Translations under genes and position numbers: made by a program
Notes under the pieces: generated by a model
Seen by the model: only the letters and a program-made list of their open reading frames with translations
Told to the model about the DNA's origin: nothing
Database searches by the model: none
Shown here: positions 1 through 64,000 of the stretch, in pieces
How positions within the stretch are numbered: position 1 is the first letter of the stretch
Layout: the number at the start of each line of letters is the position of its first letter
Source: Medicago truncatula
Taxonomy: Eukaryota > Streptophyta > Magnoliopsida > Fabales > Fabaceae
Assembly: GCF_003473485.1 (NCBI RefSeq)
Contig: NC_053046.1
Coordinates: 34,735,332-34,799,331 of the forward strand
Direction: 5' to 3'
Length of the DNA: 64,000 bases

Positions 1-1
1 G

Positions 2-211
2 CGGGGAGGCGGTGAGGGAAGTTTGTTGGAGCGGCAGCGAAAGGAGAGAAGGCTCTTGGTCTTACTTGTCTTTTTCATAGTAATATATTTGATGATTATA
101 ATCAATGTCCATGGCAGTCACAAAAGACCATATCAATGTAGAAACTCCCATTTAATCAATGAATCAGCTGCAGAAACCTTAGTCGGGGAGGATGCAGAAG
201 TAGATGACTGA
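2..211 (+). CDS. Unrecognised open reading frame entering from the left edge
   Basis: An open frame runs from the first bases of the window to a TGA at 209-211. It encodes a basic stretch (ERQRKERR), a hydrophobic segment of about 18 residues that could be one membrane helix, and an acidic tail ending GEDAEVDD. The 5' part lies outside the window, so this could be the last exon of a gene or a chance frame. I recognise no family. The sequence that follows looks like retroelement DNA, which lowers the chance of a real gene. Confidence 0.2.
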   Translation, partial: RGGGEGSLLERQRKERRLLVLLVFFIVIYLMIIINVHGSHKRPYQCRNSHLINESAAETLVGEDAEVDD

Positions 212-324
212 AAATGAGATGCACCTTTAACCATTTAATCACAGCCCTTGAATTTATTTCTGTCACGTGTCACTCATATATGCACTGAATAGGGGTAAAT
301 GGAGCAGGCGTAAATGGAGCAAAG

Positions 325-410
325 ATGGACTCGGGTGTCCGGAGTTCGAACCCCGGCCCCTGTATATAATATGCAATATTTCTACCAACTGAGCTAAGTT
401 CACGGGGATG
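325..410 (-). repeat. tRNA-derived SINE-like sequence
   Basis: Read on the minus strand this has a good pol III A box (TTAGCTCAGTTGGT) and, about 35 bases further on, a B box (GGGTTCGAACTCC). That is the layout of a tRNA head without a proper anticodon arm or acceptor pairing. Such tRNA-derived SINE heads are common in legume genomes. A decayed relative lies at 63330-63405. I cannot define the tail or target-site duplication. Confidence 0.6.
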
Positions 411-559
411 TCTGATAAGTGCTTAAAAGTAACATATTTCATGTGTTAACTTAGGCAAATTAGTGACTTGTTTTGCAAGTTATCTAAGGAAAAGTTACCA
501 TTTGAGTGTATTTTTACCATTTATGCTTTACATGCCTGATTCTACCCAATTTATGCAGG

Positions 560-950
560 AAACGACAAGCAAGGACCAAGAAAGAACCTCCTGAACCAAG
601 AGATGGTCGCTTAAGCGACCTCTTGTTCGCTTAAGCGGACCAGATCCAGAGAGCATCAAGATCTTCGCTTTTCCAGACGCTTGCAGCACGCTTATGAAGA
701 AAAGAGCTGCACGCTTAAGCGACATGTGGCACGCTTAAGCGAAGTTTGTCCAGTGAGTAACAGATTTGCACGCTTTCAGCTCGCTTCTCACACGCTTAAG
801 CGAAGTTCATCAGATTCATATGGATAAGGCACACGTGGCAACTCCCAATTGGCCAAAGGAAGATATTGTGGTAGCTCGCTTAAGCGACCTTAGCACGCTT
901 AAGCGTGCTGGCACGAATTCTGCCAATTTAAATAGTTTTTCCTTCTCTTT
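560..950. repeat. Cluster of CGCTTAAGCG palindromes
   Basis: Seven exact copies of the 10-base palindrome CGCTTAAGCG occur within about 300 bases (near 608, 628, 712, 731, 793, 877 and 896), mostly preceded by CA or T. Between them the sequence is unrelated. No reading frame of note crosses the region. It is probably part of an LTR retrotransposon's untranslated or LTR region, but no LTR end or coding domain is visible to prove this. Confidence 0.55.
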
Positions 951-2132
951 CTAAATTAATATATTACATTTTTATTGATATTTTCTGGTTTTTAGAGAGA
1001 GACTAGGGCTTTTCTAGAGAGAGAAACACAAAGCAAGGTAGTTAGGAGTAGATTCAAGCCAAGATTTGTTGAGACATCATGGATCTTGTCATGGAATCTT
1101 CACCCTTTCTTCATCCTTTGCAAAGCTATCATAGACATATGTAGCTACATCTCCTCTTGTAGTTTTGAGGTACTCAAACAAGCTATTATGTAATCTTTTG
1201 ATCTTTTAATATATGGTTCTAGCAATTTATTCAATATTGTTGTTATTCTTGCTTTTATTGTTTTATTGAGATTCAAAATGATATGGACACATACTTTTGA
1301 ATCTAGAAATAGAATAACAATCTATCTTAAGTTATCACTCTAGACATGGATGTTAATATTTGATAATCACTTTTAATCTAGAACTTAATGCTTTTGGGTA
1401 ATTTAATCGGTTGGGAAATCGACGATTAAACTACCCAATCGACTTTGTGATCGTTTAAATGTTTGGGAAATCGATGTTTAAACGATCCCTTAGAAATAAC
1501 GATATCATTTGGACACGAATGATATTGTCGAGTGATTGTGATAATATAGTTTAAAAAGCTAGAATCCGTTAATCGATCGAGAGATTGCAGCAGTTACGCT
1601 TGATTGATGTCTCTGACCGCAAGCGGAATAGCCCTATCTCTTATCGTTTTACTTTTATGTCGATTAGGAAAATAGTTTTACACAAACAAACAATTTATAC
1701 CCAAACACTTAACGTGACAAATATTGTGAAAATGCTTATGAAATACGCAACTCTTTGTGGACACGATCCTATTATACTTACGTGTAAATAGTTTTATGAG
1801 AGGTAAAAATCCTTCATCAATGTCTAGAATGATTGGTTTATCCTTAAAATAATGTCTGTAGATTTATTATATTTAACACTATTATATAAATGCTAATTAC
1901 CATTTGTCCAAAAAAATAATCAATGTTAATCATTAACAAATTTTACAAACATATATCTTAACCCAACAACACATGGATGATTAAAGCTAGTAAGAAATAG
2001 GAAAAAATTTAGTTTAAAATTGAACACATTGAAAGACCACATCCATTTTCCTTTATGAATGAAGAGATAATTCCAATCTTAATATTCTTTAACGATCCAT
2101 GTACATATGTTGTCAAAAAACATATCAATAAA
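951..2132. other. Non-coding, probable degraded retroelement sequence
   Basis: AT-rich sequence without a credible reading frame. At about 1395-1490 there are short internal repeats (a GGGAAATCGA motif twice, each next to TTAAAC-type words). A block around 1590-1640 (GACCGCAAGCGGAATAG) has the look of legume LTR-element DNA. I see no LTR boundary, primer-binding site or pol domain, so the family is unassigned. Confidence 0.3.
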
Positions 2133-2141
2133 TCTTACAAT

Positions 2142-2187
2142 GGATTTCGCCCAATTTTGGCGTCTTCCTCCCTTTCCAGCGAAATCC
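2142..2187. repeat. 9-base perfect inverted repeat near the putative Helitron 5' end
   Basis: GGATTTCGC (2142-2150) is exactly mirrored by GCGAAATCC (2179-2187) with a 28-base spacer. It lies about 10 bases inside the proposed TC terminus and could form a stem-loop. Canonical plant Helitrons have a defined hairpin only at the 3' end, so a role here is speculative. Confidence 0.5.
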
Positions 2188-2574
2188 GCCCTTCTCCGCG
2201 TTTGGCGCTGAACTCTGTCAGTTTTCTGGTTTCTGTGGATTTGTAGCTGTGTTCCGCCTCAGCTATGATTTTTGGATTTTTGTGGGGTTTGCAGGGCTCG
2301 TCGCCGTTTGGGTACAGGTTTGGTCAGGTTTTCTGTAAAGGCGTTGTCCTTTTGTTCAGAGTTTTCAAAAATATCACACATTCGTCGGATTACAGCATTT
2401 TCCCCCTCTTTTCATTTCTTCAAAAGTTTAATTTCATTTTTTCATTATTAATTTCATTCTCAAAACAATTGAATTGTTCTGTCGCTCACTTGCTACAAAT
2501 ACCCCCTTTTGTGTTTCGTTTTTCACATTCCAAACCACCACCAAATTTTTTTGTTGCTTTCAGAAATTTTGCTG

Positions 2575-5337
2575 ATGGAGAAGCTTTTTCATTCCGTGTC
2601 TGAGATTGCCCTCGGTGAGGATGGATGGAAAATCAAGGTTCGTGTTTTGAGGCTTTGGGAGGTGCCCTCTTTTCTCAAGCCAGATCAGACAAACTCCCTT
2701 GAGATGGTTCTTATCGATGAGATGGTTCGTTGCTCTTTTTGCAGACCCATCTGTATTGAATAATTTTTTTTACATTTCTTCTTCTATTGATGTTATGTTC
2801 CATTGTTTTGCTTCTTTAATTTCGCAGGGTACCAAGATCCATGCCAGTGTGAGGAAGCAACTTTTTTATGTTTTCCAAAGCAAGTTGAGCGAGGGAAAGG
2901 TCTATGAGATGTCCTGTTTCTCTGTTGCTCCAAGTGTTGGTTCTTATCGCACCACCCTACACCCATACAAGATTGTTTTCCAGATGACAACCAAGGTTCA
3001 AGCTTGTGAGGGTGCTTCTATTCCTTCGTTGGGAATTTCTCTCTGTAAGATTGCTGATGTCTGCCAGCACACTTCCGATCATGACTACTTAGTTGGTAAT
3101 TAATCTGTGTTTGCATCTGTTTGTTTATGAAGTTATTTATACCCCTTTTTTTCCGGTTGTGATTGGTCTATTTCCATGTTATTTTGTAGATGTTCTTGGT
3201 TTTATGACTGGAATCTCTGTTGAGAGAGAGTATGTAAGGGATGGTAAGGTCACCAAGATGGTTATTTTTGAGATTACTGATGCAAGGTGATCCATGTTTC
3301 CATTTTTGTTTGACAAAAAAAAAACCACCTTTCATGTATTTGTTCTTCTTAACTCATATCTTCTAACCATAACCTCATATTTTCTCATTTGTGATTGTTA
3401 GTGGTAAGTGTGAGTGTGCCCTTTTTGGCCAATACGTTGACACTTTGAACAAACTAATGGGTAAGTCTGGTGGTGGGATGCCTATAATCTTGGTGCAGTT
3501 TGCCAAGGTCAAGATATTCAGAGGTATTTTAGCGGTTGATCCAGCTGTCTTTTAGTTGTTTTTAATTTACTGTTTGAATGTTTATGTTTGTGTCTAATTT
3601 GGTGTTGGTCATTGATTTTTTTACCCCAGACAAGGCATCCCTTCAGAATGTAATGAACACCACTCGGATTTTGATAAATCCTCCCATAGAGCAGGCTGAC
3701 CAGATCAGGAAGAGGTTGTTTTTCCTATTTCTCATTTATGTTTTCTTAATTAAAACATCCTTTTTTTGTGTGTTGTTGATCGCTTATGTTTATTGTTTCT
3801 ATGTTTCTATTCTGTAGATTCTTTGGTTCTGTTGCATGCTTCGCATTGTTTTGATTGAGTTTCTCATTGTCTTGAATCTATTCATTTTTTGTATCATATT
3901 TTTTCCCAGTGTTACTTTTGGTAGTATGGATGTCTCATCTGTTCCCAGGATTGGGGCACGTTCAAAGGTATCCCTTGAGGAGGACTTTCTTCGTACCTTC
4001 CCCAAAAAGACTCTTGAACAATTGCACTCAACCTTTGAGGATGGAGTGTTTGTTGTTTATGCTACAATTGGTGGGCTGGTTGACCATGAAGATTGGTGGT
4101 ATCCAGCCTGTAAATGCCATAGGAGTGTGTCTGCTGATTCTGGTGCGTTTTACTGTAAGGGGTGTGCCAAGCATGTTTTTCAGATGGTCCCAAGGTATTG
4201 TTTTTGTTGGAATGTTTTCCTTTATCTATATTTTTTACCCAATATGAAATTATCTGCATTCATTCAGTGTTTTTGAGTTGTCTTTGTTCAGGTTCAGGGT
4301 TAAGGTTAATGTCAGCGACGCAACCAATGTTGGTGTTTTTGTTGTCTTCGACGGTGATATGCAGAATTTGCTCAACACACCCTGCAGTAGCCTTGTGTCT
4401 GTTGCAAAGGTACATGTTGATGTTGAGTCCTCTTCCCTTCCACTAATATTATTTTAACGCACTGCCCATTTAGTTTCTGTTTTGAAGTGCTGCAATTTAT
4501 TTCTTTTGAAAATATTGTTTTTTTGAAGGCTGAAAATGCTGGACATTATCCACCTGAGTTTGAAAAGTTGAAAGGTAAGAAGATGTTGTTCAAGGTTGAG
4601 AAGTGTACTTCTTCAAGCATTTTCTTTGACGGTTCCTTTAGGGTGAAGAGGGTTTGTGATGATCCTGCTATAATTCAGTCGTTCCATTTTGTTGGTGGTC
4701 AATGTACTCCGTCAAAGGTTTGGTTACCCTTCTCCTTTGTTTACTTTAGGATGTAATTAGGATGTGATATATGAGAAAGCTTGGTTATTTTTGATTATTT
4801 ATTTACTCCAATTTTGATCTTCTGTCTTTAGTCGGTTGTCAAGTCCTTTGCTGTTGTAACCCCTCCTGCCGTGCCTCATTGATGGAGACGAGTCTGGTTC
4901 GTCTGATGTGTTTGTCTCCGACCTGATTGTCACCCCAGCCAGTGTGATGTCTGACTCTTCTAAGGTGGTTTTCATTCACCATCATCCTTTCTTTTATATG
5001 CTACTCTAATGGAGGATGTCCGTTTCGTTGGTTCTTATTTTCATTTTATGTGGCTTATTTAATTTAATTTAATGTCTTTAAACCTTATATTTGGTAGGAA
5101 TTTACTGCTGATCTCCCAAAGGATGTCTACCATCTCGATGATGAAGATGTCGTCGTTCGTTCGTTTGTCCATGCCGCCTTTGGTGAAGGTTGTTCCAGGG
5201 CAGTTGCTTCTGCTGGTGAATCGGATATGCGTTCCACCTCTGTTGGTGTGAAGAGGAAACTAGAGGGTACCTTTGTTGAGATTGATTCTGATGATGAGCC
5301 ATTGTCTTTGAGATATGGCAAGTTGAAGCAAGGTTGA
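2575..5337 (+). pseudogene. Helitron-encoded RPA70-like single-strand DNA-binding protein, one frameshift
   Basis: Ten exons with GT-AG introns: 2575-2724, 2828-3095, 3190-3286, 3402-3523, 3630-3714, 3910-4194, 4292-4409, 4529-4717, 4832-4964, 5098-5337. The product starts MEKLFHSVSEIA and follows RPA large-subunit order: N-terminal OB-fold (DUF223-like), a second OB-fold, then a DBD-C domain with a zinc ribbon (C308, C310, C323, C326 in WWYPACKCH...YCKGC). RPA binds single-stranded DNA; in a Helitron it would coat the displaced strand during rolling-circle replication. All phases agree through exon 8. Exon 9 is 133 nt, one base over a multiple of three: the frame ends at a TGA (4880-4882, about 454 aa), while the next frame continues through exon 9 into exon 10 and would give about 562 aa. 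The simplest reading is a single-base insertion around 4858-4880 that removes the acidic C-terminal tail but leaves all OB-folds. A sequencing error is possible. Confidence 0.8.
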
Positions 5338-7632
5338 GCTCTTGATTGACCACCTGCACCTTCTGAACAATATAAATCTAATGTTTTGTAATAATTGGGT
5401 TCTTCCACCCACTGGACAAGTTTGTTTTATCATCCTGCTTTTGTTTGTGCATGTTGGCTCTCTTATGTAAGATACTTGCTATTTGCTATGCATGGGTTTA
5501 GATCCTAGGTTTCATGTTCCTTTGCCCTGTGTTTCTTCTGTTGGAATTAATATATCCATCTCTTGTGGATTACTATCTTTATTGATTATTATATAAAATC
5601 TCATGTAAGACTCTTGCATCATTTTTGTTGTATCCCTCCATCTTGCAGTTATTAATTCCTCCGATTCTGTTTTTGTTATCTAAGGTTGATTTGTATCGTT
5701 CCGAAAATTATAATTATTGTATTTGTAAATCGCAATCGTAAAAGTAAAAATTGCATTAAAGTGGTTGTATAGTAGGAAAATTATGCGGAAAACTTTTTGA
5801 CCATGCAAAGTCACTCTCCCTCTCTTGCATTGCCGAAAATCTTGGGTACGCAGGTCATCACCTCACCAACGGTTTTCCATTGCTGATTCGTCACATTCTA
5901 TTGTTTTAGTGCATAACATTGTCTTAATACGCAACGTTGGCTAAAAAAAATTGGAGAAAAAATTATTTGTTAATTTATCTAGCATGCAAAATGTATGAGT
6001 CTCATGGAGAGAGAGATAGAGAGAGAGATTCATGTAGAGAGTATGCATATGTTAAAACAACATTGATTAATTTGGACTGAAAGCAAGACTTTAAATACTG
6101 CCCTTGGGAAAGGAAAGGGGGTTCGGGAGAAAGAATAAAAGGGTGCGAATAGCGAATTTCCTTTTATTTTTGTTTAAGTATGTGGCTCTTGAAGCCATTA
6201 GCTGTCTGGTCCTTTTGTTGGGTTTTTTCCTGATCCGTGGTTCATCAACCCGTATTTGTTTATTCTTATTTTGCACAGGACATTTCATCCAAATTTCAGT
6301 TTTCTTCTTTTCTTTTTGCTGCTGGAGTGGTGATCCAGTCCATTTTCATTGCACTGTTGTGGCTGGATTCTCTTCCCATTCCGCGTGCAGGTTTCAATCC
6401 CATGTTAGCTAACTTTGACAATTACCTGCGACCTGGTTTGTGATATCTATTAACCCCCTTTTTTTTTAGGCATTCGAGTTTGTAATTTGCACTCATTTTT
6501 ATTATGCATTCTCACCTAATGATTTGTACTGTTGGCTTCAATTTATCGTGTGCTTTTGTTCCACCCACCATGCCGCCTGAGTTTTACATTGTTTTTGCAT
6601 TCAGCGCGCCCTCAACAATGCCTTTGTTTCGTTGTTGTTCTTTCCTTTTGTCTGAAATTATGCCGTTCAGTTATTTTGTTTTTATGTTTCTGAATATTTA
6701 TCTCCTGATTTTCGTATTTTATGGTATTGTATCAAAAGAATATTGGTTATTGATTTGTTTGGCTTGGTTTGTGGGTTTTAATCATATCTAATTGGATAAC
6801 CCCATTATGAATCCATTTTATTTTTCATCATTTATGAGTTACTTTAATTTCAATCTTCTTATTTTGTTCATTGTTTTCAATCTACATTTCAATAAAATTT
6901 GTGTGTTTGATCGCTTAAAAATTTGTATTTGTATTTTGCACACTGGTGGTGGATGGCACACATGGTGTAGCATTCTTCTTTTGATTATGGTTTTGAATTA
7001 TAATGTATCATTTATTTGTATTATTGTTGTGTTTATGCAGTTAGTTGTTAAGCTCTCCAGTTGTTTTCTCATATTATTTATACCATTTGGTGGCATTTTG
7101 GTTATTATTATGAATTTAAGGGTTCGATTTGTTGTTGTTTACTTTTCCAATCTCTGCTGTACTATTCTGCAGAATTTGGATTTTGTGACATAGGAAATCC
7201 ATTCATTTAATGCTTCTTATTTTGTGTAAGTTATTCTCTTCCTGCCGGCTGCACTCTGCCTCCTCTTCTTTTTTCATATGTCCATCGGTTGTATTTTTGC
7301 TCAGTTAGTCAGAAATTTGTGTGGCTGCATATAGTTGTGTCATTGTCCTTTATATGGTATAGAGTATAGAATAATCTGTGTTCTATTTTAGTTGGTACTG
7401 GGTAATCTACTTTGCCTTTTTATCTATGTTCTGCATGTGAGACAAAATGTACTTCCCTTTTTACCTTTACAGCTAATTCATTTTTTTCCCAATGTGGCTA
7501 TTGTTGCTCACGTGTTTATATCCCAAGTTCAAATATTTTTTTTCCCTTTTTCCCTCCATGGTCTATTATTTTTACTACTTATAGGCATTCTTTGGTCCTT
7601 ATGTTTTGCTACTTCTTTGCTGCTGTCCAAAT
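5338..7632 (+). other. Helitron spacer between RPA and Rep/helicase genes
   Basis: T-rich + strand with no conserved coding potential. A (GA)n-rich patch lies at 6006-6030. A TATA-like TTTAAATA at about 6091 sits upstream of the transposase and could belong to its promoter, with a long leader (possibly intron-bearing) to the ATG at 7633. The frames found between 6100 and 7600 are hydrophobic, T-rich artefacts without family resemblance. Confidence 0.5.
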
Positions 7633-10600
7633 ATGTCTAGGTTGTCTGATATTGTTGGCTTGGATGAATTTATAGGTCAAAATCCTATTATTAGCTTTGC
7701 TGAATTTCTTTCTTCCATGGATGATGGATTGTTTATTGTTGTTGCTTGCTATTTTAGCGTTGATGAGGGTGTCGATAAATGGATTGATCTCCATTCATCC
7801 ACACCGGAGCCTAGGTTGACTGCAAACTTTGTTTTTATTATATTATTTTTGGTTTTTCATTATTTTTATTATGTTTCCTTTTTATTGGATATTGGATTGT
7901 CATATTATTAAATGTTTGCCTTTTTTTATTTATTTTACTTATGTCAACAATAGGTTTAGGCTTAGTTTGAATGTTGGTGATTTTGATAATGAGGCATCCT
8001 TCATTATGCGTGATGATGTTGTTAGGCAGCTTGCACCTTCCACCTACAAGTTATTGGTTGATACGGTGATTATTTTGTCTTACTTCTTGGTTTTTTCTTT
8101 GTTTTTATCTAACATCTGATCATGCATGTTTAATCTCCATTGTAGCCCGAAGCTTCTTCTCTGTATCCAGTTGAGCTTGATTTGTTATTTGCTGAACCTA
8201 TGATTTTTGAGGTTTTGAAAAAACCAAATGGATCTCCTTCTGGTCCTGTTAGCTATGACGTCCTTCGTTTGTTTACCCATGACCGCTTGCTGGATGTGTT
8301 CTATGGTCCCAAAAACTATAGCCCTGTTTTTATTATTCAGGTGTTCCATCGTCCTTTTCATTTCCTGGATTATTTGTGTCATTTTACCTGCTGTGTTGTT
8401 TACATTTTTTATTCTTATGATTTCTACTCAGTACAAGCATTTTTGTTGCGTTGATTGCAATGTGATGATGGAACTTCGCGAGCGCTCACGTAGGGACTCT
8501 TCTACTTTGTCCCATGATGTTTCAATGTGTTGTATGAAGGGAAAGATAACTTTGCCTTATATGATTGAACCTCCTCCCTTGCTCCGTCAACTTTTCAATG
8601 GTCTTCATCCTAGGAGTGGACACTTTTTGGCAAATATTCGATCGTATAACAATTTGTTCTCTTTTACCTCGATGGGTGGAAAGATCGAAACCGAAATTAA
8701 CCGTGGTCAGGGTCCTCCTCACTTCGTTATTTCCGGGCAGAATTATCATCGCATTGGTTGTTTGCTCCCCGCTGATGGAGAGAGGCCAAAGTTTTGTCAG
8801 CTTTATATTTATGACACTGAAAATGAGCTTGCTAATCGGATGGCGCATTTCAGGTAAGAACGACAAATAATTATACCTGGCCGTTGAAAATTATTTATGA
8901 ATTTCAATTTTCTTGGTTGTTGTCTTGGTTACTTTTGAATGTTGATGTACATTGTCCTTCTGTAGTGGTCGTTCTGATGAAAGCAATCTCGATTCCTCTC
9001 TGATTGAAGAATTGCTATCTTTGATGGATGAGCATAATAAGTTGGTTAAGAGTTTTAGGATGGTCCGTGACTTTTGTGTGCAGAATGATAACGTTCCTGT
9101 TCGTTTGAGGTTGTTTAGGAATAGAAATTTTGATGCTAGAACCTACAACGTACCTGATGTTGATGAAATCGCTGCATTGATAGTTGGGGACTTTGAAGAT
9201 TCTGAAGATGGCAGGGATATTGTTGTGAAGGAGAAAGGTGGTTTTCTCCAACGTATTCATGAAACTCACAGCAAGTACATTCCTCTTCAGTATCCATTGC
9301 TCTTCCCGTTTGGCGAGGATCAGTACCAAGAACATATTGAACGCAACGAGTTGACCTCTACTGGATCTGTTAAGAAAAGAATTCGTATCAGTGTTCGTGA
9401 GTTTGTTGCCTATCGTTTACAGGAGAGGACTATTGAAGACTCTGTTTTATTTTCCGGCAAGCGGCTTTTCCAGCAATTTATTGTTGATATGTATTCTATG
9501 ATTGAGTCGCAACGACTGTCTTGGGTTAGGCAAAACCAAAGTAAGATACGATCAGGTTTCCTGAAGGGTCTTGAGGAGGCGGTTGGTCGCGGTGATATTG
9601 ATGCATCTTCAATTGGCTCTAGGGTTGTTCTTCCTGCGTCATTCACCGGTGGTCGCAGATATATGTTCAACAACTATCAGGACGCACAGGCTCTGTGCAA
9701 GAGATATGGATACCCAGATCTGTTCCTGACCATCACCTGCAATCCAAAATGGGAAGAGATACAACGCCATTTATCAAGATCTGGCAACTACGCATCTTAT
9801 AGACCTGATATATGTTGTAGGGTGTTTCACCTTAAGCTGCAGGAGATGATGGCTGATTTTCGAAAGGGCCAGTATTTTGGAAAGGTTATGGCAAGTAAGA
9901 TGAATTTCATGATTATTTCGTATTATGCCTTTTGCCGTTAAAATTTGTTCTATTGGTATATGTTTCTTGTCCTTACAGATTATTATATATGGTTTTTGTA
10001 ATGTGGATCTTTCTTCTTTGTTAGGCGTATACACAATTGAATTCCAAAAACGCGGGTTGCCTCATGCACATATTCTTTTATGGCTCGACAAAAAGGACAA
10101 GCTTGATTCCATTTCCTCCATTGATTCCGTCATCAGTGCTAAGTTACCTGATCATAGATTGTATCCGAAGTTATATGCTGCTGTCACTGGCTTCATGGTC
10201 CATGGCCCCTGTGGTTTTGCGAGACCTTACTCGCCGTGCATGAAGGATCGTCGCTGTTCTAAATTTTACCCAAAAAAGTTCGTTTCAAGGACCTCCTTTG
10301 ATGAGAGTGGCTATCCTATTTATAGGCGTCGTGATCTTGGTATTGTTGTAATGAAGAAGGATGTTCAACTGGATAATCGCAGTGTTGTTCCGTACAATCC
10401 TACCTTGATTATGAAGTACCAGGCACATGTGAACATTGAATTATGTAATAGATCAAATTGCATAAAATATCTGTTCAAGTATATCACCAAGGGTGTTGAT
10501 CGTGTCACTGCTTCTGTCGAGACTGGTGGTCAAGGTGATGTAGATGAAATCCAGCAATACTACGATTGTAGGTATTTATCCCCGTGTGAGTCCATATGGA

Positions 10601-12993
10601 GGATTTTTGCCTTTGAGATTCATAGTAGATGGCCACCTGTTCAGAGGCTTACCTTCCATCTTCATGATGGCCAGAGGGTCATCTTTGATGATGAAGCCGA
10701 TCTTGAGGATGTATTGGCTTTCAACAAAGAAAGGAATACAATGTTTCTTGCCTGGATGGATGCCAATAAGGAATTTCCATCCGGTCGTTCTCTTACATAT
10801 ACGCAATATCCTGGGATGTTCGTTTTTGATGATCGAAAACGTTCATGGCATCCACGTCGGAGAGGTGTTTCTGTTGGACGTCTGACCTTCGTTCCTCCAA
10901 GTAATCGTGAGTTATACTATTTAAGGTTACTCCTCAATCGTCAGACAGGCTGCACTTCCTTTGAAGATATTCGTACTGTTGAAGGAATTGTATATGATAC
11001 CTGCAGAGAGGCATGTGCTGCCCTTGGATTGCTTGCTGATGACCGACAGTTTATTGATGCAATCAACGAGGTTGCACTTGATTCATCCGGTCACTTTGTT
11101 CGGAAGATATTTGCAAATTTGCTTCTATCTTCGTCCTTAGGTGATCCATTTGCTGCTTGGCAACTTACCTGGGAAGCTTTGGCTGATGGAATTCTCTATG
11201 ATAGGCGTCGATTCTTAAATTCACCAGGTTCATCCCTCATGATTATTTTAATCATTCAATTGTCATGTGACGCATTTAGGTCAACTATCATGTGTTTTTT
11301 CTAACGGGTTTCAAACCTTTGCTTTTTCTTAGATTTGATTATTTCGGATGAGGATTTGAAGCAGCTTTGTTTGGTTGAAATAGACAAGCTTCTTAGGCTA
11401 AATGGGAAGACCCTCGATGATTTTGAATCCATGCCTAAGTTATTGTCCACTGTTGTTTATGCCTTTGATAATGTTTTGCTGGCCAACGAATTGGGTTATG
11501 ATCAAGATGAAATGTCAATGAGACATGCTGAATTTTTTTCCAGACTCAATGATGGTCAGCTCTCTGCTTATAATCAGATTGTTGATTCTGTTGATAATGG
11601 ACTGGGTCGAATGTTTTTTGTTTATGGTTATGGAGGAACAGGGAAGACTTATCTTTGGAATGCCCTTTCTTTTCGATTTCGCTCTGAGGGGAAGATTGTA
11701 ATCAATGTTGCATCAAGTGGAATTGCTTCTCTTTTGTTGCCAGGTGGTAAGACTGCACATTCACAGTTTGCAATACCCTTGGTTGTGCTCGAGGACTCGT
11801 GTTGTCTAATCGAGAAGGATGGCAAGAAGGCTCAGCTGTTAACCATGGCTAGCCTAATTATATGGGATGAGGCTCCCATGATTAATCGGTTGGCATTCGA
11901 GGCATTTGATAGAACTTTGCGTGATGTCATGAATAATATTGTTGATGGTGCCTTGGATATCCCTTTCGGTGGGAAGACTATTGTATTCGGTGGGGATTTT
12001 CGTCAAATACTTCCTGTCGTTCCTAAGGGGAACCGTGCTGATGTTGTTCATGCCACCATCAATTCATCGCCTTTGTGGTCCCACTGCACTGTCCTGAGGC
12101 TTACGCAAAACATGAGACTTCAATCATCAGCTGATGCGGAACAAACCGATATGTTGAGGCAGTTTGCAGATTGGATTTTATCCATTGGTGATGGGAAGAT
12201 TGGTGAAGCGCGTGACGGTGAATTCGTGGTTGATATTCCTCATGATCTTTTGCTTGAAAATTCTGGCGATCCGATCAATGATATTGTTCGTTCAACGTAC
12301 CCTAATTTGGTGAATAATTTGTCTCATGAAAACTTTTTCCATGATCGTGCAATTCTTGTGCCCACTCTTGAGTTGGTCGAGAAGGTTAACGACTACATCA
12401 TGGTCATGCTTCCTGGAGATGAGAAGGAATATTTGAGCTGTGATTCTGTTTGTAAGTGTGATGATGACATAGGGGTTGATCACCGTTGGATCACTACGGA
12501 GTTCTTGAACGATATCAAATGCTCTGGTATGCCAAATCATAGATTGATCTTGAAGGTTGGTGTTCCTGTTATGTTGCTTCGCAACGTTGATCAATCGGCT
12601 GGTCTGTGCAATGGTACCCGTTTAACTGTCATTTCATTGGGCAAAAATGTCATATGTGCGCGTATTATTGGTGGTTTGCATGATGGCGAAGTTGCCTACA
12701 TACCTCGGATGAATCTCATACCATCTGGTGCCAATGTGTCTATTACATTTGAACGTCGACAATTTCCTTTGGTGGTTTCTTTTGCAATGACTATAAATAA
12801 GAGTCAGGGTCAGACTTTGTCCCATGTTGGTCTCTATCTCCCGCGACCTGTTTTTACTCATGGCCAGTTATATGTGGCTGTCTCTAGGGTTACAAGCAGG
12901 GGTGGATTGAAGATTTTGATCACGGACGAAAACGGTCAGGGGTCATCATCAACTGTCAATGTTGTCTATGAGGAGGTTTTTCAGAGGATATGA
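7633..12993 (+). CDS. Helitron transposase: RPA-like OB-fold, HUH Rep and PIF1-type helicase
   Basis: Seven exons join without frameshift or stop: 7633-7814, 7954-8065, 8146-8340, 8432-8853, 8966-9894, 10025-11227, 11333-12993, giving 1567 aa. Residues about 1-163 form an RPA DBD-C-like OB-fold without zinc-ribbon cysteines. Residues from about 164 are the Helitron N-domain ([29 protein letters not shown]). The Rep domain has the HUH motif [10 protein letters not shown] (H627, H629) and the paired catalytic tyrosines in YLFKYITKG (Y762, Y766). The helicase has Walker A GYGGTGKT (about 1113-1120), Walker B IIWDEAP (about 1193), [10 protein letters not shown] and a C-terminal TINKSQGQT...VAVSR motif. 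Known role: nicking and joining DNA ends and unwinding during rolling-circle transposition. The first ATG in frame is at 7633. The OB-fold exons could instead be a separate small gene, but exon 3 to exon 4 keeps phase 0 and good splice sites. No inactivating change is visible. Confidence 0.9.
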
Positions 12994-14676
12994 TGTCAGT
13001 TCCAACTATTCGTAAGGTGTGTGCGAGATATTTACCGTTTTATAGTTATCTATTTCTGGAAATCAGTTACAAATTTTATTATATGTTTGATTCTCCCATT
13101 AATATGGTGTCTTTCAAATGCAGGTATTATATGCAGTTTTTTAGATTCCCGGTGTTCTACTTTGCTATGTCTTTCCTGTTTCTTGATGAATCCTTTGCTG
13201 TACACGCACCTGTGCTGTTGGAATAATGCAGTGGACTTGCTTGCTGTCTCGCCATTTTCCCTCATAGTATTATCCATTTTGTTGTTCTGATCATGTTGTT
13301 CAATTATCATTATAAGTAAACAATTTGTTTGTATCATGTTGAATGTTTACCAAGTTTGTATGTAACTGTATTCAATTCACAGCCTTTTGCTTGGTGGTTA
13401 TTTGTTTTCGAAGGATCACAGTCTTTTCTTCCAATTTCATTTATAACTTCTTCAATATTTTATTTTAAAAATCTTAAATTTTGTTAATTATGTAGAAAAT
13501 TCTAGGACTGTGAATATTTGTTTTGGTTTGTAAAGAGAAGTAGCCAAACACATGGAGCGTTATTGTTTTGCAATATAAATAATTCGTATTTGAGTAATAA
13601 CTATATTGGAGATTTTAGGTTGCATACATTTAAAGGTACTTTAAGTTTTTGGTTTTTATCAAAGCCAACATTTAAGTTTAAAAAGTCGTTAATAAGTTTT
13701 AGGTTTCAATTGTTCCAAACAATTTATTTTAAATCGAGAGTATTTTCAACCAATATCTTTTAGAGGATGATGAATTTGATTATGATAATAACAACAAATA
13801 GCATTATCAATCATAGTGTAAGCCTCCATTTGTCTTTTGCATAGAATGATTATATAAGCTTCTTTTTGGCAATGATATTCCATCATTCTTTTGTTTCCTT
13901 CCACTTTGTATGTGCATTTCCGTTCTTTGTATTTACTTCCAACTTCTGCTGTTTCCAAACTCAACAAGTTAGTTTTATTTTTCGTTTTCATTCCTCATAT
14001 GCTTACTTATTTCAAACCAAAAGCTTTTATAAAATTAGGAATTGAAGAATTTTCTATCGATGGTTAAATTCAAGGTATAACATCTTGATGAATTTATTAA
14101 TAGAAAGTTACTTTAATTTATTCATACCGGCAAAAAACATTTTCTTTAACTATTAATTTAAATAGTAGGTATACCGGTACATTTAAATATATTGAGTGTA
14201 TCATATAATTTGTCTTTTATTCATCATAACTATTGATTTATAGTTACAATACTTTCAATAGTTTGCGTTTTCATCGATATGGTATTTAGATCAAAAGATT
14301 TACCGAATACTAATCATCTATAATTATTCTTTTTTTTTTTAACAAAATGATTAAGTTCCTTGCCTGTAAGTTTCTGTTATAAATCCATTATGTTTCATCC
14401 TTCAAAGAATTTTATATTAGTTTTGTGTTAGCTAATGTTGATTATTTGATTTGATTGTCTATTTACACACCTTAATCTTAATTTACACCTTAGTGTGGGC
14501 CATTTTTTTCATTTTTAAATCCGGTTTTCAAGTTTCATTGGCCCACATTTGTTGTGAAGCTGTACTTGGTCGCTTTCAATTTTGGTTTTGTCTATTTGTA
14601 TTCACTTTCTATAAGCCGTGTGGTTCCTTTGTCTTCTACTTTTCCGCTTTTGTCGCCGACTGTTCCTTTTGTCTCC
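12994..14676 (+). other. Helitron spacer between Rep/helicase and B3 genes
   Basis: T-rich sequence holding the 3' untranslated region of the transposase gene and the promoter/leader of the B3-like gene. I see no conserved reading frame, tRNA or obvious inserted element. CT-rich sequence immediately before 14677 is typical of a plant leader. Confidence 0.45.
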
Positions 14677-16032
14677 ATGGCTGCACCTCCCAACAAGTGA
14701 GTGTTATTTTTTATTTCTCTTTCTGCATCGGTTACGATTTTTTCTCCTAAAGGAATGTCTTTTTCGCCGTCTTTTTCCATTTTTAGACATGCATTTGTTT
14801 ATTTTATTATTTTCGCCTGGATTTTCGCCGATTGTGATTTTTTTGTCTTCAGATGATTATTATAGACCAGGTTTAATATTGTTATGGCTTTAACATGTTT
14901 TTGTGGGCTGTCTCTTGATCCTCCAAAAACCCTAATTCTTTCTGTGTTGCATGTTTAGTGTGGACCTTCCTGAGGGTGGTAACGACGCTGAGAGGACCTT
15001 CGAGACTGTTGTTGTTCCTGATGTTGTGGGTGGCTAATCTTTGTTCAGTTTTGTTATATCCCTTTTGCATGTTTTTTATTTTTGACTTGAGTTTCAATTT
15101 CAGGACGAGATACATGTTCCGATGCTTTTTGTCTCCAGGTGGAGATCTGTTTTGGCCTCTCAGAGATATGGATGGATCAAGGATCCTGCTGGTAACTATA
15201 TTCGTATTGATTTGTCTAAGATTGTTACTGAGAATTTGATACCCGGGGGCCTGATGATTTCCCGCACCTGTGGATTTGCGGAACCCCAAAGGGTTGTTTT
15301 GTTCTATCAGACTTTTGATAATCAGTTTAATATGCGGATAGTTGATGATCGGGGTTTGGATATTCCTTACTTTGGTTTTCATTATCCGATAAATCACCAT
15401 GTCAGAAGAGTTGCTGATCCTTCTTACGTTTCGCCTAAGTCTTTCATCTCTGTTGTGGATTCTCCAAATGATGATGGTGAGGTTGGATTACCCATTCCTT
15501 TTGAGATGTTCGGGGAGTTCGTGGCTGTTGAGGATGTTGGACATGAGGCTGGAAATACTGTTGTCAATGGCCCGTATCAGATTCCTGAAAATGATGAACC
15601 TGTTCATATCCCCGCCGTTGATGGTGAGCCAGAGGAGTACATATGGACTCTAAAGGTGACTCAGGCTGTTGCTGATGGCAGAAGTGTTATGGTCAGTTTT
15701 TTTATCTGTGTGTTGCTTATCTTTTGGTTTATTTGAATGCTTTACACTTACTTACATCCCTTTTTTCCTCTTTCTAGCATTTTCCTAGGTATGTGATTGA
15801 TAATTTTGAATTCTCTGTTGGAAATGAGATTGATGTCCTTGATGATGCTTCTGGGGAAATAGTTAGTTGTAGGCTGAAGACTTTCACCAAGCCATCTGGT
15901 TATGTCATGAAGTATCTTTCAGGAGGTTGGCACCAATATGTTAGATCCAAGGAGTTGAACGTTGGCGATCGCATTTTGTTTGGGGTTGTGAATCCGGTCA
16001 TGGATGTTGTCTTTCGCATCCATCGTCAGTAA
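14677..16032 (+). CDS. B3-like DNA-binding protein carried in the Helitron
   Basis: Four exons keep one frame: 14677-14696, 14959-15025, 15104-15691, 15778-16032, encoding 309 aa. The first exon is only 20 nt (MAAPPN) and is supported by a good GTGAGT donor. The C-terminal ~100 residues (from IWTLKVTQA at about residue 207) fit a plant B3 fold: FPRYVIDNF, a DASGEIVSCRLK strand, GGWHQYVRSKELNVGDRILF, then VVFRIHRQ and stop. The middle part (RIVDDRGLDIPYFGFHYP) may be a second, degenerate B3-like half. B3 domains bind DNA in plant transcription factors. What this one does for the transposon is unknown: it may be captured host sequence or an accessory protein. No stop or frameshift suggests selection or recent capture. 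The exon 2 donor (15025) is the least certain junction. Confidence 0.75.
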
Positions 16033-16894
16033 AGTTTGTGTTGCTCTCTCTTTGTTGGATATTTAGTGTTGCTGAAGCCTTATCCCCCATGTTGTGTGCT
16101 AGGTAATGAACCTTTGTCTTTGTTTGTCGAATAACCCTGTTTGTGTATTGCTTTTCCTGTTTTTGAAGTTTTTTGTAACTTAAGACACCGTCAGACAAGC
16201 TTTGTGTAATGATCTTTTAATATCTATGTGTATTTGTTTGTTATGTTTATGTTATTGATTTCAATTATTCAATTGAAGGTCAATGTGATTTGTTTGTATT
16301 TCTTTTGTTGTGGTGATATTGTTTGGTCTATAATAGTTTGCATTTTTAGAAACGTGTATGTGTATTAATAATCTTTAAAAGTTTATTATGGTAAAAAAAA
16401 AATCACATGTTACATAAGAGATTAGACTGGTTTGTTTATTGTTGACAAATGTTAGTCGTAGTAATTTTTTTTTTTTGTTAGTTTTTGTTTTGCAAAATAT
16501 TCCAGTAGTTGTGGTCATCAACATAATAAATATTTTATTTGTAAGTGTTAATAAATCCTTGCATAGGCGTATTTGTTTTGATATATTTTCATAATAGGTA
16601 ACAACTTTGATATTAATTTTTTCATTTCTGTTATAGTAATTAAGGAACAAACGATCATCACATGTAATAGTCGTGTCACTGTAATATCCTTGATACTGAA
16701 TGGTCACTGATTAAAAAACTTTTTCATTTTTCCTCTCTTTCGTATTGAAGCTTGCATATGTCGTTTATTTTGAATTAATACATTAAAAATGAAATTAATG
16801 CGGACGAGTGTGGTGTTTGCAGGGTGAAATTTTGTTTCATTTCCAATTTGCGATGATAATCGGTTAATTTTTTATATTCCCAATGAATAATCGG
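16033..16894 (+). other. Helitron 3' non-coding region
   Basis: 3' untranslated region of the B3-like gene and T/A-rich subterminal sequence. No coding potential is seen. Confidence 0.45.
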
Positions 16895-16923
16895 CCCGTG
16901 CATCGCCACGGGTCACACACTAG
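16895..16923 (+). other. Helitron 3' terminus: hairpin and CTAG
   Basis: Stem CCCGTG, loop CATCGC, stem CACGGG, then TCACACA and terminal CTAG, followed by T at 16924. This matches the CTRR terminus and short subterminal hairpin that act as the rolling-circle stop signal in Helitrons. Confidence 0.9.
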
Positions 16924-17288
16924 TTTACGAACATGGTAACAATTACATGAACCGTACAAATATAGAAATAATAGATACATGAAAGTTGCCTCAATAGACT
17001 CCCATGACGTTGTTTTCATATATACAATAATAACACATGCACACCTTTTCAATATCCATAGTTAAGGGTTTACTCATGAAAAACCTGAAAAATAACATAA
17101 AGTAAATTTGACTATAGTAACACCAACTTATAAGTTGAAGATTATCTTAAATTAAAAAAAAAAAAATATTAACTGATCAATATGAAGTATATATTAGATG
17201 AAATACTATAAACAAGGTATGTAAAAAGGGTGAAGCCATCCCTATAAATGAATATAGTATAATGGATAGGAAAAATATACAAAAAACA

Positions 17289-17370
17289 GTGGACGTGCCG
17301 GAGTGGTTATCGGGCATGACTAGAAATCATGTGGGCTTTGCCCGCGCAGGTTCGAATCCTGCCGTCCACG
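17289..17370 (+). tRNA. tRNA-Ser (anticodon AGA)
   Basis: The acceptor arms GTGGACG and CGTCCAC pair fully with discriminator G. Anticodon loop CTAGAAA gives AGA (serine). A long variable arm (TGGGCTTTGCCCG) marks a class II tRNA, and the T arm is GCAGG/TTCGAAT/CCTGC. No intron. It appears intact and is followed by a T run at 17371-17374, a possible pol III stop. Confidence 0.95.
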
Positions 17371-17426
17371 TTTTCATTTTTATTTTTATTATTACTTTTA
17401 AAAAAAGAAAATAAAAATAACAGAAA

Positions 17427-17450
17427 CGCTAGAAGGAGGGATTGAACCTC

Positions 17451-17483
<33 letters not shown>

Positions 17484-17500
17484 AACTGAGCTATTCCAGC
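17427..17500 (-). tRNA. tRNA-Asn (anticodon GTT)
   Basis: On the minus strand it starts GCTGGAA and ends TTCTAGC plus discriminator G, with one G-T wobble in the acceptor stem. The A box is TAGCTCAGTTGG, the anticodon loop CTGTTAA gives GTT (asparagine), and the T arm contains GGTTCAATCC. No intron. It converges on the tRNA-Ser gene 56 bases away. Confidence 0.95.
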
Positions 17501-20042
17501 TTTCGTTGTTATTCAACAACTTAAAAAGTATATAAACCAAATTTAATGGTTAACTAATAATGGCATAAAAATTTGAATTAAATATTTTATTAGTTGAAAA
17601 AGATTACATATTGTTGAATTAATTAAATCCCACCATCCTATTAGTTTGTAGTAGCAACATGGTTTGAATTCCTTAGGGAGTGATACAATAACATCTTTAG
17701 GGCAACGTTTAGCATGGAGAAATTGGCATATTTCTCCATCTTAGGTCAATTTAACAAGGGCCATTGATTTAATGTTAACAGAGATCAATGGATAAGATTG
17801 CTCTTAAATGTTTACCTTGAATTTGGATGGATTTTAATTTTAAATAACTGATGTACCATTATTTGAAATTGTACAAATCACCTAGGTTTGATATATTTAT
17901 AAATTTGGAACATGTTGAAAACAGTGTTGTTTTACTTTCCGTTACCAAATTATTATTATTTTTTTTATCAAAATCAATATTTCATTTTCTATATTATTTA
18001 GAAAAACTCGATAAATGTTAGTATTTAAATTAATATTTCCTCATTCGTTCGGTTTGAAGTCAGAATCACTACTTTAACGGTTAACTCAAACTAATAACTC
18101 TCTATTCACTTTGTTTATTATAAATTTTTATATTGATATCATTTATTTGAGTTGTTATTTGACGTAAACATGATATAGTTTAAAATTAATTTTTTAATTA
18201 CTTGTGTTTTTCAGGAATATAGTTGAACTTGTTCATTTTCTTTGGCATGTGGTAGAATTTGCCATGAACTTCTTGATTTTATTTTTATAGTTTTTATTTC
18301 AAAAACAAGGTAAATTTAGTATTATTAATGATGACCTTAATTGAAATCTTTTCTTTTTTTGAGGAGATAAATGAAATAAAATCTGAAGTATGAAAATGTT
18401 AGTCACATTATTTGGTCTATATTTTTATATTAAGTTTTTTTTTTTTTTTTTTTTTTTATTGAGAATGGGGTTGAAAAAGGTTAGCATGAGTGTTAAAAAA
18501 ATATTGTATCTTCCTCCGATAAAGAAATAAACAAATTAATTAGGTTCAAATTATAATTTTGAGTCAGGGGTACAAATTGAAATATAAAAGAATATGGAGT
18601 ACAACTCATTACAAGTAAAACAAAATTGATCTAAGATGGTGAAATTTGACAATTTGTCCATGTTAAAACTTGCCCATCTTTAGGGTCTTGAATCAAGTTA
18701 AGAGAGCTTTATATTTAACAATATTATACTTACAATGATAAAAATGCATGAAGATGAAAAAAAAACAGAGGTAAAACAATTATCCAATTATTGGAATATT
18801 CAAGATCTTCGGTTTAAAGAAAATGGTTAGAAGTCTATGATAAAGCTATAATTTGACTTTATTAAACAAGCATTACCTACCACAATTTATTTCTTTTCGG
18901 GTGCAAATTACCTGCCACAATTAGTTCGACATAATAGTCAAGCTCAATGGCCCCATGATAGTGAAGAGGTTATTTTATTTTCTGTGTAGTAAAATGGAAT
19001 GAAGTGTATGATGAAGATTAATACATTCACCACATGTTTTACTTTTAGTCACGGAAAATTTGTTTTCTATAATAACTGAATCTATGTAAATATACAACTT
19101 TTTGTTTTTAATCTTTGTTTTAGATCATGTAATAGTTTTCGATATTGGAATTGGTCTGGGGAATTGATAATCTGATGTTCAAACCTCGGCCACCAAAAAA
19201 AAACCATTTCAACATTCTAGTATAGATTTTACATAAGATTTACAACAGTAACTTCAACTTCTTTTTTTAGAATTAAAAGTAATATTTGTTTCCAAAGATT
19301 AGATTGGATTTTGCATATTATTTATTTTCCTAGGACCACAATTGAATCTTAAAAAAATTACAAAAAGCCACGTGGATAGGCAGTAGATAGAACCTTGGAT
19401 GTGAGAACAAGTAATGACGTGGAGTTTCACTTCACTCCATATATCTATAGTCTCTATCCCATTATGCCCCCATAGCCCATAACTTAATTTTGTGTTTTTC
19501 TTCCTTGTTGGCATTTATAGGGCCACATCCCCACTTTGTGGTTCTCAATTTTAGTCTCAAAATAATGATACAAATATATATTAAATCAATATATATAGTC
19601 TTTAGTTCATACCTATTTTCATTTACTTCCGAAAAAAGTTGAAAAACTAACTATGCCTTTGTTCCACAGGTTAGTATTTAGCTTTCATTTCAGTTATATT
19701 ATATAGTTTAGTTTTCTTAACTTTAGCATTATTATATGATGATGATGAATTTATATTCTATAGTTTAATTTTCAACTTCAAATTTTGAGATCTTTGTAGT
19801 CACTCCTGTATTGATGATGTTAAGTTTCTAGCTATGTATTTCAAGAACTTGTGTTTACCTTATCTAATTTAGTTTTTTATACATCTAATATTGTAAATTG
19901 TGACTACTGATCAGAAAATTAGGGTAATGACCATATGTTACTTTGAAATAGGAAATTAACTTTTGAGGGATGTAGAGAAGCTAATTGAGCTATGCAATGC
20001 TTTAAATTGATGATTCTTAAAAGAAATGTTTGGATAAGGTTG
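17501..20042. other. Intergenic, AT-rich
   Basis: No supported gene. It contains a long T run near 18431-18458 and other homopolymer runs. Nothing resembling a protein domain is seen on either strand. The last part may hold promoter or 5' untranslated sequence of the gene that starts at 20576. Confidence 0.4.
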
Positions 20043-20391
20043 TGTTGAGTATGACTCATATTCACTGATAAATGGATAGACGCTAGAGCGGGGCTGAAAG
20101 CGCGACGAGTGTAGCCGTGCGAGAGCGCCTGCTCCTTTGGCTTTGGCTCATTCGTATGTTGGGTTACGACTAGGAGGGTTGGGGTGTTAAATTTGTAATC
20201 TAGACCGTAGTAGTTAAACAATAAACACACTTGCATTCTGTAACCCTAAGCATTGCATAATAAAAAATCTGCAACAGCTGCTCTGCTGTCTAAGACATCA
20301 GCACAGTTGGCAAAACTCCGTGATCAATTGTTGTACTCTTGTGTGCGTTAATTTATCTGTTTTCTTTAGAGGCGAGTTTAACGTTCTAACA
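20043..20391 (+). mobile_element. Solo-LTR-like sequence, copy 1
   Basis: It begins TGTTGAGTATGACTCA and ends CTAACA (TG...CA). It shares blocks with a second copy at 24309-24480: the start, GACCGTAGTA followed by TTAAACA, CTGTA, an AATA/AATAAA region and CTGTTTTCTTT. Both look like short LTRs with promoter and poly(A) parts. No target-site duplication is clear. It lies just upstream of the AAF-like gene and might affect its 5' region. Confidence 0.45.
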
Positions 20392-20575
20392 TGATTTAAT
20401 ATGTCTGTTTTTGAATGAAAATTATGGTAAGAAAATTACCCATAAATTGTGAATTTCACTATATCAATGTAGATTATATGTCCTCATTCTCTTATTATTG
20501 TTTTACTTCTACAGAATTGAGATATTTCAAGTGCTATGAAGGCCAGGTGTATCTCATTCTTTCTTTGATTTTCTG

Positions 20576-23500
20576 ATGGCACTTACGGCAAACAAAGTTT
20601 CAAGCGGTCCTATCTTGACTAATAGAGCAACACTTTGTAGATCACATGGATCTTCATCACCAAGGATAAACAGAATACAGTTTTCAAAGGGTAGACTCGA
20701 AAACGGACATCTGAACAACGATTCTGTCCTCAATGAGAGATCAACCTTATCGAATGACTGGTTTCGGTTTGTCAATGGAAGAAATCCAGTTAGTTTAATC
20801 TCCAAGACATCTTCTGTCTCATGTAAATCAACAGGAGCAAATAATACCGAAGAAAAAGAATGTGTTACAACTTATGATGATGTTTCTGATTTAACTAGGT
20901 AAAAAAATAAAATATCGATGATAATTATGTGTGAAACAAAGTTCATCCATTTTGTTACCACTTTTTGAGTTGCCAATTTTATTATATGTCAAACTAGGAT
21001 GTATCTTTCTTCTTATCTTTTTGGCGATAACATGTTATTTCATTACAATTGAAAATTGGAAGATCCGAACTTACTTATTAGAGACCCTTTCACATGTACA
21101 GGAGACATGCCGAAGATGAGAAAAATGACCGTGCTCGTTCTGTTCGTGGCCTGTCTGAAGCTTATAGATTTGCCTGTAACGATGCAAAGTTTCTCTCACG
21201 GTACTTCCAGCAGCTTGATTCTGACTTTATGCTAACAACACTATTTCTCTTTGAGTCCATCGGAAAAATATTGTGTCTGTTTGAAATTTACTTCCACTAT
21301 TGTTCATCTGCCATATCTTTTTAGAAATATATTGTTGGAGATGTATGAACTGGAAAAAGAATCCTTTAATTGGGGAATCCTTTGATAACCATTATACAAT
21401 CAATCACTCCAAAACTATTTTGAACTGGCCAAGATATTTTAGCAATCATGATTAGAGGAGTTATAATATGGAAATCGACTCGAGCTGACTTAAATATTGG
21501 TTCTCAACTTATTTTTTAGTAATTTTATGTAATGCCATATTCTAAATGATTAAATGTCTTTGATTTAATAAATAACAGTAAGAAACAATATTATATCCTG
21601 ATGTGTCGAAATAATTGTTTACTAATTATTTCTTCAGTGGCATAATGAGGATGGATGAGCGTGCGCGCCAAGATGTTGCCTTTTTAGGGACAGAATTTCT
21701 CAAACTTGATGGTTAGCTCATATAGCTTGTTTAAATAATGTGATATATTACATTAACTTTGCATTACTAAATTCATCCATTGAAATATAACTATCTTTTA
21801 GTATTAAATTTTTAAATATACACTACATGTCTATGTCACTACTTCATAGAATGTAATACAGTTTACTATCAATAAACACCATTTTTTTCCATCTTATGAT
21901 CTAGTTTCCATGATACCCTTATATGGTCAACTTACATTTTCTCTACTATGCTGCATAGCTCGGGCAAGAAAGGATACTGAGAAAATCGACCGTGGAGTCA
22001 AAGAAAAAGCTAAGCGCCTTAATCGTATTGCTACTGTATGTATCATCTAGAATTTTCAATTTTTCCAGTTGAAGATGAAAGAGTACTATTTATCAATGAT
22101 AGGATGTTTTTCTTTGTTTATTTTTTATATGCACTGCAGATCTTGAAGGATATCGCTCAGACCAGATTGAAAAGTGCTGCCGATGAGCACTGGAGTGACG
22201 GGGCCTTAGAGGTAAATCTGTTAAATCTCTAATCTATCAATTCTAATTTCTGATACTATATTCTTCGTTGGTTTGAAGTGTAATCAGTACTGATATAATT
22301 TGCATTATGTGATATTTGTGTAACAATTTGTTGGTTTTTGTGTATTTTTTTTACTAACTTTTCTAATAAAAAGCATAAAATGCTACAAACTATCGTAAAA
22401 TAAGAACTCCTAGTTTTTCTCCTCCATTGCAGATTAATGTGACAGTGAAAATAGATTTTATACGGGCGTGCAATCACACTTCTCTATCTTATGTTGAGAG
22501 TGTAACGTTTGAAGTGATATGGCCTGAAAAGGTGTTTATAAGAGGGAGATATCCCTCACCTTGTAAATTGATTTTTGTAGGTCTGAGTTAGGCTAAACCT
22601 ATATTCTAAGATGGTATCAAAGCCTATCAAAGATCTGTTGAGCCACTCATTATCGGACCACTCGGGTCACACTGTAGTTGTCTAATACTTGGTGTGTGTT
22701 GAGAGTCCCACAGTGAATCATTTGGATGTGATATGGCCTAAAAAGTTGATAAAAAGTGAGAGGCATCTCTCACCCTACAAACCTGTTTTGTAGGTTTGAG
22801 TTGGACCAAACCCAACCCAAGTTCTGATATGGTACCACAATAAAAGCAATTTTAAGAAATAATATCATGACACAGCTATGTTGCGCATATCATTGTATGT
22901 ATGTGAAAACCTGTTTACACTGATAATGTGCATTTATAAACTAATTTAACAAAAATTAGACTCATTGATGGATACAGATTAAAAAGATAAACAAGGTGTT
23001 CTGATATCTTGTATATAATGAGCATGGGTTGGTGTTGGCACACATGGGAGTGGCATGATCTCTTGACAGAGCCACGAAGTGTTTGGAGATAGTGTATAGT
23101 TATAAAAAAATTATTTAACAAAAACTAGATTGATTAACAAACACAAATAAAAAAGATAAGACGATGTATCCAGCTATCTACTACTACTCCCTCCGTAACA
23201 AAATATGAGCAAAAGTTAGTCAAAGAAAGTTGATGTATTTGAACCAAATAAGAAAGTTGAGTCACTTTTGCTTATATTTTGTAACAGAGAGCATGGGTTG
23301 GCGTGGGCATACCTTCGGAGTGGCATGATATCTCGACGAGGTGTTTGGAATACCTATAAAATACTTGTGTAACACAATATTTAAGGACATATTCTGGACT
23401 AAGTTTTAAATACTATTAAGTTAATTAAAATATAATTAAATATGTTGTTATATTGTGTAGTATATTAAGATATGAATTCATCTACTGAAATCGTTGTAAG

Positions 23501-25731
23501 TTGTAACATGAACAACTAAGAGTCTGATTCTATGCTCTAAATTTTCTTGTAATCCAAATTATTTTCGACTCCATCAAGGTATAAAAAAAATACAACAGTG
23601 TAGTTCTCAGGAAGAGTAAATGCAAACCGTTTGATGAACAACTTACTTTCATTCAAAATTTTATTCAATATCAGCTCAAAATGTTAATCTTTTTTGGATT
23701 GAGTAAACTCATTTTATAAGGAAATTTCGGATGGTGTGAGTATCTCAAGCTGTATATTATTGTCGATATCCAAACTGTACATAAAATGTGCATATATCAT
23801 TATACACATAATATATCTATCACATCTTGTTGGGCTAGAGTTTGTTTTTTCTCATCACACTTATTACCGAGTTGCTTTCTTGAATTATAGATGTTTCCTT
23901 TATATTACTATCCCATACAGATATCTATAATGAGAAATAAGAATTGTTTGGTTATTCATAATTCATATGAATGACCAGAAAATACAAGACTCCTTTTGAC
24001 TTAACCTTTAAACTGTCAGGCTGATTTGCGCCTTGCTGACTTCCGAGCCAAACAACGTGCCATGGAAGATGCCCTTATGTCTTTGGAGGTGATATTTTAT
24101 ACTTCACATGTGTTCACTTTGAAACCTTTAATTTATAAAAACAAAAGTTTAAGCTCCAAATAAATAAACTTGTTCTATTACATCTATATTGCAGCTGATC
24201 AAAAACATCCATGATATGATGGTGAGCAAGACGTATAACTTGTAAGTCAAGTAACTTCCAATGTCATCTTATACATATAATAAATTCTATAATGTTTCGT
24301 ATGATGCTTGTTGGATATGACTCAGTTTTTTGATAAGTGGGCAGCATGGAGGGCGAAGCCCCCATGCTGGACCGTAGTATTTAAACACAAGCTGTACTCT
24401 ATAAGCCATAAACTTGATTAATAGAAAGATACAGCAGCCACTCATCTGTTTTCTTTTGAACCGAGGTTGCTCCTCTGACAATCTAGTGGTGCAGTCCTAT
24501 TTTCAGAGATAAGGGCTCTCTTTCAGAAAATAATGTCAGAGGTCGAATCATGCTTGAAAAGAACGGAAGAACCACAAATTCCTTTCCTGGGGATGTGACG
24601 GCAGAACGGATCACTGCCCTTCAGGTCTTTTCCATTTTCTTTTTGGGCTCTGTTTCTATACGAAACAGTTCCCCTAGTTAAGTATGAATCAGGAAACATA
24701 TCAATCATCACATACTAAGATTTTAGTATCTATAGGAAGCTTACTGGAGTATGGCATCAGCACTTTCTGAAGCAGATGGAATTGATTACACTGATCCTGA
24801 AGAGGTTAGCTTCACCATAAAGTTTGATTCATTTACGATAGATATTTGCAGTCACTATTTAAGTATTGATATTGAATACTCTTTTCTACTCGGAGCAGCT
24901 TGAGTTGTTGATCACAACTCTTATAGACCTTGATGCAATGGATGGTAAACAAAGCGTGTCTTTGTTGGCAGAGTGCTCGAGTTCCCCCGATGTCAGTACT
25001 AGGTAAGCTTCCTTTGATGTTAAATAGAAAAGTAAAACCTATAATATAATTTAAATGGCAAGCACAAATGCAAAATATTACGACCCTTACTAATTTTCAT
25101 TTTTTGCGTCTATGTGTGCATGTAAACTTGTAGACGAGCTTTAGCCAAGGCACTGGCGGCAGCACCGTCTATGTGGACTCTTGGAAATGCAGGGATGGGG
25201 GCATTACAGGTGGGTGACTTCGATTTGTGAATTTTTTTTTAAACTACTTTTTGACAATATTTACTTGTTTGTATTGACTCATTTGAACTTATCTATTGGC
25301 ATTGGTACTAGTGAAACTATTTAGCAGAGTTTATCAAAATGAAACAGGTTATGACATGTTCGTAAGCTGCTTTCAACTTATTTCCAAAAGTTCTCTTGAA
25401 TAGCTATTGAAAATAGGTTATAGTTTATATATAAACAATTCAACTTTATTTTGTCTTTTGTTATAGAAATAACTTATACATAAGCATTTATTCCACGAAT
25501 GCTTATTTAAGCTGTGTATCCAAACACGACCTACATAGTTTCATAGTTTCCCTATAGCAAAGTTGATGCATTTGGTTCTTGTTGTAGAGGCTGGCCGAGG
25601 ATAGCAATCCAGCCATTGCAGCTGCTGCATCCAAAGCTATTTATGAACTGAAAAAGCAATGGGAAATAGAAGAAGGGGATAGTTGGAGGTTTATGATGGG
25701 TGAAAGCACCAAGGAAGAAAATGAAACCTGA
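20576..25731 (+). CDS. Probable chloroplast senescence-associated (AAF-like) protein
   Basis: Twelve exons give a continuous frame of 447 aa: 20576-20898, 21102-21272, 21638-21711, 21959-22035, 22140-22211, 24020-24088, 24195-24241, 24507-24624, 24736-24804, 24899-25002, 25134-25209, 25588-25731. The N-terminus (MALTANKVSSGPIL, rich in Ser, Asn, Arg) looks like a plastid transit peptide. The rest is mainly helical: a charged segment (ARARKDTEKIDRGVKEKAK; LADFRAKQRAMEDALMSLE) and a C-terminal part resembling short alpha-helical repeats (LAECSSSPDVSTRRALAKAL; LAEDSNPAIAAAASKAIYEL). I match this from memory to the plant senescence-associated AAF family, whose biochemical role is not settled; the name is tentative. 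The exon 2 donor (21272) is the weakest junction. Three introns carry transposon-derived sequence. Confidence 0.8.
22492..22832 (+). mobile_element. TRIM-type miniature LTR retrotransposon in an intron
   Basis: Two related copies of a ~120-135 base LTR lie in direct orientation: 22492-~22610 and 22697-~22832. Both begin TGTTGAGAG and share ATATGGCCT, TCTCACC/CCTCACC, TTTTGTAGGT and GAGTT. Directly after the first copy is TGGTATCAAAGCC (22612-22624), close to the initiator-Met tRNA primer-binding site TGGTATCAGAGC. The internal region is only about 70 bases, so the element is non-autonomous. It sits in the 1.8-kb intron between exons 5 and 6 of the AAF-like gene. Confidence 0.75.
22948..23350. 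repeat. Local duplication of a ~140-base segment, second copy interrupted
   Basis: The segment at 22948-23090 (TTAACAAAAATTAGA ... GAGCATGGGTTGG ... GTGGCATGAT ... GTGTTTGG) recurs at 23117-23350 with substitutions. The second copy is interrupted by about 105 bases of a Stowaway-like MITE. It is wholly within an intron. Confidence 0.6.
23187..23292. mobile_element. Stowaway-like MITE, right end decayed
   Basis: It begins CTCCCTCCGT directly after TA and has inverted inner halves (ACAAAATATGAGCAAAAGT against ACTTTTGCTTATATTTTGT). The right terminal repeat is degraded to AACAGAGAG. CTCCCTCYGT ends and a TA target are typical of Tc1/mariner-derived Stowaway MITEs. The intact paralogous segment just upstream shows roughly what the empty site looked like. 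Confidence 0.7.
24309..24480 (+). mobile_element. Solo-LTR-like sequence, copy 2, in an intron
   Basis: It starts TGTTGGATATGACTCAG and ends CTCTGACA, and is related to the copy at 20043-20391. It lies in intron 7 of the AAF-like gene and ends 26 bases before the exon 8 acceptor (AG at 24505-24506), so the branch-point zone for exon 8 may lie in retroelement sequence. Confidence 0.45.
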
Positions 25732-28700
25732 AAATCTAATAATTAAAATGATACCAATTGAGAAATTATTTAAAACTTTACACTGTACAGCCTGAATGCC
25801 TTCCCAGAATTAAATCTAATGTAGGATTAACGGATCCAGATTGGTTGCAGTCACAAAATCATGCAGTCACTATTGTCGGTAAACGTCGATTATTAGATGA
25901 AGACCGAATGGTTTGTGTTTTAACCATCCAATCTTCAACGTACGGCCGAGATGACTACTGCAAGAAATGTTGACTGCATGCAGTCCATTTCAAGGATTAA
26001 CCCATATGATCATTGTAAGATGCCAATATGGTGGTTATATGCATTATTATTTCCTCATATATAGATGCATATTTGTAAGTTGTAACTATACTTGTTGTAA
26101 TGTAAGGACTTTCCTACATAATTTGCTCAACAGCTATGCTTTTATCTGGGTTGTTTAGACTTTCCTTTTGCCATCTTTGGCATAGAAATGCATTAAATAT
26201 TTTAAATTTGAACATATGTTCCAAAAAAATTGCTGATCATAATTCATAAACAACCATGACAAGCTGACTGTTAGTGATACTCATAAGTCATAAGTCATAA
26301 TCCACTATTTAGGATGACAGGGTAACTATTATGTTAAGTTTTGTTTTGAAATAATGGTCATTAAATAGTCACAGAAATGTAAGGAACCAAAATGTGTAGT
26401 GTAGTGTAGCTAATATAAATTACAGAATAGACAGAATTATCCCTAAAAAGTACTATATTTTGTAAAACTCAAAATGTCCAATGTTGCAGAATATATTTGT
26501 ATTTTTTTTCTATAAAAATAAATAAATTATATTCCATAAAACTCAGACTCAGAATTTGAGTTTTACGAAATATTAACTAAAAATAAACAATTTATTCAAT
26601 AAAAAGAAAATTAAATTTTAGTTTTATGGAATAATGTAAAACTTTAATTGAGTTATAAGAAATGTTGGTTTTTTTTAAAAATCATATTTCGTAATCTACT
26701 ATTTTTAGTTTTAATAAATATATTTTATATTATGCAAAAATGATGAAAATGTGTAGTGGACAAATTGAGAGCAAAGGGTATTTATAAAATTTCAAAATAT
26801 ATGAGGGTGGGGGTATGAAAATATGACTAAAAAAGTATAAGAAATACGAAGTACAAGTGTATAACTCTTTTTGCTGTTGATTAAAATTGAAAGTTATAAG
26901 CACAATTGTACCACAAAAATATATAATGTTGTCTGGGGGGCATGCATTGTTCTTTGATCTCATCGTCTAGCAAAATCTTAATCAGGTTTGATAACTTTGG
27001 TTAGGTGTATTAATTTACCCTTTGTTTTTTAGAGTTAGGAGTAATTATATTTACTACTTACAATCATCTAAGAGTTTGCATTATTTATGTACTTTGTCCT
27101 AGTAGTGAGCAATGTGTTCTTCTGGTGTTTTGACTAGTGGCATTTGTTAATAAAAAAAAGAAACTTAATTAATCAAGTAAACGTGGCTTAATGATGTCTC
27201 AACCATCTTTTAATTTCATTAAGGTATCAATTGATAAGATTTGATCAATTCATTAATATCTCTTTACATCTTAAATCCAGGAATGAACTTTTCAAAAGTT
27301 AAAGAAAAATTGGACCTAAAAAGCAAAAGGTGAAGGCAAGACTATGATCCCCACATTACATTATTTCTAATCTTTTTTCATACAAAAGAGCTTAAATCAC
27401 TGTCACAGTACCATTCAATTTGATTTAAGTCCTTCCCTTCTTTCAACTAACTTTTTCTTTTCAATTTAGCTTTTTCATAATGCCAACCACTGTGACACCC
27501 TTCTTCCATCATTCTTGCTCTTCACTTTAATCTTTTTAATAGAAGAATCCCAAGTCACTCATTGCTTCTTATGATGTTTTGTACATGATTAATTAATGTG
27601 AATACAAAGTTTATTTATATATTAATGATGTTGTAAATGTCTAGCTAAATATTTTTTTGCCTAAAAAAACAGTTCAATAATTTGAATGTTAGGGAATAAG
27701 CACTTGCTTTTTTCCCCTTCTAATCCATTGTATTTAGAGATTTTGACCCTATTATATGTCTCAAAGTATCTCCACAGTTTAGGTCGTTTGAATCTGCTAT
27801 GAAACTCATCCTTAAATCTACATTATGACATTAACTTATGCAATAAGGTTTATATCTCTCTTCAATCTTTCATGAAGTGTGCCCCTCCTAATATCTAATT
27901 GTTTTATTTAATTTTTTACAATGACTGCAGAAGCTTATTCAATAGAAGAGAGCGTATGTTTATAGTAATTTGACATTATAAAACATATAACAAATGTATG
28001 ACCTACTAGCCATTTTCATGAATAGTGGTGGGGACCACCTTGCGCGTGCAATGGTCCAAATTAACCAAATTAATGGAACAAGGGCTGTCTATGGTTTGTT
28101 TTGTAATTATTTTCTCTTAGATTGGTTACATTTTATCTTTAGCTTTTTGCTGTGTTGTTCATAACAATTAAGATGCATGTGAAGTGAACGGAAAAATAAC
28201 TCACCGCAAGAGATCAATATTTTGTGATTATTTATAAATTAATTAGGCATATAAAATTGATGGTACATCTTCATTAAACTCTTCAAAAAAAATAGTTTGC
28301 ATGCAACAATATTTTTTTTAGCACACATTAAAGACCTTCCAACATCTTAATACTCTTACTTAAATCACAAGCTTACGTTAACAAACTCGGCCGCATGCAA
28401 CAACATTAACATGTTATTATTATGTTGGGTTGTGAAACAACCAAAGGTAGGTATTATAATTTATATCACAGCTAAGATCCACTTTATCCTAAAGATAATT
28501 ATTAATTGTCCATAATATTACTGATACAGTGACAGAATCATTTGCACGTTTCTCTGACCCTTCTTCTTTTGCCAATTACAAAGCCTTTTCCTTCCTTTGA
28601 AAAAACAGTAGAAAACATAACACTTTTCTTTTGAACCTGTTTTGTTTTCTTTTGTGTACTATTGAAACTTCTTCTAATGTATGCATTTCTTGAATAACAT

Positions 28701-28756
28701 AAAACCATAATACGAAAGAAAAAAACCAGCATAATTTGGAAAAATTGGATAAAACA
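25732..28756. other. Intergenic between AAF-like and myosin-binding genes
   Basis: AT-rich, with no supported gene or RNA. The first few hundred bases are presumably the 3' untranslated region of the upstream gene and the last few hundred the promoter of the next one. CT-rich leader-like sequence is present at 28550-28700. Confidence 0.4.
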
Positions 28757-31700
28757 ATGGCTGCAAACAAGTTTGCAACCATATTACATAGAAACACCAA
28801 CAAAATAGTTGTAATTCTAGTGTATGCATTTCTTGAATGGATTTTAATTATCTTTCTTCTTCTTAACTCTTTGTTCAGTTATCTTATCACAAAATTTGCC
28901 AAAGGTTTTGGTCTTAAACCACCTTGTCTTTTCTGTTCAAGGCTTGATCATGTTCTGCATCAAGAGAATAGTAAGTTTTTTCAAAGTGATCTTGTGTGTG
29001 AAACTCATGCAGCTGAGATTTCAAACCTTGGCTACTGCTCTAATCATCAAAGATTAGCAGAAACGCATAGCATGTGTGAAAATTGCTTGGCTTCTAGGCC
29101 AAATCATCATGAAACTGAAAACTCATTTGGTATGAGACATAGGATTGGTTTTATTCCATGGTTAGGCCATGAAAAACATGATGAAAATGAAGAGAGTTTA
29201 AATAGGTGTTCTTGCTGCAATGAGAGCTTGAATAACCAAATTTACCCTCCTTATCTGTTGAAGCCTTCTTGGTATGATGGAAACTATTTAAGCAAAGGAT
29301 CACTCATTGTTGAATCAATAGAAGATGACAAAGAAGGCGAAAAATACATTGAATTTGAGATAAACAATGGAGAAGATCATGATCATGATGAACAGATATT
29401 AAATGAGCATCAGATATTTTCTGATATTGAAAGTTTTATCCTCAGAGAGGTGGCCGAGGATCGATCGAGTTCAGTTTCAAACTTGAACTCTGATGAAAAG
29501 GATGCAGAAAAAGATGAGAAGGAAGATTATCCAAGTGCTGTTGATGATTTTATTCATCTATTTTCTGATGCTCCTATTATGCAGGTTTCACATTGTGAAG
29601 ATAGATCACTTGAAATCATCAATATGCACTTTGAGAACTACAAAGCCATTGACGATGACCGGTTAGTACCTGTTAAGTTAATAGATTCTATCACTTGTTT
29701 AAATTTTGAATCATGCAAATGGAATGAGGATCTAGAGGAGGAGAAGGAGAAGATTCAAACTTTTGTCAGTGAGTCACCGGTTGAACCGCAGTCAAGTATC
29801 TTAGAAGAGGAAGTATTGCTCAAAATGGATGAGAATGCAGAGAAAACAAACATGAGGGAACTTGAAGAAAGTTTGGAAAATTCTATAACCTTAGAAGTTG
29901 AAGGGCTAAATCAGAATTCAGTACTTCAAATTTCTGTGAATGGTGATAATAGTACTGAAGAAGCCATAGAAGAACCAGATAATGCACAAGGTAAACATAA
30001 ATTGCTTGATGTATAGAGTTTTTGGAACTTTATTTCACATTTATGTTGTCCATCTTTCCTTTGCATGACATGTTTCTGTTGAATGATCATATTAGATATA
30101 TGGTGGTTATGAAATTAGCAAATTCTTGGTTATATGCAGTTGATCTTTTTCAATCTCAAGAATCGATCTGCTCGTATGAATGCACACAAGAAGATGAATC
30201 TGAATCAAGTGATGATGATGAGGCTGAAGCTCAAAATGCCTTTGAAAAATTCATTTCTCAGAATAAGCTAAGTATGTCTCACAGTTTATCCGACAATGAC
30301 AGAAATTTGGAAGCAGATATGGAAGAACAAGAAAATGCTCCACCAGGTACAAAGACAGTGCATGGGTTTTGTTGCTTCATGTCTCCTACTATGCTAGTTC
30401 ATTAATTATGATAATATATTTAGCTAAAGTAACTTAATTTATCACACATGTTTGGATCGGCTTATTTTATCTTCTGACGTAAGCACTCTTGAGATTGTTC
30501 GAGTGAGCTTATCGAAATCACGTATATGATATATGACAAATCCATAGACTGTTTTCAGTTTAATTTCATAAACTCACCAGAATAGTTCATGAAAACAACT
30601 TATAGTATATATGAAAACACTTTAAAATTATTTTTATTTAGTTATTTAATAAAAATAGCTTATTCGTAAGCATTTATTTGATAAGCGTTTATGCTATAAT
30701 CACTTAATTCAGATCTTTATCCAAACGGTATTAATCATTCATGACTTAAACATTTGCTTACACAGATAATCTGCCTCCATCTGAAGAACCAACCTACTCA
30801 AGTCAATGCATGCTAGAAGATCAATCTTCTTCAAGTGACAGTGAGGATGATACTGAAGTTCATAATGCATTTGATGAATTCATTGCACAAAATAATCTCC
30901 GTGAGTTTTTATATCTAGTACTTATTTTACCATATATAATTGTGAAGCACTTAATTCTTGTGAACAAATATAAATATTTCATTTTTCAATCTATCTAAAC
31001 TGAAATTGAACTCCATCAATGCAGATATGGATAAAACCGGTGTAAATGATAATGAAATGGCTGAGAAAACAATGTCAGCTGAAAAAATTGAGGAGGAAAC
31101 AATCCATCAATCATCAAAATGCTCGGAATCGTGTGAACTAGAAGAAGATAAACTTCCCGAAACTCCTAGGTCAGCAGATGCAATGCACTACATGCAGAGG
31201 AAATTGATACTCTTTGAGAAAACAGAATCAGGAGCAGAAGAATCCGTGGATGGTAGTGTTGCAAGTGAGGTAGAATACAGCGATCCGGTTTTAACAATCG
31301 ACCGGCTAAAAACATCCCTTAAAGCCGAACAAAGAGCTCTTAGTGCTATATATCAAGAACTAGAAGAAGAGAGAAGTGCCTCAGCAATAGCTACTAACCA
31401 AACAATGGCAATGATTACAAGGCTACAGGAAGAAAAGGCGGCAATGCAGATGGAAGCATTGCAATACCAAAGAATGATGGAAGAACAAGCTGAATATGAT
31501 CAAGAAGCTTTACAGCTTTTGAACGATTTAATGACAAAAAGAGAGAAAGAGAAGCAAGAACTTGAGAAGGAATTGGAAGAGTATAGGGAAAAAGTTATGG
31601 ATTATGAAGCAAAAGAGAAATTAAGAATGTTGAGAAGAATGAAAGATGGAAGTGTAAGAAGTAGAGACTCTTCTTGTTCTTGTTGCAACACCGGCTACAC

Positions 31701-32409
31701 CGATGAACTGTCAGTTGATCTTAACAATGAAGAAAAAGAACAGTATAACAATGCAAATGATGATACAGTTTCTAACTTGGAGGAGATAGCATTAGATTGT
31801 GTAAAACATGTAAGTGAACTTGATAGTACTTTAGAAGAATTTGAGGAAGAGAAAGCTTCTATTCTAGATCAACTCAAAGCATTAGAGGAAAAGATAATTT
31901 CATTGGAAGATGGTGAAGAATTTCTTGATGAGAGTTCATCAAGATATGGGGATCACAAAGAAGACTATTCTAATGGATTTTCAGATGATAAGCAATCTCC
32001 AAGAAGAACAATTGGTTCCTTGGCAAAGAAGTTACTTCCATATTTAGATGAAGCAGAGAATGAGAATGATGAAGAAGCATTTGCATTTGATAGAGAATTG
32101 GAGAAAGAATCAAATGATATGCAAATGCAAAACTCAGTTCCTATGATAAGTGAAATGGATAGCATGAAAGTGTGTATTGAAGAAGAGGTTGATCGCGTTT
32201 ATGACAGGTTACAAGCTCTTGAAACAGATAGAGAGTTTCTCCAACATTGTATGGGATCCATACAAAATGGTGGTGATGAAGGAAAGGATTTGCTTCAAGA
32301 AATCTTGCAACATCTTCGCGATCTTAAGAATGTCGAACTACGCCTTAAGAATTTGGACAATGATCCATCCACTATAGTTAAGTTGCATTCACCAAGCAAA
32401 GACTTGTAG
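28757..32409 (+). CDS. Myosin-binding protein with GTD-binding (DUF593) domain
   Basis: Four exons (28757-29990, 30140-30346, 30766-30900, 31025-32409) encode 986 aa. The N-terminus has a long hydrophobic anchor (about residues 18-45, VVILVYAFLEWILIIFLLLN), then a Cys-rich part (CLFCSRLDHV, CSNHQRLAETHSMCENC, CSCCNESL) typical of this plant family. A long acidic, low-complexity region follows. The GTD-binding/DUF593 coiled coil spans about residues 612-710 (DPVLTIDRLKTSLKAEQRAL ... EEERSASAIA). Known family members are membrane receptors that bind the cargo-binding tail of plant myosin XI and take part in vesicle movement and cytoplasmic streaming. Exons 2 and 3 end with the same acidic module (EAEAQNAFEKFISQNKL; DTEVHNAFDEFIAQNNL). 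The start ATG precedes MAANKFATIL; no in-frame upstream ATG is seen. Confidence 0.92.
30447..30730. mobile_element. Degenerate MITE-like element in intron 2 of the myosin-binding gene
   Basis: The ends show GTTTGGAT at the left and ATCCAAAC at the right, with AAGC/GCTTAT-type words repeated in both orientations inside. It resembles the TA-flanked element at 56922-57815. No target duplication can be set with confidence. Confidence 0.4.
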
Positions 32410-34365
32410 GCATAAGGTATATGCATTTTATATTGAATCTAATATAAATCTAGTTTTTTTGTTGTTGAAAGATTGCACTTAACTCCCCTAAAGTATGCAT
32501 GAATAATAACACACACTACAACTATTTTTAAACAAAAACTCAGCACTTTTATTTGTTGTCAATGTATCACTCTCCCCTTGGGTTTGTTTAAATGAAACAC
32601 ACATCACCTCTTAATAGAGTTGTTAAATCAGTCTGCTTGGCCCGACTAGCCACCAAGCCAACCGAGTCAGACCAAGGTTGTCCAATTGTTTCAAGCATGT
32701 AAATAAGGAGCCCAATATAGCTTAATGTATGGGTCCTTATGGAGTATGGTCGATCCTAAATTGACAGCTCTATCCTTTAATTAAGGAGAGATGAGTGTAA
32801 ACGAATGAATACCGTATTTTTATTTATAAAATAAAGGGTTAATGTTTCATTTGAACAAATTAATATAAAGGAGATAATAAGTGCAATTTTACTTTTTTTA
32901 ATCTTTGCATTAATGATTAATAGAACTGAAATATTTCACATTTCATTATATGCAGTTTGCTTTGTAGGAGATGATGATCATGAGGAAAATACACATGCAT
33001 GTAGGATTTCACATAGTCATTTTCACAATGTGCTTCATGTAGAAGCATGATAACCAAATTTTGTTGCAAAAAATGAGAAAAATACTTCTCCAATGGAGGG
33101 AGGAGGGATTTCTGGTATCATATCATGGTTTGTTAAATTGGTGATATGCATGCTACAAAGTTAAAGTATGTTCATATCTAATCTAAGGTGTGAGTTTGGG
33201 CTATCTACAAAAATTGTGTGAGGCTCATTATTTTGCAGGACAAGGTGAGAGAGAACATCATTTGGTATAATTGGGAAGTATAAGCTTGTAAACCTCGAGA
33301 GAAAATCATGTGTGGATCAATGTGTATGATAAATATACTTTCTACCTAACTACATACTCATATATTATATTTATATATCAATGATTAATTACATATCAAT
33401 AGAAGGCAAGCGAACAATAAGTTGGACTGCTAGGTCTTTTTGAATAGCAAAACCAATTCTTGTAAATCATCTGACAGTAAGCATGCAAACATGCAAAATG
33501 TTGATGATTTTTCTTAATGCATAGTACTAAATTTAACTAATGTTGGAGGTGGAAAAAGTAACTTCTGGATAATTTGTATATAATTGTGTCAGTGTTTCGG
33601 TTTCTTTCGTTTATCACAATAGAACGATTTGCTTTCAAATGGCTAATGATGTTCAAGTAGATATTTAAGGTATCACAACTCATTAATCATTCACATTAAC
33701 TTAATTAACCATGGTTTTGAAAATGATTCTCAAGTGTATATGTGAACATAGATCGATGTTAATGGATATCATGTATTAAGTATTGACCATATGAAAATCA
33801 TGTATATTTGAACACAATTTGGAGGATTAATGGATACAGATGTATATTGAAACACTTGAAAATTATGGTTAATAACATTCAAAATTAATTCCTTAAAAAA
33901 AAAAAATCAAAATTAATATGGTTAAATTTGTTCAAATAGATGGTTAATGGATTACCATATGTTGTTATGTTCATTTACCATATATTTAACATAATTAACG
34001 ACATATTTATTTAATCCATGTTAACAATATAAGCATTTGATTGGTATTGGGTTCAACATCACCAAATGTGTGTTCACTGACCTATTGATCTTTGGTTGAA
34101 ATATCAATTCACCTGCTTGAAATAGATTCTGGTTGAATCAATTTGGAGGAGCTAGAAGGACCTTTTTATAGTAACTGGTGTCTCTAGGCTAGAGATGATG
34201 TAAGAAGATTGGCTCAAAGTCCCCCTTTTTTGCTCCACCTACAAGACCCAATTACACCATGTTTAATTAACAAAAGGAGATAAAGTAAAATATTATATAC
34301 TCATTAAATCTGATTTGAGTGGAGCTATGGTGTTACTAAAATGAAAATTTTATCAATACATTTAG
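32410..34365. other. Intergenic, AT-rich
   Basis: 3' flank of the myosin-binding gene followed by unannotatable AT-rich DNA. No reading frame or RNA gene is supported. Confidence 0.4.
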
Positions 34366-35171
34366 TATGTTTGGTTTGACGGTGGTTAGAATTGATTTTA
34401 ACAAAATTGATTTTGATAGAACTGATTTTGGTTAAAAGTGAGTTGAGTGTATATTGATTTGTGTTTGGATACCTTTATGCAGAAATGATTCTTATTAATT
34501 TATTTTGTTTGGATGGTTGAGATCAAAATTGTTTTTGAAGGTATAATTACTAAAAGGGGTGTATTTAAACAATATATTTACAATTTTTGGTTTCAATCTA
34601 AACTATTTAAAATATACAACAGAAATTCAAATAACTTTCCAAAATAGAAATTAAATATTAAATCTATATTTTTCCTACTATAGATAATTATTTAATTTAT
34701 GCTGGTATAATTTTTTTTCATAGAGTCGTTCATTAATTTTAAAAATAAATGAATGCATACAAAGCTTAACCAAAATGTCTATATATAATATATAAATGTT
34801 AAATAATATTATGTAGAGTTATATTACAAAAAAGAAATTGTTGGTAGACTACAAAATAATTATTAGAGTTATATTGCAAAATTCATGTGTTTTGAATAAG
34901 CATCATGTGACAACAGTTGCTGGATTTATTTGGTTATCAATCAATGGGCAATTAAGTAAAAGGTTATTAAGAAAGATATATCAGAGGTCAAAGTTATGGT
35001 AGAATTGATTCTCTTAAAGGCAAAAGCTACAAATTGGAATGTTGGCTAGAATCGATTCTAGCAACAAGAATGGCTTCTCTATAAATGATCCAAAAATCTT
35101 TTTAGTACAATAGAAGTGAGTTTTAAGTGAATTGTCGTGCTTTTGAGGGTGCAAACAGGCATCCAAACATA
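34366..35171. mobile_element. Probable TIR element of about 0.8 kb
   Basis: TATGTTTGG at 34366-34374 is mirrored by CCAAACATA at 35163-35171. Inner parts contain repeated AGAATTGATT-type words in both halves. This fits a non-autonomous DNA transposon common in legumes. The terminal match is short and no target duplication is obvious, so the boundaries are tentative. Confidence 0.4.
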
Positions 35172-35974
35172 GGCTTAATAGTTTTTCGCCTTTCAAAAAG
35201 AAAAAATTTAGTGATTTTTCTGTGACTCAATTTGATTTATTATTTTTTTTAAGAAATTAAAATGAATTATATTACTATCAAAATACATTTTTTCTAACAT
35301 AAAACGTGTCAGAGAAGAAAACAAAAGTTACAAAAGCACCTGTAATTCAGACAAACGAAACATAAAGGAAAACAACAGTCAGTCGATACCCAAACACGTA
35401 AGAGGGTTAAGTCACCAACCATGGTAACTAAAAGCAACATTAGCAAACTCTGCCTTTAGTCACCAAAAAGAAAAAAAACTTAATATTATATGAAAGTTTA
35501 AGTGTTGAGCTTGCGTTGTTATTAAAAATCATGTTGTTCCTTTCCTTTCAAATAACTCAAGTGCAGGCAAGTCGGATCAGAAGCATACTGGAGCGTTTTA
35601 CTTTTGATACACCTACTAAGTTGCCAAACTGTAATAATTGAAACATTTTTAATTAAAGAGAAAAAATGTAACATATAAACATAAAATGTCAATTGAGTAT
35701 GAAAACTTACTAGTTATTGTAGTGGTGGCTGATTTGAATTTGACGAAATTTGGTGTTGGATGATTTGAGAGAGTTTTAGAGATTGAATGAGATGATGTAT
35801 GTTATATAATAACGTAACGTGAGTTAACTCACGTTTGTACCAACACAAGTTAACTCACGCTGGGTACCGAGCGCGAGTTAACTTACGATGATGTTATTTT
35901 TGGAAAATCAGGGTGGGAGTGAGCAAAAACTAAAGGGAGAAAAACAATTTTCTAAACATTTTGTACCTTAATGA
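35172..35974. other. Intergenic with a short GAGTTAACTCACG repeat
   Basis: Between 35820 and 35890 three close copies of a word containing AGTTAACTCACG or its variant occur (GTGAGTTAACTCACG, CAAGTTAACTCACG, CGAGTTAACTTACG), around the palindrome GTTAAC. No gene is seen. Confidence 0.45.
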
Positions 35975-36440
35975 TCCGGACCATGTTGGGCCTCGATCCT
36001 TTCAAATATATTTGATAGTTATTAAAAAATATGTATCTCTAAGACTTGAATTAGGAATATTCCACCATATTTGCGTGCATGAATTTTTGAAATGAAAATA
36101 AATTTTTTTTTTTTTTTATGTATGACTTACTCCTTTTTTATTATGGTAATTTTTTAAACTATGTCGCTTTGATAAATTTTATCTCATATTGCAATTTGAA
36201 GTAAAATAGACTAAAATTTAATAAATAAACCCATGAAGATAAAAAAAAAAAAAAAAAAAAACTATGGATATAATTCCAACTTTTGACTTGCTCAGATTAA
36301 AGTACAAAAATATATTTAAGAGGTTGGTGCCTCCCAACCCGTAATCTTATATACATATGTTTATAATCGGATTTGTAACAAGATAGTTAACAGACTGATA
36401 TACACGTATTCCAACTCTTATTTTAATAACGAAAAAATTC
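35975..36440 (+). repeat. Dispersed non-coding repeat, copy A
   Basis: This segment is clearly related along its length to 45355-45835 in the same orientation. Shared landmarks in order: GGACCATGTT, GATCCT, TCTCTAAG.CTTGAATTAG, CTTACTCC, TTATTATGGTAAT, CAACTTTTGACTTGCTCA, TTTAAGAGGT.GGTGCCTCCC, GTAATCTT. Neither copy is coding. In copy B it follows directly on a LINE RNase H remnant, so it may be LINE 3' untranslated sequence. Confidence 0.65.
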
Positions 36441-36784
36441 AAAATATTTTTTACTTGCTTATTTTATTAAATGGAATCCATATATTTATTATTTTCGTTC
36501 GTTTGGTTCAACGGAGGGGAGGAGAGGAATTTTAATAGAGGGGAGAGTAAGGGAGAAGAAGAGAGGAATTTTAACTAAAAATGTGTTTGATTCACAAAGG
36601 GAGGGGAGAAATTTTAAAATTAGTTTACAATGTTATCCTTAAACTTAATACATATACGAAAATGTTTGTTAACAATTTCATGGACGGACAAAAGACATGA
36701 ATACATTTAAGCCGCTTATTTTATCTCAAATTGGTTCATGTATTTTGCTCCATGTATCGTATTATATATATATATATATATATA

Positions 36785-37560
36785 TGAGTCAGGATCCGTT
36801 AACACCAGGTGTCTGGTGTCAACGAATTTGTTGACACCAAATCCAAACCATTCTTTATTTTGATCTTAATGGCTCCCATTTATTCACTTAATTGTTAACA
36901 TGGAGACTCTTTAAAGAAAAACATATTACACTCTCATCTTCTTCCTCCGAAGATCGGTATCCTTTTGATTCAGGTTCTTCCACACACAAATATCAATTGA
37001 TCATCCTTTTATTTTCTTGTTCTCGATTTCAATCTCCATCAAAAGTACAATAAAATAGTTGTACTTCACTCGTTTATTTGTTCTTTTTTGTCACCCAATT
37101 GTCTTTTGAATGAAACAAATCCCTAAAGTCGCTGCAACGCATGATTGTTTTTCTTTCTAATTCCAATTGCTTACACCATATCTTGTGGGATTTATTCTAG
37201 TATAGATATGTGAGCATGCTGCTTCAATTTCGCTTTTATTGCCCTTGCAAGAAACTCCAATACATCGTGACAAAAATCCCCCTATTATCAAGAAACAAAA
37301 TTTCAATTGAAATTCAATCAGGGACAAAATCAAATTTCAATAACAAAAAGCCGTCAGGGAAGACGTTCATGGATTAAGCGTTTTGTTTTTGTTGGATTAA
37401 TTTCAGGGATTAATTAAATCAACAAATTATTACCGAATGATACACACACATTTAAATCTTTAGTTTCCATATTTTCAACCATTAGATTAATTAGATTGAA
37501 CGGTTGAGATTTGTTGTCAACGAATTCGTTGACACGTGGTGTCAACAGATCCTAACTATA
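36785..37560. mobile_element. Long-TIR non-autonomous DNA transposon 1
   Basis: Imperfect terminal inverted repeats of roughly 50 bases: the left end has AGGATCCGTTAACACCA ... GTGTCAACGAATTTGTTGACA, and the right end reads, when complemented, AGGATCTGTTGACACCA ... GTGTCAACGAATTCGTTGACA. The element is bounded on both sides by (TA)n tracts (up to ~36784 and from ~37557). Long TIRs and lack of coding capacity fit a Mutator-like MITE. Confidence 0.7.
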
Positions 37561-37576
37561 TATATATATATATATG

Positions 37577-38336
37577 GGGTTTGCTACAATAGACCCATTC
37601 ATTTTCATGAAGGTCTATTTTAGCAACCAACACCTTTTCATTTGGACACAAAGACCCTTGTTTTTGTTTTTTTGGAAAAACTAAAACTAAGGGGCGCAAA
37701 TGTCATTTTGATATAAATGTTAGTTTTATTTATTATTTTTACGAGAAGCTTCAAGCCCGTGTCTTTCTTCCTTCATTGTTTTTTGACTGAAATTTCTTTC
37801 TTCTCTCACCACTTTTCCTGATAGAGGTACATGCAATGAACCATACTAACATCAAAGTAAAAAAAACTTTACAATAACCTCTCATAAAGTTTCAAACCAT
37901 GGACACAGAAGACATTGAATCATGATTGTTTTTTAGTTTCTCTACCTTTTTCTCCGACTCATATGTTTACTCTGATTCATTGCATCTGAAAACTAATATA
38001 AATTGAGATATCAAGCCATATCATGAATTGGCAAGGAACAATTATTATATCTTCTTCCAATTTCAAATTAGCAGAAGGACATTGTTGTTGATAGGAAGAG
38101 GAAGAAGGCAGTCCCTTTTAACCCAATTTTTTCTTCTCTTTTTTCGTTTTTATCACAAAAATTAATTGAGATAGAGAAAAGGGATGTCAACATAATTAAT
38201 AAGTATTCAAAATGACCAAAAACCCCATGAATTTAAATATCTCTTAGTATAATGAAATTGGTCTTTTAGTCCAAATGAAAAGGTGCTAGTTGCTAAAATA
38301 GACCTTCATAAAATGAAGTGGGTCTATTGTAGCAAA

Positions 38337-38340
<4 letters not shown>
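37577..38340. mobile_element. Long-TIR non-autonomous DNA transposon 2
   Basis: Terminal inverted repeats of about 72 bases: GGGTTTGCTACAATAGACCC at the left end against GGGTTTTGCTACAATAGACC from the right end, continuing through AAGGTCTATTTTAGCAAC and CACCTTTTCATTTGGAC on both sides. It starts immediately after a (TA)n tract and ends immediately before another (38341-38369). No coding region is seen. Family: Mutator-like MITE (inference). Confidence 0.8.
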
Positions 38341-38371
<31 letters not shown>

Positions 38372-38618
38372 AAAAGTAGGGTTGAAAGAGTGGTTTTTAC
38401 ATGCTACAAATAAGAGTGATTGATAACATAATAATAAAAGTTCTTGCAAGGATAACAAAGCTAATAATAATAAAAGTTGTTGCAAGACTCCCTCAAAAAA
38501 AAATGTTCCTTACACTGATATCTTTATGTACCATCGACAATATCTCTATCGAACCTCCACAACAACCTATGCAAGTTCACTTAAAGCCACTTGTTTTAGA
38601 CGAGAGAGACTATGAAGA

Positions 38619-41085
38619 TGTAACGCCCCAATTTTATTTAATTATTATTGGTTGATTTAAAATCTTTTTTATATATATATGATTTTATATAATTATGTTG
38701 ATTATGTGGTGTGTTATATTTTATTAAATGAGTTATTTTACTATTTAATAGAATAAGTGGGAATTTAGAATAATGTGAGAAATAGAATTAATTGGAGTCT
38801 TGGGGGTTTTATTTTAATAAATAGAAATTAAGTGGGAGGTTATGTTTTACTGAATTATTAGAAACTAGAAACTGTCAGTCAGAGAAACAGTTTTCACGTA
38901 CAACAGAGTTTTGGGAGAAAAACCAAGAGAAGAGCCAAGTGGGGAGAATCAGATTCTGTAGAGCTTTGTTCATCGATCTAAGGTAAGGGTGAGACTAACA
39001 TTCAGTAATCATAGTGTATAAATTCTGAATTTGTGATTTAACATGTTGTTGTTGTTAGGTTGGATAATTGGGATTAGGTTTTGATTATTGATTTTTGAAT
39101 TGAAAAGTGTAGAAACCATCGAAATTGTGTTAAGAATTGATGTTCAGGTTGTAGAATAATCATAGGTTAAGTTTCCTATCAAATTTGGGATTTGGGTGGA
39201 TGAAAAATTGGGTTTTTGGCTGGAAACTGGTCTGTTCCCGTAGAGTTGTCTGTCGCAACTCGCCACAGCGAGTAAACTTACTCGCCTCGCGAGCTGCACT
39301 TTGACAGCATCCCCTATTTCGCGTTCTTGCGTCTTTTTCACACGTTTCTGTTTTGAATTGGCCTTTGGTGTAAAAATTAAAGTTGTAGATAATTTTGTTA
39401 GCTTTCCAATGACTCTAGTTTGGCGTGAAAATGATTTTTGGTTTAGGAGTTATGATGAAAATACTCCAAGGAGGTCTTAGTGAAATTTTATGAAAATTCA
39501 GCAAAACCGTTTCTAAGTTAATCCAAAACTTAGGGAATAATTCCAAACCTCAAAACTAGAAGTACTAGGGGTTTAATTAAGGTGTTTAAGAGTATTTAAC
39601 CTAAGTTGTGAGTTGGTCCTTGGGGTAGAAACGAAGTTGTTTATAATATTAATGTTCTTCAGAGAGTCTGAAATTAAGATGATTAATGTTGTTGGTTATG
39701 TGAAATAACTATATGCCTTATGTGGAAAATGTATGATGTTTAAGTAGTGTTGATTATCATTTGGTATTGTCATATTTTGGGATGTCTATGTGCTACTAGT
39801 GTTGCTGTTGGATCTTAATTAAGATGTGAATGTTGGTTTAAATTGTAAGTGTGCTGGGTTGTACGTTGCCGAATGAGTCATAAGTAAATTATGCAAATTG
39901 TCGATGTTGTTATCATCGTTGGTGTTGTTGTTGAAGTTGTAGTTGTATCTGTTGTTGATGATTGATCATGTTAGATGTTTCTATAAGAGGTGGTGTACTC
40001 TTACTTGTCGTCTTTATAAGAGGTGGTGTACTCTTACTTGTCGTTGTTATAAGAGGTGGTGTACTCTTACTTTATTGTCTTTCTAAGAGGTGGTGTACTC
40101 TTACTTGTCGTTGTTATAAGAGGTGGTGTACTCTTACTTTATTGTCTTTCTAAGAGGTGGTGTACTCTTACTTGTCGTTGTTATAAGAGGTGGTGTACTC
40201 TTACTTTATTGTTTTTCTAAGAGGTGGTGTACTCTTACTTTGATTGTCTGTTATAAGAGGTGGTGTACTCTTACGTTGTTTATGTTGATGAGTATGACGA
40301 GGTTATGATGATCTTTTATGATGTTGAATGTGGGGTTGTTATGATATTACATGAGGTTACCCATGAGTTGTTAAATGTACTTGATGAGGGTTATGTTAAG
40401 TTGATAAGTTGTCTTTTATTCATGAATTGTTAATGGAATGTTTGATGAATAATTATTATTATGAAATGATGATGTTACGTATAGTTGCTAAGTTGTCCTT
40501 TATTCATGAGTTGTTAATGAGGTGCTTGGTGGAGAATGTTAATACGAATTAATGATGCTGTTATGATGTTGTTTATGATATCGAGTTATGACTGTTGATA
40601 TGATGGAGTTTAAGTTGTTAGATGCATTTGATGAATTATATGCTTATTATTATTGTTTGTGAAATCTCACCCCTTCTGCTTGGAAATGTTGCCCTTCGTA
40701 TGGGTAACTTGCAGGTAATAAAGATTAGTAGGAGTGGTGGCTCAAGTGTCTTAGGGCTCTGATACGTACGGGATGGGATTTTCTTATTGTTTTTCATTCC
40801 TATATATCAATTTTTGAATATTGCTGACGTAGCCCTATGGTTGTTGAATTTATGTTGATAAGGTTTTTATGCCAAGATTTAATTATGGAGATTTAAACAG
40901 TTGCTGTTGTTGTTTTGATGCAAATTTTCCGCTGTAAAATTAATGATGACTTTGAAGGATGTTTATTAAATAGATTTTATATTCTATTTAAGAAATCTTG
41001 AAAATGTAGTGTGACATGCCCGTTTGGGAATTACTCTGATGCATGTTTTATTAATTAATTGATTTTTGGGAAACGGGGTGTTACA
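38619..41085 (+). mobile_element. Solo LTR (2467 bp) of a Ty3/gypsy-type retrotransposon
   Basis: It begins TGTAACGCCCCAA and ends GGGGTGTTACA (TG...CA with extended inverted ends), the pattern seen in plant chromovirus (Tekay/Del-type) LTRs. It is flanked by a perfect 5-base duplication, GAAGA, at 38614-38618 and 41086-41090. No gag or pol follows, so it is a solo LTR formed by LTR-LTR recombination. It contains the tandem array at 39981-40276. The reading frames inside the array are repeat artefacts. Confidence 0.88.
39981..40276 (+). repeat. Tandem repeat array inside the solo LTR
   Basis: Nine copies of AAGAGGTGGTGTACTCTTAC, invariant in the core, separated by 11-17 base spacers of two alternating types (TTGTCGTTGTTAT and TTTATTGTCTTTCT), giving a period of about 31-34 bases and a higher-order dimer. 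The array lies wholly within LTR sequence. Confidence 0.92.
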
Positions 41086-41483
41086 GAAGACGTGACTCCT
41101 CTTTCTCATTGTTATCTTTTTTCTTCATCCCTAATTTAAGATGTTACCCGCAAAAACTGAACCGCATACCTATTACTCGCAACCCGTATAATCTACATGG
41201 ACCAAATGGGTGGAAGTAGAAATGTATATTTAAACTATGGTTTGGGCCGGTGGGGTACTTTGGGCTCGATGTCCACTTGTTTAAAAGAGAACAATCATGG
41301 AACCACACTTTGTTTAGTGCATATAAAATATCCCTAAATGTTTTTTTTTCGAGGACAAAATACAACTATAGTTTTTATCACGTGCTTATATTCACCATAT
41401 TTATACATACTCTATAATTAATTAAAGAAATATAGAAATGATGAATAAAAAAAAAACTCAATTAATTTTCTTTGGTGTTGCAG

Positions 41484-41704
41484 GAAAGGAGATTATTCCA
41501 TATATAGAACCAAAGCCACCAGTGGGTATCCACCGATACATATTGGTTTTGTTTGAGCAGAAGGGACCGATAGGAATGGTGGAGCAGCCAACTAGTAGAG
41601 TAAGTTTCAAAACTCCTTATTTTTCAAATCAATTGAATCTTAGTCTTCATATGGCTACGATCTACTTCAACTCTCAGAAGGAGCCTCAGGCTAAGAGGCA
41701 TTGA
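41484..41704 (+). pseudogene. MFT: Orphan last exon of an MFT (MOTHER OF FT AND TFL1) gene
   Basis: 221 nt following a TTGCAG acceptor encode GKEIIPYIEPKPPVGIHRY ... LFEQKGPIGM ... YFSNQLNLSLHMATIYFNSQK and a stop, a full match in layout to exon 4 of the PEBP family, and specifically MFT-like by its GKEI.PY.. start and YFNSQKEP end. MFT proteins are phosphatidylethanolamine-binding-like regulators of seed germination. The exon is uninterrupted, and length and phase fit the family. Exons 1-3 are not visible upstream, where the 2.47-kb solo LTR and other transposons lie. It is most likely a gene fragment, although exons could lie outside the window or be too diverged for me to see. Confidence 0.75.
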
Positions 41705-42067
41705 AGTACTGTTTAATAATGGTGTTGCATCATACATAAATATGAATGAACAATAGGGGAGGGTGTCTGTATATAGGTTATATATAACTGCCTAGGGTTA
41801 CTCAGTACCAGTCTTAAAAATAATGTGCTTGTTATGTGTAGCCGTGTGCATGGCTCTAATAACTTTCTTTAGGATAATCCTCAAATTTTAGTGTCAGTCC
41901 ATAAAGTTATTTTCATAAAATTATCATTCTCAAAGATTGATCACAAAAAGTTGTTTGATATTTTAGTTGTTATGGTAATCTACTTTGATGTCTTATACTA
42001 TTTTACTCAAACCAAATGACCCTCGATATTTGATTTGGAAAATCTCGTTGAAAGACTTTCTATTGGT

Positions 42068-42121
<54 letters not shown>

Positions 42122-44518
42122 CATTTTGTTTTAACTCAACTAAGGTTGATTACATAAAATTTAGTTATTTAGGTAGGAACTCTCTCTAATTGTATCTCAT
42201 ACAACTTTTGGATATTATCAAATTAGGTGAATAACTCCTTATTCTAATCCATCATATGGATCGTTCTCAACTCTTGCTTCAAAATTTTATAATCTTATTA
42301 TATTCAATTTAGAAAGGTTAGTCCCAAAAAATAACAATTGGATATTAATATAGAAAGTGCATATTGCTAGGAAGAAACTAACATTTTTTTATATTAACCA
42401 TGTCATCACACCTTACTAATGTAGAAAATGCATTTCAATAGAGAGAAAACTACATCTTTAGTACTAATACTAATATGAGCATACATAGAGATACATCATA
42501 ATTCATAGATATTGATGTCTTCGATTTTTAGAGTATACAATGATAAAGTTTTTGTAGGATTGTACTTAACGCCAAAATATCACACTTTAAAAATCAGAGC
42601 GAGGTTTTCATTGATTCAAGTTAAATAATAATTTTCATGAAATTTTCATAAAAATTCTCATATTGGCAATAACCCTAATGAGTACCAACACTTGGAATCA
42701 CAACATAATATTTATGATGCAACCCTTATAACGTAAATCTTAATCAGGTTAATATTAACACTTGATACAAAAGAAATGCTCAAATTTACAATCAATGTAT
42801 TAATTCAAAGTAACATATCAATTCAAATAAACATTCATATGCACCGCAACTTGCTAATTCAAATGAACATATTGAGTCATCGAACACTTAAAGGTAAAAC
42901 TTGCTTATTCAAATGAACATTCAATTCAATATGTATATCTCACATACATAAATCACATGAAGTAATATGTGTAACACCAATACATATGTAAATAATTTAA
43001 TCGGATATCATGATTATCATATAATCGTCAACCTAACAATTTTTTAATCAAATTAAAAACTATATATTTGCATACATAAATTATGTAATCAAACACTTTT
43101 GATTTATGGTTTCGTAATTGGCTATGCTACCAATGAAGGGAAATCACGGCATGACATATTTGTAATCATACAAATATGTAATCACACATTTAGTATTATA
43201 AACAGTGAGTGATATCTAACAATACATCACTGTTATTCAAGTGACGAGAATATCATTTGATTTGATGAAACTCTTATATTATAGTTTTTATATGTACAAT
43301 TGTTTTTTTTCCTTATGTTTGTATTGAACACATGACATAGATCAACTCATTTTTTTTTATAATTCAATATTGTGCACATAGACATTATTCATATTATGTA
43401 GCAAAGATAAATTACATCTAGGTCACTTGCATCTCTCTGCATGACTTGCAGAGTTTCCATATACCAACATTATAATCATCTTGTTACATACAATGTTTAA
43501 ACGATAACAAATCACTTGACTCCACATATAAGGATCATAGTGGTTTCAGATTGAATCCCACACCACAACTAATATGGTAATATCTTATGACACTTGTATT
43601 ACACGCTATGTAGTATTCTTATGGCAGATCAATTATGTATAAATATTACTCTTAATATTAATATTTATTTGTAGATTTGATATTTCATATCCATGACCTT
43701 TGATATGTGATTATCAGTTTACTCACATAATAGTTTTTACGCATTATTGTTATTCCACTTCATCGTAAAACTTGAATACATATAGTTTAAGAACAAGCGT
43801 GCTTATGATTAATGAGGTCTCACGATTAGATCACACTTAATGATCCATTAATCAGCCTAACTATTGTAAGGACTTTATTATTTTGAAACAAATATAATAA
43901 CGAAATGCTTTTTTATTATAATTGAATAGTCAAGATACAATTTCTAAGTTTAAACATAAAATTTATCGACCTTTAGGTTTACATCGAAAAAATATAGCTA
44001 CTATGAAATACAATATTTGGTGGTCTATAAACTTGAAATATTTTGAAGATAAAATCATACATTACATGGCTATGCTAACAAGAAAGTCATTGAGTGTCTT
44101 AGATAATAGTAATATGAGTTGACCTACCTTCATCACTTTCCTACGATGAAGACACCGAGATTGAGTCCTTTGCATGTGGTTCGATGAATTCCTCACCTGA
44201 ATCACTTCAAAATAAACATTGATGCAACTATCAATGACTCTTATTGGAGATTTTACGCGTGATTCAGAACCACAATGAAAATTATTTTGTTGTGGATTGC
44301 TGGAAGATAAAAGGATCAAATGATCCTTTTTACTAGATGAATCGTTTACAATTTTGGATGGAACATGTTTCGCGCCAAATCTCTTTTATGTTGATTGTAT
44401 TCTTGAAATTGAAAGTACGATCATTTTCCAATAATTGAAGAAGGAAAAAGCTTTCAAAGGGTGTATCGAGAAGTGCTTGAAAGATATTTGATAATTAGGG
44501 TTAAAGTTTAAGTATATA
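41705..44518. other. Intergenic, AT-rich, with (TA)n microsatellite
   Basis: A pure (TA)n tract of about 48 bases lies at 42071-42118. The rest is AT-rich without a supported gene. Similar sentences recur at 42860-42930 (CTTGCTTATTCAAATGAACAT-type words), suggesting local duplication. Confidence 0.45.
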
Positions 44519-44667
44519 CTCCCTCTGGTCCTTTTTATAAGAAAAAAATTTGAATTTTTAGATTCATTGAGTAATTGATGTATCTCGTCTAGAATATAGG
44601 CCAAATACATCATTTATGCAATGAATCAAAAATGTCAAATGTTTCTTATAAATAGGACCGGAGGGAG
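44519..44667. mobile_element. Stowaway MITE (149 bp) with TA duplication
   Basis: It starts CTCCCTCTGGTCC and ends GGACCGGAGGGAG, flanked on both sides by TA (44517-44518 and 44668-44669). Inner parts continue as an inverted repeat (TTTTTATAAGAAA against TTTCTTATAAATA). Size, TIR and TA target are textbook for Stowaway elements mobilised by Tc1/mariner transposases. Confidence 0.93.
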
Positions 44668-45336
44668 TATCTTTTAGTCACTTTATGCGTAGGGGTGGGA
44701 ACAGACCAGACCACCCGACAGGGGCCTATGACCTAGCCTATTTAAAACCTAACTCGGCCCAACTTGTTTAATAAGAAGGCTAGATTTTAACTTTTTATAA
44801 AAGCTATTTAATTAAATAAGATAGGCTAAGGCTTACATAAAAGCCCATCAAGCCGGCATATTAAGCTTTTTATATATAATTTCTCTTTCATTATTTATAT
44901 TGTTGATTTTATTTTTTTATAAACTCAAACATTCATATGATTTGGTTATTACTAGCATGTATATTTGTTTAATTACACCTTCATAAGATTTTGTTATTTA
45001 GTCGCATATCTATACATGTGATTTATGTCTTCATATGATTTGACTTAATTAGTAGTAGCCTTATAGGTGTGGCTAGACCTTAGTGTAAAATAGGCTTTAA
45101 AATAGACTTTCAAGCTTCATTGGGTCTTTAAAAAGGCCAAACAAGACCTTAAAAACGAGCCTATGACAGGTAATAGGCCAGACTCAGGGCTATACTTTTT
45201 GAAGTAGGCCATACTTATGCCTTACAAAGTCTTGACCTATCTCACCAATTTCCACCTCTAATATGCGTAATGGAAATTATTTAGCTGACTCTCTTACTAA
45301 GCACGCTCTAAAGTTTGCAGAGGGGGGTGTCCCTTT
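44668..45336 (+). pseudogene. RNase H C-terminal remnant of a LINE, interrupted by a hAT-like MITE
   Basis: If the MITE at 44691-45260 and one target copy are ignored, the frame reads SFSHFMRNGNYLADSLTKHA and then LKFAEGGVPL and stop, matching the end of the RNase H domain of plant LINEs (R..N..AD.L...A). The N-terminal parts of RNase H and the reverse transcriptase are not visible. It is followed by the dispersed repeat copy B. Confidence 0.55.
44691..45260. mobile_element. hAT-like MITE (570 bp)
   Basis: Ends AGGGGTGGGAA and TTCCACCTCTA are imperfect inverted repeats. Flanks TTATGCGT (44683-44690) and ATATGCGT (45261-45268) match at 7 of 8 positions, the 8-base duplication expected of hAT elements. 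The interior is full of GGCC/TAGGCC words in both orientations. It is non-coding. Confidence 0.75.
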
Positions 45337-45354
45337 ATAAACCTTGTTTATCTT

Positions 45355-45835
45355 AATATGGACCATGTTCAACCTTGATCCTACTCAATATATTTGATTA
45401 TTATTATAAAGTAATAATATCTCTAAGTCTTGAATTAGAAATGTTACACCGTATTTGTCATGTATGACTTTATGAAATGAGAATCAAAGTTACTTTCGAT
45501 ATACGACTTACTCCATTCTTATTATGGTAATCTTTTTAAACCGCACCACTTTTGATAAATTTTATTCTATATTGCACTTTAAATTAAAATAGGCTACAAA
45601 CTTTTATACAGAAAACCCGCAAAAATCACAGAAAACGATGGGTACAGTTTCAACTTTTGACTTGCTCACTTTAAAGTGCGTAAATTCATTTAAGAGGTCG
45701 GTGCCTCCCAATACGTAATCTTGTACACACAATATAATCAAATCTGTAATTGGACGGTTAACACACCGATAATATGCGCGTCAAGTCACACCAACTATTA
45801 TTTTAGTAAAAGAATTTGACTAAATATTTTTAACT
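45355..45835 (+). repeat. Dispersed non-coding repeat, copy B
   Basis: Partner of 35975-36440, same orientation. It starts about 20 bases after the RNase H stop codon, so it may be the 3' untranslated region of that LINE family. Confidence 0.65.
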
Positions 45836-46640
45836 TTATTTTTTTACTCATATTTTTTTATTAAATGAATTCAAATATTTGTTCTTTGTTTGCAATATTA
45901 AGTGGAATTGAAATATTTTTTTTCCTTTATTTTATAATAATTTTTTTAGTTAATTTTTTTTCTTTCATATTCATTGATATTTTAATTAATATGACTTTGA
46001 AAAAATATGTTTTTAATAAATTAGATATTTTTTTTCAAACTTAATAAAAATTTTATTCAAACCAATATAAAAAACTGACACTAAATTATATTTATCATTG
46101 AGAAAAAAGTAATAAATAAATTATATAATTTATATTTTATAAAAAAAATATGAGTACAATTTCAACTCCTTAAATTTTAGTCAAAAATACTCTAATTAAA
46201 AAATGAAAATATTCAAAATTGAGATAGTCTACATCAGCCAACCTCATCCAAAAGAACAAGCATGCAAAAGACAGTAGGTACCTCCAAATATTTCTGTGAA
46301 CTAACACACCCATGCCATGTCATCAATCCATGTGATATTCTCCAAAACACAATCTCAACCATTAGATCATCATAATTTTATTGATTCCTAGCCGTCCATT
46401 TACTTATTCAGATGAACACAAGATATAGGTTGGGAAAAAGAGGAGTAAACTTTTTTTAATATATTTAATTTCTTTCCAATCTTTAATACATTTTTCTTCC
46501 TTTAAATTCAATCCTCAGATCTTGCAACTATCACACACATCAAAAACACAATCTCATTTCTCTTAAAATTTTCTATCTCTCTTAGAATATTTTTCTCTCA
46601 ATTTTTTTAGCTCTTTTTTCCTCACTATTTTCAAGCTTCA

Positions 46641-47622
46641 ATGGCTACTCAAGAGGTTAATAAGCCTCTTTCACTTCCTCCATACCCTGAGGTAAATTCA
46701 CCCCCCTAATTCAATATACACCCCTTTTCTTAGTTTTTCAAGAAAATTAACCTTTCATAGTAAAGTTGCAATTTTTTCACTGATCTGTTTGATTTCACAA
46801 TTTTTACTCACTTGGGTACTCTTTTTTTTCCTCACAAAATTGTAATCTTGAGCTGTTTTTGTAATCAAATAAGGAAAAAAAAATTAGGGTTTATGAAGAA
46901 TTTAACCAAACAGAAAAAAGTTCTTTTCATTAATTTCAGCTCAATTAATCTTGGAATTCTTTGTTTTTTCACTAACCCATTAACATGTTGTATGATTTTC
47001 TCAACATGGTATCTTTATTTCTGAAATTTTTTTGATTTTGTTCATGTTTTTTTTGTAGATGATTATGAAGGCACTGGAAGCACTGAATGAACCAAATGGT
47101 TCAAACAAATCATCAATTTCAAACTACATAGAATCAATCTATGGAGAATTACCAGAAGGCCATTCAATTGTTCTTGCAAATCACCTTAACCAGATGAAGG
47201 ATAATGGTGACCTTGTTTTTGCAAAGAACAACTACATGAAGCCTGATCCAAATGCACCACCAAAGAGAGGACGTGGAAGACCACCAAAGCCAAAGGATCC
47301 ATTGGCTCCACCACCAGCTGCTGTTCTGTCCCCACCAAGGCCAAGAGGTCGTCCTCCTAAGGACCCTAATGCACCTCCAAAGACCCCTAAGCCTGCTTCA
47401 AGTGGAAGAGGAAGGGGTAGGCCAAAGAAGGTTCAAAGGACTGAGAATGTTTCAAATCCAAGTGGTGGAGATGGTGATGGTGCTGGTGCTGGTGCTGAGG
47501 TTGATGATGATGATGCTGCTCCAAGTGTTGCTGCTGTTGCTGTTCCAACTACTAGTGGAAGGGGAAGGGGTAGGCCTCCTAAAGTTAAGCCTCAGATGAC
47601 TGAAGTGAGTGTTGAATCATAG
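46641..47622 (+). CDS. HMGA-type protein: linker-histone-like domain and AT-hooks
   Basis: Two exons (46641-46691, 47059-47622) encode 204 aa starting MATQEVNKPLSLPPYPE. Residues about 14-80 form an H1/H5-like globular domain (MIMKALEALNEPNGSNKSSI ... NYIESIYGELPEG ... LVFAKNNYMK). Four AT-hooks follow: GRGRPPK at about 88-94, PRGRPPK 112-118, GRGRGRPKK 133-141 and GRGRGRPPK 184-192, separated by Pro-rich and acidic linkers (DDDDAA). Plant HMGA (HMG-I/Y) proteins bind the minor groove of AT-rich DNA in the nucleus and act as architectural factors. The 5' leader is CT-rich (46570-46640). Length and order of domains are normal for the family, and no damage is seen. Confidence 0.95.
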
Positions 47623-48790
47623 ATGATTGATTAGATGGAGTCTAATTAACTCTTAATCTTGATGATTAAGTAGCGATTAAGTGTAGAAGTGGGTGTGGTC
47701 TTATTATTAGATTTTATTATTATTAAGTTTCATGTCATTAATGTAATTGCATTTGTAAAATCTCCATGTAGTCGTTAGTTTAGTCTATTAAGAAGAGAGA
47801 GGCTTTGTTGGGTTATTTTGTTAATTGTCAAACATGACAGTGACTTTGGGCTGATGATATGATAATATGATCTTGTTTTTCATTGTTGTGTTGTCAAGAT
47901 CTTACTTTGGATCTCAATTTATTTTCTAAACTTATGCATAATAATTCATTTTGTGGAAAAGGGTGTTTTTTAGATCTCAATTTGATTTTAAAAATGGTGT
48001 TATAATTCATATTGTGGAAAAGTGTGTTTTTTTATATCTTTATTTCAAAAGTGTGTTCTTTAGATGTCACTTTGATTTCAAAAATGGTGTGATAATTAGG
48101 TTTCATTTAGATATTAAAAACACAAGGTGTTGCTTCAAAAAATGAAAATTGAATTATGTAGTACTGTAGCTTTGGATATTGAAAGAAATGTGGACACTGT
48201 TTGATATTTCTGAACAAAATTCTATGAAAGAACCTCGTACGCCACGACCTATATTTTCTCTAATCTTTGATTTGGTTTGACCTCAATCTTCAATGTCACC
48301 TTTCTTGCATTATTTGTGTCTTACACTGACATTGATTGACTCGTTTGGTCAAATTTGTTAGGAGGTGATCTACTACTATAATTTTGGAATGTAAATTGAG
48401 TGACCAATGAGTAAATCTAAACGGTATTTAAATTCAATCTTATAGTGTTTCACTACTTTTATCTTTTTGATCCAAATGAGATTCAATTTTATGGTTGGAC
48501 ATCTTTTAACTTATTTGGATTGAGAGTAAGGATTGACCTCATATTGAACGTAGCCATAATTTGGTATTTTTTTTTTAAAGTTAACATAGTTTGTTGAAAT
48601 TGATGTTGAGAAAAATCTAATACGAGACATTGAGAAGAATATACTTTGAGGCTTCAAACTATAACCTTGTTTTCCATTTGAATTTTGTTGACTACCATGA
48701 GAATCCTTCGTCATCATGATGTGGATGTTGAAGAGTTCACATGGATTAAAAGATTTGGTGTTTTTCCCCTTCATAATTCTTGCGCCCAAA
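47623..48790. other. 3' flank of the HMGA gene; short local repeats
   Basis: Around 47950-48105 phrases such as TTGTGGAAAAG.GTGTTTTTT and TTTGATTT.AAAAATGGTGT.ATAATT occur twice. No gene is seen. Confidence 0.45.
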
Positions 48791-50400
48791 TCAAATTTTC
48801 ATCCGTTTTACGAAAACTATAAATTTTAATTTTGAAGTTAGTGTTAATGCGATAAATATTGTATATGACTTTCATTTCTCATATCAAATCAAATTTTCAT
48901 CCGTTTTATGGAAACTATAAATTTTAATTTTGAAGTTAGTGTGAATGCGATAAATATTGTATACGACTTTCATTTCTCGTATCTCAATGCAAACTTATTT
49001 CGGTTTTACAGACGCTACAAGTTGTTAGTTTAGATTTGACGCGTGATAAAAATGTTTTCATCGGGAATATAAACATGCGATTAAATAGAAATCCATCTAT
49101 CATCATACAAAAAAAAGAAAAGAAATTCATCTAACATTGTCCAATATTAGTTTATAAAAAAAGTTGAGAAAAACATAAATAAAAGAAGAAAAAAAGGTAA
49201 AAAAATAATAGAAATTACCTTCATAGCATCTACAATATCACCCATAATGTGTGCCTATACACTTTTTTGATGAAAACTAAACAAAATATCAATATCATTA
49301 ATGTTATGAAAGTTAAAGGAACAATTTCGTTTGCTCAAAAAAATAAAAAAAAGGAACAATTTCAAAATAAAAACAAGGGTTAATAGGTATTTACTCCCTG
49401 TAACATAGGTCATTTCCGATTTCCGCCCTATAAAATTTTTATCTTGAAAAATAAAATAAAATTGGTTTTTGTTTGTCCTATTAGGGAGATAAATCAAAAC
49501 AAAAATATTTTACAGAGAGGTGAATCAAAATAAGAATTTACAGAGGAAAAAACAAAAAATAACTTAAAGACCTATTAACCCTAAAAACAATAACTAATCC
49601 ATAGAGTACAATAGAATAACTTCAAGAACTGTGAGATATTCAACATATAACTTTTTAAACAAGTAAAAATATAAAATTACAATACATTTTCTTTTTACAA
49701 AATTACAATACATCTTATTTGAGTGGATTTTTTCTTAGAATTAAAATAGAGAGAATATATCCTAGAATTAGGAAATTATATTATATGTTGTTTCAATTCA
49801 ACGGTTTATCATATTTAGTGCAAGTTTGGTACGTACACTTCTATTTAGTGCATCCATTGATAGGATTATTGGTGACTTGTTGAGTTAGGGGTGGTTGTCT
49901 AAGGTTTTGGCTATGAGTGGTTGTAAAATTACAATACATTTTCTTTTTATAAAATTACAATACATCTTATTTGAGTGAATTTTTTCTTAGAATTAAAATA
50001 GAGAGAATATATCCTAGAATTAGGAAATTATATGATCCATGTGTTAGTTTCAATTCAACGGCTCATAATATTTAGAGCAAGTTTGGTATTACATTAAACT
50101 TTTATTTCTCGCATCCGTTTTACAGAAACTACAAATTTAACTTTGAAGTTAGTGCAAATGCGATAAGTATTATATACAACTTTCATTTCTCGTATCTCAA
50201 AGCAAATTTATTTCGGTTTTACAGACGCTACAAATTGTTACTTTAGATTTGGCGCGTGATAAAAATGTTTTCATCGGAAATAATCTAACATCACACAAAA
50301 AATGAAAAGAAATTCATCCAACATTGTCCAATATTGGTTTATAAAAAAGTGAGAAAAACATAAACAAAAGAAAGAAAGAAAAGTAAAAAAAATAGAAATT
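48791..50400. repeat. Nest of duplicated non-coding segments
   Basis: A ~95-base segment (CATCCGTTTTACG.AAACTA ... GATAAATATTGTAT.CGACTTTCATTTCTC) occurs at about 48798-48885, 48897-48980 and, more diverged, 50105-50200. A following segment (TTTCGGTTTTACAGACGCTACAA ... GCGTGATAAAAATGTTTTCATCGG) occurs at 49000-49065 and 50210-50275. A third (CATTGTCCAATATTGGTTTATAAAAAA) is at 49133-49205 and 50320-50385. Another ~110-base segment (AAATTACAATACAT ... AGAGAGAATATATCCTAGAATTAGGAAATTATA) is at 49672-49780 and 49925-50032. All are direct copies. This fits a ~1.2-kb tandem segmental duplication with later insertions and losses. Confidence 0.65.
49377..49582. mobile_element. MITE-like element of about 206 bp
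   Basis: The left end GGGTTAATAGGTATTTACTCC is mirrored by the right end (complement GGGTTAATAGGTCTTTAAG), with further pairing of CCCTGTAA/TTACAGAG words inside. It interrupts the duplicated block. Target duplication not resolved. Confidence 0.6.
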
Positions 50401-53400
50401 ACTATTACTTTTTAGTTGTTTAGAACGGTAGAAATTAAATAGTAAGAAATGAAGTTAAATTATTCATAGCCTTTTGTTTAATTGAACCTAGAAAGTATAA
50501 AATATATAGATTTAATTTTATACACCGATAATTTAAAACTTTTTTACATACGTATTCAATTAAATCATGAGCCGTGAATAATTATGGAGATATATGAAGA
50601 AGTAACATATAAAAGTGACAATATGATGTGATTTATTTTTTGTGTGAATCATGTATCTGCGCGTAAATGTAGAGATTAATCCCTTTGATCTAGATGAGAT
50701 CACAATGAGTGACAAAACTTCCACTCAAAAGATTTAACTCTCATAGCTGGATTCAAACCCAAAACCCCTGATTAACCTGAAAATATCCAATATTGTCTCA
50801 TTCAACTGCTCTTGGTACAATATGATGTGATTTGATTGAATCCACGTGTAAATTTTTAACACTATCAATGTATAGCAATTAATGTCAAAACATAGAGTGG
50901 ATAGACCGGTTCATCCTTTAATTTGTGACGATCCGTCAAGTTCATTCTTGAATTTTTCAAAATAGCCAAATCTTACTGTAATTCGCTTCACGTCTATCAA
51001 ATAAGTTTCTCTCTTTCAAGTTCAATGTTGATGTGTTTATCCACGCTACCTCTCACATATGTAGGAACCAATTTGATATCTCAAATTTAAATCATCAAAA
51101 GTCTAGAAAACTCGTCCAAAAACTCACAAAACTTCATAAAAAAAAAAATAAAAAAAAAAACATCTTCTCAATTTTTTCTCTTATCAATCAACCTTACCAC
51201 AAAGTCCAAAAACATCAAATCCTTAAATAAGAAACGCAAATTTTCACCATCTTTCATCAATCAAAGGATATTCTTAAAAGAGGGATAAAAAGTTCTATTA
51301 ACCCTATCTTGTTGAGAACCTAACATTCTCATTACTGCAAAATTTAATCCCTCTGTTACTACCATATTGAATACATACTTTTTGGGCTCATTTGAAGAAA
51401 TATCAGTGAAGTTTAATTCCTCTGTTACTGCAAGTTTGGAATTATGCCACGCTACCATATTAAAATTTACAACCACATATCTAGCCACTAGCCAGTACAT
51501 TATCAGTGAAGATATATCATAGTGGTGAAGAAATGGATCATCAAACTTTTCTTTGCCAAGATTTTATTTTTTTATTTTTTATGATTGAAGCGTCGACCTT
51601 AGTTTCCTTGCCACTAACTTGCATCTTCAATAGCTAGTTAACTACCTCTGGAGTGTTTGACAAGAACTTTGTAAAGAACAATTTTGTTCATAGGCTTTGC
51701 AATCATTATTATTTGATCTCGAATAAGTTTAAGTCGACCTTTGTTCATATGTTGAGTGCTTGAGATTGTCTTCAAATCTTTAATCAGTTTGCAAGACTCC
51801 ATTCCTCTGTGTAACTACTCCCTGAAAAAAGTTGTATAAACCAACACAACAATAGAAGGGAGGAGAAGAAATTCAAAGTTCTTGATTGAACAAGAACATC
51901 ATGAGGAAGGGATGGATACAACTTTTTCAGATATGGTTTTCCCTCTCATTTTTTTTAAGATCCCTTGATTGATAAAAGACGATGAAGATTTGAGTTTTTC
52001 TTTGGGAATTTATGTTCTTTGAGTTTATGGTTTGGTTGATTGATGAGAGAAAAAAATGGAGAAGATGAATTTTTCATGAATTTCTAAAATGTTTTTACGA
52101 AGTTATGAGTTTTTGGATGATTTTTTTGAATTTTTTATGATGTCAAATTGATACCTACATATATGTGAAGTGATGTTGGACCTATTTTAACATGTCTAAC
52201 ATCAACTTGATGTAGAGACTTATTTAATTGATGTGAAATAAATTGGGGAACAATTTGACTATTTTGAAAAATTTACGAGTAACGTCGATTGATGATAAAA
52301 AATGTTGAGAAATATAACATTCATGAAAATAGAAAGAAAAACCTTATAAAGATATTGTATTGATGATAGTTAAAATAATGATACAAAAATGAAAGAGATG
52401 TATAAATAAACCACTACTCGAACTAATTACATTCTCTAACTAACATTAATTAACAATTGAACTAAACTACTACTGGTTATCATTATTTATAAAAATAAAT
52501 TCATGCATGTACCAGCGTCTAAAATAGTCCATGTCTATTTGGTCTTTTCAAATTGTTCAATTTTTTTGTCTTTGCCATTTTTAGGAGTCCACGTTCCTCC
52601 CTTTTCAACCCAAAATGGCAAGAAAACTTCTGTTAACGGGCTGATACGTAAAATTAAAAGATATTCATTCATTCAAATTGATAGAATACATCGATAAAAT
52701 AAAAATTCGCTAAAAACAAAAATGATGAATCTGTGAACAAACTCACAACATCCACGTTAATAGCATAAAACGGCAAAGTACTAAAGCCTACACATATGAC
52801 CATATTTAAGTCTCCAGAATACCCATGCCTCCGGATCTGCAACGTTGACGACTCCAAAGTCATTGGTTTGATCTGCACTGGATCGAAGCTGATTTGACAA
52901 TCTGAACCGAACAAATACTTGAACGAAACAAGAAAGACAAACAACGTCGCACAAAGACGACGAACAAAACAAGGTCGCACTAAGACGACGAAATCACAAA
53001 AAAAGAAACGAAATAGATGTGTAAATCACTTATTTCAATAAAAGGGAAATAGAAAAAACAAGTTAGATGGGTGATTTTGGGTCAAAAATTGACCCTAAAT
53101 CACCCCTCTTTAGTGGATGAAGGTGAAGAAATTAAGGTTTTGGTGACGGCTCCCAAGAGAGAAAAGGGGGAAGAGAGAAGATATTTTTTAGTTACTATGT
53201 ATATGTTAAATACTATGTATAACCACATATATTTGTTCAATGAACGTAACTATGTATATGTTTATTCTTTTGGTAAACTATAAAATACGTACATTTTGTT
53301 TTGGAGAGACAAAACATATTCTTTTTTATCGGATAATTGTTATATACTTAAAGAGTAAGAGCAGAACTCAAGACTTAAAAGCATTGAGAAATATACTTAT

Positions 53401-53440
53401 ATGGTTATGGCGGTATAGCTAAAGTATGAATCAACTCTTT
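50401..53440. other. Intergenic, AT-rich
   Basis: No convincing gene. Weak frames at 51033-51230 and, on minus strand, 52669-52980 have no family resemblance. GTCGCAC.AAGACGACGAA occurs twice close together (52947-52990). Nothing else is notable. Confidence 0.35.
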
Positions 53441-53796
53441 GGAGGCGTTTGTTTCAACTTTCAAGTCATATTTGAAAATTCCTGGGAATATGATGGAGGA
53501 AAGATATATTTTTATGTTTATTTCAAATTTAAAATTTTATTTCTGTGAATAAAAGTTGGAATGTTGTTTTGTTCCTAAGAAAATTGGATGGAATAAAGTT
53601 CCCATGAATGTGGAAATAAAATCAATAATTACTATCCATAAATATCGCTTAATAATTATTTTCAGGAATACTTTAAAGTTTAAATGATAACCAAACACAT
53701 TTTCTCAGTAAACCCGAGAATAAAATTCTAATCCTTATATTCCAAGAAAAATTATTGCCAGAATTACATTTTATAAACTTCAAACAAACACCCCTT
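53441..53796. mobile_element. MITE-like element of about 356 bp
   Basis: The left end GGAGGCGTTTGTTTCAACTT is mirrored by the right end (complement GGGGTGTTTGTTTGAAGTTT). The interior is AT-rich and self-complementary in places. Non-coding. Confidence 0.55.
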
Positions 53797-53831
53797 TTAA
53801 AAAAATGAACCAACCTTCCTTGATAAATATT

Positions 53832-54703
53832 AGACTATTACTTTTCCCACCCTGTGGGTTTCCTCGCGCGCCCTATTTTTTTTTTTCTTCAAAAATGTCC
53901 TTGAGTTTCCGGATTTCATAATCCGGAATGGTGTTTTCCTTTGTTACAGGGTGAAAAATGGAGTTACGGGTTTTTCCGAATTTTGTAATCCGAAAACTTC
54001 AAAAAATAGGGCGCGTTATATGATGTTTTCGGGTTACATAATCCGGAAACTCCCTAAACACCCCTTTTCAAGGTAAAACAGTTCGGATTATATAATCCGA
54101 ACTGTATCAGCACAAATTCTAAAAATGTTTGTAACATGGATAGTCATTTTAGGGACAATATTAATCTTCCTAACTCTCATCCTTCAGTTTTTGGGTCATT
54201 GTTACATGTTCTTAGTCAAAAATCGAGTTTTCGGGCTACTTGATCGATTTGCTCCGAAACTTCCCCAGAAAATCAGAAAAAAGTCAAGGATCATGACTCC
54301 CTTAGAAGGGACTTCTTTTGGGACCCCGCCCCTAAAAATCCAAAATTCCATCGTTTAGACCCATTTTTTTTTTTTTTTAAATTTTTCATATTCTCAGAAA
54401 AATCCGAAAAAATTTGCATTAGTTTTATTTGATTTTTAGAATTTTTTGGTGCTATTTTTATGATTTTATTTGACAGATTTTTAGCATTTTTTACTTGGTG
54501 TTTTTTGTTGTTTTTAAAAGCAAAACTCAAAACTGTTAAAATGTGAGAGAGTCTGATGGCTGATTATACATAAGAATTGTCCGGATTATAAAATCCGAAA
54601 TAGTAAACATGAATCCGGATTTTAAAATCCGGAATGCACAAGTGCATTTTTGTAAAAATTACAGGGCGCGGGAGAAGGTCATAGATGGAAAAAGTAATAG
54701 TCT
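53832..54703. mobile_element. 872-bp TIR element containing many CCGGATT/AATCCGG pairs
   Basis: Ends AGACTATTACTTTT and AAAAGTAATAGTCT type inverted repeats, continuing into GCGCGCCCT / AGGGCGCG. It is flanked by an identical 7-base word AAATATT (53825-53831 and 54704-54710), a likely target duplication. Inside, at least five short palindromic units of the form TCCGGATTTCATAATCCGGA (with variants such as TTCGGATTATATAATCCGAA) are spread through both halves. No coding sequence is seen. Family unassigned. Confidence 0.75.
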
Positions 54704-54710
54704 AAATATT

Positions 54711-55650
54711 AAATAGTAGGTGTTAGATGGAGTATTATACTTTTGGGGAGTTGAATCCACAACATCATTTTTACTTCAACTTATATATTCACCCCCTCAA
54801 ACCACCAAGTCATGCTACCAAACTTATGTGCAAGAGTACTTTGTATCAGATAGTGAGATGAAATAATCTTGGTCAGAAAATTAAGAAAAATAATTAAATC
54901 ATGTAAAGTAATGTGACTGTTTAGTCCCTCTGTTAAATGGTCCGTTTATACTCTATAAACTATGAAATGGAGTATAAACTCGGTTTGTTTGTAAGGTTCA
55001 TTCCACACCTTCATTATAGCTTCAACTTCTTTATTCGTCCCTCCAATCACCAAGCCATGGTATTAAATCTACGTGCAAGATTACCTTGTATGAGATGAGA
55101 TCATTTTGGTCACAACATCAAATGAAAAATAATCAAAATATACAAGAGACTGCTTAAGTCAATATTATATAAGTATTTTGTTTGTTTTGATAAAATATTT
55201 GTTAAGAAGAGAGATGATGAATGATTACTCTTGTTGCCACATGAGATTGTTACACCATCATATAGAAGAAATTCAGCTGTTGATGATGCTTCACTTTATG
55301 CACAAACATATGGATGAAGTTTCAATGTCAAGATTGCCTTTCGATTCCCTTCGTTGTAATTCTAGGACTAGTCCTAGAACTTTGCTACCTTCAAATGCTA
55401 GAATCCCACAAGGAAATATGGATATGGATTCCATTTAAATTCGTACTTTCTTTATATTTTACCTAAAGAAATATTGTGAACTTGACTTCCTTTCAATTAT
55501 GGTCAAACTATGAGTGTACATGCATTCAAGTAGCAATGCCAAGTTTAGTATCTTAGATAACATTTATTATTATACTTGATATTCTAAAGATAACATTTTA
55601 TCTAAGGACATAAAATGATTTGATGTACTTAATTTTCTTACTCACTCATG
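54711..55650. other. Intergenic; one weak reading frame
   Basis: A frame at 55178-55438 (from a downstream ATG it would read MMNDYSCCHMRLLHHHIEEI and end GNMDMDSI) has no recognisable domain. It may be a fragment or chance. Two phrases (CCACACCTTCATTATAGCTTCAACTT and ATCCACAACATCATTTTTACTTC types) hint at a diverged local duplication at 54730-54900 and 54960-55110. Confidence 0.3.
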
Positions 55651-55651
55651 A

Positions 55652-55770
55652 TGTAGTGCAATGGTTAGCACTACCGGGACATGAGTGTGGGTGTGCGCGG
55701 GTTGAAACCCACGACACCCCTCCCTATCCCCGTTTATCTGTGTGTATGTGTGGGATACCATGTCTAGAGC
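55652..55770 (+). repeat. tRNA-derived SINE-like sequence
   Basis: An A box-like TAGTGCAATGGTTAGCAC is followed about 38 bases on by a B box-like GGGTTGAAACCC. A non-tRNA body (CTGTGTGTATGTGTGGGATA) and an A-rich tail with short AAT-type repeats (about 55772-55800) follow. That is the structure of a pol III SINE. Target duplication not resolved. Confidence 0.6.
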
Positions 55771-56119
55771 AAAATACAAATAATAAAAATATTATTGAAA
55801 TTTTCTTGATTAATACGCGATTCATTCATTTGTACTTTTTTTTTTATATAATAAATTGTTATGTTTGTGTACATTTTTTTGGTAAAGCTTATGTTTGTTT
55901 GTGTACATTTTATCATTCTTATAAAATTAAAAATTAAATGCAGCAGTGACGTGATTACCTTTGTTGAAATCTGCTGAGGATTCGATGATGATAAAGGAAA
56001 CAGAGTCTTCTTTGGTGTAGAAATAAAGGGTTTTTTTTGTGGTGGTGGTAGAAAAATGAGATTTCCGGTAAGAGGAAGAAGGTGGAAAGAATGAATTTTA
56101 AATTTCAAAATTTGATGAT

Positions 56120-56372
56120 TATGTTTTTTAATTCCGTCCCTATGTAAAAATGCGTTTTTGGTATTAGTCCCTCTACTAAGACCAGTTGCCAACTCATCAA
56201 GTGCCACATATGCGTCCGTTAGCCAGCAATGTGTTTTCTTGACGGAAATAGACGGCAGGGGCCAATTTTAAAAAGTTAAGTAAATACAGGGGTTGTTTCG
56301 CAACAAAAAAAGATACAGGGACTAAAACGAAAAACGCGCTAACTTACAGGGACATTTTACTTATTTAAGCCT
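56120..56372. mobile_element. MITE-like element of about 250 bp
   Basis: The ends are inverted and imperfect: CCGTCCCTATGTAAAAATGCG with TTAGTCCCTCTA at left, and at right the complement TGTCCCTGTAAGTTAGCGCG with TTAGTCCCTGTA. This GTCCCT...TAGTCCCT style is common in plant MITEs. Boundaries approximate. Confidence 0.5.
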
Positions 56373-56921
56373 TCTTAAAAATATAATTTTGGGAGAAATT
56401 CTTGTGTAGAAACACACTTAACACTTATCAATTACAAACAACGAATAAGAATGTGACACATAATTAAAACAGACACAAATTGAAAAATGATTGCTTAGTA
56501 AAAAAATGAAAAACTGTTCCTTCTCTCTCCCATCATCCATTTTTTCTGGCATATATGGTTCCCCCAACAATACTTTGCTATTTTTCCTTGGGATACACCA
56601 TGCTTCTAAGGAAAATTCATCTTGTTAATGCAGCCTGATAACCCATCTAGTTTTTTAATTTGAAAATACTATTATGTTATCTTGCCATTCAAAAGAGAAA
56701 ATAAAAATACTGATGTTTTTTTTAGCAAAACGGGGTTAAAGAAATAAAACAAAAAACTGAAATCTAGAACAAATAAATAAATTTGTAAGTAAGTAATGGC
56801 TAAAGTAGCAACAATACAGAATAATGCTTATGTGGACTAAAGTTTGATCCATCGATGGGTAAGGTGGTTTTGGGTACCCTTTGCATGTGTAGCCATGGTT
56901 TTGGGTAGTTAAGGTCCCGTT

Positions 56922-57204
56922 TGGATAAACAGCTTATATAGATGCTTATAGCATTAGTGTTTATAACATTAGAGCTTATATCATAAGCTCTTATACTTGA
57001 TAAGCTATTTATGTTTGGATATGTACACTAAAAAGTACTTACATAAATTGAAGTGTTTGGATGTGACATTACATACGCAATTATCGAAATTTTAAATATT
57101 TTTAATTTAACAAAAAAATCAAAGAATTGAACCACAATTATCAAGATTTTTTTTTGATAAAATTAATCAAGGCGTAAAAAAACAATATTATAACATATTA
57201 ATTA

Positions 57205-57261
<57 letters not shown>

Positions 57262-57815
57262 TATAATCAATATTTGTCCTTAAAAAAAATATTAATATTC
57301 ATATAAGACAAAATTAACATTAGAGGTGTAAATAAACATATCATATATATTGATATTAGTGTGCAGTTTGTTACCCAAAAAAGACAAGTTAAAATTTTTT
57401 TTTTATTCAATTTCATTTTGTTACGTAACAAAAAAAATAATAAAAATCTTCTTAAAAAAAAAATCTTAGTTACGTTTGTTACTTTAGTAAGATAAGTATA
57501 TAACAATTTTGTTATTGATGCACCGCCAAAGATAACTAACATTATAATTAAAATATTCCTTCAAAAAAAATTATAATTAAAATATATGTTTTGAAAAAGT
57601 GAATCCAGAGAGAATCGAAGGAGGTTACATAAATTCATAAGCTCCTTGTTAAGCCAGAGGGTAAGCTGAAAATTTAGGCTTATTAAAATATGGCAAAAGC
57701 AGCTTATGAAACTATGATAAGCTATTTTTATTTATTTACCCAAACACCTTTAAAAAGGCTTATGAGAGTAGATAAACCCACATAAGCTCAAAATAAGCCA
57801 ATCCAAACGGGGCCT
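56922..57815. mobile_element. 894-bp TIR element with TA duplication
   Basis: Left end AGGTCCCGTTTGGATAAACA and right end (complement) AGGCCCCGTTTGGATTGGCT, with TA flanking on each side (56920-56921, 57816-57817). AAGCTTAT/ATAAGCTT words repeat in both halves. It contains a (TA)n tract at about 57205-57260. Non-coding; the frame inside at 57267-57542 is AT-rich chance. Confidence 0.75.
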
Positions 57816-57906
57816 TAGTCACTTGTCGCTATGAACTATGAAGTGAACAATGCATATCGAAAGATTCACGCCCTCCCTTTTCATTTGCGATATATAGTAT
57901 TTTCAT

Positions 57907-58216
57907 GGTCAAATTATGGTCCTTTTAAGTTTTTGAGGTCTGTAATAGATTGATCTTTAAATTATTTTGATTGCACATAAGTCCTTTAAGTTTAAGGTTT
58001 GTAATCAATTAGTCCTTTAAGTTATTTTGATCACAGATAAGTCCTTTAACTTTGTAAAAATTTTCAATTTAGTCCTTCTGCCGCATCATCTTTTTGGTTA
58101 ACAGAAGAACTAAATTGAAAACGTCTACGAACTTAAAGACTCATGTGTGACCAAAATAACTTAATGATCAATTTGTTGCAAACTTCAAACTTAAAGACTC
58201 ATGGTGTAATTTAGCC
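57907..58216. mobile_element. MITE-like element with ~95-base inverted halves
   Basis: The left end GGTCAAATTATGGTCCTTTT is mirrored by the complement of the right end, GGCTAAATTACACCATGAGT. The TTAAGTTATTTTGATCACA ... AAGTCCTTTAA words recur in both halves. The long near-palindromic structure fits a plant MITE. Confidence 0.65.
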
Positions 58217-58794
58217 TATTTTCTTAAATAATATTCATCTTCGGCATAATAAAGAAGGCTATATTGTCTCACTATTGTATTTTAATTCTTAAATAATATT
58301 CATCTTTGGCGTAGAAAAGAATGCTACATTGTCTCACTATTGTATTTTAAAATTGATGATATGCGTTTTTTTGGTCACTTAATAATCATTTGAACAATTT
58401 TATTATTTCATATTTTCAACTTTTTCAATTGAGTATTTTTATCATTTTCTATTTATTAAAAATATTCAAATTATCTATTAAAATTGATAACAAATTAAAT
58501 TGATTGATTTAGAGTTTACCAAATTTTAAGAGAAGGAAACAATATTCAATTACACTTTCTTTTTATAATTTTAATTGAATTTTTTTTATCTTACCCTCAT
58601 CAAACAATTAATCAATCTATAATTTCCAATCTAAGTATGCATCTGGATCACTCTTAATATGAAAACGAAGAAAAATTGATTTTACTTTTCTCATAACTAT
58701 AATTACTTCTATGATATATAATTTAAGAAAATATTAACAGAGTTCAAATATTAACTATACTGAAGCGAAGAGTGAAGAAGGAATCAAGAACACC

Positions 58795-59139
58795 ATGGAA
58801 AACTCCAAGGATCTGAAGAGAAAACATCAAGATGAGGAAGGAACTGCGTGTTTGACTTGCAAGGAAGGAGCTAATGAAAACAATCCTGAGGCTACATTGT
58901 TTAATATACAACTATGGGTACAAGAGTATGAAAGGATCTCTTCTTTGATTGAAGTTAAAAGGAAAAAAATTTCAGTTTTGTCTGAAAAGATTAGAGAGAT
59001 AACTATGATGAAATTAAGTACTCCCATCAAAGACCTACAATACATTACATGTTACAGGAAGGCGCGTCACATAGATAAAGTTGACCGTCATTCTACGGAG
59101 AGAAAGAAAAGAGGAAGAGTTGGAAGAATTGGAAGGTGA
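58795..59139 (+). CDS. Unrecognised small basic protein, possibly coiled-coil
   Basis: The frame encodes 114 aa beginning MENSKDLKRKHQDEEG. ATG lies in a good plant context (CACCATGGAA). The first half is charged and contains a CLTCK motif. The middle (LIEVKRKKISVLSEKIREI) has heptad-like spacing of Ile/Leu and may be a short coiled coil. The C-terminus is strongly basic (ERKKRGRVGRIGR). I recognise no family. It may be a young or truncated gene. An alternative 3' structure using an intron is possible. Confidence 0.4.
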   Translation: MENSKDLKRKHQDEEGTACLTCKEGANENNPEATLFNIQLWVQEYERISSLIEVKRKKISVLSEKIREITMMKLSTPIKDLQYITCYRKARHIDKVDRHSTERKKRGRVGRIGR

Positions 59140-61057
59140 CTTGGAGCGATTGTGGAATGGCTGTGAAGACTCCTAGATTTATTGTCATCTTTCTTAGTTT
59201 TTTAGTAAAGAATTTTTTCAGTTCCTAGTCCTGGTAATTCATTATTATTTTGATGGGATTTTTGGTTGGATGACTATAAACCTGCAGCTGCAAGAGACTT
59301 GCATAGATTAGTAGTGACGTTTAGAACAATAGACAATTTTCCTTTTTCATTCCTTTATTGGGAATATGGGTGAAAATTGACTATATGAATGACATACATA
59401 ATCACTAACATTATTTCACTCGTTTTTCAAAAAAAAAAAAAAAAGAAAGATATATAATTTATAGTTTTTTACTCGGATGTTTAGAGGTACAAATTTTTTT
59501 TGTACTCGCGTGCTTGTAAATGTGTCTATTTGATTTTATGTATTTGTGCAAAAATAAGAAAATACAAGTAGATGAAAATTTGATTTTATGTATTTCTGCA
59601 AAAATAAGAAAATACAAGTAGATGAAAACAAATGCAAGATAACTTTTTTGATGTTTATTGTCTAATTTTAAAGTTTTCAATGACATAATTTATAATTTGT
59701 TCATAAACTAATAGAATGTTAGAAAATGTTATGCAATTGCTTTAAAAAATCAATTATTTGATAGATATTATACATAATACATGTGATAAGATTTAAAATT
59801 TAGATCCACTTTATATTTATAACAAATATAATATTAATTTTTATATGATATGCATGACTAAAAACAAATAATATTTAATACACCAATAACGAATGAAATA
59901 TGTATATATGCAAAATATATTGATGATTCATATATATAGTTGGTGGTGGTGTTTGCGATTGAAATTCATGACTGACTCCATATGTAATATTCAATACATA
60001 AAGAATGTTGGAAATATGTATTGTGTGCAAGATATACTTGTGTTTCGTGCATTTAATTGATGGCGTTGTCTGTGATGGAATGAAATGCATGACACCAAGA
60101 GTCGTGTTGAATCATGAGAAAGATGAAAAATCAATTGTGTGTTTATATAACATTCAAAATGATTTTTTAATTTAAAATTAATTATTATTTTTGTTTTTAT
60201 AAAAAAACTGTTTTTTTTTTTTTTTTATCATTTCTTTAATTAATTATGCATACATTTATTGACGTTTGGTAGATTTATTTGTATGTTACAAACGTATATT
60301 TCTTTATTTTAACTGATTATACATGTAAGAATTTTTCTAGTGACACCTCAAAAAAACTAGTTACAACTCAATATGGCTAAAATGCCCATATAATAAAATA
60401 AACGATCCATTGATTATGCAATAAATTAAGTCCGCGTAAATTGAGTTTTTTTGAGTTTACATACTTGTACGTAAACTCAAATTTCATGCATAATCGTAAA
60501 TTGAAGTTACATAAATTATACAATGAACAAATCAATTCACCGAAGAAAAAAATATGAGTCTACGTAAAATTAATTTATCTAATTCATATAAACTGAATTT
60601 ACAGTAATGAATGTAAAGTGAGTTTACGAATAGTTACATAAACCGAGTTTATACTATACTTCTGAAATCAAAGAAAAAGAAAATGAAATTGAAGAGAATG
60701 GAAGGAAAAACATGATAATCATAAAATTATGAATGAAGAAGCAAAATTTCATTTAAATTGAGTCACACATCCATAAATGTTTGTGAGAGAGAGAGCATGA
60801 AGATTTAAAGTTAGAGATGAAAAAGAGGTTTTAAAAACTAGTTGTACAAGGGAAATTTTGGTATTATCAATAAATTTTAATGAAATATGGGTGTAATCGA
60901 AAATTTTCGGGATGCACGTAGGAAAAATTGTGCATGTAGCCATGCTTATGTGACATTATATCTTGCACACAATACATGTTTCAGGAATTTAAATGAAATA
61001 ATATATAAAATAATATATTTCTTTCGGTATTTAGTTAGTTACACTATACTCCATATT
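59140..61057. other. Intergenic with a 50-base tandem duplication
   Basis: A 50-base unit (TTGATTTTATGTATTT.TGCA ... AAATACAAGTAGATGAAAA) is present twice in tandem at 59530-59579 and 59580-59629 with one or two differences. The rest is AT-rich with no supported gene. Confidence 0.6.
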
Positions 61058-61415
61058 AGAGCATCCACAATGGAGACCCTCAATCTTGAAGTCTTAAACA
61101 GGTCCTACATTGACACGTTATTTTTTTTTAGAATTTTTTAATAATAGTACCTAATAGGTACTCAGCTACTCCAATAGAGACCTCTAACAAAAAGGTCTAA
61201 ATGAGGCACACCAATAACTCTTTATTATTTACATTTCAACAAAAGTAATTCAACAATGACTGTTTTATTAAAAAGTTGTGTGAGATCTACTTAAGAATGG
61301 GGTCTTAAGTGAGACTCCGGGTCTTAAGAGACTCCCAAATTTTCCCCCCACAATGGGGGTACCTAATAGGTATCGGGTCTTAAATGGTTAAGACCTCACC
61401 ATTGTGGATACAATC
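61058..61415. mobile_element. MITE with GAGCATCCACAATGG-type ends
   Basis: The left end AGAGCATCCACAATGGAGAC is mirrored by CACCATTGTGGATAC at the right. The ACCTAATAGGTA and GGTCTTAA words inside occur in both halves. This end sequence is widespread in plant MITEs (PIF/Harbinger-like by general pattern; inference). It lies immediately downstream of the poly(A) end of the LINE. Confidence 0.7.
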
Positions 61416-61424
61416 ACAAAACTC

Positions 61425-62885
61425 TTTTTTTTTTTTTTTTTTTTTTTTTTTCCGGCAAAGGCAAACTAATTCATTTCATTCATAAACAAAGAGTACAAAG
61501 AAGATGGTAAATAATTGAAAATGTAGGGACTAGAATGAGATAAAAATGCTCTAGTTATACTATGAGTAGCTCTATTTGCTTGCCTCTTAATAAGCAGCAC
61601 CTTAAAGCCGGAATTTGTAATCAAAAGATTCCTACATTGAGTAACAAGATCACCAAACTCATTGTGGTGGATAATGATAGAGAGGATGGCTTTAGTTAGG
61701 ATCTTACTGTCAGTTTCATAGTACACATGATGGAATCCAGAGGAGATTGATAATTTCATAACGTCAAGTAAAGCAATTGTGCCTCGGCTTCTAGAAGAGA
61801 TAAAGATGAATGAATGATGGAAGATTTACCCATAAGGAGTTCGCCTCAAGAGTTTCGATAACATATGCCATATCCTGCTATTTTGTTGTTTTGAAAAATC
61901 GTGGCATCCGCGTTACATTTAATCGTGCCCCCACGAGGTTTAACCCAAGAGATATGATGATCCGGGTTTAGTGGCTAAGTTTTTGCTCTTTGCATGCAAT
62001 TCCATTCATGAAGAGTGTCATTTGCTCGAGAGATGGTGATTGTGGTTTCTGTCTCCGTGGAATCCCATAATTTGATGTTGCGACTTTTCCAAAGGCTCCA
62101 CAAGAGCATGCCGGCTGTTTGTTGTTGTTGAGAGGATAATCTGTGCGTAAAGTCAAACAACAATGTAGTAAAGTTGTTAGCAAGAGGGAGAAGCTCACTT
62201 AACACATCATATAAGCCAATATTCTTCCAACAATCCATGGCTTTTGCACAAACAAAGAAGAGATTAATGTGGGATTCCGCAAAAGTTTCACACATAACGC
62301 ATGATTCCTCGCACTGAATTCCTCTTACATTAAGATTGACACGGGTGGGCAAGAAATGATGAGCTAAATGCCACATAAAGGCTCGAACACGGTGAGGAAT
62401 ATCGAGAGTCCAGATATTCATCCAAAGAGAATTATTGTGGGCAGAATCATGAGGGTGGAGTAGATCAATACAAATAAGGGTGTTGTTATTTCCATATTCT
62501 GGTGTCAAACAACAGACGGTTATGGAGAGGGATGGAGAGTATAGCAGCATCGTCTTGGGGATTGAAAATGGATGTAACTATCTATTGGTTCCAAGAGAGG
62601 CCTTCCGATTCAGCAAGTAATTCACTGTAAGATCTTCATGAAGAGACGGCATAGGAGTTGAAGGTTTGTGAGAAGAAAGATTACGTATTCATGGCATGGT
62701 ACATAGATTTATTTTCGAGCCATCTCCAATCTTCCATCTATGACCCAAAGTGAGCAAATATTTGAGTACTCCATGGACTCCTCCATGTGTAGCTTGGATT
62801 ATGACCAATCGGTTCGTCCAATAAATCCCATCTAAAAAAGTATTTAGCTTTGAGGACATGAGTAAGTAAGGAGTTCACAAAACCC
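61425..62885 (-). pseudogene. Truncated LINE retrotransposon with poly(A) tail
   Basis: On the minus strand, from high to low coordinates: the end of a reverse transcriptase region (LLTHVLKAKYFF, PSYTWRSPW), then a zf-RVT zinc-binding domain (WMNIWTLDIPHRVRAFMWHL ... RGIQCEESCVMC) in the open stretch 62550-61975, then an RNase H domain (VKPRGGTIKCNADA ... YETDSK ... KRQANRATHS) ending at 61466. A run of 27 T on + strand (61425-61451) is its poly(A) tail. It is inactive: stops interrupt the RT end, a TGA lies in the RNase H part (about 61846-61848) and a frame change falls near 61760. 5' truncation is typical of LINE insertion. Confidence 0.85.
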
Positions 62886-63329
62886 TTATTTATATGAAAA
62901 TGTTGACAATAATTGTACTATTTCCAACATGTCACAGATCTAACAAGTTCATCAACTGCCTGTTTGCTCATGAATATTTTATGGTCACATGTCATTCATA
63001 ACCTTCTTCTCCACCAAGTTGAAATCGACTTCTGCCTCAACTCTTTTAAAAGCTCTTTTATCCCACATATAAACTTTCAACTTTACTAGGGCTTTTTCAG
63101 TGGAACTAAATTGTTGGTTAATTGGGAAACTTCCATAACTATAAGTTAATCTAAAATGAGCCTTTAAACTTGTAGTTTCTCATGATGCAAATGCAAGTAT
63201 TGAATATATAAAGCAACATCCAATTTGAACTTTTAAGGAAAGTATCTTTATCGTATATATAATGAGAGAAATGATTCATTATTTTGTGTGAAGTAGTTTA
63301 CTGGCTAAAATTTATCAGATAAATAAGTG
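62886..63329. other. Non-coding, possibly further LINE-derived DNA
   Basis: No clear protein similarity. It may be diverged 5' LINE sequence or host DNA. Confidence 0.3.
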
Positions 63330-63405
63330 AGGTGTCCATCGTTCAAACCCGACCCCTGCATATTACAATGAGTTGTCTCTACCAATTAAACTATACTCAT
63401 GAGCG
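63330..63405 (-). repeat. Degenerate tRNA-derived SINE-like sequence
   Basis: On the minus strand ATAGTTTAATTGGTAGAGAC stands for the A box and GGGTTTGAACGATGG for the B box, with the same GCAGGGGTCGGG style spacer as the copy at 325-410. It is more decayed. Confidence 0.5.
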
Positions 63406-64000
63406 ACGAAAGAAATGACTGATCTATTCAGACAAAAAAACATGACACATCCTTAAAAAAAATGACATATGTACCACAAGCAAACTTCTAATAAGATTAA
63501 TTAAACTTATGATATTATAATCAAATCCAGTTAATTAATTATTTGGTTTAGAATAGAAATTCAGATCAAATTTGAAAAGTTAAGAGTCCTACTACATTAA
63601 GCAAACTTCTCTAAAAAATAAAGAGAGTACTGCATTAAGCTAACTTAAGAATGATCCCATTTAAAGGTCCGAAACGGTAACAACTCATTCTCACTCTCTA
63701 ATATTCTATATCATATATTCTTAAATCGTAAGTTTTAAAAGCATTTCATTAAGAGGAAAACGCCAGTTCCAATTTAGTCAAAAACACAACAAAAGCAAAA
63801 GAAGCAAAATAATAAAACAATTTTCATGCTTGAAAAGCCCATGAAAATTCCCCCCATTTTTTTTTTCAAAAGCAGTCAATTGAATTAAGAAGATAAATCA
63901 ACCTGAAATTCAAGGAACTGAACCTTGACAAAATGCAAAACAAGCTGGGTTTTCTAGCACCCATATCCCCAACCTAAAATTGAATACACCAAAACAGTTT
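63406..64000. other. Non-coding to the right edge
   Basis: AT-rich. A GCAAACTTCT/GCTAACTTAAG phrase repeats (AAGTACTGCATTAAG types around 63590-63650). The last ~100 bases are less AT-rich and could be the start of a transcribed region, but no frame supports this. Confidence 0.3.

Follow-up and report, generated by a model that had tools for sequence, protein, structure and literature searches.

A zinc-ribbon-less OB-fold derived from a Helitron RPA precedes, and may be fused to, a RepHel transposase in Medicago truncatula

Does a rolling-circle transposase of M. truncatula carry at its N-terminus an OB-fold derived from the RPA proteins of plant Helitrons, or do two genes lie side by side at this locus? 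The question is raised by a gene at positions 7633–12995 of a 64,000-nucleotide stretch of DNA (GCF_003473485.1, contig NC_053046.1, positions 34,735,332–34,799,331 of the forward strand), which was analysed as a whole and is referred to here as the window. The plus-strand cargo of the region 2575–16923 is composed of an RPA gene, the gene at 7633–12995, a B3-like gene and a Helitron 3′ end (Table 1). The conceptual protein of the RPA gene is identical over 517 residues to a public M. truncatula protein (P0001). At 16895–16923 we read by eye the hairpin, the CTRR sequence and the T after the end that belong to an autonomous plant Helitron; the search pattern for this end was written after the site had been read, and a simple hairpin scan did not list the site. 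No 5′ end (TC after A) was recognised within 1501–2700 with a small set of motifs. A tRNA-Ser (aga) at 17289–17370 and a tRNA-Asn (gtt) at 17427–17500 are located a few hundred bases past the 3′ end.

Table 1. Features of the Helitron region, in positions of the window
Feature	Position	Strand	Description
Helitron RPA gene	2575–5337	+	9 exons, 517 aa; DUF223, DBD-B region, Rep_fac-A_C with zinc ribbon, KRK-bearing tail
OB exon 1	7633–7814	+	N-terminal part of a DBD-C-like OB-fold, without zinc ribbon; donor phase 2 after PR
OB exon 2	7954–8065	+	Donor phase 0
OB exon 3	8146–8340	+	YPVELD...IFEVLK...SYDVLRLF; donor phase 0, same position as the donor of stand-alone OB copies
Intron	8341–8431	+	91 bp, between OB exon 3 and RepHel
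RepHel exon 4	8432–8853	+	Begins YKHFCCVDC; native YxDxG-like sequence before CxxC absent
RepHel exons 5–7	8966–12995	+	8966–9894, 10025–11227, 11333–12995; Helitron_like_N and PIF1; open to stop
B3-domain-like gene	15122–16032	+	Exons at least 15122–15691 and 15778–16032; Pfam B3 23.0 bits, under the 30.1 cut-off
Helitron 3′ end	16895–16923	+	CCCGTG/CACGGG hairpin and CTAG, then T; hairpin read by eye

Conceptual splicing of all seven exons of the gene at 7633–12995 yields a single stop-free frame of 1,567 residues. The first three exons (the OB exons) have GT-AG borders and phases 2, 0 and 0. The remaining four correspond to the RepHel transposase, with Pfam scores of 206 bits for Helitron_like_N and 292 bits for PIF1. 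This part contains the sequence RGLPHAH (10051–10071), a 10-residue motif (10465–10494) and a Walker A motif (11626–11649), which we take to be the marks of the HUH nuclease, the catalytic tyrosines and the PIF1 helicase; these are the RepHel components of an autonomous plant Helitron. A scan of viral contigs with RepHel exon 6 gave 13 pattern matches and no relatives. B3-like sequences recur in legume Helitrons: besides the gene located 3′ of RepHel in the window element, we identified one in the stretch at 28.41 Mb of C8 (L014:3393–3635, E 5e-9) and a weak one at L054:2766–2864 (E 0.002), and the Lotus RepHel models P0136 and P0142 contain PF02362 (B3).

An earlier note on this DNA had likened the first three exons to the third OB-fold of RPA70 (DBD-C) without its zinc-ribbon cysteines, and had proposed a profile search and a structure prediction as checks. 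On the evidence of sequence comparison this likeness is borne out, and exons 1–3 (7633–8340) are a copy of the DBD-C of a Helitron RPA that lacks the zinc ribbon. When the OB profile was aligned by hhalign with a profile of Helitron-RPA DBD-C (from up to 60 RPAs), the match had a probability of 99.6% and an E-value of 1.6e-23 over 144 columns, and it was confined to DBD-C, the probabilities for DBD-A and DBD-B being 0.1–0.2% only. The only large gap in the alignment, of 21 residues, falls at the zinc ribbon, and the ribbon cysteines are absent from exons 1–3. Pairwise comparison with the DBD-C of the window RPA gave a Smith–Waterman score of 105, whereas none of 2,000 shuffles exceeded 69 (z 16.6); the controls with DBD-A and DBD-B gave z-scores of 0.8 and 1.4. 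BLASTP, as a single comparison of the same two regions, gave an E-value of 1e-10 with 26% identity over 164 columns. At E<1e-5, a profile made from six OB copies matched 85 of 120 RPA proteins listed, usually (among the 70 matches displayed) in two pieces on either side of the zinc ribbon, and the best E-value in a control with 600 shuffled RPAs was 0.027.

Compared with RPA70 DBD-C as represented by PF08646, the domain in the window has a collinear OB core but differs in the loss of the zinc ribbon and in being missed by the Pfam model. Pfam alone gave no match to residues 1–163 at E≤10, PF08646 included, and PF08646 did not match the OB part of a Trifolium relative, P0047. Searching the PDB with phmmer gave no match at E≤10, nor did residues 1–170 of the full protein among 202 candidate proteins of 862–2,742 residues. 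The Pfam and PDB sequence searches probably miss the domain because it has diverged (25–26% identity) and has no cysteines. For P0047, an AlphaFold prediction gave a pLDDT that is below 50 from residue 344 onwards, the OB part included. Pairwise dN/dS among four OB copies ranged from 0.25 to 0.53, ratios that are rough since dS was 0.84–1.70 in five of the six pairs, with a dS of 0.10 in the sixth (ratio 0.53); they suggest that the OB family therefore encoded a protein under constraint. That exons 1–3 contain no OB-fold, their similarity being due to chance or to gene prediction, is hardly credible and is refuted as far as sequence can refute it: the absent Pfam and PDB matches and the uninformative P0047 model would agree with such a reading, but the DBD-C match with its gap at the zinc ribbon, the dN/dS below 1 and the presence of at least nine genomic copies, with the same exon layout in all those read except one without intron 1 (L013), speak against it.

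Where the domain came from was addressed by its introns and by phylogeny. The earlier note had reported that two introns have the same positions and phases in the OB exons and in the RPA gene of the element, and had read this as a sign that part of that gene was duplicated within the element. The exon borders confirm that the intron after PR is of phase 2 in both genes (4194/4292 in the RPA gene, at PR|F) and that the next one is of phase 0 in both (4409/4529, before AENAGHYPPE in the RPA gene). As proof of duplication within the element, these positions were nevertheless rejected: both recur in all four other Helitron RPAs that we read by eye (L011, L051, L053 and L014), with PK|F in L014 and SR|Y in L053 in place of PR|F at the first intron. 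Since they are present in other Helitron RPAs, the introns mark Helitron-RPA ancestry in general and not copying within the element.

We calculated a tree from 60 regions and approximately 100 columns, in which the RPA rows were those matching the OB profile (start 40–62, end ≥140, i-E <1e-7), and a second tree without the four long-branched rows P0088, P0108, P0219 and P0231; the short L013 copy was left out. The six OB copies formed one group in the two trees (99/93 and 100/93). Their sister in both (100/99) was P0028, an RPA-type protein of Trifolium pratense that has a zinc ribbon, and in the first tree OB and P0028 were nested among legume RPAs of the P0028 kind. The second half of the P0028 DBD-C also scored 87 bits with the OB profile, far above the other displayed RPAs with the exception of the OB copy in P0047. 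Placement of OB outside all other RPA rows was not rejected (p-AU 0.152), and a clade uniting OB with the window RPA was (p-AU 0.025). A duplication of the DBD-C part of the element's own RPA gene is thus very improbable: it would explain the identical intron positions and phases, but these are also found in other Helitron RPAs, the clade that it calls for is rejected in favour of the grouping with P0028, and the OB family occurs at seven or more Medicago places and in Trifolium. As judged from these comparisons, the OB family predates the window element. Its likeliest source would be a P0028-like legume Helitron RPA, before the split of Medicago and Trifolium, because both genera have an OB copy.

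In the Medicago genome, at least 20 exon matches represent at least nine OB copies at at least seven places: the window (on C5), one head-to-head pair each on C6 and C7, three single copies on C8 and one on C1. Outside the window, in six displayed Medicago copies and in Trifolium, OB reads as a small gene of its own. Exon 3 of these six copies (both strands of L009 and of L010, L011 and L012), whose borders were set by eye, leads into a charged tail and not into RepHel; some of the tails contain stops or were seen in part. Stops within exons 1–3 were found in three of the six, on the minus strand of L009 and on both strands of L010. RepHel exon 4 was looked for in the four 10-kb loci L009–L012 and is absent from them. 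Trifolium P0047 is annotated as an RPA protein that ends in an OB copy whose tail bears KKRK, and probably represents two adjoining genes merged by annotation.

Some of these places show further features. The two members of each head-to-head pair (L009:3880–5328 and L010:3908–5203; C6 and C7) have approximately 100 bp between their starts, as if they had one common promoter region. The OB copy at L013:6561–6836 reads in one frame straight from exon 1 into exon 2. At L009:7538–9900, at a distance of approximately 2.2 kb from the paired OB genes, an RPA fragment precedes RepHel sequence of residues 947 and above, in which no Rep part is detectable; L009 was cut at 9901. The stretch at 28.41 Mb of C8 has the order B3, OB, RPA, RepHel and Helitron-like 3′ end, and the distance of 7.5 kb between its OB and RepHel makes it the next nearest such pair after the window.

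The arrangement in the window was found once in the genome. OB abuts RepHel exon 4 at one of its seven places, the window, among the matches listed. A genome DNA search with 8146–8853 returned seven matches, of which one spans the junction, that is, the joined sequence was found once; the matches of RepHel relatives begin no earlier than base 363 of this query, and those of OB relatives extend no further than base 180. In front of CxxC, the nearest Trifolium RepHel proteins (62–65% identity) have a basic N-terminus of approximately 100 residues. The native N-termini of six Trifolium RepHel proteins matched 28 of 29 other RepHel loci by tblastn at E≤0.01 (the exception being L041), these 29 being a subset of at least 88 other matches listed. 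The same search, with query pieces that are weakly conserved, did not find this N-terminus at the window locus or within window positions 1–20000. A YLDIGDM-like sequence commonly precedes CxxC in RepHel relatives, and the window has 13 different residues there. A strict motif for the native start had matches in 20 of 30 RepHel loci, but at least those in L026 and L028 lie, by eye, somewhere other than at this start, and we therefore prefer the tblastn count. By a simple pattern it is kept in 75 of 120 listed plant RepHel proteins, several of the remaining 45 being truncated or beginning, as annotated, further downstream.

The tail exon of OB is likewise not detectable within window positions 1–20000 (best E 1.6). 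Because both this tail and the native RepHel start are undetectable, the facing ends of the two partners would both have been lost, and we infer a deletion as the simplest account of the junction. Whether the acceptor at 8431 is OB's own or derived from RepHel is left ambiguous by the alignments of both kinds.

Whether the two parts are made as one protein was considered next to the possibility of two genes. The OB exons do join the Rep N-domain in an open frame, as the earlier note had stated, but the frame alone says little about a fusion because an open in-frame join would also result from 5 of the 10 AGs lying 60–400 bp 3′ of the donor. In favour of a fusion are the undetected native RepHel start, the 163 open codons of the OB frame, where three of the six other displayed copies have stops, a donor that lies where its relatives have theirs, and exon borders and phase that fit. 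The last three points argue against the reading that an OB gene, truncated and decaying, merely came to lie next to a RepHel translated from an internal ATG near CxxC after the deletion. This reading can draw on in-frame ATGs at 8417 and 8465, on a RepHel frame that is open from 8219, on annotated RepHel models that start just before CxxC (e.g., P0132, P0134, P0138 and P0140) and on the other OB copies read, which are separate genes; we give it a distinct minority chance. In the protein database, no protein of 862–2,742 residues had the fused N-terminus at E≤10. A fusion is plausible and would be specific to the window copy, and we predict the 1,567-residue OB–RepHel product with about an even chance of its being made. 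As a whole, the locus is best explained by a deletion that brought a mini-RPA gene into frame with a RepHel core and so gave an OB-tagged transposase, an explanation that we consider moderately probable.

The steps of this preferred explanation can be set out as follows. The OB family would go back to a Helitron RPA gene of which the 3′ half was used: DBD-A, DBD-B and the zinc ribbon would have been lost and the OB core kept, which in the stand-alone copies is followed by the charged tail. In the window element, the OB tail exon and the beginning of the transposase gene would then have gone in a deletion. With splicing across 8340/8432, the OB exons would continue in frame at the CxxC of the RepHel core, so that the 1,567-residue transposase would bear an OB tag at its N-terminus. 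In RPA70, DBD-C has a role both in binding of single-stranded DNA and in assembly of the trimer. An OB-fold without the zinc ribbon could still bind DNA or pair with the RPA of the element. On RepHel it would precede the CxxC module and the HUH nuclease, at the place where the basic N-terminus was, and in replacing that N-terminus it might hold single-stranded DNA beside the Rep and helicase parts or contact the element's RPA. More tentatively, and in our estimate slightly short of an even chance, the locus may represent a rolling-circle transposase in which an RPA-derived OB-fold took the place of the native N-terminus as a single-strand-binding or RPA-docking module of its own, obtained from an unnamed family of zinc-less mini-RPAs of legume Helitrons.

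To our knowledge, the role of RPA in plant Helitrons is not settled. An RPA-derived domain on the transposase, if true, would offer a direct way to ask whether this role lies in binding of single-stranded DNA, in contact with RepHel or in both. The stand-alone zinc-less mini-RPA family, found beside Helitron genes at several places, would present a transposon that builds protein parts from its own genes. The literature searched yielded no description of zinc-less DBD-C genes forming a family in Helitrons.

Several known or predicted proteins invite comparison with the window gene. DBD-C is located N-terminal to RepHel in predicted proteins from Vicia villosa (P0231), Ipomoea nil (P0219), Deinandra (P0233) and Bidens (P0232), the first three of which were rescanned with Pfam. 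In contrast to the window gene, all four keep, as read by eye, a native YxDxG-like..CxxC start and the zinc-ribbon cysteines, and gene prediction may have merged two genes in each. RepHel proteins can exceed 2,000 residues if domains such as RPA are present, according to the accessible text of a review (PMC6431247). The remark in the earlier note that no fusion was known to have been described needs a qualifier, in view of the maize Helitrons in the accessible text of Dong 2011 (PMC3288121): ZmhelA1 has a putative RPA remnant of very low similarity before Rep, and in ZmhelB1 and ZmhelB2 RPA follows the helicase within one ORF. These elements resemble the window gene in having RPA-derived sequence 5′ of Rep or within the RepHel ORF, whereas neither a zinc-less DBD-C paralog nor loss of the native N-terminus is described in that text. 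Separate RPA genes, termed PHRPA, are well known in plant Helitrons, as set out in the accessible text of Roffler et al. 2015 (PMC4683698), and the window's own RPA gene resembles one of these. The OB domain has DBD-C homology and intron positions in common with PHRPA but differs in the lack of DBD-A, DBD-B and the zinc ribbon, and in preceding RepHel rather than forming part of a separate RPA gene.
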